DNA of 64,000 nt, from the NCBI GenBank assembly GCA_949284685.1, contig CASDWE010000002.1, forward strand, positions 784,106-848,105, read 5' to 3'. This DNA comes from an uncultured bacterium (GTDB taxonomy: Bacteria; Bacillota_I; Bacilli_A; RFN20; CAG-826). Below, one piece after another: positions 1-64,000 of the stretch (the stretch's first letter is position 1; each line of letters opens with the position of its first letter). The translations under genes were made by a program, and so were the position numbers. The notes below the pieces were generated by a model, which was given only the letters and a program-made list of their open reading frames with translations, was not told where the DNA came from and made no database searches.

Positions 1-365
1 CTTATCGTATTATCGAATTAAGTGTCCCGCAAAGAGCGTTCGTATCTTTAATAAGTAAGACCGATCAAGAAGAAGCGATAAACGCAGCAAAAAAAGCTTT
101 ACAATGTGCTTTAAATGGCGAAACTTCGAAAATGGTTGTTTTAAAAAGATTAAGCAATCATCCATATAGTGTTGATTATCAAGTCGAAAGTGTCCATTTA
201 ATCGCCAATGCAGTAAAAACAATTCCTGATGATTTTTTAGATAGCCAAGAGCATATGTCAAAATCATTTAAGCAATATCTTTCTCCACTAATTAAAGGCG
301 AAACAGATGTCATTTATGATGATGGAATAATCCGATTTGCTAAATTTAAATTTATCAAAGCATAA
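1..365 (+). CDS. pfp: 6-phosphofructokinase, PPi-dependent type (C-terminal part)
   Basis: The 5' end lies outside the window; the reading frame is open from base 3. The visible 120 residues match the C-terminus of clostridial-type PPi-phosphofructokinases: an SVPQRAFVSLISKTDQEEA stretch (residues that follow the 'LGxLQR' region), then GETSKMVVLKR, NHPYSVDY, and a terminal YLSPLIKGE segment. Such enzymes phosphorylate fructose-6-phosphate with pyrophosphate, reversibly, in the cytosol. The stop is one base before the start of the next gene, so it is probably transcribed with the ATP synthase genes. A separate ATP-type pfkA lies at 43576. The donor (PPi or ATP) cannot be decided because the diagnostic active-site residues are upstream of the window. 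Confidence 0.82.
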   Translation, partial: YRIIELSVPQRAFVSLISKTDQEEAINAAKKALQCALNGETSKMVVLKRLSNHPYSVDYQVESVHLIANAVKTIPDDFLDSQEHMSKSFKQYLSPLIKGETDVIYDDGIIRFAKFKFIKA

Positions 366-366
366 A

Positions 367-756
367 ATGGATAAAATTAAAAAACTATCTCTAGTAAAAA
401 AATCTTTGCTATTATCTATTTTGATTACTATTTTAGCTTTTGTTTTTACGATACCTTTATTCTTTTTTAATTTACTTGAAATACCTTTAGGTATATTATT
501 AGGTGGTATAGGATGCATTATTTCTTTATCGTTATTCACGATAAAAGAAAACTCACTAGATAAGCATTCTTTAATGATTTTGACAATTATTAATATCGTG
601 TTGATGAGTGTCATTCATGCTTCGTGTTTGATACTTGCTGGATGTTTATATTATTTATGTGATTTGCACATATTTAATGTATTTGCAACATTTGGGGCAT
701 CATTTATTGGATTATTGTCACTAGTCATTATCTCTTTAATTAGCAAAAAGGAATAG
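367..756 (+). CDS. atpI: ATP synthase subunit I-like membrane protein
   Basis: A 129-residue protein with four hydrophobic segments (about residues 13-33, 36-55, 69-95 and 104-125) and Lys-rich ends. It sits immediately before atpB, the usual place of atpI, whose product helps c-ring assembly or ion supply to the F0 sector. The start at 367 is chosen because it follows the previous stop by one base; an in-frame upstream ATG at 337 would overlap pfp by 29 bases. Sequence similarity to AtpI is weak, so the name rests mainly on topology and position. Confidence 0.6.
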   Translation: MDKIKKLSLVKKSLLLSILITILAFVFTIPLFFFNLLEIPLGILLGGIGCIISLSLFTIKENSLDKHSLMILTIINIVLMSVIHASCLILAGCLYYLCDLHIFNVFATFGASFIGLLSLVIISLISKKE

Positions 757-758
757 CA

Positions 759-1556
759 ATGAATAATATTGATAAAATTGTTGAATTATTCTTACTCCCA
801 CCAAATAAGTGGAACGATGAAATTATCGGTTTTTTATTTTCTAGTGGTTGTGTTATGTTGATTATGATTATTTTAATCATAATTATTAATATAAAAGCCC
901 GCTTTGCTGATCCTTTAAAAAAGCCAAAAGGGATCCTATTTTTATTTGAAAGCGGAGTTAAGATGTTTGATAACTTATGTTTAGATATCATGGGAAAGCA
1001 TTTTGATGGTTTTGGCGGATTTATGTTTGGTATCAGCGGTTATTTATTAATAACATTTATGTTTGGTTTAACTGGTCTACCATCACCGATGACTAACCTT
1101 GCAGTTCCATTGTCTTTAGGATTAACTACATTTTTATTAATTCATATTACAGCGATTAGAACAAATAAATGGAAATATTTTAAAAGATATATCGATCCAA
1201 TCCCAAAGGTGCCATTATTTTTACCAATTAATTTATTATCAATGTGGTCGCCATTAATTAGTTTAAGTTTTCGTTTATTTGGAAATGCGATTGCAGGGTG
1301 GACATTGATGAGTCTTGTTTATTATGCTTTAGAAAATTTATCAATCGCAATATTCTCATTTTTACCTGATGGTGTTAATTCGTTATTTATCGCACCTATT
1401 ATCGCACCTATATTACACCTTTATTTTGACTTATTTTCAGCGTTTATTCAAACTGTAGTTTTTTGTATGTTATCAATGATGTTAATTGGTCAAGAAGGAC
1501 CAGATGATGAAGAAGAAATTTCAAAAGCGACGCAAGTTAAATCACTTGCAAATTAA
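759..1556 (+). CDS. atpB: F0F1 ATP synthase subunit a
   Basis: 265 residues with multiple membrane helices. It forms the stator half-channels of F0 that pass ions to the c-ring. The essential stator arginine is visible at residue 172 in SFRLFGNAIAG, followed by the conserved Asn and Gly. The C-terminus ends in an acidic tail (EEGPDDEEE-like). It starts two bases after atpI and heads the F0 block. The 52-base gap that follows, before atpE, is the longest inside the operon and contains a hairpin. Confidence 0.96.
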   Translation: MNNIDKIVELFLLPPNKWNDEIIGFLFSSGCVMLIMIILIIIINIKARFADPLKKPKGILFLFESGVKMFDNLCLDIMGKHFDGFGGFMFGISGYLLITFMFGLTGLPSPMTNLAVPLSLGLTTFLLIHITAIRTNKWKYFKRYIDPIPKVPLFLPINLLSMWSPLISLSFRLFGNAIAGWTLMSLVYYALENLSIAIFSFLPDGVNSLFIAPIIAPILHLYFDLFSAFIQTVVFCMLSMMLIGQEGPDDEEEISKATQVKSLAN

Positions 1557-1564
1557 ATTGGTTG

Positions 1565-1581
1565 AAATAGTTGTACTATTT
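1565..1581 (+). promoter_or_regulatory. Intercistronic hairpin between atpB and atpE
   Basis: A perfect seven-base inverted repeat, AAATAGT and ACTATTT, around a three-base loop in the only sizeable gap of the operon. It is followed by a strong AAGGAGG ribosome site at about 1597-1603, before the atpE ATG. The position suggests a role in raising c-subunit yield (mRNA stability or initiation), as the c subunit is needed in many copies. Function is inferred. Confidence 0.4.
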
Positions 1582-1608
1582 TAATAAAACTAATAAGGAG
1601 GTTAAATT

Positions 1609-1824
1609 ATGGATCTTACTGCATTAGCAGCCGGTATTGCTGTCTTATCAGGTATTGGCAACGCAATTGGTGAAGCATTTGTTTGCTCACATGCTCTTGA
1701 TGGAATGACAAGAAATCCTGAAATGGCAAAAACATTGCGTAACAATATGATTTTAGGATGTGCAATTGTTGAAACAACTGGTATTTACGCCCTTGTCGTG
1801 GCAATTATGATTTTATTTGTGTAG
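1609..1824 (+). CDS. atpE: F0F1 ATP synthase subunit c, two-carboxylate type
   Basis: A 71-residue hairpin of two membrane helices joined by the polar loop TRNPEM, forming the rotor ring of F0. The ion-carrying Glu is E55 in helix 2 (VETTGIYALV). A second acidic residue, E22, lies in helix 1 (GIGEAF) at the place where Na+-binding rings usually have Gln. The 33-residue spacing of E22 and E55 equals that of E32/E65 in the two-carboxylate Na+ ring described for Fusobacterium nucleatum. T56, T57 and Y60 also correspond to Na+-site residues. The gene has the best ribosome site of the operon. Na+ coupling is an inference from these residues. Confidence 0.95.
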   Translation: MDLTALAAGIAVLSGIGNAIGEAFVCSHALDGMTRNPEMAKTLRNNMILGCAIVETTGIYALVVAIMILFV

Positions 1825-1826
1825 TT

Positions 1827-2408
1827 ATGAATTATTTAAATTATTTTATTTCTGTTTTAAGCGACACAACTAATGATTATCCTTCATTACCAAGCGGTGA
1901 AGACTTTCTTGCCAAAATAATTCCAAATATTTGGGCATTTTTAATTCAATTTCTTTCACTAATTGTTCTAGTCATCATATTTTTTGTTTTTGCTTACAAA
2001 CCTGTTAGAAAAATTGTTAAAAAAAGACAAGATGCGATTGATAATGAAATCAAATCTGCTTTTGATAACAACAACAAATCTAAACAAGATTTACAAATAG
2101 CAAAGCAAACTTTAAGTGATGCTAGAAAAAACGCTGATGAAATTATCGAAAATGCAAAATTAGAAGCCAACAAGCAAAAAATTGAAATTATCAAGCAGGC
2201 TAACGAAGAAGTTCGTCAAATAAAAATTAACGCTGATGAGGATATTAAAAAGAAATATGAGTCATTAAAAGATGACATTCATAATGAAATTGTTGATGTT
2301 GCCTTATTAGCGTCAAAACAACTTTTAAAACGTAATGTTGATGACAAAGACAATCGTGAATATGTAAAAGAATTTATTAAGGAAGTGGATTTAGAAAAAC
2401 ATGACTAA
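1827..2408 (+). CDS. atpF: F0F1 ATP synthase subunit b
   Basis: 193 residues: one membrane helix at about residues 36-56, then a long charged coiled coil rich in Lys, Asp, Asn and Ala that forms the peripheral stalk. The N-terminus before the helix is longer than usual (about 35 residues, including SLPSGEDFLAKIIPN). It starts two bases after atpE and overlaps atpH by eight bases, implying coupled translation. Confidence 0.93.
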   Translation: MNYLNYFISVLSDTTNDYPSLPSGEDFLAKIIPNIWAFLIQFLSLIVLVIIFFVFAYKPVRKIVKKRQDAIDNEIKSAFDNNNKSKQDLQIAKQTLSDARKNADEIIENAKLEANKQKIEIIKQANEEVRQIKINADEDIKKKYESLKDDIHNEIVDVALLASKQLLKRNVDDKDNREYVKEFIKEVDLEKHD

Positions 2409-2943
2409 AGACTTGTTACACTATAGCCAAGCTTTATATCTTATTGCCGATGAAACAAGCCAAGTTAAAATATATCGTCTAAATGCTATTGAATTAATAA
2501 AAATATTCAAAGACAATTCACAATTTGTTCATTTGTTAGATTGCCAGTTTGTTGAATTATCAGCCCGTTTAAAAATTGTTGATGATGTATTTTGTCAGCT
2601 TTTAGATGAAACTTTTTTGGCATTTTTAAAAATTGTTATTGAAAGTCATAAGATAAGCAAAATTGTCAGAATATTGTCTGATTTTGTTTCATTGTGCAAT
2701 AAAAAATTGTCAATTCGTGAAGGAATTGTTTATTCGATATCTAAATTAGATGAAAAAACATTAAACGAAATTCAATCAGTGATGGAAACAAAAATTCAAC
2801 AAGAGTTATATTTAAAAAATAGAATAGATGAAAATCTAATTGCAGGAATAAAATTAACAATCGATGGTCATGTATATGATTACAGCGTTAGTAATATTTT
2901 AAAAGATTTGCATAAAAAACTTTTAACTTCAAAGGAGAAATAA
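2401..2943 (+). CDS. atpH: F0F1 ATP synthase subunit delta
   Basis: 180 residues, the normal length for delta, which ties the peripheral stalk to the top of the F1 head. The protein is divergent, but it retains the helical N-domain (YSQALYLIA at the start) and a C-terminal segment resembling the family signature ([20 protein letters not shown]). Its place between atpF and atpA agrees. It overlaps atpF by eight bases and ends five bases before atpA. Confidence 0.9.
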
Positions 2944-2948
2944 ATATT

Positions 2949-4457
2949 ATGGATATCAATACTTCAAAAATATCTTCTATTATTAAAAAAGAAATTGAAA
3001 ACTTTTCATCCTCTTTAAAAGATGATGATGTTGGCACTGTTATTTCAAGTGGAGATGGCATTTGTCTTGTATATGGATTGAATCATGCGATGTTAGGAGA
3101 ACTAGTCGTATTTGATGATGATATTTATGGAATGGTGATGAGTATTGAAGAAGACCATATTGGTGTTATTTTACTTGGTGACTGTAACAAAATTAAAGAA
3201 GGTGATGAAGTTAAAAGAACTAATCAAGTTATGCAAACTCCTGTTGGCGATAATCTTTTAGGAAGAGTAATTAATCCTCTTGGCGAACCACTTGACGGAT
3301 TAGGACCAATCAAAACTGAAAAGTATCGACCAATTGAAAGAATTGCACCTGGTGTAATGATACGTGAACCAGTTAACAAGCCATTACAAACTGGTATTAA
3401 AGCAATTGATGCGATGATACCAATCGGAAGAGGACAAAGAGAATTAATTATTGGCGATCGACAAGTAGGGAAAACAGCGATTGCTATTGATACTATAATT
3501 AATCAAAAAGATCAAAACGTATATTGTATATACGTTGCTATTGGCCAAAAAAATTCCACGGTAGCACAAATTGTTGATAAATTAAAATATTATCATGCTT
3601 TAGACTATACAGTAGTTATTAACGCTAGTGCTAGTCAAGAAGCACCATTACTTTATATTGCACCTTTTGTTGGATGTGCAATAGCAGAAGAATGGATGGA
3701 ACAAGGAAAAGATGTTTTGATTATTTATGATGATTTATCAAAACACGCTGTTAGTTATCGGGCCTTATCATTACTTTTGAAACGTTCACCTGGTCGAGAA
3801 GCTTATCCTGGCGACATTTTTTATTTGCATTCGAGATTATTGGAAAGAGCATGCAAATTAGATCAAGAACATGGTGGTGGTTCTATTACTGCTTTACCAA
3901 TAGTTGAAACTCAAGCCGGTGATATTTCCGCATATATTCCAACGAATATAATATCTATTACCGATGGTCAAATATTTTTAATTACTGACTTATTCAATGC
4001 CGGACAAAGACCAGCCATCGATAGCGGTTTTTCAGTTTCTCGTGTTGGTGGTGCCGCACAAGTTAAAGCGATGAAAAAAGTATCATCATCGTTAAAAATT
4101 GATTTAGCAAATTATAATGAATTAAAGTCATTTTCTCAATTTGGTTCGGATTTAGATGATGAAACAAAACGTATTTTGCGTCATGGTGAAGTATTGTTAG
4201 AAGTTTTAAAACAAGATCAATACAACACTTATCCTCTTATCGATCAAATTTTAGAATTATTTATTGCTAAAAATTATTATCTTGATAATTTTAAAAACGA
4301 TGAACTGCTTAAAATTTTAAATCGCGCTGTTAATTTCTTAAAAACAGAGCAAAAAGAATATGTATCACAAATTATTAAAACAAACGATATTTCAAAAGAT
4401 TTAGAAAATAATTTGATAAATAAATTAGATGAATATTTTAAAGCGTATCAAAATTAA
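2949..4457 (+). CDS. atpA: F0F1 ATP synthase subunit alpha
   Basis: 502 residues, full length. It has the P-loop GDRQVGKTA at residues 169-177, the family signature [17 protein letters not shown] near residue 355, and the arginine finger in the same segment. It forms the regulatory nucleotide sites of the F1 hexamer, alternating with beta. It follows atpH by five bases. No truncation or unusual residue was noticed. Confidence 0.98.
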
Positions 4458-4470
4458 TTAAGGATTATTT

Positions 4471-6737
<2,267 letters not shown>

Positions 6738-6738
6738 A

Positions 6739-7140
6739 ATGAAAAATACTTTCCATCTTATTATTACTTCACCACTAGGTGTTTATTTAGAAGACGATAT
6801 TGAATATTTAAACGCTTATGCTAGCGATGGTAATTTTGGTATCTTACCAAATTACACTAGTTTTATTTCTGATTTGGCTATTAGCAAATTATCCTATAAA
6901 AAAGATGGTAAAACGCTTGTATTTGCTATTTCTGGTGGGGTCTTAATGGTGGAAAATAATGTTTGTAATATCATTATTAATTCAATTGAATCAAAAGATG
7001 ATATCGACTTAGATCGTGCATATAAAGCAAAAAAACGTGCTGAAGAACGACTAAACGGTGATAAAAATATTGATGTGGAAAGAGCAAAACTTGCTCTATA
7101 TAAGGCGATAAATCGAATAAAGATTAAGGAAGAAAATTAA
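6739..7140 (+). CDS. atpC: F0F1 ATP synthase subunit epsilon
   Basis: 133 residues: an N-terminal beta-sandwich (FHLIITSPLGVYLEDDIEYL, then GNFGILPNYTS) and a C-terminal helical pair rich in Lys, Arg and Glu. The helical pair can extend to inhibit ATP hydrolysis. It is the last gene of the operon. Its stop overlaps by four bases the end of the opposite-strand lipoprotein gene, leaving no room for a dedicated terminator between them. Confidence 0.95.
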   Translation: MKNTFHLIITSPLGVYLEDDIEYLNAYASDGNFGILPNYTSFISDLAISKLSYKKDGKTLVFAISGGVLMVENNVCNIIINSIESKDDIDLDRAYKAKKRAEERLNGDKNIDVERAKLALYKAINRIKIKEEN

Positions 7141-7991
7141 TTAGCAATTGTATCAATTAATTCATCTAGTTCATCTTTATTTGTGTAATTAAAATATTTT
7201 GATGATACTTTATTATTAATAGTTTCTACATAGCAAGCCAAGGCTGTTTCAGTATATGGTAGTCCATACGCAGTATAAATATTATTTTTAGTTTCTTCAT
7301 CGATATATTTTAAATCTAAAAGTAGTGATGGCATTTCACTTTCTTCTAAAAGAGGCTTGATTTGAATATTAAATATATAATTTGATGAAGGTTCAGCTTG
7401 CGAAGAATTTTTATCATCTAATGTAAATAATATAAATTCATCATATTTATCAATAAATGTGTTGATTGAAGTAATATTTGATGCGGTGTATATGTTACTT
7501 TTTAAACAAAACTCAATCATTGCAGATTCAAATAGACGATAAGAAGAATAACGCGAACTTGATAATGTCAATGACAATTCACCATCATTAAAAAACATTA
7601 TTTTCGGTGTTTCGTTAAATAAATTTGGAAACGTATCTTTGATATAATATATATCGCTGCTTTCGTTAGAAAATGAATATATTAGATAATTATAATTTCT
7701 TAAAAACACATCTAAATAATTGCTAACTGTCACACAAGTAGTGCAGTAATTAGAATAAAAATATAGTATAAAATCTTCTTTATCTTCGATTTTTTTAATA
7801 AATTCATCGCCAACAATATTTTTTGGTTTGAATGTTTCACTATTTCCATTATCTACTTCATTACTTTTAATATATAAATCTAAATCATTAATGATGGTGA
7901 CCTTATTTTCATCATTAACACATCCAGTAGTTGTAATACTTATTAATGGCAATAATATGGATAATAATATTTTTTTAAAACTAATTTTCAT
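7137..7991 (-). CDS. Thioredoxin-like lipoprotein with CTTC motif
   Basis: 284 residues. A signal peptide with a lipobox (ITTTGC, Cys24) predicts anchoring to the outer face of the cytoplasmic membrane. After a linker, ILYFYSNYCTTCVTVSNYL resembles the active-site helix of thioredoxin folds, with a redox pair at C83 and C86. The segment TPKIMFFNDGEL could carry the cis-Pro loop (Pro after Thr). A long C-terminal part, about residues 165-284, is unrecognised. The role is probably extracytoplasmic thiol exchange or substrate binding; the partner is unknown. It is a single gene, convergent with atpC and divergent from ppa. A second, shorter lipoprotein of similar plan is encoded at 10118. Confidence 0.75.
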   Translation of the reverse strand: MKISFKKILLSILLPLISITTTGCVNDENKVTIINDLDLYIKSNEVDNGNSETFKPKNIVGDEFIKKIEDKEDFILYFYSNYCTTCVTVSNYLDVFLRNYNYLIYSFSNESSDIYYIKDTFPNLFNETPKIMFFNDGELSLTLSSSRYSSYRLFESAMIEFCLKSNIYTASNITSINTFIDKYDEFILFTLDDKNSSQAEPSSNYIFNIQIKPLLEESEMPSLLLDLKYIDEETKNNIYTAYGLPYTETALACYVETINNKVSSKYFNYTNKDELDELIDTIAN

Positions 7992-8051
7992 AACACAAAT
8001 ATTATATTACCTTATAAAAAAAGTTAAAACATAACTTTTTAATGATCATTT

Positions 8052-8080
8052 TTGTTTTAAAATCAAAAACATGATATATT
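8052..8080 (+). promoter_or_regulatory. Promoter of ppa
   Basis: -35 TTGTTT and -10 TATATT are separated by 17 bases, followed by an AAGGAGA ribosome site just before the ppa ATG at 8101. Consensus match only. Confidence 0.55.
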
Positions 8081-8100
8081 TTAAATAAAGGAGAAAGTTT

Positions 8101-8661
8101 ATGCACGCTTGGCACGATATTAGTCCTTTAAGAATTACAAAAGAAAAATTTTTAGCAATGATTGAAATTTCTAAAGGCTCAAAAAACAAATATGAATTAG
8201 ATAAAGAAACAGGTCATTTAATGTTAGATAGAGTTTTATTTACTAGCACTCACTATCCACAAAATTATGGTTTTATACCTTTGACCTATGCTTTAGATTT
8301 TGACCCATTGGATGTTTTAATTTTATGCAGTGAAGCTATTTTGCCAATGGCGTTAGTTAACGCTAAACCAATCGGGGTTTTAATTATGGAAGATAATGGA
8401 TTAAGCGATGAAAAAATTATCGCAGTTGCTTTAGATGATCCTTTTTATAACAATTACAATGATATAAGTGAAATTCCTTCGCATGTCATGGATGAAATTA
8501 AACATTTCTTTGCTGTTTATAAAACATTAGAAGGAAAATCTACAACCATTGATAAAGTTCTTGGAAAAAAAGAAGCAATGGATATTATTGATAAAGCTTT
8601 AAAAAGATACAAGGAAAAAATTCTTCCAACAATTAACGCTAGAAGAAACGCACTAAGATAA
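8101..8661 (+). CDS. ppa: Inorganic pyrophosphatase, family I
   Basis: 186 residues, cytosolic. It hydrolyses PPi to two phosphates, pulling biosynthetic reactions forward. Conserved segments include EISKGSKNKYELDK, DRVLFTSTHYPQNYGFIP and the metal-binding D66-x-D68-P-L-D71. The second position of that signature is Phe (DFDPLDV), where the family normally has Gly, Ser, Asn or Asp. The three Asp ligands are kept, so activity is likely. It may compete for PPi with the PPi-type phosphofructokinase at the left edge. Its 3' end overlaps the opposite gene by nine bases. Confidence 0.93.
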   Translation: MHAWHDISPLRITKEKFLAMIEISKGSKNKYELDKETGHLMLDRVLFTSTHYPQNYGFIPLTYALDFDPLDVLILCSEAILPMALVNAKPIGVLIMEDNGLSDEKIIAVALDDPFYNNYNDISEIPSHVMDEIKHFFAVYKTLEGKSTTIDKVLGKKEAMDIIDKALKRYKEKILPTINARRNALR

Positions 8662-9501
8662 TTTATCTAATTTAATATTTTCGTTTATTCGTTTTAGTTT
8701 TTCATTTTTGATATCAAGATAACATTGAAGTTTTCTATTTTTATACATCATTTGCGCCCAATAATACCATAAAATATCTTCAAATTTTATAAAATTATCG
8801 ACTTTTTTTAGTTTTGATTTATTTAATTTATAGCCAAAATAAGTCTTCAAAAATAATTGTTTTTGTTGCAAATCAAGGTTATTTTCACTAATAAATGACG
8901 CTAAATCGAAATATAGATAGTTATTTCCTGCAAATTCAAAATCGATAAATGTGACATCATTATATTTAAATAGCATATTGTTTTTGACTAAATCATTATG
9001 ACATAAACAAAGACTTTCATTATCTATGCTTTTCTTAATTCGATTAATTATTTTTCTTTCATAACGCCCATCTATTTTTTCATACGATTCATTTTTATAT
9101 GTTTTAAACCTTTCAAACATATCAAACTTTTTAATATTATCATCGCTAATTTTATGTATTTTCTTTAATGCTTTTGCAACGCTAATAACATTGAAGTTAT
9201 TCATTTCTTCTTTATAGGCTCGCCCTTGATGGACACATTTCATGATTAAAATGTTTTCTACATCATCATATAAAAAAACATTAACAACATTTTTGTTATC
9301 TTTTAACACATCTAATACATATTTTTCATTTTTAAAATCGATAAAAGGTTGAATGTATTCGCTTGGCATTTTCAAAACATAAGCGTCATTAATTAAGTAC
9401 ACCAAATTAGTAAAACCATCATCAAATTTAATAACCGATTTTACTTTTTTATTTGTTAGTTCAAAAAATAGTTGTTTTATTTTATTAGTTGATTTGTCCA
9501 T
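8653..9501 (-). CDS. Choline/ethanolamine kinase-like phosphotransferase
   Basis: 282 residues with the aminoglycoside/choline kinase fold. The catalytic loop is LCHNDLVKNNMLF and the metal-binding DFG-equivalent is FIDFEFAGNN. The C-terminal part is rich in Lys and Asn and resembles LicA/mycoplasma choline-kinase relatives. The likely reaction is ATP-dependent phosphorylation of a small alcohol such as choline, perhaps for surface lipid decoration. The substrate is not shown by the sequence and no lic genes are nearby. It is convergent with ppa, overlapping by nine bases. Confidence 0.75.
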   Translation of the reverse strand: MDKSTNKIKQLFFELTNKKVKSVIKFDDGFTNLVYLINDAYVLKMPSEYIQPFIDFKNEKYVLDVLKDNKNVVNVFLYDDVENILIMKCVHQGRAYKEEMNNFNVISVAKALKKIHKISDDNIKKFDMFERFKTYKNESYEKIDGRYERKIINRIKKSIDNESLCLCHNDLVKNNMLFKYNDVTFIDFEFAGNNYLYFDLASFISENNLDLQQKQLFLKTYFGYKLNKSKLKKVDNFIKFEDILWYYWAQMMYKNRKLQCYLDIKNEKLKRINENIKLDKLS

Positions 9502-9565
9502 ACATTTATTATCTTATTAAAATTTTTTTGAAAAATAAATATGTATGTTTTAAATGACAAAACTA

Positions 9566-9593
9566 TTTACATGCTGCCAAATTATCGTATTAT
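9566..9593 (+). promoter_or_regulatory. Promoter placing the trmL mRNA start at its ATG
   Basis: -35 TTTACA and -10 TATTAT are separated by 16 bases. A start site six to eight bases after the -10 would fall at or next to the ATG at 9601, giving a leaderless mRNA. This agrees with the absence of any ribosome site there. Confidence 0.45.
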
Positions 9594-9600
9594 TTTATGT

Positions 9601-10128
9601 ATGATTAATGTCGTTTTATATCGTCCTGAAAAACCATTAAATACTGGAAATATTATGCGAACTTGCGTAGCAATAAAAGCTAAACTGCATATAATAGGTC
9701 CGCTGTCATTTTCATTAAATGAAAAGCAAATCAAACGTGCTGGATTGGATTATATTGAAGATTTAAGCATGGATTATTATGAAAATATCGAAGAATTCTA
9801 TATAAAAAATGGTAATGTTGATATTTATTATGTCACAAGATATTCAAATAAAGTTTATTCTAGTTATGATTTTTCTAATCCTATAAAAGATTATTATTTT
9901 ATGTTTGGAAGAGAATCAACCGGTATACCTCATGATATATTAAGAAACAATCAAAACAAGTTATTAAGAATACCAATGGTAAGCAATTGTCGAAGCTTAA
10001 ATTTATCCAATTGTGTCGCAATAATTTGCTATGAAGCATTACGACAACAAAGGTATATAAATCTAGCCACTCAAGAGGAAATAAAAGGGGAAGATTTTTT
10101 AAATAAAGAGATAAACGATGAAGTTTAA
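9601..10128 (+). CDS. trmL: tRNA (cytidine(34)-2'-O)-methyltransferase
   Basis: 175 residues, SPOUT family. It methylates the ribose of the wobble base in tRNA-Leu isoacceptors. It begins with INVVLYRPEKPLNTGNIMRT, the family N-terminus. Knot motifs follow: YFMFGRESTGIPHDIL (motif 2) and RIPMVSNCRSLNLSNCVAI (motif 3). The start at 9601 is set by this homology; an in-frame ATG at 9541 would add 20 unrelated residues. No Shine-Dalgarno site precedes either start. The 3' end overlaps the next gene by 11 bases. Confidence 0.9.
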   Translation: MINVVLYRPEKPLNTGNIMRTCVAIKAKLHIIGPLSFSLNEKQIKRAGLDYIEDLSMDYYENIEEFYIKNGNVDIYYVTRYSNKVYSSYDFSNPIKDYYFMFGRESTGIPHDILRNNQNKLLRIPMVSNCRSLNLSNCVAIICYEALRQQRYINLATQEEIKGEDFLNKEINDEV

Positions 10129-10579
10129 ATATTTAAATTTGTTATTAATGGTTTTATTGTTATCTAGTTGCAAACATGATAATTTTACAAAAATAGATTT
10201 TCCTTATGCTGAAAACGGGCAAATAATTACTATAAATGGTGAAAAATTGTACGATTTAACAATTAATGAAACTGCTTCTTTGGCGTGTATTTTTACTATT
10301 GATAATTGTGCAACTTGTCATGACGCTATTTCACAATTAGAAGTTTTGTGTAAAATTGAACATCTCAACATTTATCAAATTAATTTAACAACTATCACGC
10401 AAGAAGATTATCAATATATTGTAGATGCTACTAGTTATGCAAATGATGCATATAAATTTCCAGAATATGGAGAAACATTATCACTTCCTATCATGTACAT
10501 ATTTGCTTATCAAGGTGTTATTATTACTTTTCAAGATTATTTTGTTGATAATATTTTAAAATACGTTAACACTAACTAG
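10118..10579 (+). CDS. Small thioredoxin-like lipoprotein with CATC motif
   Basis: 153 residues. A short signal peptide ends in the lipobox LLSSC (Cys18), so it is a membrane-anchored surface lipoprotein. A compact domain carries a C64-A-T-C67 pair after a hydrophobic strand (SLACIFTIDNCATC), and LSLPIMYIFAYQG supplies a Pro-containing strand like the cis-Pro loop of thioredoxins. It is translationally coupled to trmL. The plan (lipobox plus one CxxC) resembles the lipoprotein at 7137, but the sequences are not close. The substrate is unknown. Confidence 0.7.
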   Translation: MKFKYLNLLLMVLLLSSCKHDNFTKIDFPYAENGQIITINGEKLYDLTINETASLACIFTIDNCATCHDAISQLEVLCKIEHLNIYQINLTTITQEDYQYIVDATSYANDAYKFPEYGETLSLPIMYIFAYQGVIITFQDYFVDNILKYVNTN

Positions 10580-11970
10580 TTTTTTGTTGCATTTTTATAT
10601 AGTTGATATGTAGATGGGGCAACATCATCAATTTTAGCAATTTGGAATTTTTTTAAAATAACTTGTCCTAGTTTTGTTCCTTTTTTAACATATTTTTTTG
10701 TTGTATAAACTACTTCTGCAGCGGTTTTTTTAGATAATATTAAGCATATTTGTGCGGCGATATTCTTAATATTATCATCTTGAATTTCACCTTTAACAAT
10801 GACATGTGCACCTGGATAATTATGAATATGAAAAAACATATCATTATCTTTAGCTATATGAAATGTTAAATAATCATTTTGCAAATCATTTTTTCCAAAT
10901 AATATTTTGTTATTTCTAACTTTTATTTGATATGGATTGATCTTTTTTATAATTTGCTTTTCGTTTCTAGTTAAAGAAACATCTTTAATTAAATATGATT
11001 GCATCTGAAGCAAATCTTCTTCATCGCCGTTTTCAAATTGTGATAGTAAATTATTATAATAAGTAATATCTTCTTTTGCTTTTTGTAGTTGTATATTAGC
11101 GTTTTCAATTTTGCTTTTTGCTTTTTTGTAGGAAACAAAACATTTGTTTGCAAGTTTTGTCAGCGGCAATGTTTCATCATATTTTTTGTTATAATCAAGA
11201 AACATTTTTTCAATTTCATCTTTATTTAGATAATAACAAGCATTTCCTAATTCTTGATATATTAAATCTTTTTTACCATTTTCAATTTCTTCTTTTATTA
11301 TTGGAACCTTTTTATTTAAAATTTTTATTTTGTGTGTAATAAAATTATATAGACGATTAAATTTATCGTATTTTCTTTTTTTGATTGCTTCATAATATAA
11401 AGTCATTGCATAATTTTTATAATCAATAGGGCTAATCTCATAATTTATGTTTTTGATATTATTATTTGACGGAAGCGAGTATGTTTGATTTATTAATAAC
11501 GTTCTTTTAGATAAAATATTTTCATTTTTTAATAACAATAAAACAGTGTATTTTTCATCGCAAAGAATTAAATTTGTTTTATTAAATATAAGTTCGATAA
11601 CTAAATGATATTTTTTATAATCATATTCATCAACTTTTTTTGATAAGTTGAAAACAATTATTTGGTCGTTATTTAATCTTTTCATATCGACAATATAACT
11701 ATCTTTTATAAAGTGTCGAAATTTAAAAGCGATATCTTTATCTAAATTTGAAACATTTTTTTCTTTTTTAAATAAACCAATATACGGATTATTGTTTTTT
11801 AAATTAATTAAAAGATCTTCATTTCGGTTATAAGAGAAAGATAAAACAACACAGTCGAGGCTGATGAAAGTAAAATTTGTTATATGATTGCCATTTAATT
11901 TTGTTTTCAGCTCATCACAAATTAAAGAAAAATTGTTTTTTAAAAATAAATTTATTTCCACGAAATACAT
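10576..11970 (-). CDS. rqcH: Ribosome quality control protein RqcH (NFACT family)
   Basis: 464 residues. RqcH binds stalled 50S subunits and adds C-terminal alanine tails that mark nascent chains for degradation. The C-terminal NFACT-R domain is clear (DMFFHIHNYPGAHVIVKG, then VKKGTKLGQVILKK). The middle is coiled coil (about residues 225-330). The protein is about 100 residues shorter than the usual 560-580, mainly in the N-terminal and middle parts, and the N-terminal FbpA-like region is divergent. It was formerly annotated as fibronectin-binding protein. It is a single gene that overlaps the end of the lipoprotein gene by four bases. Confidence 0.9.
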   Translation of the reverse strand: MYFVEINLFLKNNFSLICDELKTKLNGNHITNFTFISLDCVVLSFSYNRNEDLLINLKNNNPYIGLFKKEKNVSNLDKDIAFKFRHFIKDSYIVDMKRLNNDQIIVFNLSKKVDEYDYKKYHLVIELIFNKTNLILCDEKYTVLLLLKNENILSKRTLLINQTYSLPSNNNIKNINYEISPIDYKNYAMTLYYEAIKKRKYDKFNRLYNFITHKIKILNKKVPIIKEEIENGKKDLIYQELGNACYYLNKDEIEKMFLDYNKKYDETLPLTKLANKCFVSYKKAKSKIENANIQLQKAKEDITYYNNLLSQFENGDEEDLLQMQSYLIKDVSLTRNEKQIIKKINPYQIKVRNNKILFGKNDLQNDYLTFHIAKDNDMFFHIHNYPGAHVIVKGEIQDDNIKNIAAQICLILSKKTAAEVVYTTKKYVKKGTKLGQVILKKFQIAKIDDVAPSTYQLYKNATKN

Positions 11971-12039
11971 TTTACCAACATTTTTGAAAAAATATAGGTA
12001 TATCTACGATACAAATTGTCTCTATATAATTAAGTTTGT

Positions 12040-12068
12040 TTGACTACTTCTAATAATACACGTATAAT
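12040..12068 (+). promoter_or_regulatory. Strong promoter of the gmk operon, near-leaderless
   Basis: -35 TTGACT and -10 TATAAT with a 17-base spacer, the best promoter in this part of the window. Only 14 bases separate the -10 from the gmk ATG. The mRNA leader should be about eight bases, with no Shine-Dalgarno site. Confidence 0.75.
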
Positions 12069-12082
12069 CTAATCAATTATTT

Positions 12083-12667
12083 ATGAAAAAAGGTTTATTA
12101 ATTATTTTAAGTGGTCCAAGCGGAGTTGGGAAAGGTACGATAAGAAAAAAAATTTTTTCTAATCGTAAATTAAATCTTGTCTATTCAATATCAATGACAA
12201 CCCGCAAGCCAAGACCTAAAGAAATACCAAATGTCGATTATTATTTCGTTAGTGAAAAACAATTTTTAGATAATATTGAAAAAGATAATTTTTTAGAATA
12301 TTGTCGATTTGTGGGAAATTATTATGGCACCCCAAAAGATAAAGTTGAGCAATGGTTAAATCAAGGAAAAAATGTATTATTGGAAATTGAAATAAATGGT
12401 GCAAATCAAGTGCTAAGCAAAGTTAAAGGAGACAATGTTGTTTCAATATTTCTTTTGCCTCCTTCCCTAGAAGAATTAGAAAAAAGAATTCGTTTACGAA
12501 AAAGTGAAACCGAAGATATTATCAAAGAGCGATTAGAAAAAGCACGCAAGGAAATTAATAAAACCGAAGGCTATGATTATATTGTTATTAATGATGATTT
12601 AAAGCGTACTAGTGAAGAAATTACTAATATTATTTTAAATAAAATAAAAACGTTAGATAATAAGTAG
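12083..12667 (+). CDS. gmk: Guanylate kinase
   Basis: 194 residues, cytosolic. It converts GMP to GDP with ATP. It has the P-loop SGPSGVGKGTI at residues 10-20, the GMP-binding SMTTRKPRPKE and DYYFVSE segments, and the lid region RLRKSETEDIIKERL. It heads the conserved Firmicute operon running to rpe. It has no ribosome site, and its promoter predicts a very short leader. rpoZ, which usually follows gmk, is absent; priA begins four bases later. Confidence 0.97.
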   Translation: MKKGLLIILSGPSGVGKGTIRKKIFSNRKLNLVYSISMTTRKPRPKEIPNVDYYFVSEKQFLDNIEKDNFLEYCRFVGNYYGTPKDKVEQWLNQGKNVLLEIEINGANQVLSKVKGDNVVSIFLLPPSLEELEKRIRLRKSETEDIIKERLEKARKEINKTEGYDYIVINDDLKRTSEEITNIILNKIKTLDNK

Positions 12668-12670
12668 TGT

Positions 12671-14866
12671 ATGAAGATATTACAAGTATTAATTCAACAC
12701 ACCGCTTTAAAACTTAATAGACCATTTACTTATGTCTATTTAGGCAATAAAAAAGTTGAGCGTGGTTTTCGTGTACTCGTAGATTTTCATAATCAAAAAC
12801 TTGTTGGTTATGTTGTCGATGTTTGTAATAGCGATTTAACAAAACAAGAACTTGAAGAAAAAACCGGTTTAAAAATAAATGATATAATCGATGTTATAGA
12901 TGATAACGCTTTATTAGATGGTAATCTTCTTATTTTAGCAGACAAGATTACGGATTATTATTTAGCTAGTAAAATAAGTGTCTTGCAGACGATGCTTCCG
13001 CCTACTTTAAAACCATCTTTATCATCTTTAAAAGCACCTAAAATTGCTTATGATGAATATGTTTATGTTGTGAATACTAGTGAAGAAGATTTAACACCAA
13101 AGCAAATTGAACTCTTACGATTTTTAAAAAACAATGAAGAAATTTTAAAAAAGGATGTCAAATCTAAATCTATTTTAAAAAAATTAATTGAAATTGGTAG
13201 GGTTAAAATAAAAAAAGTAGAAAAATCTCGTCATGTTTTAGATTTAAAAATAACTGGACATGAAAAGCAGTTAAATAAAGATCAACAATTAGTATTTGAT
13301 GAGTTTTTTCAAAGCAACGATAAAATTTTCTTGTTACAAGGTGTTACTGGATCAGGGAAAACCGAAGTTTATTTACATATAGCAAAGCAAATCTTATCAG
13401 AAGGAAAAACAGTGTTAATATTAGTTCCAGAAATTTCATTAACACCGATGATGACCCAATATTTCTATAATAGATTTTCTAATGAAGTAGCGGTTTTACA
13501 TAGCGAATTAACAAGTGCAGAAAAATACGATGAATATCGAAAAATAGTCAGCGGTAAAGCAAAAATTGTTATCGGAGCAAGAAGTGCGATTTTTGCACCT
13601 TTAAAAAAACTCGGACTCATTATTATTGACGAAGAACATTCTGAATCATATAAGCAAGATAATTTGCCTTACTATGATGCACGACAAGTGGCGATTTTTC
13701 GTAGTCAAATTGAAGAATGCCGTATTATTTTAGCAAGCGCTACTCCTAGTTTAGAATCTCGTGCAAGAGCAAGCAAAAATGTTTATCATCTTTTACGTTT
13801 GAATAAAAGAATCAATCATCAAATTTTACCAACCACGACGATTGTAAATATGTTAGATTATCACAATATTGATCGTGAATCATACATATTTTCAAAGACT
13901 TTAAGAAATGAGATAAGAAAAAGATTAGATAAAAATGAACAAATTATTTTATTAATTAATAGAAGGGGATATTCAACTAGTTTTGCTTGTCGAAATTGTG
14001 GTCATGTTTTTAAATGTCCCTCTTGTAATGTAGCGCTTACTTATCATTATGGTGACAAAATGCTTAAGTGCCATCATTGTGATTATGTTGAATTAGAGCC
14101 AAATGAGTGTCCAAAATGTGGAAAGAATCACTTTATTAAAATTGGTTTTGGCAGTGAAAAAGTTTGTGAAGAAGTAAAAAAATTGTTTCCAGGCGCGAGA
14201 ATTTTACGTTTAGATAGCGATAATGCTAAAATTAAAAAAACTATTACAAAAACATTAGATAGTTTTAAAAATCATGAGGCAGATATTTTAATTGGCACAC
14301 AAATGATAGCAAAAGGTCATGATTTTGAAAATGTCACTTTGGTTGGTATCGTTTTAGCGGATATTGGTTTAAACACTCCATCATATCGCAGTAGTGAAAA
14401 AACATTTCAACTAGTTACGCAGGCTATTGGAAGAAGCGGCAGAGGTAATAAAAAAGGAGATGCGATTATTCAAACTTATTCTCCAAGTCATTACGCAATA
14501 ACATTCGCAGCTAGACAAAATTATGATTTATTTTATCAAAAAGAAATTCAAGTAAGAAAAGAAGGATATTATCCTCCATATTGTTACATGGCTCGTATTT
14601 CAATAAGTGGTAAAAACGAATCGACAGTTGTTGAAAATGCTTATGTTTTGTCTTTAAAATTAAAAGAAAAATTTCTTACAAATGGTGACATAATCGGACC
14701 ATCGTCTCCATATATTCCAGATTTTGGAAACAATTTTACTCGAGCAATTTTAGTTAAGTATAAAGATATTAAACTTGCTAATGAGATATTTAAAGAAATT
14801 TTGATTCCTCTTATAGAAGGATCAAATTTAAAACTATCTTTAAACATCGATCCATATGATTTTTAA
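12671..14866 (+). CDS. priA: Primosomal protein N' (PriA helicase)
   Basis: 731 residues. It restarts replication at collapsed forks by remodelling DNA and loading the primosome. Visible are an N-terminal 3'-DNA-binding domain, the Walker A GVTGSGKTEVYL, the DEEH box (LIIIDEEHSESYK), and a four-pair cysteine cluster (CRNCGHVFKCPSC, then CHHC, CPKC) binding two zincs. Helicase motifs IV-VI follow (GTQMIAKGHDF; QAIGRSGRG). It works with DnaB and DnaI, encoded at 44776-46963. It starts four bases after gmk. The def and fmt genes that usually follow are missing. Confidence 0.97.
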   Translation: MKILQVLIQHTALKLNRPFTYVYLGNKKVERGFRVLVDFHNQKLVGYVVDVCNSDLTKQELEEKTGLKINDIIDVIDDNALLDGNLLILADKITDYYLASKISVLQTMLPPTLKPSLSSLKAPKIAYDEYVYVVNTSEEDLTPKQIELLRFLKNNEEILKKDVKSKSILKKLIEIGRVKIKKVEKSRHVLDLKITGHEKQLNKDQQLVFDEFFQSNDKIFLLQGVTGSGKTEVYLHIAKQILSEGKTVLILVPEISLTPMMTQYFYNRFSNEVAVLHSELTSAEKYDEYRKIVSGKAKIVIGARSAIFAPLKKLGLIIIDEEHSESYKQDNLPYYDARQVAIFRSQIEECRIILASATPSLESRARASKNVYHLLRLNKRINHQILPTTTIVNMLDYHNIDRESYIFSKTLRNEIRKRLDKNEQIILLINRRGYSTSFACRNCGHVFKCPSCNVALTYHYGDKMLKCHHCDYVELEPNECPKCGKNHFIKIGFGSEKVCEEVKKLFPGARILRLDSDNAKIKKTITKTLDSFKNHEADILIGTQMIAKGHDFENVTLVGIVLADIGLNTPSYRSSEKTFQLVTQAIGRSGRGNKKGDAIIQTYSPSHYAITFAARQNYDLFYQKEIQVRKEGYYPPYCYMARISISGKNESTVVENAYVLSLKLKEKFLTNGDIIGPSSPYIPDFGNNFTRAILVKYKDIKLANEIFKEILIPLIEGSNLKLSLNIDPYDF

Positions 14867-14962
14867 TTTATAACATTAAATCAAACTATTATAATTGCAT
14901 TATTTTTTAAAAAGTATTTTAAAAAACTTTATTAATTATATAATATTAGTGTGAGGTAGGCT

Positions 14963-15406
14963 ATGGTAGTTATTTATGTTTATGGTTTAGATCAATTTGT
15001 TGTTGGTGATATCTCAAAAGAAATTAGCAAGAATTTAGCTAATCTATATGAAGTGGATATTGATGAGATAAATTTTGTCGCAGTTAATAATATGGTATTT
15101 CATAACGGAGTTGAACAAACAAGCTGGCATACTATTATAAGAATAGTTGCTCCTGAAGTTTGTCATGTTTTACAAGATAAAATTAAAAATTATCTTATTG
15201 AATGTTTTAAAGATTATACAATCAATATCGAGATTTATTTTGAATATTTTCATAACCACGATCATATTTTGCATATCAATGAAGATTATCCAAGATATAT
15301 GAGCGAAAAAAATGTTGTTGAAATCGATGATGAATATGATGAAAGTGAAGAAGTTTTTGACGGCAACATTTTTGAAAATTTTAATAAGCATTTTCATAAC
15401 GATTAG
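14963..15406 (+). CDS. DUF1904-like small protein
   Basis: 147 residues. The first 100 residues resemble the tautomerase-like DUF1904 fold: MVVIYVYGLDQ, a helix, then a strand-helix-strand with EIYFEYF. The rest is an acidic, His-rich tail (DDEYDESEE, HND end), so it could bind metal. It replaces def/fmt in the gmk-rpe operon and starts 96 bases after priA. A TATAAT-like sequence at 14939-14944 could serve as an internal promoter, though no good -35 is seen. The GAGGT ribosome site is clear. Function is unknown; the family assignment is moderate. Confidence 0.55.
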   Translation: MVVIYVYGLDQFVVGDISKEISKNLANLYEVDIDEINFVAVNNMVFHNGVEQTSWHTIIRIVAPEVCHVLQDKIKNYLIECFKDYTINIEIYFEYFHNHDHILHINEDYPRYMSEKNVVEIDDEYDESEEVFDGNIFENFNKHFHND

Positions 15407-15417
15407 AGGTGATATTT

Positions 15418-16692
15418 ATGGAATCATTAAATGCAGCACTGACAGTTTTGCAAGACATTATTGCAAATAAAACATCTTTTCATAGTGCGTTGAAAAAATG
15501 TTTTGACAGCATTGATAAAAATAAAATTTCCAGCGGGGATGTAAGTGCTTTATGCGGATGTTATTTACGCCATTATATTGTGTTTAATACGATATTTGAT
15601 AAATATTTTTCTAATGCAAAAGACAATACAAAAATCGCTATGGGACTGTGTTTTGCAAATGCTTTGTTTTTAAAACGCTTAAATAATGATGATTGTTTAA
15701 AATTTGTTACTGATGTAGCAAAAAACGATAATTATGAATTAAACATTGATGATTTTAAAAATCTTTTGGAAAAGAAAATCAATGGCGAACCATTAATTAA
15801 TCCTGAATTAAACAAAATTTCTTATGAATTTATTAGTCAAAGATATAACGTTAATGAATGGATTTGCAAAATGTGGACTAATCAATTTGGCAAAAACAAA
15901 GCAATAAAAATCGCCCGTGCAAATACCAAGACTGCACCTATTTATTTACAAGTTAATACATTGCTTTGTGATAAAAAAACTTTGTTAGAAAGCTATAAAG
16001 ATGAATTTATAGATACACCAAAAAATGATTTACTAATTTATAACAAAAAAGATTCTATTAGAAGAAAACAATATATCGTCACAAATAAGGCAGTAATAAT
16101 CTCTCCGATTATCAAAGAGATTTTAGATAAAATTGATATCGATGTTTTAAAACCTGTTTATTTATATTCTGGATACGCTAATGGAAATGTCTTTTTAAAT
16201 TTATCTTTTAGATTTTTAAATAATCTCCATATCGATAACTTTATCACGCCGAATAAAGATTTATTTACTATCGCACCGATTGTTAATCGTTATCAGTTAA
16301 AAAATATTAACACTATTGAATGCACTCCAAGTGGACTTATAACTGCTATATCTAGCAAAACACCTTTGTTTGTAGTGATGCCTGATTCTAGTAATTTTTA
16401 TCGTTTAAGAAATGAACCTGATTATTTTTTAAATTTTGATAAAAATAGTTTGGATGATTTGATTACAAAGCAAAAAGAAACCATCCAAGAATGTTCAAAG
16501 TATGTTGAAGACGACGGATTGCTAGTATATTTTGTCACCACAATTGATCGAAAAGAAGGTCAACTCATCGTCTTAGATTTTTTAAGCAAAAATAAACAAT
16601 TTACCTTGTTAGATGATAGGCAATGCTTCCCATTTGAAGAAGAGGGCGATTCGATTTATTATGCAATTTTAAAAAAGGCTAAGACTAACTAA
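15418..16692 (+). CDS. RsmB-family protein with lost catalytic cysteines
   Basis: 424 residues in the operon position of rsmB (16S rRNA m5C967 methyltransferase). The N-terminal NusB-like helical domain, then YLQVNTLLCDKKTLL, NEPDYF, a DGLLVY strand and a final YYAILKK all align with RsmB. However the SAM loop (normally CAAPGGKT) is unrecognisable (SGYANGN). The catalytic PCSG is PDSS (Asp323 for Cys). The second Cys of YSTCT is Thr374 (YFVTT). It therefore cannot be an m5C methyltransferase by the known mechanism, but the frame is intact. It may be a retained rRNA- or ribosome-binding scaffold. The start at 15418 follows AGAGGTG by six bases; a GTG at 15409 lies inside that site. Confidence 0.85.
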   Translation: MESLNAALTVLQDIIANKTSFHSALKKCFDSIDKNKISSGDVSALCGCYLRHYIVFNTIFDKYFSNAKDNTKIAMGLCFANALFLKRLNNDDCLKFVTDVAKNDNYELNIDDFKNLLEKKINGEPLINPELNKISYEFISQRYNVNEWICKMWTNQFGKNKAIKIARANTKTAPIYLQVNTLLCDKKTLLESYKDEFIDTPKNDLLIYNKKDSIRRKQYIVTNKAVIISPIIKEILDKIDIDVLKPVYLYSGYANGNVFLNLSFRFLNNLHIDNFITPNKDLFTIAPIVNRYQLKNINTIECTPSGLITAISSKTPLFVVMPDSSNFYRLRNEPDYFLNFDKNSLDDLITKQKETIQECSKYVEDDGLLVYFVTTIDRKEGQLIVLDFLSKNKQFTLLDDRQCFPFEEEGDSIYYAILKKAKTN

Positions 16693-17741
16693 TGATTAAT
16701 TTATACTCACTGACAATTGATAAATTAGAAAAATTAGTTCTCGAAGATGAGCAAAAAAAATATCGAGCGACTCAATTATATATTTGGCTTTATGAAAAAA
16801 GGGCCAATAGTTTTGATATGATGAGCGATATTTCTTTGCGTTATCGTGAAGTTTTGAAAAACAAATATTGTCTTAATTTGCCAACAATAGATACAAAACA
16901 AATTGCAAGCGATGGAACTATTAAATTATTGTTAAATTTAAATGACGAAAACAAAATTGAAACAGTATTAATGCGATATAGTTATGGAAATGTCGTCTGT
17001 GTTTCTAGCCAAGTTGGTTGTAATATGGGATGCGCTTTTTGTGCTTCTGGATTATTAAAAAAGAAAAGAAATTTAACTGTCGACGAGATGGTTGGACAAG
17101 TTATGGTCATCGATAATTTGTTGAAAGAAGAAGATCCAACAAAAAGAGTTACGCATATCGTCGTGATGGGAACAGGGGAACCATTTGATAATTACGATAA
17201 TGTTATGGATTTTGTACGTATTTGTAATCATCCTAAAGCATTTGCTATTGGTGCTAGGCACATAACAATCTCAACTTGCGGACTTGTTGACAAAATAATT
17301 CAATATTCAAAAGAAGGATTGCAAATCAACCTTGCGGTTAGTTTGCACGCTAGTAATGACGAAACGCGTAATAAATTGATGAAAATTAATAAAGTTTATC
17401 CTTTAAAAGAATTAATTGCTGCTTGTAAAGAATATGAAAAAAACGCTAATCGACGACTAACTTTTGAATATATTTTATTAAAAGATGTCAATGACTCTTT
17501 ACAAAACGCTGATGAATTAGCAAAATTAATACATGGGATGTTAAGTTATGTTAATCTCATACCATATAATTGTGTCGATGAAAAAGATTTCAAACGAAGC
17601 GATAATAAAACTGTTAAAGCGTTTTTAGATCGTTTGATAAAAAATGGCGTTACAGCAACTATTAGAAAAGAGTTTGGTAGCGATATTGATGCAGCATGTG
17701 GACAATTGAGAGCTAAACGGTTAATAAAAGATGAAAAATAA
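16692..17741 (+). CDS. rlmN: 23S rRNA (adenine-2503-C2)-methyltransferase RlmN
   Basis: 349 residues, radical-SAM enzyme that methylates A2503 of 23S rRNA and A37 of some tRNAs. The cluster-binding CxxxCxxC is visible in GCNMGCAFCASG. VVMGTGEPFDN is the SAM-binding GEP motif. The methyl-carrying C-terminal cysteine lies in GSDIDAACGQL. Its catalytic residues are intact, unlike its upstream neighbour. Its ATG overlaps the previous TAA by one base, and its own end overlaps the phosphatase start by 11 bases. Confidence 0.97.
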   Translation: MINLYSLTIDKLEKLVLEDEQKKYRATQLYIWLYEKRANSFDMMSDISLRYREVLKNKYCLNLPTIDTKQIASDGTIKLLLNLNDENKIETVLMRYSYGNVVCVSSQVGCNMGCAFCASGLLKKKRNLTVDEMVGQVMVIDNLLKEEDPTKRVTHIVVMGTGEPFDNYDNVMDFVRICNHPKAFAIGARHITISTCGLVDKIIQYSKEGLQINLAVSLHASNDETRNKLMKINKVYPLKELIAACKEYEKNANRRLTFEYILLKDVNDSLQNADELAKLIHGMLSYVNLIPYNCVDEKDFKRSDNKTVKAFLDRLIKNGVTATIRKEFGSDIDAACGQLRAKRLIKDEK

Positions 17742-18495
17742 AGCTATTGGTACATACTGTTTTAAAACAGATTTAGGGCGTATTCGTATTACAAACGAAG
17801 ACCAAGCTATTGCATTAACTAACGCTCATGGCGATGTTATGCTTTTAGTTTGTGATGGAATGGGCGGACAAAATCATGGTGATCTTGCTTCCCGACTTTG
17901 CAAAGATATCATTGTTGAAGAATTTAATAAAACTAAATTTTTGAATATGCCAGCAGTTTTTGTCAAGATGTGGTTAAAAACTATTATTAAAAAAGCCAAT
18001 AGTGCTGTTTATGATGAAAGTATTAGAAATCCGATTTATAAGGGAATGGGCACCACTTTAACTTTAGCTCTTGTGAGGAAAAATAGCTTAATTATCGCTC
18101 AAATTGGTGATTCGAGAGCCTATGTTTTAACAAAAGACAACAAGTTGAAACAATTGACAACCGATCAAACATATGTGGCTTATCTTTATCGAAGTGGACA
18201 AATTAAAGAAAGCGATATGAAGACACATCCAAAACGACATGTTTTATTAAATGCACTAGGCATATATCCAAGTATTAGCGTTGATATTATTACATACAAA
18301 TATAACAAAGAACCTGTTTTGTTATGTAGTGATGGATTATATAACAATATTCCAGTATCAGATATTGAATCAATCATTTCATTAGATGACACACCCCAAC
18401 AAAAGTGTGATGAATTAATATCGTTAGCAAACGCAAATGGAGGCAGTGATAATATCGCTATTGTGTATTGGGAGGCATCTATTCATGGCTATTAA
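17731..18495 (+). CDS. stp: PP2C-type Ser/Thr protein phosphatase (Stp/PrpC)
   Basis: 254 residues. All metal-binding PP2C motifs are present: RITNEDQA, VCDGMGGQNHGD, GMGTTLTLA, QIGDSRAYV, LLCSDGLYNNI and GGSDNIAIV. It reverses phosphorylation by the kinase encoded next. The genes overlap by 11 bases, so both are made together. Known targets in Firmicutes include translation factors and cell-wall proteins; none can be named here. Confidence 0.95.
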   Translation: MKNKAIGTYCFKTDLGRIRITNEDQAIALTNAHGDVMLLVCDGMGGQNHGDLASRLCKDIIVEEFNKTKFLNMPAVFVKMWLKTIIKKANSAVYDESIRNPIYKGMGTTLTLALVRKNSLIIAQIGDSRAYVLTKDNKLKQLTTDQTYVAYLYRSGQIKESDMKTHPKRHVLLNALGIYPSISVDIITYKYNKEPVLLCSDGLYNNIPVSDIESIISLDDTPQQKCDELISLANANGGSDNIAIVYWEASIHGY

Positions 18496-19369
18496 ATTTG
18501 GTAGTATTGTCGATGAAAGATATAAAATAACTAGCCGAGTTGGACATGGCGGTATGGCGGAAGTTTATGAAGGCGTTGATATTATTAATAAAAAAAGCGT
18601 CGCTATTAAGTTTATTCGTGAAGATGTTATGTCTAATCCAGTTAATTTAAAAAGATTTGAAAATGAAGCGAGTATTGTTGCTCAATTAAACGATCCTAAT
18701 ATTGTTAAAATATATAATCATGGTATTGTTGAAGGAAGACCTTATATCGCATATGAATTTATAAATGGGCAGTCTTTAAAAGAAGCTTTGGATTTTCGTA
18801 CTAGATTTTCTTTGCAAGAATCTGTTGATATAATGTTACAACTTACTAGTGCTTTAAAATGTGCACATGATCACTTTATTATTCATCGTGACATAAAACC
18901 AGATAATATTTTTATTATGGCGGATGGGACTATTAAACTTGGAGATTTTGGAATTGCACAAGTTGACACTATTCGTTCAAATTTAACTTCCACAAATGAA
19001 GTTGTTGGCTCTGTTCATTATATGGCACCAGAAATTGCGCAAGGTAAGCCTGCGACAACAAAATCCGACATTTACGCCGCGGGAGTGACATTTTATGAAT
19101 TGCTCTCTGGCCATTTACCTTTTGAAAAATCTAACCCGGTCGATGTTGCGGTCAGCCAAGTTAAAGATAAATTTCCTTCGATTAAAAAATATGTTGTCAA
19201 TTGTCCAAAAGAAATTGAAAGAATAATTGATAAAGCGACAAGGAAAAATCCAAAAGATCGTTATAACGACGTGATGGAAATGCACGATGATTTATTAAAA
19301 ATCAAGCAAAATCCTTCTCTTTTAAAAGAAAAAAAATCTTTTTTAAGTCGCTTATTTGGGTTTAAATAA
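18485..19369 (+). CDS. prkC: Soluble PrkC-type Ser/Thr kinase lacking TM and PASTA
   Basis: 294 residues, only the kinase domain. Visible are the glycine loop GHGGMAEVYEG, the ATP-binding VAIKFI, the catalytic HRDIKPDN, GDFGIAQ, the activation segment VGSVHYMAPE and the SDIYAAGVTFYELL helix. Firmicute PrkC normally continues with a juxtamembrane region, a membrane helix and extracellular PASTA repeats (about 600-700 residues). Here the protein stops after a basic tail (KKSFLSRLFGFK). It should be cytosolic or peripherally membrane-bound, without muropeptide sensing. The start at 18485 follows a GGGAGG site. Confidence 0.93.
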   Translation: MAIKFGSIVDERYKITSRVGHGGMAEVYEGVDIINKKSVAIKFIREDVMSNPVNLKRFENEASIVAQLNDPNIVKIYNHGIVEGRPYIAYEFINGQSLKEALDFRTRFSLQESVDIMLQLTSALKCAHDHFIIHRDIKPDNIFIMADGTIKLGDFGIAQVDTIRSNLTSTNEVVGSVHYMAPEIAQGKPATTKSDIYAAGVTFYELLSGHLPFEKSNPVDVAVSQVKDKFPSIKKYVVNCPKEIERIIDKATRKNPKDRYNDVMEMHDDLLKIKQNPSLLKEKKSFLSRLFGFK

Positions 19370-19373
19370 GTAT

Positions 19374-20027
19374 ATGAAAGACATTAAGATTTCTGCATCC
19401 ATTTTAAATAGCGATTTTTTAAATCTTAAACAAGAAATTAATCGCATTAAACCATATACAAGTTGGATTCATTTTGATGTGATGGATGGTCATTTTGTTG
19501 ATAACATCTCGTTTGGATTTCCTGTTTTAGAATGTTTAAAAAACGATGATACAATCATAAAAGATGTTCATATTATGATTGATAATCCTCTTCATTTTTA
19601 CAAAAGATTTACAAATTGTAATATTGATTATTTAACTTTTCATTACGAAGCTTTAAATTCTGACAAAGAAATATTTGATTTAATTGAAAAAATAAAAGAG
19701 GAAGATGTTAAAGTTGGTATATCAATTCGACCAAATACTAAAATTGAAAATATTAAGAAATTTTTGCCTCTTGTTGATTTGGTTTTAATTATGAGTGTGG
19801 AACCTGGTTTTGGTGGTCAACAATTCATGTCTAATTGTTTATCAAAAGTTTTATATTTAGATTATTATCGCTTGACTAATAATATGAATTTTCTCATCGA
19901 AGTTGATGGGGGAATCAACAATCAAAACATTCAATTATTAAAAGAAGTAGGGTGCGATATTGCTGTTGTTGGCTCATATTTATTTAAAAGTGATGATTTA
20001 AAAAAAACATTTGATAGTTTGAAATGA
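19374..20027 (+). CDS. rpe: Ribulose-phosphate 3-epimerase
   Basis: 217 residues, TIM barrel of the pentose phosphate pathway interconverting ribulose-5-P and xylulose-5-P. Visible are ISASILNSDF, the metal-binding FDVMDGHFVDN, DVHIMI, and the phosphate loops VEPGFGGQQF and VDGGINNQN. Its place after prkC is typical, but rsgA, which usually lies between them, is absent. It ends with TGA inside an ATGA overlap with the next gene. Confidence 0.95.
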   Translation: MKDIKISASILNSDFLNLKQEINRIKPYTSWIHFDVMDGHFVDNISFGFPVLECLKNDDTIIKDVHIMIDNPLHFYKRFTNCNIDYLTFHYEALNSDKEIFDLIEKIKEEDVKVGISIRPNTKIENIKKFLPLVDLVLIMSVEPGFGGQQFMSNCLSKVLYLDYYRLTNNMNFLIEVDGGINNQNIQLLKEVGCDIAVVGSYLFKSDDLKKTFDSLK

Positions 20028-20698
20028 TTTATAACGTTATTTTATTTTGCATAAGTTTATTATTTTTGTTTTTAGGACTTGTTTTTTTAATTTTAAATTA
20101 TTTTAAAACGAAAAACGAAAAATACGATTTTAGAAATCACTACATATATGAATTGATATTGCAAAAAAAAGAAAAATATTACTACTTTGGTGTAATATCT
20201 ATTGTTGTTGCTTTATTACTTCTTGTTGGAATATATATTAATTTTGCTTTTTATAAAATAAACATTGAAAATTCTAATATACTTGTTGTTTACTTTTTTT
20301 GTGTAGTCATTGGGCTTTTTTTAATTTTGCCGATTTTGTTAGTCTCGTTAATTAGCATGTATAATTACAAGCAACATTTAATAGGCGATATAATTTTATT
20401 CCTTTTATCAACTCTTTTAAGTTCATGTATCGCTATTATTGGATTTTTTTCGCTTATGCAAGGCGTTGATATTAAAAGTTTGATTATCGGTTCACTAGCG
20501 GTAATTTTTGTTATTTTAAGTTTTATTATGATATTTAATAAAAACCTTTTAACATGGTATAAGATGAGCGAAAAAATAAGTGATGATGGTACAAAAACGT
20601 ATTCTAGAAAAAAATATTTTCCACTTTGTTATAGCGAATGGATTTATATTGGATTTTATTATATCAACACATTATTGTTAATTATTCTTTTTATCTAA
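20024..20698 (+). CDS. Integral membrane protein, unknown function
   Basis: 224 residues with about six hydrophobic helices (for example residues 4-26, 52-75, 83-108, 118-145, 148-170 and 206-224). There are charged loops and no recognised motif. It is translationally coupled to rpe (ATGA overlap) in the place where Bacillus has thiN or spoVM. It is the last gene of the gmk operon, followed directly by a two-way terminator. Confidence 0.6.
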   Translation: MIYNVILFCISLLFLFLGLVFLILNYFKTKNEKYDFRNHYIYELILQKKEKYYYFGVISIVVALLLLVGIYINFAFYKINIENSNILVVYFFCVVIGLFLILPILLVSLISMYNYKQHLIGDIILFLLSTLLSSCIAIIGFFSLMQGVDIKSLIIGSLAVIFVILSFIMIFNKNLLTWYKMSEKISDDGTKTYSRKKYFPLCYSEWIYIGFYYINTLLLIILFI

Positions 20699-20707
20699 AA
20701 TAAAAAA

Positions 20708-20731
20708 ACGACCATCGGGTCGTAATTTTTT
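20708..20731. terminator. Two-way terminator between the gmk operon and rpmB
   Basis: Stem ACGACC/GGTCGT with a four-base loop, flanked by a T-run on the right and an A-run on the left, so it can end transcripts from both directions. Confidence 0.85.
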
Positions 20732-20916
20732 TATCGAGTTTTATTGAGGGTTCGATAAGCGTGAGCAGACATTCTAATTGTCTGGACTTTACCATCAACT
20801 TCTACTTTAAATTTTTGTAAATTTGTATTCCATTTGCGTCTTGTCGCACGTAATGAATGGCTACGATTATTACCGCTGACGGGTCCTTTTCCTGTTACAG
20901 GGCACACTCTTGACAT
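20731..20916 (-). CDS. rpmB: 50S ribosomal protein L28
   Basis: 61 residues, beginning MSRVCPVTGKGPVSGN and continuing SHSLRATRRKW, typical of L28. The ATG at 20916 follows a near-perfect AGGAGGTG site; a GTG nine bases upstream lies inside that site and is not the start. It is a lone gene with its own promoter (20948-20976), sharing the terminator with the opposite operon. Confidence 0.96.
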   Translation of the reverse strand: MSRVCPVTGKGPVSGNNRSHSLRATRRKWNTNLQKFKVEVDGKVQTIRMSAHAYRTLNKTR

Positions 20917-20947
20917 CTGATACACCTCCTAATTAATTCGCTTAAAG

Positions 20948-20976
20948 ATAATACCATAGGAAGAAAATATTATCAA
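20948..20976 (-). promoter_or_regulatory. Promoter of rpmB
   Basis: On the minus strand, TTGATA and TATTAT are separated by 17 bases, upstream of the rpmB ribosome site. It overlaps the last bases of the neighbouring minus-strand gene. Confidence 0.6.
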
Positions 20977-21452
20977 TATTTTTCTTTTTTTGGCACCCTT
21001 AAATTTTTTATTTCACCATATTTTGCTATTAATTGTTCATAAGTTAACAGATTATGACATTTTTCTAACATAGTTTGATAGACAAGTTTTTTTGAATCAA
21101 AAACTAGATAACGAACATCTTTTTTATTTGTGACAAATAAAATCATTTTATGTTTTTCGCTATACTGTTTATCGATATAAATAATATCGTTAAAGTAGTA
21201 ATACAAGACTTTTTTAAATCGATGGACAATAATACATTTGCTTTCAATGATGTAAAAATTGTATAAAATACTGATAATATAAAAAACTACACTTGAGATT
21301 AGCCAAAGAAAAATGATGATATATTGTCTAAAATCCCAAGGCCAATCAAGAAATATCGGAAACAAAAAAGAAAAAATCAACGCACCGCATAATAGCATCG
21401 CCCCGATAAATGTCAATGTTATTCTTAAAGGATTTTGTCTAATTTTCATCAA
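20973..21452 (-). CDS. Two-helix membrane protein with a possible PH-like domain
   Basis: 159 residues: two membrane helices (about residues 10-33 and 42-66), then a cytoplasmic beta-rich part (IIESKCIIVHRFKKVLYYYFNDI) that resembles the bacterial PH-like domains found after paired helices. The family is not certain. It lies between rpmB and the glycogen operon, divergent from glgC, with about 100 bases for the two promoters. Function unknown. Confidence 0.55.
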   Translation of the reverse strand: MMKIRQNPLRITLTFIGAMLLCGALIFSFLFPIFLDWPWDFRQYIIIFLWLISSVVFYIISILYNFYIIESKCIIVHRFKKVLYYYFNDIIYIDKQYSEKHKMILFVTNKKDVRYLVFDSKKLVYQTMLEKCHNLLTYEQLIAKYGEIKNLRVPKKEKY

Positions 21453-21553
21453 AGTAATTATAGCAATTTAAAAAAGCATAACAACAATAATATTTTCTTT
21501 CAAAAAATATTAGCAATTTGTTAAAATAAATTATAAGACAAGAGGTACATGTT

Positions 21554-22669
21554 ATGGCTAATAAAGTTATTGCAGTAGTTTTAGCTGGTGGAAAAGGAAC
21601 TCGTTTAGAATTTTTGACAAAAAAAATTGCTAAACCCGCGGTTAGTTTTGCAGCAAAATATCGAATTATTGATTTTCCATTATCAAATTGCGCTAATTCG
21701 CAAATTCCTGTTGTTGGTGTTTGCACACAATACGAATCAACTCTTTTAGATTCTTATATAGGCAATGGTGAAAAATGGGGATACAATGGTATCCATTCTT
21801 TGATGAGTACTTTAGCACCAAGGCAAACACAAGAAGGTGCTAATTGGTATCGAGGAACAGCGGATGCTATCACTCAAAATATAGATTGGATTGATAGTCA
21901 ACATCCAGATGTAGTCTTGATTTTATCTGGTGATCATATTTATAAAACAACTTATGATGAAATGATAGAATTGCATAGAAAAAGCGAAGCGGAATGTACA
22001 ATATCAGTTATGGAAGTTGATATTAAAGAAGCTTCTAGATTTGGTGTTTTGCAAGTTAATGAAAATGATGAAATAATTGGCTTTCAAGAAAAACCGCGCG
22101 AACCTAAATCTAATCTTGTCTCAATGGGCGTTTATGTTTTCAATTGGAAAACACTTAAAAAGTTTTTAAAAGATGATGAAAAAGATGAAAAATCTGTTCA
22201 TGATTTTGGGAAAAACATCATTCCAAACATGTTATTAAAAAAGAGAAAAATGAAAGTTTATCGCTATAAAAAATATTGGAAAGATGTTGGAACTATCAAA
22301 TCATTGCATGAAGCAAACATGGATTTATTAAATGATCACGATTCTTTGGGCTTGTTTTCAAATGAGAATGGCATGATTTATACCGAAGATACTCATTCTG
22401 TTCCGCATTATATTGGTCGAAAAGCTAAAATCACTCGTAGTTTAGTAAATCAAGGAGCAATCATATTAGGAAGCATTGATAATTGCGTTGTTTCTGATGA
22501 AGTAATTGTCGAACAAGGAGCGGAAGTATCTCGTTGTGTGATTATGTCTGGTTCAACAATACAAGCCGGTGTAAAAATTAAAAACGCTATTATCGCCCCT
22601 AATACAAATATTGGTGACAAAAGAGAAATTAATTTAGAGGGCGATGATGTCGTCTTAGTTAATCATTAA
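21554..22669 (+). CDS. glgC: Glucose-1-phosphate adenylyltransferase, catalytic subunit
   Basis: 371 residues. It makes ADP-glucose, the committed step of glycogen synthesis. The nucleotide loop is VLAGGKGTRLEFL, with KPAVSFAAKYRIIDFPLSN, the sugar-binding GTADAI, and the FQEKPREP segment. The C-terminal left-handed beta-helix is visible as isoleucine-rich hexads. The next gene is its non-catalytic partner GlgD. The RGGTACATGTT context gives a weak GAGGT ribosome site. Confidence 0.96.
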   Translation: MANKVIAVVLAGGKGTRLEFLTKKIAKPAVSFAAKYRIIDFPLSNCANSQIPVVGVCTQYESTLLDSYIGNGEKWGYNGIHSLMSTLAPRQTQEGANWYRGTADAITQNIDWIDSQHPDVVLILSGDHIYKTTYDEMIELHRKSEAECTISVMEVDIKEASRFGVLQVNENDEIIGFQEKPREPKSNLVSMGVYVFNWKTLKKFLKDDEKDEKSVHDFGKNIIPNMLLKKRKMKVYRYKKYWKDVGTIKSLHEANMDLLNDHDSLGLFSNENGMIYTEDTHSVPHYIGRKAKITRSLVNQGAIILGSIDNCVVSDEVIVEQGAEVSRCVIMSGSTIQAGVKIKNAIIAPNTNIGDKREINLEGDDVVLVNH

Positions 22670-22683
22670 TTTTGGAGGTAATT

Positions 22684-23811
22684 ATGAATACTCGTCGTAT
22701 ACTTGGTTTTTGTGATTTGCATACTTCACCTTTGATTCCTAATTTAAATGATCGCCGCGCTCTTGGTTCGGTAACTTTTTTAGGGCGATTTGCTATTATG
22801 GATTTCACATTATCTAATTTTACAAATTCATCTATTGATACTGTTTGCATTTTAGCTCATCGTTTTCCTCATTCAGTTTTAGGTCATATTCAAAGCGGCG
22901 GTGTTTGGACAATGAATACTAAAATTGGTTTTGAAAATATATTTTTTAATGAAAATGGTTTAAATAGACCATCGTGGAACACTGATATTAACAACATAAT
23001 TGCCAATTCGAATCAATTAAAAAACGTTATCGATAGTTATGATTATGTTGTTGTTGCTCCTGCTCATTATTTGAGTAGTATGGATTTCCGTCCAATCATT
23101 GATCAACACATTAATGTTAATTCAAAAATAACATCTGTTTATGTTCCTATTTTTGACGGGAAGAAAAATTTTACAAAATCAACATTAATTACTTTAAATA
23201 ATGATGGCAGTATAAAATCATTTAAGCGTAATTCAAAAATAAAAGACGATATCAATGTTAGTCTAGATACATTTGTTATCTCCATAGATGTATTTTTAGA
23301 TATTATTAATCGCGCACAAAAAATAAATAAGACATTTAATATCTCTGATATGGTAAACTGGTTGCTAAAAAACGAAAATATGCGTATTGATGGCTATAAA
23401 TTTGAACATTATGTCATTCCAATTATGTCATTAAAAGATTATGTCAAAAATTCATTTGATCTTTTAAAATATGAAAATCGTCGAAAATTATTTAGACATG
23501 ATTGGCCAATTTATACTAGAACGCATGACACCCCACCTGCAAAATATCTTGATAACGCTAATGTTAAAGATAGTATTATTTCAAACGGATGTTTGATTAA
23601 TGGACGAGTTGAACATTCAATTTTATCAAGAAATGTAGTAGTGGAAAAAGGAGCAGTAGTTACTAATAGTATCATTTTTACTGACTCTATCATTTATAAA
23701 AATTGTAAAGTGAATCATATTATTACTGATAAAAACGTATCAATTTCAGCAAATATTGAAGGAAAGGAAGACGAACCAGTTTTCGTCAAAAGCGGAAACA
23801 ATAATTTATGA
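22684..23811 (+). CDS. glgD: Glucose-1-phosphate adenylyltransferase regulatory subunit GlgD
   Basis: 375 residues, homologous to GlgC. The catalytic GGxGTRL loop is replaced by SPLIPNLNDRRALGSV, so it is the regulatory partner found in Firmicutes. FLGRFAIMDFTLSNFTNS and the C-terminal beta-helix (SILSRNVVVEKGAVVTNSII) are kept. The ATG at 22684 has a GGAGG site six bases upstream. It ends with TGA overlapping the glgA ATG. Confidence 0.93.
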   Translation: MNTRRILGFCDLHTSPLIPNLNDRRALGSVTFLGRFAIMDFTLSNFTNSSIDTVCILAHRFPHSVLGHIQSGGVWTMNTKIGFENIFFNENGLNRPSWNTDINNIIANSNQLKNVIDSYDYVVVAPAHYLSSMDFRPIIDQHINVNSKITSVYVPIFDGKKNFTKSTLITLNNDGSIKSFKRNSKIKDDINVSLDTFVISIDVFLDIINRAQKINKTFNISDMVNWLLKNENMRIDGYKFEHYVIPIMSLKDYVKNSFDLLKYENRRKLFRHDWPIYTRTHDTPPAKYLDNANVKDSIISNGCLINGRVEHSILSRNVVVEKGAVVTNSIIFTDSIIYKNCKVNHIITDKNVSISANIEGKEDEPVFVKSGNNNL

Positions 23812-25247
23812 AAATAGCAATGGTAGCAAGCGAAGCTAATCCAATCGCAAAAACCGGCGGTTTAGCGGATGTTGTATATGCTTTAAGTGAACAATTAGTC
23901 AAATTAAATCAGGAAGTTATAATCATTTTGCCTTTTTATTCCAACGCTTATAACACTATTAAATCTAAAGTTGATTATGTGACAAATTTTGTCGTTTATA
24001 TGTCTTGGAGACAAGCTAATTGTGATGTTTATAAGACACAAATAAGTGGCATCACTTATTATTTGCTAGCGAATAATCAATACTTCAATCGAGGTCATTT
24101 TTATGGCGATTTTGACGATGGCGAAAGATTTGCTTTTTTTACAATGGCTAGTAAAAAATTATTAGAAGTCATTTCTTATCAACCAGATATTATTCATATT
24201 CATGATTGGCAAGTTGGAATGTTACCTCTTTTAATCAAAAAAGAAAAATTATATAACCCAAGTTTTAAAAATAGTAAATTTGTTTTAACAATACACAATC
24301 CTGCCTTTCAAGGAATGTTTCCTAAATCGATTTTAGGTGATTTTTATAATTTAAGCGATGATTATTTTAATAATGGCGATGTTGAATTTTTTGGCCAAGT
24401 TTCTACATTAAAAACAGCGATTGTCTTTTCTGATAAAATCACGACAGTTTCTCCTACACATCGTGAGGAATTATTAACAAAAGACGGTTCAAAAGGCCTT
24501 GATGTTGTATTGCGTTATAGAGAATATGATTTCTGTGGCTTTTTAAATGGAATAGACACTGTTGAATTTAATCCTAATGAAGATTTTAAAATTTCTAAGA
24601 CATATAATTTGCGTTCATTTAAAAGCGGAAAATTAGCAAACAAAAAAGAATTATTAAATCGTTTCCATTTAGATGGAATTGATCGTCCGCTTTTTGTTTT
24701 GGTTTCACGTTTAACATGGCAAAAAGGAATTAATATTTTGATACCAACATGCTATCAATTAGTTGAAAATGGTGCAAACATTGTAATTCTTGGTAGTGGT
24801 GAATATGCTTTGGAACAAGATTTTGAAAGATTAAGAGGAACTTATCCTAATAATGTTGGAATTTATATTGGCTATAATGATGATTTAGCACATCAATTAT
24901 ACGCAGCAGGTGATTTCTTTTTAATGCCATCTTTATTTGAACCATGCGGTATTGGTCAAATGATTGCTCAAAGATATGGAACTCTTCCGATAGTTAGAAG
25001 AACTGGCGGCTTAAAAGATTCTGTCATCGGATATGATAATTATAATTTAGAAATCGCTAATGGATTTGGCTTTGATGACTATTCTTATGAGGCATTATTA
25101 AACACATGTCTTTATGCTTTAAATGTTAAAAAAGACGAGAAAGTATTTAATACTTTAATAAAAAATGCATTAAGAGTTGACCACTCCTGGCTTACTAGTG
25201 CAAAATTGTATCTGGGCTTATATCAAGATGCTTTGAAAAACAAGTAA
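23808..25247 (+). CDS. glgA: Glycogen synthase (ADP-glucose)
   Basis: 479 residues, GT5 family. It extends alpha-1,4-glucan from ADP-glucose. The ADP-glucose loop KTGGLADVV is at residues 15-23. HDWQVGMLP, FLNGIDTVEFNP, SRLTWQKGI, the C-terminal EPCGIGQM and a GGLKDSV segment complete the two Rossmann domains. The branching enzyme and phosphorylase are not in the window. Translation is coupled to glgD through ATGA. Confidence 0.96.
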   Translation: MKIAMVASEANPIAKTGGLADVVYALSEQLVKLNQEVIIILPFYSNAYNTIKSKVDYVTNFVVYMSWRQANCDVYKTQISGITYYLLANNQYFNRGHFYGDFDDGERFAFFTMASKKLLEVISYQPDIIHIHDWQVGMLPLLIKKEKLYNPSFKNSKFVLTIHNPAFQGMFPKSILGDFYNLSDDYFNNGDVEFFGQVSTLKTAIVFSDKITTVSPTHREELLTKDGSKGLDVVLRYREYDFCGFLNGIDTVEFNPNEDFKISKTYNLRSFKSGKLANKKELLNRFHLDGIDRPLFVLVSRLTWQKGINILIPTCYQLVENGANIVILGSGEYALEQDFERLRGTYPNNVGIYIGYNDDLAHQLYAAGDFFLMPSLFEPCGIGQMIAQRYGTLPIVRRTGGLKDSVIGYDNYNLEIANGFGFDDYSYEALLNTCLYALNVKKDEKVFNTLIKNALRVDHSWLTSAKLYLGLYQDALKNK

Positions 25248-25260
25248 GTAGAAGGAGTAG

Positions 25261-27672
25261 ATGAATATGGGTTATAATCATCAACAAATAGAACAAAAAT
25301 GGAAAAAAATATGGGAAGATAATAAAACATATTATTGTGATACTAAAGATTTTAGTAAACCAAAATATTATGTTTTAGATATGTTTCCTTATCCATCTGG
25401 TCAAGGATTACATGTTGGTCATCCAGAAGGTTATACTGCTTCTGATATCATGGCGAGAATGAAAAGGATGCAAGGCTATAATGTCTTGCATCCAATCGGT
25501 TGGGATGCTTTTGGCTTGCCTGCTGAACAATATTCGATAAAAATGAATCAACATCCTTATAATTTTACCAAAGCTAATATAGAAAGATTTAAAAAGCAAA
25601 TTCAATCTTTTGGTTTTTCTTATGATTGGGACAAAGAAATAGCGACATGCGACCCTTCATATTATAAGTGGACACAATGGATATTTTTAAAGATGTACGA
25701 AAAAAATTTAGCATATATTGATTTTAGACCTGTTAATTTTTGTCCTGCTCTTGGAACAGTTTTAGCAAATGAAGAAGTCATAGATGGTAAAAGTGAAGTT
25801 GGTGGTTTTGAAGTAATTCGTAAATCAATGCGTCAGTGGTTATTAAAAATTACTGATTACGCTGATAAATTATTGGATGGTCTTGATGATTTAGATTGGC
25901 CAAATTCTACTTTAGAAATGCAAAAAAATTGGATTGGTAAATCAATAGGTGCAGTTGTTAATTTTAAAATTAAAGGCCATGATGATTTATCTTTTGATGT
26001 TTTTACAACTCGTGTGGATACACTTTATGGTTGCTCTTATACTTGTTTAGCACCTGAACATCCTTTATTAGACAAAATAGTTGCAAAAGAGCATTTAGAA
26101 GAAGTTAAAAAATATCAAGAAGAGGTTTTGCATAAATCTGAATTAGATCGTCAAAAGGTTAATAAGGATAAAACAGGTGTTTTTACTGGTGCTTACGCTG
26201 TTAACCCAATAAACAATGAAGAAGTTCCAATTTATGTTGCTGATTATGTTTTGCTAAGTTATGGGAGTGGTGCAGTTATGGCTGTTCCAAGCCATGACCA
26301 ACGCGATTATGAATTTGCTAAACAACACAATTTAAAATTTAAAAAAGTTATTGAAAATGATTTAACCGACCAAGCCTATGTTGATGATGGTCCTCATATC
26401 AATAGCGGTCTTGCAAATGGCAAGAATATTCAACAAGCCAAAGAAATAATTTTAAATGAATTAAAAAAACTTGGATATGGAAAAGAAAAAATATCATATA
26501 AATTGCGTGACTGGCTATTTTCAAGACAACGTTATTGGGGCGAACCAATACCGATGATTATTATGGATGATGGTAGTCTTTATCCTTTGCATGAAAATGA
26601 ATTGCCACTTGTTTTGCCTGAATTAGATGAATATAAACCTTCTGGAACTGGTGAATCTCCTCTTATTCACGCTAAACAATGGTTGAATGTTGTTATTGAT
26701 GGAAGACACGGTTTAAGAGAAACAAATACCATGCCACAATGGGCGGGTTCTTGTTGGTATTATATTCGTTATATTGATCCACATAACGATAAAGAAATTG
26801 GTGATAAGAAGTTATTAGATCATTGGTTGCCTGTTGATTTATATATTGGTGGTGCAGAACACGCTGTGTTGCATTTACTTTACGCGAGATTTTGGCATAA
26901 ATTTTTATACGATGAAGGCGTTGTTTCTTGTAAAGAACCATTTAAGAAATTATTTCATCAAGGAATGATTTTAGGCTCAAATGGTGAAAAAATGTCTAAG
27001 TCGCGAGGCAATGTCGTTAATCCTGATGAATTAATTATTCAATATGGTGCGGATGCTTTAAGACTTTATGAAATGTTTATGGGTCCATTAGAAGCATCTT
27101 TACCTTGGTCTAGCCAAGGATTAGAAGGTGCCAGAAGATATTTAGATCGCGTTTATAGAATTTATAGTGAAAAAGAATATCTAGATAAATTTTCAGACGA
27201 AAATTCCCATGAACTTGATTATTCATACAATTTTTTAGTTAAAAAAGTTACACAAGATTTTGAAAAATTGCAATTTAATACGGCAATTTCTCAAATGATG
27301 ATATTTATAAATGATGTTTATAAAGCTAAAAGTTTATATCGTCCATACATGGAAGGATTTGTGAAATTATTATCATGTATTTGTCCATTTTTAGGAGAAG
27401 AAATCTATCAAAGTTTAGGTCACAAGGAGTTAATTGATTATACAAGTTGGCCTACTTATGACGAAAGTCTTATTAAACTTGATAATGTAACTATTGCTAT
27501 TCAAGTAAATGGAAAGTTACGTGGAAGTGTAGAAGTTAAAAAAGATATTGAAGATGACGATTTAAAAGAAATTGTTTTCAAGTTAGATTCAATAATTAAA
27601 CACACAAAGGATAAACAGATAAAAAAAGTTATAGTAGTTAAAAACAAAATAGTAAATATTGTCGCAATTTAA
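25261..27672 (+). CDS. leuS: Leucyl-tRNA synthetase
   Basis: 803 residues, class Ia. It has the HIGH-type motif HVGH in [17 protein letters not shown], the editing domain ([11 protein letters not shown] and [16 protein letters not shown]), the KMSKS loop [10 protein letters not shown], and an anticodon-binding tail. The zinc-knuckle entry is [14 protein letters not shown], with few cysteines. Two ATGs, 25261 and 25267, are possible after AAGGAG; the second has the more usual spacing. No T-box was found upstream. It follows glgA by 13 bases. Confidence 0.97.
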
Positions 27673-27735
27673 TTAAAATAATAAGCGAAATAATTAATTC
27701 TACGATACTTTTATAGATTGTAAGGAGGGATTATT

Positions 27736-28500
27736 ATGAATAATATTTTAATCGATATTGGAAATACAACAATTCAAGTAGCAATCTATCAAGATGTTAA
27801 CTTGATAATTCGTCATATTGTATCCACAGATTTAAATAAAGCGGAAGGTGATTATTATATTACTTTTTTTAACCTTTTTAATGCTTATTTAAATAACAAT
27901 ATTAGCCACATTATTATTTCTAGTGTTGTTCCATCATTAAACACGACTATTAAAGCCATTTTTAAGCGATTATTTAATGTTGAACCATTAATTTTAGGTC
28001 TTGGTTTTAAAACAAAAGTTATTTTTAAAATCGACAATATTAAAGAATTAGGAAGCGATATTATTTGTGATGTATGTGGGGGAATTAAAAAATATTCTTA
28101 TCCATTAATCATCGTTGATCTTGGAACAGCTTCTAAAATATTACATGTTGATCAAAACGGAGTTTTCACTGGTTGTATTATCGCTCCAGGGATTGCTATT
28201 TCAAAACAAACTTTGACAAAAAATACTGCACTTTTACCGGATATTGATTTTAATTTACCGAAAAATATAATAGGCAAAAATTCTATTGACGCTATTAAAA
28301 GCGGTGTTATATTTGGTCATGCCTTAATGATTGAAGGGTTTGTTAATAAGATTAAAGAAGAATATAAATTACCGTATAAAACAATTTTAACAGGTGGAAA
28401 CGCTCGTATTGTAAAAGAAATTTTAACAAAAAAAGGCTATATATTTGATGATACTTTGCTTTTAGATGGCTTAAATGAAATATTAAAGAAAAACATATGA
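27736..28500 (+). CDS. coaX: Pantothenate kinase, type III
   Basis: 254 residues, ASKHA fold. It phosphorylates pantothenate at the start of CoA synthesis; this type is not feedback-inhibited by CoA. The ATP-binding DIGNTTIQVAIY is at residues 6-17. VDLGTASKI carries the catalytic Asp, and LTGGNARI is the C-terminal nucleotide loop. It is coupled by ATGA to the next gene, whose N-terminal half is a vitamin-transport S-component. This suggests that pantothenate is taken up rather than made. The last CoA step enzyme, CoaE, is encoded in the fusion at 46935. Confidence 0.93.
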   Translation: MNNILIDIGNTTIQVAIYQDVNLIIRHIVSTDLNKAEGDYYITFFNLFNAYLNNNISHIIISSVVPSLNTTIKAIFKRLFNVEPLILGLGFKTKVIFKIDNIKELGSDIICDVCGGIKKYSYPLIIVDLGTASKILHVDQNGVFTGCIIAPGIAISKQTLTKNTALLPDIDFNLPKNIIGKNSIDAIKSGVIFGHALMIEGFVNKIKEEYKLPYKTILTGGNARIVKEILTKKGYIFDDTLLLDGLNEILKKNI

Positions 28501-30482
28501 AAAATAAGAAAACATTGCAAATTTGTATTGACGCTAGTTTTTTAGCAATCATTATTATTTTAACTTTTGTTCCTTATCTTGGATTTATTTCTATTCCAGG
28601 GACACCGATTTCTTTTACTATTATCCACGTAGTTGTTTTGCTTGGTGCGATGTTATTTGGATTTAAAGAAGGATTGCTATTTGGTTTTATATTTGGTTTA
28701 TGTTCATTAATAAAAGCAGCGACTATGCCACAGGCAATAACTGATCCATTATTTGTTAATCCGCTTATTTCTATTTTGCCTAGAATGATTTTTGGTGGGT
28801 TAAGCGGGTTATTTTTCTCACTTGTTAAAAAAACTAATAAGCCATTATTAACATATGTTTTATTTTATGTTTTGTGTGGTTTAATGACTTTATTTCATTC
28901 TTTTTTAACGTTGTCAGTTTTATATCTTTTCAATATGAACAGTCCATATTTTTCTGATGGCTATTTAATTCTTATTTCTTCTGTGATTTCAATTAATGGT
29001 ATAATTGAAATAGTTTTAGCAATTGTGGTTACTCCAAACATTGCCTTAAGTTTATTTAAAGGGTTTCCACAAATTACTAATTCGCCGTTTTTAGGAGTAT
29101 TATTTATGCAAAAAAAATTAAATTATAAAGTGATGTTGAAGCCATATAAAGAAGAAGCGATTTTAAATCTTAGGGATTTTATTGCAATAAATTCAACATA
29201 TGATGAAAAAACTATCGATGAAAATAATCCATTTGGAAAAGGAGTTAGCGATGCTTTAAATTATATTAGTCAATTAGCTAAAAATGATGGTTTTCATGTT
29301 ACGAATTATGGAAATAAAATTGTTGAAATTCTTTATGGCGAAGGAGAAAAAAATATTACGATCATGGCCCACGCGGATGTGGTTCCTGCAACTGGGAATT
29401 GGTCAAATAATCCTTTCAATATGGTTATTAAAAATGATATTTTATATGGTCGAGGTGTAAGTGATGACAAAGGTCCATTAATGTGTTGTTATTATGCTTT
29501 AAAAGCCATTAAAAATTATAATTTAGTTAAAGGCTATCAAATACGTTTTCTTGTTGGTGGCAATGAAGAAAGCGGTTCTCTTGGTATGAAATATTATTTT
29601 GAGACATTGAAGAAAAATCAACCAACATATGGTTTTTCTCCTGATGCAGATTGGCCCATTATTTTTGCTGAAAAAGCAATTATGAATTTTAATGTTACTT
29701 ATTTTAAAGCTTTAAAAGATGTTATTTCAATAAGCGGAGGAGTAGTATCTAATGCGGTTATTGATAAAGTTGTTTTAAAAATTAAAGATGAAAATTTATT
29801 TAATTTTTTAAGACAAAACGAAGTTGTTGATGAATCGATTTTTAAAGATGATGTGTATCAAATTATTCATTATGGTAAATCCGCACATGGTTCCACTCCT
29901 GAATTAGGTAAAAATGCTGTACTAGAATTATTAAATGTTTTAGCAAAATATTATCAAGATGATGATTTTACTAATTTTTATAATGCGATATCACCTCTTG
30001 ATGGAAAAGGTTTAAATATCGATAAAGCTAGTAAAGAAATGGGACATAATAGCTTAAATCTTGGCTTGTTTAATTATGAAAACAATAAGATGGAACTGAC
30101 TTTTAATTTTAGATTTGTCGATGGTTGTGATGTTAATCTTTTAAAAGAAAATATTCGATTAAAATTAAAAGACTGTTTAATAAATTTTGACGAGCCTAGT
30201 AAACTATTATACTATCCTAAAAAATCCAAATTAATTAAGACATTATTAAAGTCTTATCAAAAAATTACAAAAGATAAAAAATCTAAGCCAATTGCAATAG
30301 GTGGTGGAACTTATGCAAAGGAAGCTGATAATGTTGTAGCGTTTGGGATGCAATTTAAAGATTTCGATACGCATATGCATGAAAGTGATGAGTGCATTCG
30401 TCTTGATGATTTTAATAAATCGATGGAAATTTATTTAGATGCGATTCTTTCACTTGGAAAGTTAATAAAAAATGAGAACTAA
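28497..30482 (+). CDS. Fusion: ECF transporter S-component and PepV-like dipeptidase
   Basis: 661 residues in one uninterrupted frame. Residues 1-203 form an ECF substrate-binding membrane protein with about six helices (PYLGFISIPGTPISFTIIH, LFGFKEGLLFGFIFGL). Residues 204-661 are a full-length M20 dipeptidase. They contain MAHADVVPATGNW, SDDKGP, GGNEESGS, PDADWP, HGSTPELG and GGGTYAKEADNVV, so all metal and catalytic residues are present. An AGGAG site at 29093-29097 and ATG at 29106 (Met204) would allow the peptidase to be made alone as well. Overlap with coaX (ATGA) points to pantothenate as the transport substrate (inferred). Its 3' end overlaps trmB by 11 bases. Confidence 0.88.
   Translation: MKNKKTLQICIDASFLAIIIILTFVPYLGFISIPGTPISFTIIHVVVLLGAMLFGFKEGLLFGFIFGLCSLIKAATMPQAITDPLFVNPLISILPRMIFGGLSGLFFSLVKKTNKPLLTYVLFYVLCGLMTLFHSFLTLSVLYLFNMNSPYFSDGYLILISSVISINGIIEIVLAIVVTPNIALSLFKGFPQITNSPFLGVLFMQKKLNYKVMLKPYKEEAILNLRDFIAINSTYDEKTIDENNPFGKGVSDALNYISQLAKNDGFHVTNYGNKIVEILYGEGEKNITIMAHADVVPATGNWSNNPFNMVIKNDILYGRGVSDDKGPLMCCYYALKAIKNYNLVKGYQIRFLVGGNEESGSLGMKYYFETLKKNQPTYGFSPDADWPIIFAEKAIMNFNVTYFKALKDVISISGGVVSNAVIDKVVLKIKDENLFNFLRQNEVVDESIFKDDVYQIIHYGKSAHGSTPELGKNAVLELLNVLAKYYQDDDFTNFYNAISPLDGKGLNIDKASKEMGHNSLNLGLFNYENNKMELTFNFRFVDGCDVNLLKENIRLKLKDCLINFDEPSKLLYYPKKSKLIKTLLKSYQKITKDKKSKPIAIGGGTYAKEADNVVAFGMQFKDFDTHMHESDECIRLDDFNKSMEIYLDAILSLGKLIKNEN
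29092..29108 (+). promoter_or_regulatory. Internal ribosome site and ATG at the fusion junction
   Basis: TAGGAG ends eight bases before an in-frame ATG at the exact boundary between the S-component and the dipeptidase. It looks like the original start of a separate peptidase gene, kept after the stop between the genes was lost. Confidence 0.55.
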
Positions 30483-31086
30483 ATATAAACAATGGGCGAA
30501 TGATTTGCTTTTAGAAAGAAAAGATCTTCTTTACGATAATTTTGATAATTTTATTTATGATGATAAAAAAATAATTTTAGAAATAGGTTCTGGAAAAGGA
30601 GAATTTTTAGCAAAAATGGCTTTGAGATTTCCAAATTATTTTTTTGTTGGCGTTGAAAAAAATACAACATGTGCAGGTATTACCTTAAAAAAAATCATTA
30701 ATAATCAGTTAAATAATGCTAGATTAATTTGTGATGATGTTAATAATGTGATTGCCACAATTAAAGAAAATTCAATTGAAGGTATTATCTTAAATTTTTC
30801 TGATCCTTGGCCTAAAAAAAGGCATCATAAACGAAGATTAACAAACGAAAATCTTATTTTAAAATATTATGAAATTTTAAAAAAAGGCGGATTTTTAAAT
30901 TTTAAAACTGACAACAAACAGTTATTCGATGATTCTATTAAATATTTTAGCAATTCGCCATTTAAAATTTTGAAAATAGATTATGATTATAAATTTGATT
31001 CTTCTTTTGATGAAATTACTGACTATGAAATGTATTATCGTGATTTGAATCAACCTATATATAAAATTTATTTAATGAAGGAGTAA
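30472..31086 (+). CDS. trmB: tRNA (guanine-N7-)-methyltransferase
   Basis: 204 residues, class I SAM methyltransferase that forms m7G46 in the variable loop of tRNAs. The SAM loop is LEIGSGKGEFLAKMA, and the family signature is LNFSDPWPKKRHHKRRL. The C-terminal catalytic Thr/Asp/Glu segment is FKTDN. Its start overlaps the fusion gene by 11 bases. Confidence 0.96.
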   Translation: MRTKYKQWANDLLLERKDLLYDNFDNFIYDDKKIILEIGSGKGEFLAKMALRFPNYFFVGVEKNTTCAGITLKKIINNQLNNARLICDDVNNVIATIKENSIEGIILNFSDPWPKKRHHKRRLTNENLILKYYEILKKGGFLNFKTDNKQLFDDSIKYFSNSPFKILKIDYDYKFDSSFDEITDYEMYYRDLNQPIYKIYLMKE

Positions 31087-31089
31087 ATT

Positions 31090-32139
31090 ATGTTTAAAAA
31101 AACTGAATTTGATTTATTTAAAAAATATTGTCAAATAAATAGCGTTTCATCTTTTGAAAATAACGTTTGTAAACAATTAATTCAAGATTATAAAAAGTTA
31201 GATTTAGAATTAATTTATGATAATATTGGTAATATTTTTGCCTTAAAAAAATCAAAAAATCCTCACGCTTTTAAACTATTAATTGATGGACATATGGATG
31301 AAGTTGGTTTTATTGTAAGAAGAATATTAAAAAACGGATTAATTAATTGTCAGCCAATAGGAGGCATTTCCTTAAATGGTGTTTCTAGTCAAAGATTTTT
31401 ATTAACCAATAAAGAAGGAAAGGCGTTTGTTGGTTGTGTGGATATTTTATCAATCAAAGATGATAGTAAAATTTATGATTTAAATTTTGATTTTGGTTTT
31501 AAAGATGAACAAGATGCTCAAAATAATAATATAAAAATGGGCGATATGGTTTCGTTTATTGGCGAAACAGTTTTAATTAATAATAAAGAAAGACTGATGT
31601 CAAAAGCTATCGATGACCGTTATGGAATTGTTTTAGGATTAGAAATTTTAAAATATTTCAAGGATGTCGATTTAGATTTTGATTTATATGTTGGTGGTTC
31701 GGTACAAGAAGAAGTAGGTTTAAGAGGGGCAAAAGTATCCCCAAATCATATTCAACCTGATTTAGTTATCGTCTTAGATTGTTCGCCAAGTCGTGAAACG
31801 ATTCAAGATGATGGTCAACTTGGAAAAGGGGTTTTGATTAGATATCATGATGCTTCTATGATTGCAAAACCAAAACTTTTATCTTTTCAAGAAGAAGTAT
31901 TAAAAAAACATCATATAAAATATCAATATTTTAAAGCTCTAGGTGGCACAAACGCGGGAGCGTATCATACTTCTTTAGAGGGTGTAAATACGCTTACACA
32001 TTGTATATGTGCAAGAAATTTACATAGTGCAAATACAATTATCGATAGCGGTGATTATCAATCCGCTAAAAAAGGGTTAATTAAAATATTACTTTCGCTA
32101 AATCATGAGAAGATTGCATCATTAATACAACAACAATAA
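31090..32139 (+). CDS. M42 family glutamyl/leucyl aminopeptidase
   Basis: 349 residues, cobalt/zinc TET-type aminopeptidase that trims short cytosolic peptides. Metal ligands and catalytic acids are visible in DGHMDEVGFIV, KAIDDRYGIVLG, VQEEVGLRGAK, LDCSPSRE, and the C-terminal GGTNAGAYHTS with the final metal His near CARNLHS. With the upstream PepV-like dipeptidase it suggests growth on peptides. It starts three bases after trmB. Confidence 0.93.
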   Translation: MFKKTEFDLFKKYCQINSVSSFENNVCKQLIQDYKKLDLELIYDNIGNIFALKKSKNPHAFKLLIDGHMDEVGFIVRRILKNGLINCQPIGGISLNGVSSQRFLLTNKEGKAFVGCVDILSIKDDSKIYDLNFDFGFKDEQDAQNNNIKMGDMVSFIGETVLINNKERLMSKAIDDRYGIVLGLEILKYFKDVDLDFDLYVGGSVQEEVGLRGAKVSPNHIQPDLVIVLDCSPSRETIQDDGQLGKGVLIRYHDASMIAKPKLLSFQEEVLKKHHIKYQYFKALGGTNAGAYHTSLEGVNTLTHCICARNLHSANTIIDSGDYQSAKKGLIKILLSLNHEKIASLIQQQ

Positions 32140-32234
32140 AAAATAATAAATATTGGGAATTTGCACAGTTTTTTTCAAAAATAATTGGAAAAAATTATTA
32201 CATGCGTTATCATTAAAACATACGGAGGATATTT

Positions 32235-32660
32235 ATGAAAAACATAGTTAAAGGATCAATTTTAAGTGCTGCTCTTTTATTTTCATTGACCGCTTGTGCT
32301 CCATCTGTTGACACAATGGTTGCTAATTTAAAAAACAACGAATTCGAGGTCGTTGAAACAACAGATCAATCTGAATTACTAGGTCTTACTGCTACGATAA
32401 ATCTTGGCTTAACATTAGCGGGTGAAGATTTTACAGTCAAAATTGTTTATATGGCAAGTGCAGGCAAAGTAGATGATGAAGGAATGCACGCTGCTAGCAT
32501 TGTGGAATTTGAAGATGGTAGTCAAGCTCAAAATGTCTATAATATTTTAGGTGCTGATGCACTTCAAGGTGAAGAGGGCGAAGAATATGATGTAGTCGTT
32601 GCAGGTGCCGCTATTGTATCTTATAACGACGATTACACCAAAGGTGTTTTAGGCTTATAA
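32235..32660 (+). CDS. Small lipoprotein, unknown function
   Basis: 141 residues. The signal peptide ends in SLTAC (Cys21), predicting a membrane-anchored surface lipoprotein. The mature part is small, acidic and beta-rich, with VEFEDGSQAQNVYNIL near the middle and no recognised motif. It has a GGAGG ribosome site, and the base composition is more balanced than that of its neighbours. A strong terminator follows 24 bases later. Confidence 0.65.
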   Translation: MKNIVKGSILSAALLFSLTACAPSVDTMVANLKNNEFEVVETTDQSELLGLTATINLGLTLAGEDFTVKIVYMASAGKVDDEGMHAASIVEFEDGSQAQNVYNILGADALQGEEGEEYDVVVAGAAIVSYNDDYTKGVLGL

Positions 32661-32683
32661 TTTATCTTGAAAAGTCATTTAAT

Positions 32684-32707
32684 AAAAAGACGGACAACCG
32701 TCTTTTT
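32684..32707 (+). terminator. Terminator after the lipoprotein gene
   Basis: A ten-base stem (AAAAAGACGG/CCGTCTTTTT) with an ACAA loop and T-run. It ends the coaX-to-lipoprotein transcripts. Confidence 0.85.
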
Positions 32708-32727
32708 TTACTTTAAACATATAAATG

Positions 32728-32756
32728 TTTACTTTATTGATTTAAAAACATAAAAT
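32728..32756 (+). promoter_or_regulatory. Promoter of the nicotinate phosphoribosyltransferase gene
   Basis: TTTACT and TAAAAT with a 17-base spacer, between the terminator and the ATG at 32782. The ribosome site before that ATG is weak. Confidence 0.45.
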
Positions 32757-32781
32757 ATAAACTGCGGATTGGTAGAAAAAA

Positions 32782-33885
32782 ATGGAAGAATTAGAAATTA
32801 AATTAAAAGAGCAAGGCAAAATATCAAGATTAACAAATAAAACATTTAATTTTGATAAAAGATTGAAAGATGGTTTTTTCAGTGCGAACTATTTTTTAAA
32901 AACGCATCAAATTGTTTCACAAAATTTAAAAGGTCATATCGTTACTATGCAATGGTTTCAACGTCGTGATGATGTGATGCTATGCGGAATTGATGAGGCT
33001 ATTGCTATTTTGCATACTTTTGCTCATAATCCTCAAGATTTAGAAATTTTAGCATTAAATGATGGCGATATTATTAATAAAAACGAACCGGTTTTAAAAG
33101 TGAGCGGTCGTTATGAAGATTTTGGTTTTTTAGAAAGCGTAATTGATGGAATTTTAGCTAGAAGAAGTTCAGTCGCTACAAATGTTTATTGGGTAAAAAA
33201 AGTTCTTGGTGATAGTCCTTGTTTTTCAATGGCGGATCGTCAAGATGATTATTTAACGCAAGTTGGTGATGGCTACGCTACTTATGTTGCAGGTATTAAT
33301 AAAGTTTCCACTGATGCACAAGGTTTGTGGTGGGGAGGAAAAGGCATGGGAACAATGCCACATGCTTTGATAGAAATGTGCCAAGGCGATGTTTGTAAAG
33401 CTGCTGATTTATATCATAAAACTTTTCCAAATGAAAAAGTTACGGCTTTGATTGATTATAACAATGACGTAATAAGAGATTCTTTAAAACTTGCTAAACA
33501 TTTAGGAAAAACTTTAAAAGCTGTCCGTGTCGATACTTCTTTATCTTTAATAGATCATTATTTTGATGATAAAGATACAACTGGTTTTGATCCGCATGGA
33601 GTTTGTAAAGAATTAATTTTTGCTTTAAGAAAAGCATTAGATGATAATGGATTTGATTATGTAGAAATTGTTGTATCTTCTTCTTTTACAATGGAAAAAA
33701 TTAAAGAATGGAAAAAATTAAATGTTCCAGTAGATTTATATGGTGTAGGAACTTATTTTGTTAACAATTCAACATGTGGATTTACTGGTGATTTGGTTCG
33801 TCTTGATGGAAAGATGGAAGCCAAAGAAGGACGATACGATATTCCTAGTGCTAGATTAAAAAAAGTTAAATATCCGATTTATTAA
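32782..33885 (+). CDS. pncB: Nicotinate phosphoribosyltransferase, short type
   Basis: 367 residues. It joins nicotinate and PRPP to give nicotinate mononucleotide, the salvage entry to NAD. The barrel is recognisable from FFSANYFLKTHQI, the RRDD segment, ILARRSSVATN, KVSTDAQGLWWGGKGMGTMPHALI and LYGVGTYFVNN. It lacks the C-terminal extension of the long (about 490-residue) Bacillus enzyme and resembles the short archaeal/actinobacterial form. No de novo NAD genes are in the window. Confidence 0.88.
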   Translation: MEELEIKLKEQGKISRLTNKTFNFDKRLKDGFFSANYFLKTHQIVSQNLKGHIVTMQWFQRRDDVMLCGIDEAIAILHTFAHNPQDLEILALNDGDIINKNEPVLKVSGRYEDFGFLESVIDGILARRSSVATNVYWVKKVLGDSPCFSMADRQDDYLTQVGDGYATYVAGINKVSTDAQGLWWGGKGMGTMPHALIEMCQGDVCKAADLYHKTFPNEKVTALIDYNNDVIRDSLKLAKHLGKTLKAVRVDTSLSLIDHYFDDKDTTGFDPHGVCKELIFALRKALDDNGFDYVEIVVSSSFTMEKIKEWKKLNVPVDLYGVGTYFVNNSTCGFTGDLVRLDGKMEAKEGRYDIPSARLKKVKYPIY

Positions 33886-33909
33886 AAATAATAAAAAAAG
33901 GAGAATATT

Positions 33910-35163
33910 ATGAATAAAGTTTTAGACGATTTATTGTATCGTGGATTAATTAAAGATTTTTCTAACCAAGAATTAATGCACGAATTATTAAGCACAAAAC
34001 AAACAATATATTGTGGTTTTGATCCTAGTGCCTCTAGTATGCATGTTGGAAATTATGTAATGATTTCTCTTTTAATGCGTTTACAAAGAGCAGGTCATAA
34101 GATTATTGCTCTTGTCGGTGGGGCAACTGGAATGATTGGAGATCCATCTGGAAAAAGTAAAGAAAGAAATTTGCAAGACAAAAATACTTTATATAAAAAT
34201 ACACAAGCTATTAAACAGCAATTAGAAAAATTTATTGATTTAAGCGATCCTAATAAAGGTATTATTTTAAATAATTACGATTGGCTTTCAAAAATATCTC
34301 TGCTTGACATGTTAAGAGATTATGGAAAATATTTTTCAATCAATTATTTATTAAGCAAAGATATAATTGCTTCAAGATTAGAAAGTGGAATATCTTTTAC
34401 AGAATTTTCTTATAATATTTTACAAGCTATTGACTATTTGCACTTATATAAAAATTATGATTGTCATATTCAAATAGGTGGTTCTGATCAATGGGGCAAT
34501 CTCACCAGCGGTTTAGAATTAATTAGAAAAGTCGAACCAGATGCAAAATGTTCTGTAATGACTTGTCATCTAATTACGCGTGCTGATGGAAAAAAATTTG
34601 GAAAATCAGAACAAGGCGCTTTATTTTTAAATAAAGAATTAACCTCTCCATATCAACTATATCAATATTTTTATAATGTGACGGATGATGATGCTTGTAA
34701 ATATTTAAAAGTTTTCACATTTTTAGAAAAAGAAGAAATTGAAAAAATAATCAAAGAACATTTAGCAAATCTTGGTCAAAGAATTGCCCAAAAAGTTCTT
34801 GCTTACGAGATTTGTAAAGATATTCATGGAAAAGAAGAAGCCGATAACGCTGTGATGATGTCTAATGCATTATTTAGTGGAGATGTTACCAAATTAAACG
34901 AAAAACAATTATTAGAAGTTTTTAATGGCTTAACATATGAATTTGATGGCAAAAGCATTAATATTTTAGATGCTTTGTTATTGACTAAATCTGCCTCTAG
35001 CAAGCGTGAAGCTAGACAATTTTTATCAAGCAACGCTGTCAGTGTCAATTCAAATAAAATTAATGATGAAACATATACTTTAGACACAAGCAATGCTTTA
35101 TATAATAAATATATAGTCATTAGACGCGGAAAAAAGGTATATTCATTGCTTTGTTTAAAATAG
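33910..35163 (+). CDS. tyrS: Tyrosyl-tRNA synthetase
   Basis: 417 residues, class Ic. YCGFDPSASSMHVGNYV includes the HIGH-like motif, GGSDQWGNLTSG binds tyrosine and tRNA, and KFGKSEQGALFLN is the KMSKS-like loop. A C-terminal S4-like domain (SKREARQFLSSNAVSVN) binds the tRNA. It has an AAAGGAGAA ribosome site. It faces rpsD across a shared terminator, as in Bacillus. Confidence 0.97.
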   Translation: MNKVLDDLLYRGLIKDFSNQELMHELLSTKQTIYCGFDPSASSMHVGNYVMISLLMRLQRAGHKIIALVGGATGMIGDPSGKSKERNLQDKNTLYKNTQAIKQQLEKFIDLSDPNKGIILNNYDWLSKISLLDMLRDYGKYFSINYLLSKDIIASRLESGISFTEFSYNILQAIDYLHLYKNYDCHIQIGGSDQWGNLTSGLELIRKVEPDAKCSVMTCHLITRADGKKFGKSEQGALFLNKELTSPYQLYQYFYNVTDDDACKYLKVFTFLEKEEIEKIIKEHLANLGQRIAQKVLAYEICKDIHGKEEADNAVMMSNALFSGDVTKLNEKQLLEVFNGLTYEFDGKSINILDALLLTKSASSKREARQFLSSNAVSVNSNKINDETYTLDTSNALYNKYIVIRRGKKVYSLLCLK

Positions 35164-35190
35164 ATATTTTATTTTAATAATAAAATAAAA

Positions 35191-35217
35191 AAAGTTCATC
35201 GACCGATGAACTTTTTA
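35191..35217. terminator. Two-way terminator between tyrS and rpsD
   Basis: A ten-base stem (AAAGTTCATC/GATGAACTTT) with a short GACC loop. An A-run lies to the left and a T-run to the right, so it serves both converging genes. Confidence 0.85.
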
Positions 35218-35235
35218 AAATCACATTTTTTAAAA

Positions 35236-35841
35236 TTATAACTTACGGTTATAGTATTCAACAATTTGTGATTCAGCAATGTCTAATGGTAATTCATTAC
35301 GGCTTGGTTCGCGGACAAATGTACCGGAAAAATGTTCTTTATCAACATTAACATAAGCACAACTATTAGCGATGATTTCTAAAGATTCTTTAATTGCTTT
35401 CATATTTTGATCTTTTTCTGGAATTGAAATAACATCGTTAATAGAACATAAATATGAAGGAATTGTTACCTTTTTACCATTTACTAAGACATGGCCATGA
35501 TTTACTAATTGTCTTGCCGCTTTACGAGTGCGTGCAAAACCCATACGGAACACTAAGTTATCAAGTCTTGATTCTAATAATTTCATGAAAGCAAAACCAG
35601 TAACTTCTTTGCTTTTCAATGCAAGCATGAATAAACGTCTAAATTGACGTTCATTAACGCCATACATAGTTCTTAATTTTTGTTTTTCAAGCAATTGTTT
35701 GCCGTATTCACTCGCTTTTTTCTTACGATCTTTGCCGTGTTGGCCTGGACCATAAGGACGTCTTGATAATTCTTTTCCAGTTTCTAAAATAGAAAAGTTA
35801 AGATGACGAGATTTTTTCCAATCAGAACCAGTGTATCTCAT
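35236..35841 (-). CDS. rpsD: 30S ribosomal protein S4
   Basis: 201 residues. RYTGSDWKKSRHLNFSI at the start and RRPYGPGQHG are family marks; the S4 RNA-binding motif is LDNLVFRMGFARTRKAARQ. It is the zinc-free form. It has an AAGGAG ribosome site and a roughly 145-base leader that can fold, so it is probably self-regulated. Confidence 0.98.
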   Translation of the reverse strand: MRYTGSDWKKSRHLNFSILETGKELSRRPYGPGQHGKDRKKKASEYGKQLLEKQKLRTMYGVNERQFRRLFMLALKSKEVTGFAFMKLLESRLDNLVFRMGFARTRKAARQLVNHGHVLVNGKKVTIPSYLCSINDVISIPEKDQNMKAIKESLEIIANSCAYVNVDKEHFSGTFVREPSRNELPLDIAESQIVEYYNRKL

Positions 35842-35987
35842 TGATATTTCTCCTTTCTTTATTTGTTTTATGCAAATAATGACAGGGATTAATTCCTGCT
35901 TCGGGTGTTTAATATTCGCCTTTTAGCATTGGTTACTTATTAAATTAAACATCAGACAAGCAATATTAACCTGCTAGATTACATGCA
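35842..35987 (-). ncRNA. Putative S4-binding leader of rpsD mRNA
   Basis: About 145 transcribed bases precede rpsD. On the minus strand TGTTTAA pairs with a later TTAAACA, enclosing conserved-looking unpaired sequence. A CAGG/CCTG hairpin follows, then the ribosome site. Firmicute rpsD leaders are known to be bound by S4 to repress translation. The assignment rests on position, length and these pairings; I could not run a covariance model. This accounts for most of the gap between rpsD and ezrA. Confidence 0.5.
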
Positions 35988-35993
35988 AATGTA

Positions 35994-36022
35994 AATATAC
36001 ATATAAATATGTATTAAGTCAA
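35994..36022 (-). promoter_or_regulatory. Promoter of rpsD
   Basis: Minus-strand TTGACT and TATATT with a 17-base spacer. It sets the start of the structured leader at about 35987. The rest of the gap up to 36152 is AT-rich and must hold the ezrA promoter; an AGAGGA ribosome site precedes the ezrA ATG. Confidence 0.65.
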
Positions 36023-36152
36023 ATATTTTTTAATATTTTTTTCTAATAATGAAAATTTAAATATTTTTTATTTTATGTCTATAAAAATAATATAATTTTA
36101 TTTAAAATTATCATCGACTAGGCTAGAATATTAATAGTATAAAGAGGAAAAA

Positions 36153-37895
36153 ATGATACAGCCATATTTATTAGTAGATTCAAATACGTTACCTTGGATT
36201 ATTGTCGGTATAGTTTTAGGTGTAGCTATATTAGCGGTAATATTATTTTTATTATTCAAATTTGTTTTCATTAGAAAAAGATATGAAAAGCAAATCAAAG
36301 AATTAGATCGTAGATATTCTTATTTAGATGCACTAATGATTGGGCAAGACGCTCAATATATTAAAAGACTTGAAATGATTAGTCGCACTAACTTGTTATA
36401 TGTTGACAAATATAATGAATATCAAAAGAAATTCAAAAAAGTTTTTGAAATTGACGATAAATACGCCCAAGGTGTAATTAGACAATTAAAAACTTTAATA
36501 GAAAATAAGCAATATCGTCAATTAAAACAAGCTATCCAAGAAGGCAAAAAAGCTATTGCCGCTTTTGAAAGTAGTGCTAATCAATTGGATAGCGAATTAA
36601 CCAAATTAATTAAACCAGAAGAAGAGGCACGTCAATTAGCTTTAAGACTTAAAGAAAATTTAAGAAGTGTCAAGCAAACATATGCCAATAATTTGTCTGA
36701 TTTAGAATTAGTTAGCAATTCTCTTGAACGAATATTTGAAAAACTAGACAGTACTTTCAACGAATTTGACATGCATATTGATAGTGCAGAATATGATGAT
36801 GCAAACGATTTGCTTCCAGTCGTGGATAAAGTTATCGAACAACTAAAGAATGTTTTAGTAGACTTACCTAAATTATGCGTTTTAGTAGGAAAAATATTGC
36901 CAGAAAAAGTCTCATCATTAGAAAACGAAAGCGATTCCTTAACAACGCAAGGTTATCCTTTACATCATTTGTTGTTAACAAAGAAATTTGAAGAATATAA
37001 CAATGAATTAAATAATCTAAAAAATCGTTTGATTTCTCTTAATGTTAAAGATGTAAAAGAAGACATTGATAAATTTCAAAACGATATTGAAATCATGCAT
37101 GATAATTTTAGAAAAGAAGTAGATGCTAAAATTTATTTTGATCAAAACCAAAACGACATTTATAACAAAGTATTAATATTAGAAAAAAACTTTTTACGAT
37201 TAGTTTCGCTTTTACCAGAAATGAATCGTGTTTATAAAATAAGTGAAGAAGAAACAAAACGCATCAACGTTTTAAAAGATGATATTAATCAATTAGGTAG
37301 TAGCAAGAGAGTTCTTGATACTTTTGTGCATTCATCTACTCCTCAACCATATTCTATTTTGCAAGTAAAATTAGAAAAATTAATTGATGATTATAATTCT
37401 GTTAGCAAAGAAGTCAGCGATTTTAAAGTGTTTTTAGAGTCGCTAAAACTTACTTCTGAGGAAGCTTATAATCTTGTATTTTCATATTACTATCGCTTAA
37501 AACAATGTGAGTTACAATTACAAAATATTGCAATAAATGCGACAATAGAAAAATATCAACCAAAAATAGAGCAATGTTATCAACTGCTAAACGAAATAGA
37601 AGAAATTATTAAAGTTACACCCATTGATATGGAATTGATAACAAGCAAAGTTGATGAATTAAAAACTATTACCAATGATTTATTTGACAATGTCAATAAT
37701 ACTAGCAATGTTTCACAAATGGCGGAATCTGCGATATTATACGCTAATAGAGATCGCAAACATCAAATTGACGTTCACCAACAACTTTTATTAAGCGAAC
37801 AATTATTTTTTAACGGAGAATTTGAAAAAACGTATCATGATGTTGTCTCATTATTAAAGACAAAACATGTTGAAGACGGAAATAACAATAATTAG
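36153..37895 (+). CDS. ezrA: Septation ring formation regulator EzrA
   Basis: 580 residues. An N-terminal membrane helix (about residues 14-38), with the start of the protein outside, is followed by a wholly alpha-helical, spectrin-like coiled-coil cytoplasmic part. EzrA limits FtsZ ring formation to midcell and connects division to wall synthesis. It implies FtsZ-based division. Its position before a cysteine desulfurase and thiI, opposite rpsD, is the conserved Bacillus arrangement. Family identity rests on architecture, length and context rather than on catalytic motifs. Confidence 0.88.
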   Translation: MIQPYLLVDSNTLPWIIVGIVLGVAILAVILFLLFKFVFIRKRYEKQIKELDRRYSYLDALMIGQDAQYIKRLEMISRTNLLYVDKYNEYQKKFKKVFEIDDKYAQGVIRQLKTLIENKQYRQLKQAIQEGKKAIAAFESSANQLDSELTKLIKPEEEARQLALRLKENLRSVKQTYANNLSDLELVSNSLERIFEKLDSTFNEFDMHIDSAEYDDANDLLPVVDKVIEQLKNVLVDLPKLCVLVGKILPEKVSSLENESDSLTTQGYPLHHLLLTKKFEEYNNELNNLKNRLISLNVKDVKEDIDKFQNDIEIMHDNFRKEVDAKIYFDQNQNDIYNKVLILEKNFLRLVSLLPEMNRVYKISEEETKRINVLKDDINQLGSSKRVLDTFVHSSTPQPYSILQVKLEKLIDDYNSVSKEVSDFKVFLESLKLTSEEAYNLVFSYYYRLKQCELQLQNIAINATIEKYQPKIEQCYQLLNEIEEIIKVTPIDMELITSKVDELKTITNDLFDNVNNTSNVSQMAESAILYANRDRKHQIDVHQQLLLSEQLFFNGEFEKTYHDVVSLLKTKHVEDGNNNN

Positions 37896-37897
37896 TT

Positions 37898-39034
37898 ATG
37901 ATTTATTTTGATAATGCCGCATCAACAAAGCCAGATAAAGATATCATTGATAAATATTGTGAAATTAATAATAAATATTTTGCAAATCCTTCATCTTTAA
38001 ATAGTTTTTCAAAAGAATGTGAATATTTATTTAACAAAGCAAAAAGCCAAATTTTGAATAATTTGCATCTTAAAAATTACAATATTATTTTTACAAGTGG
38101 GGCTAGTGAATCTAACTCGCTTGCCTTGATAGGTTATGTTATAAGAAATTTAAACAAGGGAAACCATATAATAGTAAGCGAAGTTGAACATGCTTCTATT
38201 TTAAACGCTGCTAAATTTTTGTCAGAAACATATAATGTTAAAGTTTCATATTTAAAAGTTAAAAATGATGGACAATTTGATATAGAACATTTTAAACAAT
38301 TAATAAATGATAAGACAATTTTAGTCTCTTTAATGCAAATAAATAATGAAATAGGAACAATTTATAATTTTGATGACATTAAATCAATTTTAAAAAAATA
38401 TCCAAAAGCTATTTTACATAGCGATGCTTGCCAAGGACTAGGGAAAGTTGATTGTGATTATAATATTTTTGATATGATGACTTTTTCCGCACATAAAATT
38501 CATGGTTTAAAGGGTTGTGGATGTCTCATTTTTAAAAATAATATCAAGTTATATCCTATAATTTTTGGTGGTAATCAACAATTAGAAATTAGAAGTGGGA
38601 CATTAGATATTGCTAATGCGGTATGTTTTGCGATGGCTATAAGAAAAGCGTTGAATGATTTTAAGACTAATTATTCCATAATTAAAAACATTCACGATGA
38701 AATTTATGATTATTTAAAACAAAACCCCAATTTATATGAATTAAATAGTCAATTTGATGATTGTCCATATATTATTAATTTTTCTTTAAAAACAAAGAAA
38801 GCATCGGTGGTTTGTGAAGCATTATCGATGAAAGGAATTATGCTTACAACTGTCAGTGCTTGTTCTAGTCATGTTGATTCATCAAGTTATGTTGTTAAAG
38901 CATTAAATAAAAATAAAGATATTTACAATAACACTCTTAGAATTTCATTCGATAAAAACAATACAATAGAAGATGCGAAAGCATTCATAAATATTCTAGA
39001 TGAAACAATTAAGGAGCTTAAAGATGCAAGATAA
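37898..39034 (+). CDS. Cysteine desulfurase (NifS/IscS family)
   Basis: 378 residues, PLP enzyme that takes sulfur from cysteine. The PLP lysine is in FSAHKIHGLKG, and the persulfide cysteine is in TVSACSSH. IYFDNAASTKPD is the N-terminus. Its overlap with thiI (11 bases) indicates that it supplies sulfur for tRNA 4-thiouridine, as NifZ does in Bacillus, rather than for iron-sulfur clusters. Confidence 0.93.
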   Translation: MIYFDNAASTKPDKDIIDKYCEINNKYFANPSSLNSFSKECEYLFNKAKSQILNNLHLKNYNIIFTSGASESNSLALIGYVIRNLNKGNHIIVSEVEHASILNAAKFLSETYNVKVSYLKVKNDGQFDIEHFKQLINDKTILVSLMQINNEIGTIYNFDDIKSILKKYPKAILHSDACQGLGKVDCDYNIFDMMTFSAHKIHGLKGCGCLIFKNNIKLYPIIFGGNQQLEIRSGTLDIANAVCFAMAIRKALNDFKTNYSIIKNIHDEIYDYLKQNPNLYELNSQFDDCPYIINFSLKTKKASVVCEALSMKGIMLTTVSACSSHVDSSSYVVKALNKNKDIYNNTLRISFDKNNTIEDAKAFINILDETIKELKDAR

Positions 39035-40205
39035 TTTATATTTAATGGTGCATTTTGGTGAACTAAATACAAAAGGCAAAAACAAAAAAGATTTTATTCA
39101 TCAATTAGCGAAAAATATTAAAAATTCGTTAAAAGATTTTGTTAATCTTTCTTATGACGTTCTTCATGATCATATTTATATAAAAGTTGATGAAATTTGC
39201 ATTGATGAAATAATAGACATTTTAAAAGATATTTCAGGAATTAAAAAAATCTCGATTGTTTATAAATGCCAAAAAGAAATCAATGATATTATTGATAACG
39301 TTTTTAAATTAATAGACAACGAAAAAGATAAAACATTTAAATTAAATTGCAAACGAGCTGATAAAACATTTTTGCCGCATTCTGATGAAATAATACATCA
39401 AATCGCCACTAAAATATTAAAAAATACAAATTTGAAAGTTGATGTACATAATCCAGATAAAAACATTCATATTGAAATAAGATATGAAGCTGCATATGTA
39501 TATTGTAAGTCGATTTTAGGAGCGGGTGGTTATCCATTAGGAGTCTCAGGAAAAGCATTAGTGATGTTAAGCGGTGGAATAGATTCGCCTGTCGCAGCAT
39601 ATATGATGATGAAAAGAGGTGTAAAAATAGAATGTATCCATTTTGCTTCACCTCCATATACACAAATTGGTGTCATTTATAAATTGTATGATTTATTGCA
39701 TGTTTTAAATCGTTATCAAGAAAAAATTAATCTTTTGATTGTACCGTTTACAAAAATTCAAGATGCGATATATTCAAATTGTCCTGAAAGCTATGCGATT
39801 ACAATTATGCGAAGAATGATGTATCGTATTAGCGAAGCTATTTTAAAGCAAAGAAAATGTTTAGCTATTGTTAATGGTGAATCAATTGGACAAGTTGCTA
39901 GCCAAACTCTTGTATCGATGGATACAATAAATAAAGTAACATCTAGTGTGGTTATTCGCCCGTTAGCGTGTTTTGATAAAGTTGATATTATAGATATTTC
40001 TAAAAAAATAAAAACTTATGATATTTCGATTCGTCCATATGAAGACTGCTGTACAATTTTTACTCCAAAAAATCCTAAAACATCGCCAAAAGAAGAAGAT
40101 GTTATTCCTTTTGAAAAGCGTTTTGATTATCAATCATTAATTGACGAGGCTATCAAAAATACAAAATTAGAGACAATTAGTTTAGATAATGAAAATGAAT
40201 TTTAA
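39024..40205 (+). CDS. thiI: tRNA 4-thiouridine synthase ThiI
   Basis: 393 residues: a ferredoxin-like/THUMP RNA-binding N-terminus and a PP-loop ATPase domain with LSGGIDSPVAAYMM. It thiolates U8 of tRNA. The C-terminal rhodanese domain is absent, as is normal in Firmicutes. The start at 39024 follows AAGGAG by eight bases; upstream in-frame ATGs lie in the desulfurase gene. A strong terminator follows. Confidence 0.93.
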   Translation: MQDNLYLMVHFGELNTKGKNKKDFIHQLAKNIKNSLKDFVNLSYDVLHDHIYIKVDEICIDEIIDILKDISGIKKISIVYKCQKEINDIIDNVFKLIDNEKDKTFKLNCKRADKTFLPHSDEIIHQIATKILKNTNLKVDVHNPDKNIHIEIRYEAAYVYCKSILGAGGYPLGVSGKALVMLSGGIDSPVAAYMMMKRGVKIECIHFASPPYTQIGVIYKLYDLLHVLNRYQEKINLLIVPFTKIQDAIYSNCPESYAITIMRRMMYRISEAILKQRKCLAIVNGESIGQVASQTLVSMDTINKVTSSVVIRPLACFDKVDIIDISKKIKTYDISIRPYEDCCTIFTPKNPKTSPKEEDVIPFEKRFDYQSLIDEAIKNTKLETISLDNENEF

Positions 40206-40231
40206 AAAAGTAAGCACAATGCTTACTTTTT
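40205..40231. terminator. Two-way terminator between thiI and rplT
   Basis: A twelve-base perfect stem (AAAAAGTAAGCA/TGCTTACTTTTT) with a CAA loop, A-run left and T-run right. Confidence 0.9.
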
Positions 40232-40256
40232 ATTTCAACTTAATATTTAATAATAC

Positions 40257-40604
40257 TTATTTTGAAACTGATTTAACTAAAGCTTCAAAACCTTTAAAAT
40301 CATTTATAGCCATTTCTGCTAACATCTTACGATTAATTTCAATATTATTAACTTTCAAGTTATGCATGAATTGACTATAAGAAACGTTGCACATTCTGCA
40401 AGCTGCATTTATTCTTCTAATCCATAATTTTCTAAAATCTCTTTTGATATTACGGCGATCGATATAAGCATAGCGATGTGAACGTAATACTTGTTCTTTT
40501 GCGGTTTTAAATAAAACGTGTTTGCTTCCCCAATAGCCTTTTGCTTGTTTTAAAATTTTTTTACGACGTGCGTGGGTAACAGTGCCGCCTTTAACTCTTG
40601 CCAT
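40257..40604 (-). CDS. rplT: 50S ribosomal protein L20
   Basis: 115 residues. [25 protein letters not shown] is recognisable at the N-terminus, and [11 protein letters not shown] in the globular domain. It is the last gene of infC-rpmI-rplT. L20 is the known feedback regulator of this operon in Firmicutes, acting on the leader upstream of infC. Confidence 0.97.
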
Positions 40605-40615
40605 TGCTATACCTC

Positions 40616-40810
40616 CTATTTCTGAATGAGAAATTTAATTCTCTTATAATCAGTATTGTGCATAACTGATGCTTTTCTTAAATGTCTTTTTTGTTTGTGA
40701 GTTTTGTGTGGTGCTAAATGTGATGTGTAAGCGGAATGTCTCACAATTTTTCCGCTGCCTGTGACTTTAATTCTTTTTGTTAAAGCCTTTTTGCTTTTCA
40801 TTTTTGGCAT
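40616..40810 (-). CDS. rpmI: 50S ribosomal protein L35
   Basis: 64 residues. [21 protein letters not shown] and [15 protein letters not shown] are typical. It lies between infC and rplT with a GGAGG ribosome site. Confidence 0.96.
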
Positions 40811-40827
40811 ATTTTTTCCTCCTTACT

Positions 40828-41385
40828 TTACTGCTTTTTTGGAGCGATTATCGCAATTAATAGACGTCCATCTAATGAAGGTTGTCTTTCAACTTGTGAA
40901 AATTCACTAGTCAAGTCAATAAATTTTAATATTGTTTCCATACCAACTTCAGGATGAGCTAATTGACGTCCGCGGAAGCGAAGTGCAATTTTTACTTTAT
41001 TTCCATCTTGCAAGAAACTTATTGCCTTTTTTGCTTTGATTTGCATGTCATGAAGACCAATTTGTGGTGTTAGTTGTATTTCTTTATTTTCAACTACTTT
41101 TTGATTTTTCTTCGCCATTTTGGCCTTTTTTTGTTGCTCATAACGATACTTACCATAGTTAACAAGTTTACAAACTGGCGGATTAGAATTAGGTGAAACA
41201 CAAAGTAGATCTAATTCCATTTCATTAGCTTTTAATTGGGCATCACGGCTAGACATGGTACCTAATTGTTCACCATCATTACCGATAAGTCTTACTAAAG
41301 GAAAGCGTATCTGGCTGTTTAATAAGACATTATTTTTCTTATCTGGTTTTTGTTGTTGGTTTACTTGACTGTTGTTAGTTACGAT
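40828..41385 (-). CDS. infC: Translation initiation factor IF-3, non-AUG start
   Basis: 185 residues. NSQIRFPLVRLIGNDGEQLG, the linker rich in Lys (YRYEQQKKAKMAKKNQK), and LRFRGRQLAHPE in the C-domain identify IF-3, which checks initiator tRNA and keeps subunits apart. No ATG or well-placed GTG/TTG exists upstream of the conserved region. Downstream of AAGGAG (41395-41400) the readable codons are TTG (touching the site), ATA, AAT and ATC. ATC at 41385 has the most plausible spacing (nine bases). A rare AUU-type start is the known device by which IF-3 represses itself. Confidence 0.9.
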   Translation of the reverse strand: MVTNNSQVNQQQKPDKKNNVLLNSQIRFPLVRLIGNDGEQLGTMSSRDAQLKANEMELDLLCVSPNSNPPVCKLVNYGKYRYEQQKKAKMAKKNQKVVENKEIQLTPQIGLHDMQIKAKKAISFLQDGNKVKIALRFRGRQLAHPEVGMETILKFIDLTSEFSQVERQPSLDGRLLIAIIAPKKQ

Positions 41386-41394
41386 ATTTATCAA

Positions 41395-41525
41395 CTCCTT
41401 TTAAATAAAAAACGGGGCATAAGTGCACCCGTTAAATTTTAAAATATTAATTTAAGCAGCATTTTGCCAATCAATATATTTCGATCTGGCGAGAAGCGGG
41501 TGCCTCTTCTTTCTACCTCATTTCC
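41395..41525 (-). ncRNA. L20-type attenuator leader of the infC operon
   Basis: The untranslated leader contains GAGGCACCCGCTTCTC in its 5' half, where AGAAG/CTTCT forms a small hairpin showing GCACCCG in the loop. Its 3' half is an intrinsic terminator. GCACCCG (minus-strand reading at 41497-41503) is exactly complementary to CGGGTGC in the left arm of that terminator. Two exclusive folds are therefore possible: read-through or termination. Firmicute infC leaders are controlled this way by L20. Family membership is inferred from position and fold. Confidence 0.7.
41405..41433 (-). terminator. Attenuator terminator just upstream of infC
   Basis: On the minus strand AACGGG(T)GCA pairs with TGCCCCGTT around CTTA, followed by six Ts. 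It lies inside the leader, before the infC ribosome site, so it acts as an attenuator rather than as a gene-end terminator. Confidence 0.85.
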
Positions 41526-41532
41526 GTTTAAT

Positions 41533-41561
41533 ACAATACCAAAAATAATAATTAATATCAA
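41533..41561 (-). promoter_or_regulatory. Promoter of the infC-rpmI-rplT operon
   Basis: Minus-strand TTGATA and TATTGT with a 17-base spacer, just after the thrS stop. It predicts a leader of about 130 bases. Confidence 0.5.
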
Positions 41562-41567
41562 GAAGTT

Positions 41568-43340
41568 TTATTTATTTTTATAATGTTTTTTATTTTTAAT
41601 GTCATCAGTTAATAATTGCACAAATTCATTTACACTGACGGTGTGACTTTCTTTAAAAGAATATCTTCTAAATGTAACTTGATTTTCTTTTACTTCATTA
41701 TCGCCAATAACCACTGTTAATGGTATTTTTTTAACTTGTGAATTTCTTAGACGATAAGACAATTTTTCATTTGAATCATCTAAATTAACTCTAAATCCTA
41801 ATTCTTTTAGCTTTTTAGTTAATTGTTTGCAATATTCAAGATGATAATTATTATTAACTGGCAAAATATCTACTTGAATTGGTGCTAGCCAAGCTGGAAA
41901 AGCACCGCCATAATGTTCAATTAATATTCCAATAAATCTTTCTAAAGATCCAAGACAAGCACGATGGAGCATAATTGGCTCAACTTTTTCGCCATTTTCA
42001 TCGATGTATGACATCTCGAATCGATGTGGCAAATTCATATCTAACTGAATTGTTCCGCATTGCCAAATTCTACCCATAGAATCTTTTAATTTAAAATCTA
42101 ATTTTGGTCCATAGAACGCACCATCGCCGGGATTGATTTTATATTCTTTTCCGCTTGAAATTAATGCTTGTTTTAATATTTCTTCACTTTCATTCCAAAT
42201 TTCTATATCACCGATATAATCTTTTTCTGGTCGAGTGGAAAGTTCGATATGATATGGAAGTTCAAACACTTTATACATATCATCAAAAAACTTTAATAAA
42301 GTATTAATTTCACTTAATAGTTGATCTCTTCGACAATAGATATGCGCATCGTCTTGAGTGAATGTTCTCACTCTAAATAATCCGTTAAGAGCGCCACTTG
42401 CTTCATGTCGGTGAACTTTTCCTAATTCCGCCATACGGATAGGTAAATCGCGATAAGAATGCATTTCATTTTTATATACTAAAATTGAACCAGGGCAATT
42501 CATTGGTTTAACAGCAAAATCTTTTCCATCAATTTTTAAAGTATACATGTTGTCACGATAATGATCCCAATGCCCTGACGTTTCCCAAAGTTCACGAGAT
42601 AAAATAATTGGGGTTTCAATAAATTGATAATCATATTTTCGATGTTGTTCGTGCCAAAAATCCACTAACGAATTTTTAATTATCATTCCATTATTAAGCC
42701 AAAATGGAAAACCAGGACCAAATTCAGAAATCATAAACAAATTTAATTGTTTTCCTAATAAGCGATGATCGTTTCTTTTTCTTTCTTCGAGAATATTTAA
42801 ATAATCATCTAAATCTTGTCTATTAAAATATGATGTTCCATATATACGGGTCAACATCTTGTTTTTAGAATCGCCACGCCAATACGCACCAGCAATAGAT
42901 AATAATTTAAAATGACGAATTAATTCAGTTGAAAGAAGATGTGGTCCAGCACATAAATCAATAAAGTCGCCTTGTCTAAAAATAGTAATCATTCCTTCAA
43001 TTTCGTTTATTAATTCAATTTTATAAGGATTATCTTTGAATATTTCTAATGCTTGTTCTTTATTAACTTCTTCGCGAATAATTTTTTCATTTGTTTTAGC
43101 TATTTCAAGCATCTTCTTTTCAATATTAATTAAATCAGCGTCACTGATAGGCTCTTTAAAATCAATATCATAATAAAATCCTTCTTCAATCGCGGGTCCA
43201 AATCCAAATTTTGCATCAGGATATAAAATTGAAACCGCTTGGGCTAAAAGATGAGAAGTGGAGTGATTTAAAACTTCAAAAGCTTCGTGACTGTCTTTTT
43301 TAATTTCAAGAATTTCTCCTTTTTGATTAATGATTTTCAT
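41568..43340 (-). CDS. thrS: Threonyl-tRNA synthetase, TGS domain missing
   Basis: 590 residues. The editing domain is intact: HSTSH near residue 27 and DLCAGPH, the HxxxH and CxxxH zinc-type pairs that remove mischarged Ser. The catalytic core has MNCPGS (zinc Cys), GKVHRHEASGALNG (motif 2), QDDAHIY and MLHRACLGSLERF (motif 3). Only about 20 residues precede the editing domain, where most bacterial ThrRS have a TGS domain of 60 or more. The ribosome site AGGAGG fits the ATG used. Expression is under the T-box upstream. Confidence 0.96.
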   Translation of the reverse strand: MKIINQKGEILEIKKDSHEAFEVLNHSTSHLLAQAVSILYPDAKFGFGPAIEEGFYYDIDFKEPISDADLINIEKKMLEIAKTNEKIIREEVNKEQALEIFKDNPYKIELINEIEGMITIFRQGDFIDLCAGPHLLSTELIRHFKLLSIAGAYWRGDSKNKMLTRIYGTSYFNRQDLDDYLNILEERKRNDHRLLGKQLNLFMISEFGPGFPFWLNNGMIIKNSLVDFWHEQHRKYDYQFIETPIILSRELWETSGHWDHYRDNMYTLKIDGKDFAVKPMNCPGSILVYKNEMHSYRDLPIRMAELGKVHRHEASGALNGLFRVRTFTQDDAHIYCRRDQLLSEINTLLKFFDDMYKVFELPYHIELSTRPEKDYIGDIEIWNESEEILKQALISSGKEYKINPGDGAFYGPKLDFKLKDSMGRIWQCGTIQLDMNLPHRFEMSYIDENGEKVEPIMLHRACLGSLERFIGILIEHYGGAFPAWLAPIQVDILPVNNNYHLEYCKQLTKKLKELGFRVNLDDSNEKLSYRLRNSQVKKIPLTVVIGDNEVKENQVTFRRYSFKESHTVSVNEFVQLLTDDIKNKKHYKNK

Positions 43341-43358
43341 AAATACCTCCTAAATAAA

Positions 43359-43550
43359 ATAAAAAAGGTTTCCCTAAGGACGCATATATGCGCGGTACCA
43401 CCTTTATTTGTAATAACTTTTATTACACACTTAATTTCCTTTAACGACAGGTACGCTTAATTTCTTAAGAGACTAAAAAGTGGTATTAACTAGACTATTT
43501 ATTAAATCTTCCACCAAATGATTTATTCTCTATCTAAAATTATCTAGTTA
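43359..43550 (-). ncRNA. T-box riboswitch controlling thrS
   Basis: Minus-strand GGTGGTACCGCG at 43391-43402 is the invariant T-box sequence that pairs with the free CCA end of uncharged tRNA. Before it are a Stem I region with AGATAGAGAA-type bulge sequence and a candidate Thr specifier ACC at 43482-43484. After it AAAGG can pair either with the near CCTT (antiterminator) or with ACCTTT just before a T-run (terminator). Uncharged tRNA-Thr should turn thrS on. Confidence 0.9.
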
Positions 43551-43575
43551 ACATGTCTTTTATTATTGTCTATCA

Positions 43576-44535
43576 TTACGCTAATAAATCAATAAGATGA
43601 ATTAGTGGTTTATGGATGTCTCTTTCCATATTGAGAGCTTGCTCAATTGGAAGGTCGACAATGGTGTTTTTCTTCATGCCAACAACACGACCAGAAATAT
43701 CGTTTGCTAACAATTCAACTGCTGCAGCACCAAATCTTGAAGCGAGAATTCTATCTTCTGCTGATGGTGTGCCACCTCTTTGCAAACGACCAAGTATTTC
43801 GGCTTTAGCTTCAAAACCAGTATGTTCGCTAACGCGTTTAGCAAACTCATTAACATCCATTAAATTCTCACTTACTATAACAATAGCGTGACTTTTTTCT
43901 TTATCATGCATTGTTTTTAATTTATCAAAAATAACTTGTTCGTTTAATTGATGGTCATAAGTGATTGTAAGTTCAGCAGCTTCTGCAATACCAGCAAAGA
44001 TAGCAAGATCACCGCAATGACGTCCCATGACTTCGATAATACTGCAACGTTGATGACTAGAAGAAGTATCTTTAATTTTATCAACACAATCGCATATTGT
44101 ATTTAATGCAGTGTCAAACCCAATTGTTTTGTCAGTGCTTGCAACGTCATTATCAATTGTTCCAGGTATACCGATAACTGGATAACCTAATTTTGATAAA
44201 GCTAGCAAGCCTTTATAAGTACCATCACCACCAATACCAATCAGTGCATCAATATCATTATCTTTTAAATTTTGAATAGCTCTTTTTTGATACTCAACAT
44301 TTGCAAACTCAGGTAGACGGCTTGTCAAAATAATTGTTCCGCCTCGATTAATAATATCTTGAGTAAATTTTTTATCGACTTTTTTAATGTTGTTTTCACA
44401 TAGACCTTTATACCCATCATATACAACATAAGGTTCTATACCATGAGCAATACAAGCACGGATAACGGCACGGACACAAGCATTCATTCCAGGTGCATCG
44501 CCGCCACTTGTTAAGACTGCAATTTTTTTAACCAT
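43576..44535 (-). CDS. pfkA: 6-phosphofructokinase, ATP-dependent
   Basis: 319 residues, the usual length for bacterial PfkA. The N-terminus is VKKIAVLTSGGDAPGMNA. GGDGTYKG (nucleotide binding), PGTIDND and the catalytic TxGFDTA segment (KTIGFDTALN) are present, as is EVMGRHCGDLA. Gly in GGDGT after the first Asp is typical of ATP rather than PPi users. The ATG at 44535 follows GGAAAGGG. Together with the PPi-type enzyme at the left edge, the cell has two phosphofructokinases. Confidence 0.96.
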   Translation of the reverse strand: MVKKIAVLTSGGDAPGMNACVRAVIRACIAHGIEPYVVYDGYKGLCENNIKKVDKKFTQDIINRGGTIILTSRLPEFANVEYQKRAIQNLKDNDIDALIGIGGDGTYKGLLALSKLGYPVIGIPGTIDNDVASTDKTIGFDTALNTICDCVDKIKDTSSSHQRCSIIEVMGRHCGDLAIFAGIAEAAELTITYDHQLNEQVIFDKLKTMHDKEKSHAIVIVSENLMDVNEFAKRVSEHTGFEAKAEILGRLQRGGTPSAEDRILASRFGAAAVELLANDISGRVVGMKKNTIVDLPIEQALNMERDIHKPLIHLIDLLA

Positions 44536-44624
44536 AATTTTTCCCTTTCCTATAACGTTTATAAATATACCACAAATATTTAAACTTTTAGATATTTTTT
44601 TAAAATATCTTAAATTTTTTTCTT

Positions 44625-44709
44625 TTTTCCACATTTTTTATGCGTTGATCTATTGTTTATTAAGTCCCAGCGTTACTTTTTTAAATTAGTGATTTTCCAC
44701 ATTTCCACA
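44625..44709. promoter_or_regulatory. Three DnaA-box-like repeats before dnaB
   Basis: TTTTCCACA at 44625-44633 and at 44693-44701, and ATTTCCACA at 44701-44709, each differ from TTATCCACA by one or two bases. Two are head-to-tail and share a base. They lie between pfkA and dnaB, upstream of the dnaB promoter. Such sequences also occur by chance in AT-rich DNA. Confidence 0.3.
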
Positions 44710-44744
44710 TTATTTATTTAATATTATAAATTTAAAAATTTATT

Positions 44745-44753
44745 TGCTATAAT
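44745..44753 (+). promoter_or_regulatory. Extended -10 promoter of dnaB-dnaI
   Basis: TGCTATAAT is an extended -10 element 22 bases before the dnaB ATG at 44776; no good -35 is seen. The AAAAGGA ribosome site follows. Confidence 0.55.
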
Positions 44754-44775
44754 AGGCAAGGTAAAAAGGATAGTT

Positions 44776-46080
44776 ATGGAAATATTGTCAAAAGATGATA
44801 CTTACTCAGTGGAATATGGTTCTTTAATTTCTAATTTAGATTGTAGTCTGGTTTTAGATTTATATATGCCTATTATTGGCTATGAAGCTACAATTATTTA
44901 TTTTATTTTGGAAAACGAAGCCAAAAAGAATGCTGTTTTTAAAGAAAAAAGTTTATATGATTTAACTATATTAAGTGGTTTATCTCTTGGTTCTTTTGCA
45001 CAAAATAAAGAAAAATTAGAAGCTATTGGATTAATACAAACATTAAAAAAGCATCAACAAAATAACAATGCTTTTATTTTTTATGTTTATGCTCCTAAAG
45101 ATCCAAAGGATTTTTTTGATGATGTATTGCTAACTGGATTATTAGAAAATAAAATCGGAAAAAGGCAAATACAAATTATTAAAAAATATTATCAAAAAAG
45201 TAAACTTCTTGATAATGATTATGTTAATACATCCGCTCATTTTGGAGAAGTTTTTAAACCAAACTATATAAGAGATTTTCAAACCGGAATTATAAAAGAA
45301 GATTTGTTTTCACATAGAAACAATAATATTGAATTAACATTTGATTACGATGAATTCATTAAAAATATAGTTAATAATAGCCAAATATCTAAAACAATTT
45401 TTACTAAAGATATCTTAAAAGAAATCAAAAGATTGGCGAATTTATACGGAATGAACGAACAAACTTGTGCAAGATATGTTATCGAATGTTTTAATCCGCT
45501 TTCAGAAGAAAAAATTAATTTTGAGAAATTGAACCGCTTATTTCAAAAAAATATCAAATTTCCTATTTTTTATGAAAACAATAAAACTGATAATTTAGAA
45601 AAAAATCTTATTTCATCAAATTCAAAATTAGCCCAAAAAATAAATTTAATGGAAACGCTTTCTTGTAAAGATTTTTTAACAATTTTGCAAAATAATGTTA
45701 GTCCAGTTCAAAGCGATTTAAATTTAATTGATGATTTAAGTCGCAATTTGCAGTTAAGGCCTTGCGTTATAAACGCTCTTATTGATTATACTTTACAAAA
45801 AAATGGTAATGTTTTATCTCGAGCGTATGTTGAAAAAGTTGGTGCTTCTTTAAAAAGAGAAAGAATTGAAACTGCATATGATGCGATGATATTTTTACTT
45901 GAAAGCAATAAAAAAACCAAAAAGAAAAAACAATATAATAGTAATAAAGAAACAAGTATATCCAATGAAGTAACAAATAATAATTTAACACAAACTAATG
46001 ATAAAAATGATGACATGCTTAAAAAGCAGTGGACAGAATTGATGAAAGAATTTGATAAAGGTGAAGCAAACAATGAATAA
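44776..46080 (+). CDS. dnaB: Replication initiation and membrane attachment protein DnaB
   Basis: 434 residues, Firmicute DnaB (not the helicase). It has an N-terminal winged-helix region (LDLYMPIIGYEATIIYFIL), a middle DnaD-like helical region, a second (YDAMIFLLE) and a Lys/Asn-rich tail. With DnaD and DnaI it loads the replicative helicase at oriC and at PriA-marked restart sites. It overlaps dnaI by eight bases. nrdR, often upstream, is absent. Confidence 0.9.
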   Translation: MEILSKDDTYSVEYGSLISNLDCSLVLDLYMPIIGYEATIIYFILENEAKKNAVFKEKSLYDLTILSGLSLGSFAQNKEKLEAIGLIQTLKKHQQNNNAFIFYVYAPKDPKDFFDDVLLTGLLENKIGKRQIQIIKKYYQKSKLLDNDYVNTSAHFGEVFKPNYIRDFQTGIIKEDLFSHRNNNIELTFDYDEFIKNIVNNSQISKTIFTKDILKEIKRLANLYGMNEQTCARYVIECFNPLSEEKINFEKLNRLFQKNIKFPIFYENNKTDNLEKNLISSNSKLAQKINLMETLSCKDFLTILQNNVSPVQSDLNLIDDLSRNLQLRPCVINALIDYTLQKNGNVLSRAYVEKVGASLKRERIETAYDAMIFLLESNKKTKKKKQYNSNKETSISNEVTNNNLTQTNDKNDDMLKKQWTELMKEFDKGEANNE

Positions 46081-46963
46081 ACTAGATTTGAACTTAAAAT
46101 TAGATGATGATCAAAAAATTCTAGATGAAATGTATCAAAAATATTTATCATGCCCTGAAGCGATTGATTATATGAAAAAAAATAATATAGATGATGAAAT
46201 TGTTAAAAAATATATCGTTAGAGTAAATGATTTTGTTGATGATTTAATATATTGTAAGAATTGTAAAGGTGCAAAATTTTGTCAAAAAGATAATCCACTA
46301 ACAATTCGAAATATCGTTTATAGAAATGGTGTTATCTCTTTAAATTTAACCCCTTGCAGAGTGTTGGAAGAAAAATTTAAAATTGAAAATAAATTTTATA
46401 TTAAAGATATTCCTAGTGATTATTTAAATTGCACATTAAAAAGTGTTGATTTTAATTCTTTAAGATATCCATTGATGCAACAGTTTAGTAATTTTTTAAA
46501 TAAAAATGATTCGCAATGGATTTATATTGAAGGCGTTTTAGGAACTGGAAAAACTTTTTTAGCTAGTGCTTTTATCAATCAAATAAGTCAAACAAAAGAT
46601 ATGACAATTTCTTTTTTAAATTGTTCAATTCGCTTTAAAGAGCTTAATGATTTATCTTATCAAGACAAAGAAGAATTTAATCGTTTGATGGATAATATTT
46701 GTAATTGCGACATCTTAGTTTTGGATGATTTTGGAAACGAATATAAAAATGATTTTATTCGCGATGGAATATTGTTTAATATAATTTCTCGCCGTTTATC
46801 GAATAAAAAATTAACGATTTTTACTAGCGAATTTACTATTAATGAAATTGAAAAATTGTATTCTTTTACTAAAGCAGGAGAAATACGTAGTAAACAACTA
46901 ACAAATATGATAAGAAGAGGTTGTCAAAAAGAATTTAATTTAGGCGATCTTTCAATTTATTAA
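46073..46963 (+). CDS. dnaI: Primosomal protein DnaI (helicase loader)
   Basis: 296 residues, AAA+ ATPase that loads the replicative helicase. The N-terminal helicase-binding domain carries the zinc-type cysteines CKNCKGAKFC. Walker A GVLGTGKT is at residues 154-161, Walker B is ILVLDDFGNEY, and the C-terminal sensor arginines lie in IRSKQLTNMIRRG. The start at 46073 lies inside the end of dnaB. Its last 29 bases overlap, on the opposite strand, the end of the MutM-CoaE fusion. Confidence 0.93.
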   Translation: MNKLDLNLKLDDDQKILDEMYQKYLSCPEAIDYMKKNNIDDEIVKKYIVRVNDFVDDLIYCKNCKGAKFCQKDNPLTIRNIVYRNGVISLNLTPCRVLEEKFKIENKFYIKDIPSDYLNCTLKSVDFNSLRYPLMQQFSNFLNKNDSQWIYIEGVLGTGKTFLASAFINQISQTKDMTISFLNCSIRFKELNDLSYQDKEEFNRLMDNICNCDILVLDDFGNEYKNDFIRDGILFNIISRRLSNKKLTIFTSEFTINEIEKLYSFTKAGEIRSKQLTNMIRRGCQKEFNLGDLSIY

Positions 46964-48320
46964 TGATTGTTATTACATCTTGTTTTAATTTATCTATGTC
47001 ACCATTATTTTCAATAATAAAATCTGCATCATCTTCTCTAATAATGTTATTTTTATTTATGCTTAATAAAAATTGATAATTATCAGGATTTCTTTTTTGT
47101 AAATATTCTTTTTGTTTATTGGATTTAATTAAAATTATTATATCAAATATATCTTCCATTTTTGCCGTATATAGCAGCGGAATTTCAAATACTTTATTTT
47201 GCTTAGTGGTTTTTTTAATTATTTTTAAACATTCTTGTTTTACTTTTGGATGTATTAAACGATTTAACTTATTTACATACAGAGGGTTTTTTAATATTTT
47301 TTCTTTGATTATTGCTCTATCAATATAATTATCATTTAAATCAAAAATCTTATTTATCTCATTTATTATATTTTTATCTTCGTATAATGTTTTTACAATT
47401 TCATCTGCATTAAAAGTCAAGCATCCATACTCTTTAAAAAGATTTAATATTGTTGATTTTCCAACACCAACGTCACCATAAATTGCAATGTTATATGAAT
47501 CATTTTTATAAGGTTGACAATTTGGACAAAAACTAGAGCCTCTTCCATTAACTTTAATTTTTCGAATATTTCTTTGACAATTGGGGCACTTTTGATTTTT
47601 TTTATCATATATTTGTAATAAATTTTGAAAACGCCCATCAACCCCTTTACTTGGGTGATAAGATTTAATTGTACTGCCGCCTAAATTTATTGCTTTATTT
47701 AATATCTCATCAGCGTTTTTAATTAAACGATTTAATTCATTATAGTTAATATATTTAGCTTTTGTTTTTGGATTTATATTGCTTTTAAATAAAGTTTCAT
47801 CAACATAAATATTTCCAAGTCCAGCAACATTTTTTTGATCGAGCAAAAAAGTTTTTATACACTCATTGCTGTTTTTAGACTTTTCAAATAGCAAATCGAT
47901 GTTTATATCTTTTGGTTCGTTTGCGATATTTTTTAATAACTCATCATCTTTGTAACAATTTTTATAAGAAAGTTTTAATAAGCCAAAACATCTTAAATCA
48001 TCATAAATTAAAACATTGCCATCCGATAAAGAAAAAATAACTTTTGCATATTTTGTTATCTCACCTTTTTTTAAAATATAAAATTTACCTTCCATTCGAA
48101 GATGAGAAATTATTATTTTTTCATTAGTAAGATGGAAAATTAAAAATTTACCAATTCTTGTTATATCGATAATTTTTTCATTAGTTAACTCTTTTTTAAA
48201 AACATCACTATCTCCAATGATAGTGTTTTTATATAACACTTCTATATTAGTTATTGTTAAATTTTTAAGATGGGGCAACAATGTATTTTTAATTGTTTCT
48301 ACTTCAGGTAATTCTGGCAT
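46935..48320 (-). CDS. Fusion: MutM (Fpg) glycosylase and dephospho-CoA kinase
   Basis: 461 residues in one frame. Residues 1-270 are a complete formamidopyrimidine-DNA glycosylase: catalytic PELPEVET with Pro2, the helix-two-turn-helix LLDQKNVAGLGNIYVDE, and a zinc finger CxxC...CxxC at residues 245-268. Six residues later a complete CoaE follows: P-loop GDVGVGKST at 282-290, a CoA-binding INPLLY-like EIPLLY, and a C-terminal lid. It joins 8-oxoguanine repair to the last step of CoA synthesis. The two are separate neighbours in Bacillus, so this is gene fusion without an obvious common pathway. It follows polA by 11 bases. Confidence 0.92.
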   Translation of the reverse strand: MPELPEVETIKNTLLPHLKNLTITNIEVLYKNTIIGDSDVFKKELTNEKIIDITRIGKFLIFHLTNEKIIISHLRMEGKFYILKKGEITKYAKVIFSLSDGNVLIYDDLRCFGLLKLSYKNCYKDDELLKNIANEPKDINIDLLFEKSKNSNECIKTFLLDQKNVAGLGNIYVDETLFKSNINPKTKAKYINYNELNRLIKNADEILNKAINLGGSTIKSYHPSKGVDGRFQNLLQIYDKKNQKCPNCQRNIRKIKVNGRGSSFCPNCQPYKNDSYNIAIYGDVGVGKSTILNLFKEYGCLTFNADEIVKTLYEDKNIINEINKIFDLNDNYIDRAIIKEKILKNPLYVNKLNRLIHPKVKQECLKIIKKTTKQNKVFEIPLLYTAKMEDIFDIIILIKSNKQKEYLQKRNPDNYQFLLSINKNNIIREDDADFIIENNGDIDKLKQDVITIINKLKDRLN

Positions 48321-48331
48321 ATTTTTTTCTC

Positions 48332-50929
48332 CTATTTAGCGTCATACCATGTTTTTCCATACCCACCAGAACAAGTTAATTTGACTTTTAAAGGATAGGC
48401 ATTTTCCATTGCATTTTTTATAAGTGGGTATACTTTATCTAATTCATCTTTATAAACTTTAAAAATAAGTTCGTCATGAATTTGTAACACTAATTTACTT
48501 TTAAAATTATTTTCTTTTAAGATGTTATCAATTTTAATCATAGCTATTTTAATTATGTCTGCAGCGGAACCTTGTATAGGCGCATTCATTGCTGCGCGTT
48601 TAGCAAATTCTCTTTGTTGATAATTTAATGCATTAATTTCTCTTAAATATCTTCGACGATTACAAATTGTTTGAACATAACCATTCGTTTTGGCATTTTC
48701 AACAATTTGGTTTAAAAACTTTGCAATTTCAGGATAATTTATGAAAAAATTATTAATAATAGTGTTTGCTTCTTTAACGGAAACATTAATTTGAGTCGCT
48801 AATCCCCAATCGCTGATACCATAAACGATGCCAAAATTAACCGCTTTTGCCTTTTGACGTTGCAAATTTGTTGGATTATCGCATTTAAAGACAACTCGAG
48901 CAGTGTAGGAATGAATATCTTCATTATGATTAAAAGCGTCAATCATTAAAGGACAATTAGATAAACTCGCTAAAATGCGAAGTTCAATTTGGCTATAATC
49001 CAAAGATAGAATATAAACATCTTCATCTTTATAATAAAATGCTTTTCTTATCGTTTTAGCTTCTTCATCGCGTATAGTTATATTTTGTAAATTTGGATTT
49101 GAAGATGAAAGGCGACCAGTTGTAGTTAAAGTTTGATTAAACATTGCATGTATTTTTCCATCTTTATGAATGTGATTTAATAAACCATCAATATAAGTCG
49201 AAGTTAATTTAAAATATTTGCGATATTCAATTAATTTTCCAATAATAGGATGATATTTTTCTAGTTGATTTAATACTTCTATTGAAGTTGAATAATTTTT
49301 AGTATTTGGCAATTTTAATTTATCAAAAAGTATTTCTCCGATTTGCTTTGGGCTTGATAAATTAAATTTTTCACCTGCAAGTTTAAAAATTTCTTCTTTT
49401 AATGTTTCTTGTTTTTCTTTAAACTGATTGCCTATTTCAATTAACTTTTCTTTGTTAAGAGGAAACCCTTCAATTTCCATGTCTGCAAGAACAAAACTTA
49501 AAGGCATTTCAATGTTATAAAATAAGTCTAAGGCATTAATATTTTTTAGTTCTTCTAAAGCCTTTTCTTTAATATCCAAACAACTTTTAGCAATTTTAAT
49601 TGTCTTTTTAATATTGCTAGTGGCTAATAAAGACATCTCTTCATCACTAGAAATATCAAAACCAAAACTTGTTAATACTGGATAGGGATCATTGCTTGAT
49701 ATACTTGCATCGATTAAATACGCAGCGATTAATACATCAAAATCAACGCCTCTTAAAACAATATTCATTTTATTTAAAATGATTAAATTGGCTTTTAAAT
49801 TGTAAACGGATTTTTTAATATTATCATCTTGCATAATATTTTTAAAATGGGTATCTTTGCAAGCATCTTCATAGTCTATATAGTAATAATTATTTTCGTC
49901 ATAAATTGCAAAACCATAAATCGGATCTAAAAAATAATTATCATAACTATAATCAATAGCAAAACCAATTCGATTCGAAATAGAAATATCTTTAAAGGAT
50001 TTAATTGTTTCAATTTGAAAATCTTTGTCATCTAATGATGTTACTTTCCATTGTTTTGGAAGCTTATTTAAAAATTGTCGTAATTCATAGCGAAGGCAAA
50101 ATGTGTTAACTTGTTCAAAATTATAACCTTTATAAATACAATCACTAACATCAAAATCGATATCAACGTCGCAATCAATGACCGCTAATTCTTTGCTAAG
50201 ACGGCCTTCTTCTTGTCCTTGTTTTAATAAAAGGCCAGCTTTTCCTTTGATGTTATCAGCGTTTTTTATAATATTTTCAAAATCATGATATTGTTGAATT
50301 AATTTAATCGCGGTAATTTCTCCAATACCTTTAATTCCGCTAAGATTATCACTAGGATCACCTCTTAATCCTTTATAATCGATAATTTGTTTTGGTTCGA
50401 ATCCAAATTTTTCGATAATTGTTTGAGGCGTCATGATATCAATATCAGATAATCCTTTTTTTAATAAATAAATCGATACTTTATCGCTTGCTAATTGCAA
50501 ATAATCTTTATCGGAAGTATATATAACAACATTATATCCTTGTTGTTGAGCTTTTTTAGCCATAGTTCCCGCTAAATCATCAGCTTCAAATCCGTGCTTT
50601 TCATAATAAAATATTCCCAAAGATTTTAAAAATTCTCTAGCGAGAGGAAATTGTGCAATGAGTGGTTCTGGTAACGGCTTACGATTCGCTTTATATGTTT
50701 CTAATTTTTCTTTTCGAAAAGTTTGTTTATCCATATCAAAAGCTACAAATAAGCCTTCGCCTTTTTTTAATTGATATAAAATTTTATTTATCATATTAGC
50801 AAAAGCAAAAAGTGCATTAGTGTAAATGCCATCTTTTGTTTGCATTAAACTATTTTGTGAATACGCTGTTGCATAGTATGCACGAAATAGCAAAGAATTT
50901 CCATCGATTATTGTTAATTTCTTTTCCAT
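48332..50929 (-). CDS. polA: DNA polymerase I
   Basis: 865 residues. The N-terminal 5'-3' exonuclease (IDGNSLLFRAYYA, GFEADDLAGT, GDPSDNLSGIKGIG) is intact. The middle domain has the 3'-5' exonuclease fold but no convincing catalytic acids, as in Bacillus. The polymerase motifs are LSLDYSQIELRILA (A), RQKAKAVNFGIVYG (B) and LQIHDELIFKV (C). It fills gaps and removes primers. It starts three bases after dnaE and precedes mutM-coaE. Confidence 0.97.
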   Translation of the reverse strand: MEKKLTIIDGNSLLFRAYYATAYSQNSLMQTKDGIYTNALFAFANMINKILYQLKKGEGLFVAFDMDKQTFRKEKLETYKANRKPLPEPLIAQFPLAREFLKSLGIFYYEKHGFEADDLAGTMAKKAQQQGYNVVIYTSDKDYLQLASDKVSIYLLKKGLSDIDIMTPQTIIEKFGFEPKQIIDYKGLRGDPSDNLSGIKGIGEITAIKLIQQYHDFENIIKNADNIKGKAGLLLKQGQEEGRLSKELAVIDCDVDIDFDVSDCIYKGYNFEQVNTFCLRYELRQFLNKLPKQWKVTSLDDKDFQIETIKSFKDISISNRIGFAIDYSYDNYFLDPIYGFAIYDENNYYYIDYEDACKDTHFKNIMQDDNIKKSVYNLKANLIILNKMNIVLRGVDFDVLIAAYLIDASISSNDPYPVLTSFGFDISSDEEMSLLATSNIKKTIKIAKSCLDIKEKALEELKNINALDLFYNIEMPLSFVLADMEIEGFPLNKEKLIEIGNQFKEKQETLKEEIFKLAGEKFNLSSPKQIGEILFDKLKLPNTKNYSTSIEVLNQLEKYHPIIGKLIEYRKYFKLTSTYIDGLLNHIHKDGKIHAMFNQTLTTTGRLSSSNPNLQNITIRDEEAKTIRKAFYYKDEDVYILSLDYSQIELRILASLSNCPLMIDAFNHNEDIHSYTARVVFKCDNPTNLQRQKAKAVNFGIVYGISDWGLATQINVSVKEANTIINNFFINYPEIAKFLNQIVENAKTNGYVQTICNRRRYLREINALNYQQREFAKRAAMNAPIQGSAADIIKIAMIKIDNILKENNFKSKLVLQIHDELIFKVYKDELDKVYPLIKNAMENAYPLKVKLTCSGGYGKTWYDAK

Positions 50930-50931
50930 AT

Positions 50932-53900
50932 TTATTCCTCTAATAATTTCACATTTTTAACAACATATGATGTGTTATTGTGGAACACATTTTTATAAAT
51001 ATCAAAAACGACGATATTATTCTTTTTTATTATTTGAATATTATTTTGATATGTGTCACTAAAAATTGTAAGTTCCATTTCTTTTGTTTCATCAAATATT
51101 TTAACAAACGCCATAGGCTGTTGCTTTTTAGTTTGAATAATTTTTATTGATTTAATTATTCCACAGACTCGTGAATAATTTTCTTTTAGGGCTTCATTTA
51201 TTGAAACAACCTTTTCTTTTAACAAAAGATCTTTTTTAAATTTTAGTGGGTTATTAGAAAGCATTATGCCCAAAACATCATATTCATTTTGCAAATTTTC
51301 GATAGGATCATCATTAATTTTAGCCATAATAGGCGGGGGTAAAAAGTCAATATTTAAAGATAATTGACCATTATTATCACAAATAATTGAAGCATATTGC
51401 ATATATGATGAAATGCTTGCTTTGATTGATGCACGCGAAGGATATAAATTATCAAGACAACCAGAATCACATAATTTGGAATATTGAATCTCGCTTATTT
51501 TAAATTGATATGTTCGAATCATAAAATCTAAAAAGTCTTTATATAAGCCATTTTTATTTCTTTCATCAATAATGTTTTTACAAATATCTTTATTGACACC
51601 TTTTATTAACGTTAAAGGAAATAATAAATTGTTGTCTAAAATAATAAATGATGTGTCACTTTTATTAATATCAGGTTTTAATAAATGAATGTTATTTAGT
51701 GACATTTCTTCAACATAATCGAGAAATTTAGAATCATTTGTTGTATTAGAAAATCTTAAAATAGTTTCATAAAAACAAAGTGGATAATAGGCTTTTAAAT
51801 ATGCCATTTGGCAAGCGACAATTGCATAACCAACAGAATGAGATTTATTAAAACCATAACTTGCAAATTTTAAAATATGATTAAATACATCATTAGCGAC
51901 ATTTTTTGAATAACCATTTTTAATTGAACCATTAATAAATTTTTCTTGCATTTTTTTAATTTCATCAAAATTTTTCTTTGATATAGCACTTCTAAAAATA
52001 TCCGCTTCTGCTAAAGAAAAATTAGCCATTTTTTGTGCAATTAAAATAATTTGTTCTTGATAAACAATTATTCCATACGTCTCTTTTAAAATATCTTTTA
52101 AATCATCGCTGATATAATTTATTTTTTCTATTCCTTGTTTCCTTTTTGCATAAGTAGGTATTGACTCCATAGGTCCAGGTCTAAATAAAGCAAGAAGCGC
52201 AACAACATCATTAAAACAGTTTGGTTTTAAAATTTTAATAGCGTTTTTCATTCCAGAACTTTCTAGTTGAAAAACTCCCATTGTCATATTTTGCGAAATT
52301 AATTTGAAAGTTTTTTCATCATCGAATGGTAAATTAAATTTATCTAGTTTTATATCTTTGTAAGTAGAATTGATTAAATCAACACAGTCACTTATAATAG
52401 TTAAATTTTTCAAGCCTAATAAATCCATTTTTAAATAGCCTTGTTCTTGCAAGTAGTCCATTTCATATTGACTTATATAATTGTCTTGAAAATCTTTGAT
52501 AATTGGTAAAGAAAATTCAATAGGGGTATTGTTTAAAATTATACCAGCAGCGTGTAAACCGCTTTGACGAGGAAGATTTTCAATTTTAGAAGCAAGTGAA
52601 ACAATATTTAAATAATAGGAATCGCTATCGACAATATCTTTGAAAACTTTGCTTGTTTTATAAGATTGTCTTAATGATAATTTTGGATTAATTAAACGAG
52701 AAGATAATAAATCAATATCATGAGTTTTAAAATTATAAATACGACCGATATCTCTTAAGGATTGTTTTGCTAATATTGTTGAAAAAGTAATAATATTTGC
52801 AACCTTATTTTTGTCATATTTCTCTTTTAAATATGCAATAACTTCATCTCTTCTTGTATCCATAAAATCGATGTCGATATCTGGCATTTTTTTACGAGAT
52901 GGATTTAAAAATCTTTCAAAAAGCAAGTTGTATTTTAAAGGATCAATTTTAGTTATTTCAAGCAAATAAGAAACCAAAGATCCCGCGGCAGAGCCTCTTC
53001 CAGGACCTACTAATATCGACTTACTTCGAGCAAATTTTACATAATCGCTGACAATTAAAAAATAATCAGAAAATCCCATAGATATGATTACATCTAATTC
53101 ATAATTAAGCCTTTTTAAATATTCTTGATTTTCTTCTAGATGAAGTTGTTTTAACTTTGCATAAGTTTGGTTTTTTATTTCTTCAACGGAATTTTGACAT
53201 GGAAAAGAAAGCATTTCTCCACGTTTTATGTTCATTTTGAAGTGATTTTCACGAAAAATCATTTCAATCACATCTAATTCTTCTTTTTTGTATCTTTTTT
53301 CATATTCTTCAATAGTTAAAAAACAATCATTACCAAGGGATGTTTTTTCTTCGATTGTTTGATCTAAATCAATTGCAGTAACAATTTTTAAGACAATCGC
53401 ATCATCTTCTTTAAAATACAAAATTTTAGGAAAAGCTATGCAAAGATACGTATAATCATTGCAAAAACCGCGTATTTTATTGACTATTGGTTCATCTTTT
53501 AAATTATTTAAATCGATTCCGATATAAAAGTTTTGTGCTAAATTAGATAAAATTTTTATTTCATTAATCAAGTCTTGTGTTATGTTTTCAAATTTACTTT
53601 TAGTATTTTCGTCGCTTGTTGATAATATAGCTATCAAACCATTATGATTGTTATTTAAATATTCAATGACCTGATTCTTTTCATTTATAAAAGAACTAAT
53701 TTGACATAAGTGATGATAACCTTCTTCACTTATACAATAATAGCAGACATTAAAATCATTTATTTTAATGGTCACACCACATAAATATGGTTTATTAACT
53801 TTATCCATTTCATTAGCGAAACTTGCCAAACCATGCATTACTTCAATATCGGATAACCCCATACCAAAATAATTATATTTATCACAAGCTTTTATAATTT

Positions 53901-53964
53901 TTTCAATTGTTAAACCTGATTTTAAAAAAGAATATCCAGAAATAATTTGTAATGGTGCAAACAT
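50932..53964 (-). CDS. dnaE: DNA polymerase III alpha subunit, DnaE type
   Basis: 1010 residues. Catalytic acids are in PDIDIDFMDTRRDE, with GPGRGSAAGSLV and FNKSHSVGYA completing the polymerase core, then an OB-fold near residues 930-1005. The N-terminal PHP domain has lost its metal histidines (FAPLQIISGYSFL where an active PHP reads HxH), so it has no proofreading role. It is the DnaE of Firmicutes, extending primers beside PolC. No ribosome site precedes its ATG. Confidence 0.95.
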   Translation of the reverse strand: MFAPLQIISGYSFLKSGLTIEKIIKACDKYNYFGMGLSDIEVMHGLASFANEMDKVNKPYLCGVTIKINDFNVCYYCISEEGYHHLCQISSFINEKNQVIEYLNNNHNGLIAILSTSDENTKSKFENITQDLINEIKILSNLAQNFYIGIDLNNLKDEPIVNKIRGFCNDYTYLCIAFPKILYFKEDDAIVLKIVTAIDLDQTIEEKTSLGNDCFLTIEEYEKRYKKEELDVIEMIFRENHFKMNIKRGEMLSFPCQNSVEEIKNQTYAKLKQLHLEENQEYLKRLNYELDVIISMGFSDYFLIVSDYVKFARSKSILVGPGRGSAAGSLVSYLLEITKIDPLKYNLLFERFLNPSRKKMPDIDIDFMDTRRDEVIAYLKEKYDKNKVANIITFSTILAKQSLRDIGRIYNFKTHDIDLLSSRLINPKLSLRQSYKTSKVFKDIVDSDSYYLNIVSLASKIENLPRQSGLHAAGIILNNTPIEFSLPIIKDFQDNYISQYEMDYLQEQGYLKMDLLGLKNLTIISDCVDLINSTYKDIKLDKFNLPFDDEKTFKLISQNMTMGVFQLESSGMKNAIKILKPNCFNDVVALLALFRPGPMESIPTYAKRKQGIEKINYISDDLKDILKETYGIIVYQEQIILIAQKMANFSLAEADIFRSAISKKNFDEIKKMQEKFINGSIKNGYSKNVANDVFNHILKFASYGFNKSHSVGYAIVACQMAYLKAYYPLCFYETILRFSNTTNDSKFLDYVEEMSLNNIHLLKPDINKSDTSFIILDNNLLFPLTLIKGVNKDICKNIIDERNKNGLYKDFLDFMIRTYQFKISEIQYSKLCDSGCLDNLYPSRASIKASISSYMQYASIICDNNGQLSLNIDFLPPPIMAKINDDPIENLQNEYDVLGIMLSNNPLKFKKDLLLKEKVVSINEALKENYSRVCGIIKSIKIIQTKKQQPMAFVKIFDETKEMELTIFSDTYQNNIQIIKKNNIVVFDIYKNVFHNNTSYVVKNVKLLEE

Positions 53965-53999
53965 AATAATAATATATCATAAATAAAAAACATATTATA

Positions 54000-54027
54000 A
54001 TAAAAAAATAAGACATATAGTCTTATT
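54000..54027 (-). terminator. Terminator of ackA-nrnA
   Basis: Minus-strand stem AATAAGAC/GTCTTATT with a five-base loop, followed by a run of Ts, downstream of the nrnA stop. Confidence 0.75.
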
Positions 54028-54055
54028 TATATAATATTAAGAGAGTTAAAAGATT

Positions 54056-55063
54056 TTATTTGTCTTCATCAATAAACAATTTATCTAATTCATCAATGAA
54101 TTTATCCAAATCTTTGATGTCGTTTAACTTAGCGCCGCTTGCTTGAGCGTGACCGCCACCTTCAAACATTGTCGCAACTTGATTAATAGGTTTTTCCTTA
54201 CTTCGAATAGAAATTCTCCAGCAAGGTTCTTTGCTATCTTCTGTTATACTACACCAAGCATTAATGCCTTTAATATTAGAGAAAATATTAACATTTTCTT
54301 TTCCTTGTTCGGTTGTAATTTTTAATTTATTTTGAATATCTAATGGAAGCAAGTAATAAGCCACTCCATGTTTTGAGACATGGAAGTTATTTAAAACGTA
54401 ACTTGTCACGTATAAATCATCAATTTTCTTTTCATACATCGTTTGATATATTTTTGATATTTCAATGCCGCTATCTAATAATGCTTTAGCAATTGCAAAA
54501 GTATGTTTAGAAGTTGAAGAATACATAAAGCGACCAGAATCACCAACAATAGCGGTGTAAAAATATGAAGCCGCTAATTTAGACATTATATATTCACCTT
54601 TAAAAGTTAATAGCATATTGCAAACTAATTCAGCGGCAGCAGCCGTTGTTGTATCCGTAATGTCAACATTTGCGATGTCTTCTGTTTTTGGATGATGATC
54701 TAATTTAATAATAAATTTAGCTTTTTTATAACGCGGATCAGCAATTCTTGAATCGTTACCGACATCAACAATAATTGCTAAAAAAGGTTCATCAAACCAT
54801 GAATCATTTAATTTATCCATCTGTGGATAAATACGTGGTGTAAACGTAACATGATTATCACCTAAAACTCTAATTTCTTTATTTTTAAAATTATCTTTTA
54901 ACCATGTGGCAAGTCCCATTTGAGTACCTAACGCATCAAAATCAGGCATAATGTGGCGGAATATCGCAATTCTATCATATCTTTTGATAGCGTTTAAAAT
55001 TCGAACATATTGATGGTGATGTGTTTTAGCAAAATCTTTTATTTCTTTCGATAATTTATTCAT
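54056..55063 (-). CDS. nrnA: NanoRNase/pAp phosphatase, DHH family
   Basis: 335 residues, DHH-DHHA1 architecture. Metal sites: HIMPDFDALGTQ, IIVDVGNDSR and LDHHPKTE. The DHHA1 substrate loop is GGGHAQASGAK. It degrades 2-5 nucleotide RNAs and pAp left from acyl-carrier protein and sulfate metabolism; some relatives hydrolyse pApA. The ATG at 55063 follows AAGGAG; a GTG at 55069 lies inside that site. It is coupled to ackA. Confidence 0.92.
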   Translation of the reverse strand: MNKLSKEIKDFAKTHHHQYVRILNAIKRYDRIAIFRHIMPDFDALGTQMGLATWLKDNFKNKEIRVLGDNHVTFTPRIYPQMDKLNDSWFDEPFLAIIVDVGNDSRIADPRYKKAKFIIKLDHHPKTEDIANVDITDTTTAAAAELVCNMLLTFKGEYIMSKLAASYFYTAIVGDSGRFMYSSTSKHTFAIAKALLDSGIEISKIYQTMYEKKIDDLYVTSYVLNNFHVSKHGVAYYLLPLDIQNKLKITTEQGKENVNIFSNIKGINAWCSITEDSKEPCWRISIRSKEKPINQVATMFEGGGHAQASGAKLNDIKDLDKFIDELDKLFIDEDK

Positions 55064-55065
55064 AA

Positions 55066-56268
55066 TCACTCCTTGTCTTTTAATAACAAATTATATGTAT
55101 CACGTGCAATCATCACTTCTTCATCGGTTGGAATGACACATACTTTTATCTCGCTTTTAGGTGTTGAAATTAGTCCTTCTTTTCCCTTTAATTCGTTGTT
55201 GATTTTTTCATCAATGTTGATTTTAAGCGATTCTTTGATTCCATCTATTATCATTTGACGTGTTTCTGGAGAATTTTCGCCTATACCTGCACTAAAAACG
55301 ATTAAATCACATCCACCTAATCTTACAAAATATTGACCGATAAAATCACATATTCTTCTTATAAACAATTTATAAGCTAAAATTGCACGTTGATTTCCTT
55401 TTTCAATTGCACTTAAAACATCTCTTGAATCGTTAGATATTCCTGATACACCTAATAATCCTGATTTTTTATTAAATATTTGAAACATTTCTTCGGCAGT
55501 TTTATTTTCACAATAGCAGCAATATTTCATAACTGATGGATCTAAATCACCAGTTCTTGTACCCATCATAATTCCTCCAAGAGGAGTAAGCCCCATACTA
55601 GTAGCGACACATTTATAATCCTTAATAGCGGAAATAGAAGCACCAGAACCAATATGACAAGTAATGATTTTAGGATGAGAAATCCCTTTTAAATATTTTT
55701 GACTTTCTAAAGCTAAATAATGATGACTAGTGCCATGAGCGCCATATCGTCTAATATCATATTTTTCACTATATTCATATGGAATAGGAAATAAATAATC
55801 TTCTTCTTCCATGCTCATATGAAAAGCTGTATCAAATACCGCGACCGCTCCTATATCTGGTAATATTTTTTTAAAAGCGCGATAACCAATTAAATGAGCA
55901 GCATTATGAAGTGGGGCTAATGGAATTAAAGATTCGATTTTATCTTCGACATCTTTTGTAAAAATTTCTGAATGTGAAAAATATTTACCACCTTGAACTA
56001 TGCGATGACCAGTAGCTTTTATTTCATCATATGATGAAATTATTTTATTTTCGATTAATTGATCTAACATTAATTTTACCGCTTCAGCATGATCTTTTAT
56101 TGGTAATATTTTGTTAATTTTTTCATTGTTATGTTTTAAAGTAAAAATAGCGTCATCATGACCAATTTTTTCTACTATACCACTTGTTAAAACTTCCTCA
56201 GAAGGCATTTCATATAATTTAAATTTTAACGATGAACTTCCAGCATTGATTGCCATAACTTTTGCCAT
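55066..56268 (-). CDS. ackA: Acetate kinase
   Basis: 400 residues, ASKHA fold. NAGSSSLKFKLYEMP at the N-terminus and HIGSGASISAI bind phosphate; MGTRTGDLDP and AGIGENSPETR are family marks. It makes ATP from acetyl phosphate, indicating acetate fermentation; pta is not adjacent. It ends in TGA. It is divergent from acnX, with a 107-base shared upstream region. Confidence 0.97.
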   Translation of the reverse strand: MAKVMAINAGSSSLKFKLYEMPSEEVLTSGIVEKIGHDDAIFTLKHNNEKINKILPIKDHAEAVKLMLDQLIENKIISSYDEIKATGHRIVQGGKYFSHSEIFTKDVEDKIESLIPLAPLHNAAHLIGYRAFKKILPDIGAVAVFDTAFHMSMEEEDYLFPIPYEYSEKYDIRRYGAHGTSHHYLALESQKYLKGISHPKIITCHIGSGASISAIKDYKCVATSMGLTPLGGIMMGTRTGDLDPSVMKYCCYCENKTAEEMFQIFNKKSGLLGVSGISNDSRDVLSAIEKGNQRAILAYKLFIRRICDFIGQYFVRLGGCDLIVFSAGIGENSPETRQMIIDGIKESLKINIDEKINNELKGKEGLISTPKSEIKVCVIPTDEEVMIARDTYNLLLKDKE

Positions 56269-56375
56269 ATAAATATATCCTCCAAATATCCTTATTTATT
56301 TTTTCATAAGATTTATCTTATTTCAATAATTTAGCATCGATGTTAAAATAATTTTAACTATAGGAGGAAATATTT

Positions 56376-57671
56376 ATGTATGAGCCTAAAATGGCTTTAG
56401 ATAAGGAACAACTTGATATATTAAATGGAAAACAAGGTCCCACTAAAGCAAAAATCATGGAAACTTTAGTTCGTTATGGAGACATTTTTGACGCTAAAAG
56501 ATTAGTTAAAGTCACACACGGACAAGGTCATTTGGTTACTTCATTTGGTATTCCATTATTAAAACCAGTTTATAAAATCATGGATGAAATAATTGCCGCA
56601 GATTTAAAAGTAAAAGATGGTTTTAGTATGGATCCTAGACCGTTGGATTATGAAAATGTAAAATGCTCTTTATTAGAAAAATTGGTTTTCAATTTAATTT
56701 TGTATGGCAAACAAGAAGACTATGAAAACCAATTAGAAAAAATAGGTTTAACTGGTAAAAACAAATTCACTTGTGCTTGCTATTTTAAAGAAGTTGGAAA
56801 TATTCCAAAAGAAGGCGATATTCTTTCTTGGGCTGAATCAAGTGCGGTTAACTACGCTAATTCGGTATTGGGTGCTAGATGTAATCGTAATTCAGGAATG
56901 ATTGATATTTTTGGTTCTTTATTAGGATACGTGCCTGAATTTGGTTTGTTGACGGATGAAGGAAGAAAAGCAACTTATAAAGTTATAATTAAAACTAGTA
57001 AAAAACCAGAAGCACAAATTTTAGGAAGTGCAATTGGTATGAAAGTTATGGAAGAAGTTCCATATATTGTTGGCCTAGATAAATATTTAGGGGCAGAATT
57101 AACCGATGATGTATGTTCTTATTTAAAAGATTTTGGTGCTGCAACCGCATCAAATGGTGCAGTTGGTTTGTATCACGTTGAAAATTTAACGCCAGAAGCT
57201 AAGCGTTTAAAAGAAAAATTACTAGTCAAAGACTATAAAGAATATATTATTGATGATGAAGAATTAGAAAGAGTGTATAAATCTTATCCAATCATGTGGA
57301 AAAACAAAGATAAGAAGGGCAATATGGCATTTATTGGCTGCCCACATCTTTCTTTGGCTCAATTAAATTCTTGGACTGATAGAATTGTGAATGCTTTAAA
57401 AGAAAACAATCTTAAAAAAGTTAAAGCAAGAACAATACTTTGTACCGCACCTGATGTTAAAGAAGAATTTATGAAAACGGACAATTATCAAAAATTGTTA
57501 AGTACTGGTGCTAAACTCACTTGTATATGTCCTTTGATGTACACTAACAATCCTTTAACAAAATCTCATCGCATAATGACAAGTTCTAACAAGTTAAGAA
57601 CTTATTCAATTGCTCGATATTATAAAGATGAAGAATTGCTTCAAGCAATATGTGGTAAGGAGGTTAAATAA
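56376..57671 (+). CDS. Aconitase X catalytic (large) subunit
   Basis: 431 residues, AcnX/DUF521 family of iron-dependent dehydratases. KVTHGQGHLVTSFG, CACYFKEVGNIPKEGD, the signature WAESSAVNYANSVLGARCNR and a C-terminal GCPHLSL are visible. GARCNR has Cys where relatives usually have Thr. Characterised relatives dehydrate cis-3-hydroxy-L-proline (bacteria) or mevalonate-5-phosphate (archaea). The substrate here is open: no proline- or mevalonate-pathway gene is in the window. An AGGAGG ribosome site precedes it. It is paired with the small subunit three bases later. Confidence 0.88.
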   Translation: MYEPKMALDKEQLDILNGKQGPTKAKIMETLVRYGDIFDAKRLVKVTHGQGHLVTSFGIPLLKPVYKIMDEIIAADLKVKDGFSMDPRPLDYENVKCSLLEKLVFNLILYGKQEDYENQLEKIGLTGKNKFTCACYFKEVGNIPKEGDILSWAESSAVNYANSVLGARCNRNSGMIDIFGSLLGYVPEFGLLTDEGRKATYKVIIKTSKKPEAQILGSAIGMKVMEEVPYIVGLDKYLGAELTDDVCSYLKDFGAATASNGAVGLYHVENLTPEAKRLKEKLLVKDYKEYIIDDEELERVYKSYPIMWKNKDKKGNMAFIGCPHLSLAQLNSWTDRIVNALKENNLKKVKARTILCTAPDVKEEFMKTDNYQKLLSTGAKLTCICPLMYTNNPLTKSHRIMTSSNKLRTYSIARYYKDEELLQAICGKEVK

Positions 57672-57673
57672 TT

Positions 57674-58114
57674 ATGAAACAATTTAAAGGACGTGTTTTG
57701 GCAAGTGGAAATTATAAAGGAAAAGTTGTCGTATCTAGACAAGGCGTTAACACATTAGCGACTTTTCAAAAAAGTGCTTTGATGAATAAAAAAGAAGTTA
57801 TTGCTTCTGATCAAAATAATTCTGATATTTTTGGTAAAAACATCACTGGTGTCGCCTTAGCTTTGCCAATGACAATTGGTTCAACAACAGGAGGTATGGT
57901 TTTGCAAGTTATTTGTTCGATGAAAATCAATCCAGCTTGTTTATTATTTAGTGAACCAATCGATTCTTTAGCGGCCGCAGGTGTTGTATTGGCAAAAGTT
58001 TGGGAAAATTCTGATATTATTGTTATTGATAAATTAGGGGAAGAATTTTTAAAAACTATTAATACGGATGATGAAATAGAAGTAAAAGAAGACGGCATAG
58101 TTACTATTTTATAA
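57674..58114 (+). CDS. Aconitase X swivel (small) subunit
   Basis: 146 residues, DUF126 swivelling beta-barrel domain. It contains FKGRVLASGNYKGKVVVS, the substrate-phosphate-like loop SDQNNSDIFGKNI, and GSTTGGMVLQ with the catalytic Ser in the GST motif. It completes the active site of the preceding large subunit. It ends at a strong terminator. Confidence 0.88.
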   Translation: MKQFKGRVLASGNYKGKVVVSRQGVNTLATFQKSALMNKKEVIASDQNNSDIFGKNITGVALALPMTIGSTTGGMVLQVICSMKINPACLLFSEPIDSLAAAGVVLAKVWENSDIIVIDKLGEEFLKTINTDDEIEVKEDGIVTIL

Positions 58115-58126
58115 TTTTAAATTCTT

Positions 58127-58168
58127 AAAGAGCTTTTAATTATCGTTAGATCTTAAAGCTCTTTTTTA
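58127..58168 (+). terminator. Terminator after AcnX genes
   Basis: A ten-base perfect stem AAAGAGCTTT/AAAGCTCTTT around an 18-base loop, followed by Ts. Confidence 0.75.
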
Positions 58169-58206
58169 TTTGTAAACAAACCAAACTTAAAATCACTTAA
58201 AAAACA

Positions 58207-58235
58207 TTGGTCTTTTTTTATTTTTAATATATACT
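58207..58235 (+). promoter_or_regulatory. Promoter of the CFI-box gene
   Basis: TTGGTC and TATACT with a 17-base spacer, 35 bases before the ATG at 58271, which has a GGGGGA ribosome site. Confidence 0.6.
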
Positions 58236-58270
58236 TTTTGTTAGGAATTTAATAATCTGGGGGACATAAA

Positions 58271-59191
58271 ATGGAAATAATTAATGATATTGAATTAAAG
58301 ACAAATATTTTAAATGCGTATAAAAAATATATTGAAAATTATAGAGTTAGGTATCAAGCAACTAATCCAACTTACATTAATAAAATTCAATATTTTATTG
58401 ATTGGTTAAAAAATTGCAGTATTGATAATCTAGTCGTAACAAAAAAAGAATTTTTTATAAAAGAAATTTCCTATAACGCTTATCTTGAATATGTTATTGG
58501 AGATTATCGATATTCGCAAAATAATTTTAAAATAACTGCTATGTTTTGCTCTGATAAAGAAATAACAGGTTATTACAATAACCTAACCTTTTCTAACGAA
58601 GCAAATAATGAATTAGTGCCTAAAGAAATACAAGAAGGTTTAGAACGCGCACTTCAAAGAAAATTATTAAAAGATCAAGGAACAGGAACTATAAGCATCG
58701 CACGTATTATCAACTATAATATGGGAGAACCAGAAAAAACTTCTGACTTGATCTGTGAATTAAATTATCCTTATAAAATTAAGAAAAAAGTTATTCAACG
58801 CAAAGTCACATTTGTTTATAACAAGGAAAACAATCGTATCATCGAGCACAATAATACTAGAGTTGATCCTTCTAATAATATCGATACCGAGCAAAAATCA
58901 ACACTGCCATACCAAGACTATTCTAAAATTAGTTATTGTTATGTTGCGACATGCGTATATGGTTCATATAATTGCAAACAAGTATATACTTTAAGACGAT
59001 ATAGAGATTATAAATTAGCTAAATCTATTCCCGGCAAAATATTTATTAAGACATATTATTTTATTGGTTCACGAGCGGTTAAATTATTTGGCAAGTATAA
59101 ATGGTTCAACCACATGTTTAAACCAATATTAGATTGTATGGTTATTAAACTTAATAAAAAAGGATATTTAGATACACCATATAACGATTAA
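58271..59191 (+). CDS. Protein with C-terminal CFI-box-like domain
   Basis: 306 residues, unknown role. Residues 1-210 are Asn/Lys-rich and unrecognised. From about residue 225 the sequence reads CYVATCVYGSYNCKQVYTLR, then RYRDYKLAKSIPG, FIKTYYF and hydrophobic helices. This matches the CFI-box C-terminal domain (CFIATAxYGS, LRxFRD, small residues, YY) found at the ends of many otherwise unrelated bacterial proteins. It may direct membrane association or processing. It is a lone gene with its own promoter; the hairpin at 59269 follows. Confidence 0.65.
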   Translation: MEIINDIELKTNILNAYKKYIENYRVRYQATNPTYINKIQYFIDWLKNCSIDNLVVTKKEFFIKEISYNAYLEYVIGDYRYSQNNFKITAMFCSDKEITGYYNNLTFSNEANNELVPKEIQEGLERALQRKLLKDQGTGTISIARIINYNMGEPEKTSDLICELNYPYKIKKKVIQRKVTFVYNKENNRIIEHNNTRVDPSNNIDTEQKSTLPYQDYSKISYCYVATCVYGSYNCKQVYTLRRYRDYKLAKSIPGKIFIKTYYFIGSRAVKLFGKYKWFNHMFKPILDCMVIKLNKKGYLDTPYND

Positions 59192-59235
59192 AAATCAAAA
59201 ATACAAACGTCTAATGCATTAATTTTGTAAAAAAT

Positions 59236-59264
59236 ATTTACAAATAAACTAAAAACAAATAAAA
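59236..59264 (+). promoter_or_regulatory. Promoter of tRNA-Ala
   Basis: TTTACA and TAAAAT with a 17-base spacer. The predicted start, near 59271, falls at the hairpin before the tRNA, so the hairpin would be the 5' leader of the tRNA precursor. Confidence 0.45.
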
Positions 59265-59268
59265 TTAA

Positions 59269-59291
59269 TAGGCGTCAATAAAAAGACGCCT
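59269..59291 (+). terminator. Hairpin between the CFI-box gene and tRNA-Ala
   Basis: Stem AGGCGTC/GACGCCT with a nine-base loop, followed by TTTAAAA. It may end the CFI-box transcript, though the T-run is short. It also sits at the 5' end of the tRNA precursor if the promoter at 59236 is used. Confidence 0.55.
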
Positions 59292-59301
59292 TTAAAAATG
59301 C

Positions 59302-59377
59302 GGGCCTGTAGCTCACCTGGGAGAGCGCCTCCATGGCATGGAGGAGGTAGAGGGTTCGATCCCCTTCAGGTCCACCA
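59302..59377 (+). tRNA. tRNA-Ala (anticodon GGC)
   Basis: 76 bases including an encoded CCA. The acceptor stem GGGCCTG pairs with CAGGTCC and contains the G3:U70 wobble that defines alanine tRNAs. The D-arm GCTC/GAGC, anticodon stem CCTCC/GGAGG with loop ATGGCAT, and T-arm GAGGG/CCCTT with TTCGATC all fold. It reads GCC codons. The sequence after it is duplicated at 61252. Confidence 0.97.
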
Positions 59378-59392
59378 AAACGCTGATTAGGT
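59376..59392 (+). repeat. Direct repeat copy 1, tRNA-Ala 3' flank
   Basis: CAAAACGCTGATTAGGT, beginning with the last two bases of the tRNA. An identical copy lies at 61252-61268. Similarity continues beyond into the terminator hairpin (GACAAAT...GTCA, then T-run) in both copies. The two copies bracket the DUF4143 ATPase. Confidence 0.8.
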
Positions 59393-59415
59393 CTGACAAA
59401 TTTGTCAGATTTTTA
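59392..59415 (+). terminator. Terminator of tRNA-Ala
   Basis: A nine-base stem TCTGACAAA/TTTGTCAGA, followed by TTTTTA. The stem has no loop bases, so the centre must open. A degraded copy lies at 61268-61290. Confidence 0.75.
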
Positions 59416-59753
59416 TTTTATATTTGTATTTTAACGTTTTTTGTATGATTTTATTTATGATTGAAGAAAACGAAAATGTCGTTAATAATACCTATAAAAA
59501 TCAATATTAAACTTAATTGTGGGTTTAATTCTAACCCGTTAGAAAAAGGCGGAATCTAGATTAAATTATATAAAAAGCGAGCAGTGTGTATGCAAGTGGT
59601 GAGCAAATTTATAATACCGTGCATATACATAGATGGAGTAGCTGATTTTGGAAACAATTGTCCATTTAGCTTGACTTGTATCATTTTTAACATTATTCAT
59701 GCTAAAAATGTAATTTAATATACACTTTTTCATATGAAATTCGTGATATATCT
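59416..59753. other. Gap without a gene before the ATPase
   Basis: About 340 bases. I see only a 17-codon open frame at 59457-59510 with no ribosome site, and scattered AT-rich sequence. No inverted repeats, integrase remnant or RNA gene was recognised. Confidence 0.5.
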
Positions 59754-59781
59754 TTGCTTTTATGTATTAATTTGGTATACT
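59754..59781 (+). promoter_or_regulatory. Promoter of the DUF4143 ATPase
   Basis: TTGCTT and TATACT with a 16-base spacer, followed by an AGAGGTG ribosome site before the ATG at 59807. Confidence 0.6.
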
Positions 59782-59806
59782 TACATTGTAAAAAGAGGTG
59801 CTCATC

Positions 59807-61111
59807 ATGAAAAGATTAATTGAACAACGATTATATGAATGGAAAAATTCTATAAACCGTAAACCGCTTCTTATTTATGGAGCAAGACAAATTGGAAAAA
59901 CCTATTCCATGTTAGCATTTGGAAAAGAACATTACATTAATGTTGTCTATTGCAACTTTGAAAATACTATGGATTTGCATGCCATTTTTGAGCGAAATCT
60001 TGATCCTGAACGAATCGTTTCTGCAATTTCTGCTATGTACAATACCGAGATTACAAAAGGTAACACGTTAATAATCTTTGATGAAATTCAAGCTTGTGAA
60101 CGCGCATTGACATCTCTTAAATACTTTCAAGAACAAGCAAACGATTACCACATTGTTGGTGCTGGTAGTTTGCTAGGACTTTCTACCAATCGAGGTTTAT
60201 ATTCTTTTCCGGTTGGTAAAGTTGATATGCTAACTATGTATCCTCTTACCTTTGAGGAGTTTCTTCTTGCGACAGGCAATGAACAACTTATCTCCCTTAT
60301 TAAAGAAGCATATATTAATTTTTCACCATTTGCATTGCATGAAAAGGCGATGGATTTATATCGTACATATCTTATTGTCGGTGGTTATCCTGCTGCTGTG
60401 CAAAAATATCTTGATACTGGTGATTTCAATGTGGTGCGTGTAGAACAAAGTTTGATTTCTAATGCCTATATTGCAGATATGGCAAAGTATGCAACGCCAT
60501 CAGATATGATAAAAAGCATCGAAGTCTATAACTCGCTTTTTGCGCAGCTTTCAAAGGACAATACCAAATTTCAGTATTCTGTAATTAGTTCAAAAGCCCG
60601 CGCTAAAGATTATGAAACATCACTGGCATGGCTAAAGGCAGCTAATGTCGTACTTTATTGTCAAAGAGTGGTCGATGGAAAGTATCCTCTTTCTTTATAT
60701 GAAGATCAAACTTCCTTTAAAATTTACTATTCTGATGTTGGACTTCTTACAATGCGCATGTCAGTTGCTCCAAATGCAATTTTACAGCCGTATAATCTTT
60801 CAGATAAAATGCGAGGAATGATGGCGGAAACTTTTGTAGCGGAACAACTTGTAGCAAACGGACTTTCTCTACATTATTGGACTTCAGGAAATTCTGCAGA
60901 AGTTGATTTTGTCGTTCAGCAAGATGGCCACTCTATTCCAGTAGAGGTTAAATCTTCTAATAATGTAAAAGCCAAAAGTCTACAAACATATATCAAAAAA
61001 TATTCTCCTAAATACTCTATTCGAATATCTGCTAAAAACTTTGGTAATGAAAATGGAATACGTTCCATCCCGCTCTATGCTTTATTCTGTATAAAGCCTG
61101 AAACTGAATAA
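59807..61111 (+). CDS. AAA_14/DUF4143 ATPase
   Basis: 434 residues. The N-terminal AAA_14 domain has Walker A GARQIGKT (25-32) and Walker B LIIFDEIQ. The DUF4143 C-terminal domain contains SAEVDFVVQ and IPVEVKSS, a PD-(D/E)xK nuclease-like pattern. These proteins are common, patchily distributed accessory genes of gut bacteria, of unproven function. Codon use differs from its neighbours (more C-ending codons, such as ATC, CTT and GCG). It lies between two copies of the tRNA-flank repeat, suggesting transfer. The ATG follows AGAGGTG; a GTG at 59798 lies inside that site. Confidence 0.88.
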   Translation: MKRLIEQRLYEWKNSINRKPLLIYGARQIGKTYSMLAFGKEHYINVVYCNFENTMDLHAIFERNLDPERIVSAISAMYNTEITKGNTLIIFDEIQACERALTSLKYFQEQANDYHIVGAGSLLGLSTNRGLYSFPVGKVDMLTMYPLTFEEFLLATGNEQLISLIKEAYINFSPFALHEKAMDLYRTYLIVGGYPAAVQKYLDTGDFNVVRVEQSLISNAYIADMAKYATPSDMIKSIEVYNSLFAQLSKDNTKFQYSVISSKARAKDYETSLAWLKAANVVLYCQRVVDGKYPLSLYEDQTSFKIYYSDVGLLTMRMSVAPNAILQPYNLSDKMRGMMAETFVAEQLVANGLSLHYWTSGNSAEVDFVVQQDGHSIPVEVKSSNNVKAKSLQTYIKKYSPKYSIRISAKNFGNENGIRSIPLYALFCIKPETE

Positions 61112-61251
61112 AATTTTCATTTATTTAATTGGTATATATATTCCTTGAATTTTATCAATCCAAAAAGTTTCCTATCATAACTAGATTTAATAAAAGTTGT
61201 CGTTGTTAGCGTTTTAAGAGTGTGCAATGTATCAAAAGTATAGGATTTTGG

Positions 61252-61268
61252 CAAAACGCTGATTAGGT
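61252..61268 (+). repeat. Direct repeat copy 2
   Basis: Identical 17 bases to 59376-59392, followed by a decayed copy of the tRNA terminator and T-run that now lies at the end of the tetR gene. The 140 bases between the ATPase stop and this repeat hold nothing I recognise. Confidence 0.8.
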
Positions 61269-61289
61269 CCGACAAATTGTCAAGCTTTT

Positions 61290-61898
61290 TTATTTTAGTA
61301 ATAGTTTTAATGATTCAGTTATAATTTCTTTAAGCGATAAACCAATTATGGTTCCTGTTTGTTTCATTGCTTCTTTTTGGACATCAATTGGATTGGCAAT
61401 TGGATAATATCCATACATCATCGTTATAAAAGAAGCGGTGATGATGTTTTCATCGCTATGACAATTACATTTTTTAATAAGTTTTTTAAACGATGTTTGA
61501 AATCTTTTTAGCTCGGTTTTTAAAACAATTAGGTTCTCTAAAGTAGTTGATCTTTCTATATCTTCAAGATTGCATGACATTATTTTTAAAATTATTATAT
61601 TTTGCTCTAATAATTTGGCGATAGACTCAATTATTTCATCTTTGTTTAGATTCTTATCAACAAGAGATTCTAATCCACCGTCTAGTTCAATAAAGTGATT
61701 GTATAGGGAATCTAAAAGTATCTCCTCTTTACTTTTATAGTAAAAATAAATCGCGGTTCTAGTAATATGTGTCATTCCAGAAATGTCTTTTAGATAAATT
61801 GAATTTAATTCTTTTTTTAAATATAAAGAATCCATTGCATCTAATATCTCTTTTCTTCTTTCGTCAAATTGTTCTTTTGTTCTGGCTCTTAAATACAT
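61290..61898 (-). CDS. TetR family transcriptional regulator
   Basis: 202 residues. The N-terminal helix-turn-helix (RRKEILDAMDSLYLKK, then IYLKDISGMTHITRTAIYFYYKSKEEIL) is typical of TetR; the C-terminal ligand domain is unclassified. It is divergent from the flavodoxin operon and should bind the palindrome at 61944-61960, controlling itself and that operon. The ATG at 61898 follows AAAGGTGAT; the GTG at 61907 lies inside that site. Confidence 0.9.
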   Translation of the reverse strand: MYLRARTKEQFDERRKEILDAMDSLYLKKELNSIYLKDISGMTHITRTAIYFYYKSKEEILLDSLYNHFIELDGGLESLVDKNLNKDEIIESIAKLLEQNIIILKIMSCNLEDIERSTTLENLIVLKTELKRFQTSFKKLIKKCNCHSDENIITASFITMMYGYYPIANPIDVQKEAMKQTGTIIGLSLKEIITESLKLLLK

Positions 61899-61943
61899 AT
61901 TTATCACCTTTTTTAAAAATTTATAACAAAATTATATTCGATT

Positions 61944-61973
61944 ATTGACACGATGTCAATTGGTGAGTACAAT
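61944..61973 (+). promoter_or_regulatory. Promoter with overlapping TetR operator
   Basis: ATTGACACGATGTCAAT (61944-61960) is a perfect palindrome around CGA. Its left arm is the -35 TTGACA; TACAAT (61968-61973) is the -10 with a 17-base spacer. A second, degenerate copy, ATTGACATGAAGTGAAT, starts at 61977, where RNA synthesis would begin. Repressor binding would block polymerase. Confidence 0.75.
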
Positions 61974-62014
61974 ATTATTGACATGAAGTGAATTAAAGCA
62001 TTAAGGAGAAGATT

Positions 62015-62160
62015 ATGAAGCAAAATATCGGAGCAAAACTCAGTTTATATCCTAAGCTAGTTGGATGGAAGGAAGAAGATTTAGACAAAGTGAAATAAGT
62101 GAAGAAAATGTTCATAGTTGGATTGATAGTTTAAATATTAACTTTTTAGGAGGAATTTAA
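62015..62160 (+). pseudogene. Composite remnant: flavin-reductase start and flavodoxin tail
   Basis: After a good AAGGAG, the ATG at 62015 encodes MKQNIGAKLSLYP, like the start of small flavin reductases, but stops after 27 codons. In another frame (from 62065) the DNA encodes EGRRFRQSEISEENVHSWIDSLN, shortened here to its key pattern: GRRF, then a helix ending WIDSL, as at the C-terminus of operon flavodoxins. I infer that two former genes were joined by a deletion and then frameshifted. Confidence 0.5.
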
Positions 62161-62161
62161 A

Positions 62162-62635
62162 ATGAAAATATTAGTTAGTTATTTTTCCGCTAGTGGAGTT
62201 ACTAAAAAAGTAGCCATCCAATTAGTGGACTTATTACACGCAGATTTAGAAGAAATTAGACCTATTGAAAAATACACGAATGAAGATCTAGATTGGCGAA
62301 ATGGCCATTCTCGTTCGTCAATTGAGATGAAAGATGAAAGTTCAAGGCCAGAAATAGAAAAGCCACTTTATGATTTATCATCTTATGATGTGATATTTAT
62401 TGGTTATCCAATTTGGTGGTATGTCGAACCTAGAATCATAGATACATATTTAGATAGTTTCAATTTGAATGGTAAGAGAATCATTCCTTTTGCGACAAGC
62501 GGTGGAAGTTCAATAAGTGGAAGTGTTAAACATCTAAGAAATTTATATAAGACCGCTAAGATTGAAGATGGCATACTTTTAAATCGTGGGATTAACGAAA
62601 CTGTTATAAGAAAAATGATTGATGGAGGTAAATAA
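62162..62635 (+). CDS. Flavodoxin
   Basis: 157 residues. The FMN phosphate loop near the N-terminus is SYFSASGVTKKVA; PIWWYVEPRIIDTYLD and PFATSGGSSISGS are the two isoalloxazine-flanking loops of this flavodoxin subfamily. It is a small soluble electron carrier, often next to carboxymuconolactone-decarboxylase/cupin proteins under TetR or MerR control. It appears intact, unlike its neighbours. It has an AGGAGG site two bases into the preceding remnant. Confidence 0.88.
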   Translation: MKILVSYFSASGVTKKVAIQLVDLLHADLEEIRPIEKYTNEDLDWRNGHSRSSIEMKDESSRPEIEKPLYDLSSYDVIFIGYPIWWYVEPRIIDTYLDSFNLNGKRIIPFATSGGSSISGSVKHLRNLYKTAKIEDGILLNRGINETVIRKMIDGGK

Positions 62636-62636
62636 A

Positions 62637-63358
62637 ATGAAACAAACTGCAGGAAGAAATGGTTAGGTGATTTAGCGCCTAAATTTGCCGAACTTAACGA
62701 TGATGTATTATTTGGTGAAGTTTGGTCTAGAACGGACAAATTATCTTTAAGAGATAGGTGCATTATTACAGTTGTAGCTTTAGTGAGTAAAGGCATCACT
62801 GATAACTCATTAAAATATCATTTAACTAACGCTAAAAATCATGGTGTTACTAAAATTGAAATGGTAGAAATTATCACTCATATCGCTTTTTATGTTGGTT
62901 GGCCTAATGCTTGGGCAGTATTTCCGATGGTAAGAGAAGTTTATCAAGATGAAAAGATAACAAAGGAACAGATGTTTGGTTTAGGCAAACCTAACGATGC
63001 TTACGCGAAATATTTTGTCGGTCAATCATATCTAAATCCTGTTAATAAAGAAGGAATATTTATTGCTAATGTGACCTTTGAGCCGGGATGTAGAAATAAT
63101 TGGCATATTCATAAAGCTAGTAAAGGTGGAGGCCAAATCTTACTTTGTACGGATGGTGAAGGATGGTATCAAGAAGAAGGAAAAGATGCAAGAAAGCTTA
63201 TGCCTGGAGATGTCGTTTATATTGCTCCTAATATCAAGCATTGGCATGGTGCGACTAAAGATAGTTGGTTTTCTCATCTCTCAATTGAAGTACCAGGGGA
63301 AAATATTTCCAATGAATGGCTAGGAAAAGTAAGCGATGAAGAATACGAAAAACTATAG
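62637..63358 (+). pseudogene. Carboxymuconolactone decarboxylase-cupin protein, frameshifted
   Basis: The ATG at 62637 (after GGAGG) encodes MKQTAGRNG and then meets TAG. One frame over, from about 62664, the protein continues LGDLAPKFAELNDDVLFGEVW through the CMD helices (HIAFYVGWPNAWAVF). A cupin follows (FEPGCRNNWHIHKA, GDVVYIAPNIKHWHGA) to 63358. Insertion of one base at GGT-TAG restores the expected GRNGLGDLAPK. Either the gene is broken or this is a sequencing error. A shorter product from the GTG at 62783 would lack part of the CMD domain. Confidence 0.8.
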
Positions 63359-63372
63359 TTAATAGGTGAGTT

Positions 63373-63709
63373 ATGGCTTTAACAATTAATATTTATTACA
63401 CAGGTAAAAATGGAAGTGCTAGAGCATTTGCTCAAGAGATGATTGATTTTAGGTATCATCGATGAAATTAGAAAAGAAAATGGTAATCTTAGATATGAAT
63501 ATTTCGTCTCATTTACTAATCCTAACACAATTCTTTTAATTGATAGATGGGGTAATCAAAAAGCATTAGATGCTCATCACAATTCAAAAATAATGCAAAA
63601 AATAATTGAGTTAAGGAATAAATATGATTTATCAATGAGGGTAGAAAAGTTTGTTGATGATATTGACATTCCTAAAACTGATGAGAAATTTATTAAAAGT
63701 AATTTGTAA
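63373..63709 (+). pseudogene. Antibiotic-biosynthesis-monooxygenase-like protein, frameshifted
   Basis: The ATG at 63373 follows AGGTGAG and encodes MALTINIYYTGKNGSARAFA, then hits TGA at about 63461. One frame over, IIDEIRKENGNLRYEYF to the end (LLIDRWGNQKALDAHH, MRVEKF) continues the same ABM/quinol monooxygenase domain. Removing one A at about 63451 restores the frame (DFGIIDE). It is the last gene of the TetR-controlled operon, before a terminator. Confidence 0.8.
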
Positions 63710-63746
63710 GTGATTGTTGTTTAATTAATTGAAATTATAGTAGAGG

Positions 63747-63773
63747 CCAAGGGGTAAAATCCTTGGTCTTTTT
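63747..63773 (+). terminator. Terminator of the TetR-controlled operon
   Basis: Stem CCAAGG/CCTTGG with an eight-base loop, then TCTTTTT. Confidence 0.8.
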
Positions 63774-63835
63774 ATATATTAGAATCTAGAAAATAAGCTT
63801 GCTTTCAAGTATAATTAACCTAGCTAAGAAAGCAG

Positions 63836-64000
63836 GTGTTTTTCATAATAAAATTTCAAGAATCTGAAACTATAGAACTTAAAAGAACATTGACTAAAGA
63901 CTTTGCTAAAGAAGTTGTGGCTTTTCTTAATACTAGAAATGGAATTATATATATTGGCGTTGATGATAATGGTGATGTTTTAGGTATTTCTAATGTTGAT
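63836..64000 (+). CDS. AlbA_2 (Schlafen-like) domain protein, N-terminal part
   Basis: The open frame runs off the window. It encodes KFQESETIELKRTLT, DFAKEVVAFLNTRNG and IYIGVDDNGDVLGI, the AlbA_2 putative DNA-binding/ATPase-like domain of many accessory transcription or defence proteins. No ATG is present. The only candidates are a GTG at 63836, which lies within the likely ribosome site AGCAGGTG, or an ATA at 63845 where the family ATG would be expected. A TATAAT at 63810-63815 lies inside an inverted repeat (TGCTTTC/GAAAGCA). Confidence 0.7.
   Translation, partial: MFFIIKFQESETIELKRTLTKDFAKEVVAFLNTRNGIIYIGVDDNGDVLGISNVD

Follow-up and report, generated by a model that had tools for sequence, protein, structure and literature searches.

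A gene fusion joining a PanT-type ECF S-component to a PepV-type dipeptidase recurs in a family of small-genome Bacilli

Introduction

The closest described relatives of the two halves of the protein reported here are PanT, the S-component of the ECF-PanT complexes, and the M20 dipeptidases PepV and Sapep. Known S-components end at the last of their six membrane helices (H6), and the C-terminus of the S-type fold is cytoplasmic (PMC11109136). An AxxxA motif is necessary for docking of an S-component on EcfT, and receptors of this fold carry large residues at this position (PMC11109136). Mutagenesis of Lactobacillus PanTs shows that a tryptophan, an arginine and an asparagine residue are important for pantothenate binding (PMC7755397). 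Known PepV is a separate and mostly cytosolic enzyme. PepV of L. delbrueckii is a monomer (PMC6271292), and a minute amount of S. aureus PepV is detected in the membrane fraction; the S. aureus protein also binds SecA (PMC12004944). The free N-terminal amine of the dipeptide is believed to be a point of contact for enzymes of the PepV type (PMC6271292).

By analogy of architecture, the nearest parallel to a PanT-PepV fusion protein is provided by the 5TMR sensor histidine kinases, in which a six-helix S-type membrane fold is likewise followed by a cytoplasmic domain (PMC11109136). These proteins are receptors that lack AxxxA and are joined to signalling domains, whereas the PanT-PepV fusion protein retains AxxxA and has a peptidase attached. 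The C-terminal soluble domains of the sensor kinases are argued to limit toppling of the S-fold (PMC11109136). In the open-access literature searched, no description of a peptidase linked to an S-component was found. In this report, such a fusion is described from a 64,000-nucleotide stretch of DNA of an uncultured bacterium (hereafter the window), together with its distribution and operon context among related genomes.

Results

Domain organization of the fusion protein

The initial annotation of the window described a vitamin transporter S-component that continues without a stop into a full dipeptidase with an intact active site, and this description holds. The gene is a single open frame of 661 codons without an in-frame stop codon at residues 195-204 (Table 1). 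The Pfam profile PF12822 (ECF_trnsprt) matches residues 11-182 with 51.9 bits against a cut-off of 30.7, the Pfam Peptidase_M20 domain is located at residues 289-651, and the NCBIfam model TIGR01887 (Sapep family dipeptidase) matches residues 219-650 with 379.5 bits against a cut-off of 208. The fusion is a new domain architecture that is built from known families.

Table 1. Features of the panT::pepV locus in the window
Feature	Coordinates	Strand	Evidence or remark
leuS, first of the conserved operon genes	25261..27672	+	ORF
coaX, type III pantothenate kinase; stop overlaps fusion start	27736..28500	+	PF03309 E 4.7e-51
panT::pepV fusion gene	28497..30482	+	661 aa; fused in 20 genomes
PanT half, residues 1-190, six-helix S-component; A13xxxA17, pocket R96	28497..29066	+	PF12822; 6zg3_C and 4rfs_S matches; motif and pocket columns
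Linker, residues 191-207 (~17 residues)	29067..29117	+	gap between PanT match end and PepV match start
AGGAG, Shine-Dalgarno-like, within the coding frame	29093..29097	+	duplex with 16S tail -6.8 kcal/mol
M204 ATG, probable internal start codon for free PepV (458 aa)	29106..29108	+	position of the pepV start of unfused relatives
PepV half, residues 204-661; H292, D294, D323, E357, E358, D383, H464, R539, H628	29106..30479	+	TIGR01887; 1lfw and 3khx matches
trmB, tRNA (guanine-N7) methyltransferase; overlaps fusion end	30472..31086	+	PF02390 E 1.5e-40
M42 glutamyl-aminopeptidase-like gene	31090..32139	+	PF05343 E 2.4e-70

When the first 201 residues are compared with the PDB, only 6zg3_C (E 5.8e-23) and 4rfs_S (E 2.4e-21) are matched up to E = 10. 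Both chains are PanT of ECF-PanT complexes, from L. delbrueckii (6ZG3) and L. brevis (4RFS) respectively, and the match covers the whole length of PanT. The docking motif is present in helix 1 of the window protein as A13SFLA17. It is AxxxA in 15 of the 20 fused PanTs and GxxxA, SxxxA or AxxxT in the other five. The window genome encodes EcfA1-EcfA2-EcfT, with EcfT detected at 162 bits and two ATPase genes directly before it. This genome should need external pantothenate, because no PanC (pantothenate synthetase) is detected in it above the cut-off. Of the three pocket residues, the arginine (R96) is kept in all 44 PanTs of the family, whereas the tryptophan is replaced by phenylalanine or methionine and the asparagine by histidine in all 44, fused and unfused alike. 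A fusion-specific change of the PanT pocket is therefore ruled out, and these family-wide replacements may be the sign of a PanT subgroup whose affinity or substrate has changed.

The earlier proposal that this half probably takes up pantothenate is supported by the exclusive PDB matches to ECF-PanT, the upstream coaX, the presence of EcfA-EcfA'-EcfT and the failure to find PanC in the genome. Its cargo is likely to be pantothenate, although the exact substrate is uncertain because two of the three binding residues are replaced. The PanT half shares with known ECF-PanT the AxxxA motif, the pocket arginine, the ECF module in the genome and the coaX neighbour, in addition to the sequence match. 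It differs in that known PanT stops after helix 6, whereas the fusion adds a 450-residue enzyme, and in that the tryptophan and asparagine of the known pocket are replaced, by phenylalanine or methionine and by histidine respectively, in this family, fused or not. Ending at helix 6 is not defining for the fold or mechanism. Judged from sequence, membership of the ECF S-components stands despite the C-terminal enzyme, because this ending is a habit of the known members and not a part of the PF12822 profile. Another S-component frame of the window genome (G000:C2:261762-262268; L119, 2488-3585 on the minus strand) has 366 codons, with an extra hydrophobic N-terminal sequence before the S-type fold. 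It was considered as a further fused S-component and rejected, as no enzyme domain is apparent in it by eye.

Residues ~208-655 of the fusion form a complete M20 dipeptidase of the PepV/Sapep type. They match 1lfw (PepV, E 4.7e-60) and 3khx (Sapep, E 6.2e-58) over nearly the whole length, and the metal ligands, the catalytic aspartate and glutamate residues, and the histidine and arginine residues of the lid are all present in the alignment with 1lfw. The catalytic and substrate-binding residues checked are invariant in fused and unfused relatives, one contig-truncated copy aside. In contrast to known PepV, the enzyme is tied covalently to a membrane transporter subunit, and its score for the PepV equivalog NF005591 (390.8 bits) is below the cut-off of 435. 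It is therefore filed in the Sapep/PepV subfamily and not as a certain PepV orthologue, and its substrate range may differ. Because PepV of L. delbrueckii is monomeric, tethering need not disturb the assembly of the enzyme. Strong purifying selection acts on both halves, with dN/dS values between the window genome (G000) and a relative, G001, of 0.01 (PanT half) and 0.05 (PepV half).

Operon context

The start of the fusion overlaps coaX by 4 nt (ATGA), in agreement with the overlap noted in the initial annotation. The gene order leuS-coaX-[panT]-pepV-trmB recurs across 60 loci, often with an M42 peptidase gene after it. LeuS and coaX are found together in 56 of these loci and TrmB and PepV in 59, and the M42 gene is downstream at the window locus and at 17 others of the set. 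With few exceptions, coaX lies upstream in the loci examined. Many relatives have panT and pepV as separate adjacent genes, and in others panT is missing from the locus and pepV directly follows coaX. No riboswitch or other RNA element was found at the operon.

Of 46 loci, 20 have a fused panT-pepV junction, a ratio that is not a population frequency because the locus set is enriched for fusions. Fusion is not observed at the glgA-leuS, leuS-coaX, coaX-panT or pepV-trmB junctions (36 to 59 loci each), and is observed once among 18 trmB-M42 junctions. This single case is a TrmB::M42 aminopeptidase fusion in one frame of 567 codons (L079 of G158, 5351-7052 on the pepV strand). In one fused genome (G104, locus L063) trmB appears to be split into two overlapping frames, at about 5957-6544 on the pepV strand, probably because of a frameshift or an assembly error. 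In two loci, L061 (G002, 3348-3981) and L110 (G009, 3985-4519), the gene between coaX and pepV encodes another type of S-component, in which the PanT arginine is absent and the match to PanT is only weak. This S-component may have replaced PanT non-orthologously and is possibly a further one for pantothenate. G002 carries the genus label of the window genome, yet its operon proteins group elsewhere on the tree.

Recurrence and origin of the fusion

The initial annotation suggested a search for the same fusion, and for separate halves, in relatives. A search of 196 genomes of the family followed by locus extraction detects the fusion in 20 genomes of six genera (g1, g41, g43, g44, g45 and g47), all within this one family of small-genome Bacilli. 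The halves are encoded by separate adjacent genes in related genomes, but the relatives are not all of the two-gene type. The junction at residues 195-204, which is open in the window, is also open in G001 (98% amino acid identity, with 90 nt differences over the whole gene), G004 (64%) and G003 (54%), three other species assigned to the window genus, and in 16 further genomes. Outside the family, no fusion is found among the matches listed from a search of the taxonomic order (279 genomes). In a class sample, the PanT half as query gives matches in 158 of 395 genomes, and the PanT-like matches listed outside the family are all standalone frames of 101-316 aa. A class search with the whole fusion at a strict limit of 1e-115, which speaks only to close fused relatives, gives none outside the family. 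Open frames of about 700 aa in g40 and g7 were examined as other S-component fusions and rejected, since the loci read have panT (or coaX) and pepV as distinct genes, adjacent and in frame, with at least one stop between them.

On a tree of LeuS, CoaX, PepV and TrmB, the fused loci do not form one clade (AU p 8e-5 with all loci; p 0.03 on a tree of PanT only), and at least three changes of state are needed among the PanT-bearing loci. The simplest reading is that the fusion would have arisen inside the leuS-coaX-panT-pepV-trmB operon at least twice, by two or three gains with g43 apart from the rest, because PanT outside the family is standalone. Repeated fission of one ancient fusion is an alternative that costs more steps. 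Locus L106 represents either a re-split gene or a sign that g44 fused independently.

A probable internal start in the linker

In the linker of the window gene, AGGAG is followed after 8 nt by the ATG of M204, at the ancestral start site of pepV, a feature absent from the initial annotation. The energy calculated for this Shine-Dalgarno sequence lies within the range of the separate pepV genes (-5.7 to -11.8 kcal/mol). For 165 other in-frame ATGs in the fused pepV parts, used as controls, the median is -2.0 and the 5% point is -7.1 kcal/mol, so that ~5-10% of the control ATGs match M204 and its Shine-Dalgarno sequence is strong, not unique. The Shine-Dalgarno sequence at the start of the fusion itself is weak (-2.5 kcal/mol). 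No stable RNA structure was found around the internal Shine-Dalgarno sequence and ATG. When the window gene is compared with that of G004, the longest run of identical nucleotides in the gene (24 nt) spans the M204 ATG. A start codon with a strong Shine-Dalgarno sequence is present near the junction in 10 of the 20 fusions and one with a weaker sequence in two more, whereas the remaining eight (G003, four of g44 and three of g43) have no internal start with such a sequence.

The window gene probably yields both the full-length protein and free PepV, because the old pepV start survives together with its Shine-Dalgarno sequence. In the eight fusions without such a start, the peptidase can, as judged from the gene, only be made in the fused form. 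A search of the window genome at E up to 1e-3 finds no second copy of either half, and no second PepV or PanT is found in G003, G114, G048, G071 and G090, which lack the internal start. The anatomy of the protein implies a peptidase positioned at the membrane, as suggested earlier, and this placement would be forced in the eight fusions without an internal start, but free PepV is probably also made from the window gene. A comparable arrangement is that of Cas11b inside cas8b (PMC11899642), in which a second start in one frame likewise gives the C-terminal part separately. The second product of cas8b has been shown experimentally, whereas that of panT::pepV is predicted from the Shine-Dalgarno sequence, the start codon and conservation.

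Discussion

The fusion probably encodes a bifunctional, membrane-tethered protein with chemically independent halves. The PanT-type S-component would dock on the shared ECF module and import pantothenate, and would be followed, after the short linker, by a catalytically intact PepV dipeptidase in the cytoplasm. PepV would lie in the cytosol, the site of its peptide substrates, because the C-terminus of the fold is cytoplasmic. The fusion would have originated by loss of the panT stop codon between neighbours of the coaX-panT-pepV-trmB operon, and the peptidase would merely be tethered to the membrane and produced together with the transporter. In the window species, the old ribosome-binding site and ATG of pepV are kept in frame, and free PepV would also be made; in other lineages the internal start is gone and PepV would exist only in the tethered form.

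The protein raises a question of toppling, because known S-components end at their last membrane helix and because extensions beyond it are argued to limit this movement in the receptor branch (PMC11109136). For the same reason, and by analogy with the sensor kinases, the tethered enzyme might hinder transport. An S-component that carries both the ECF-docking motif and a large cytoplasmic enzyme represents a natural and testable case of whether toppling tolerates a C-terminal cargo.

It is rather unlikely, though not negligibly so, that the fusion is a nearly neutral consequence of losing the stop codon, with the internal start supplying nearly all working PepV in the window species and the PanT extension being tolerated and unused. 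For the window species this is a real rival: an internal start is present there and in more than half of the fusions, the fusion's own start has a weak Shine-Dalgarno sequence, the lineage has small genomes, and a second operon fusion, TrmB::M42, occurs in one relative. It is weaker for species without the internal start, since in those eight fusions, which belong to three lineages, the fused form must do the peptidase work. Fusion at the panT-pepV junction and hardly at all at the other junctions of the operon, in a sample enriched for fusions, and a fused state that spans genera instead of one clade also argue against a neutral origin.

That the covalent linkage is itself functional, with the peptidase acting on, or being set by, the transport cycle of the S-component and with PanT toppling while it carries a C-terminal cargo of ~50 kDa, is considered unlikely.

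The initial annotation also raised the possibility that the fused enzyme splits a conjugate brought in by the transporter or frees pantothenate from peptides. In its specific form, pantothenate coupled to an amino acid, for example pantothenylglycine, or a related peptide would enter through PanT and be cut by PepV at the membrane. Fused and unfused proteins have the same pocket and catalytic residues, and pepV stays beside coaX in lineages in which the locus has no PanT, and the suggestion is accordingly not upheld; this reading is quite improbable, even though much of the family shares the order coaX-panT-pepV. The M20 relatives of PepV include N-acyl amino acid hydrolases, which would suit such a reaction. 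In Lactobacillus plantarum, pantothenylglycine is reported to support growth in place of pantothenate (PMC12570885), but pantothenoyl conjugates lack the free N-terminal amine that PepV-type enzymes are thought to contact (PMC6271292). Supply of beta-alanine for pantothenate synthesis is likewise unlikely, because no PanC was found above the cut-off that could use beta-alanine from beta-alanyl peptides.

It is very improbable that the S-component half does not transport and is a membrane anchor or a sensor that controls the peptidase, as in the 5TMR sensor kinases. All 20 fusions keep AxxxA or carry a conservative variant of it, whereas receptors have large residues at these positions, and loss of transport should be costly in the window genome, in which neither a second PanT nor PanC is found. 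The dN/dS of 0.01 in the PanT half is also against it, although the S-fold proteins best known for carrying soluble domains at the C-terminus are receptors, for which toppling is said to be limited (PMC11109136). An assembly or sequencing artefact that joins two genes is ruled out for practical purposes: the genomes look like metagenome assemblies, but the same open junction is present in 19 other genomes, including separate ones at 98, 64 and 54% identity.

With the membrane-tethered, bifunctional protein as the preferred reading, the set of loci displays intermediates of operon fusion, namely separate genes, fused genes with the old internal start and fused genes without it. In loci L087, L089-L096 and L104 (g38, g17 and g48), panT and pepV are separate genes that share a reading frame and are divided by one in-frame stop, with the Shine-Dalgarno sequence and ATG of pepV just past this stop, so that these loci are one stop loss short of fusion.
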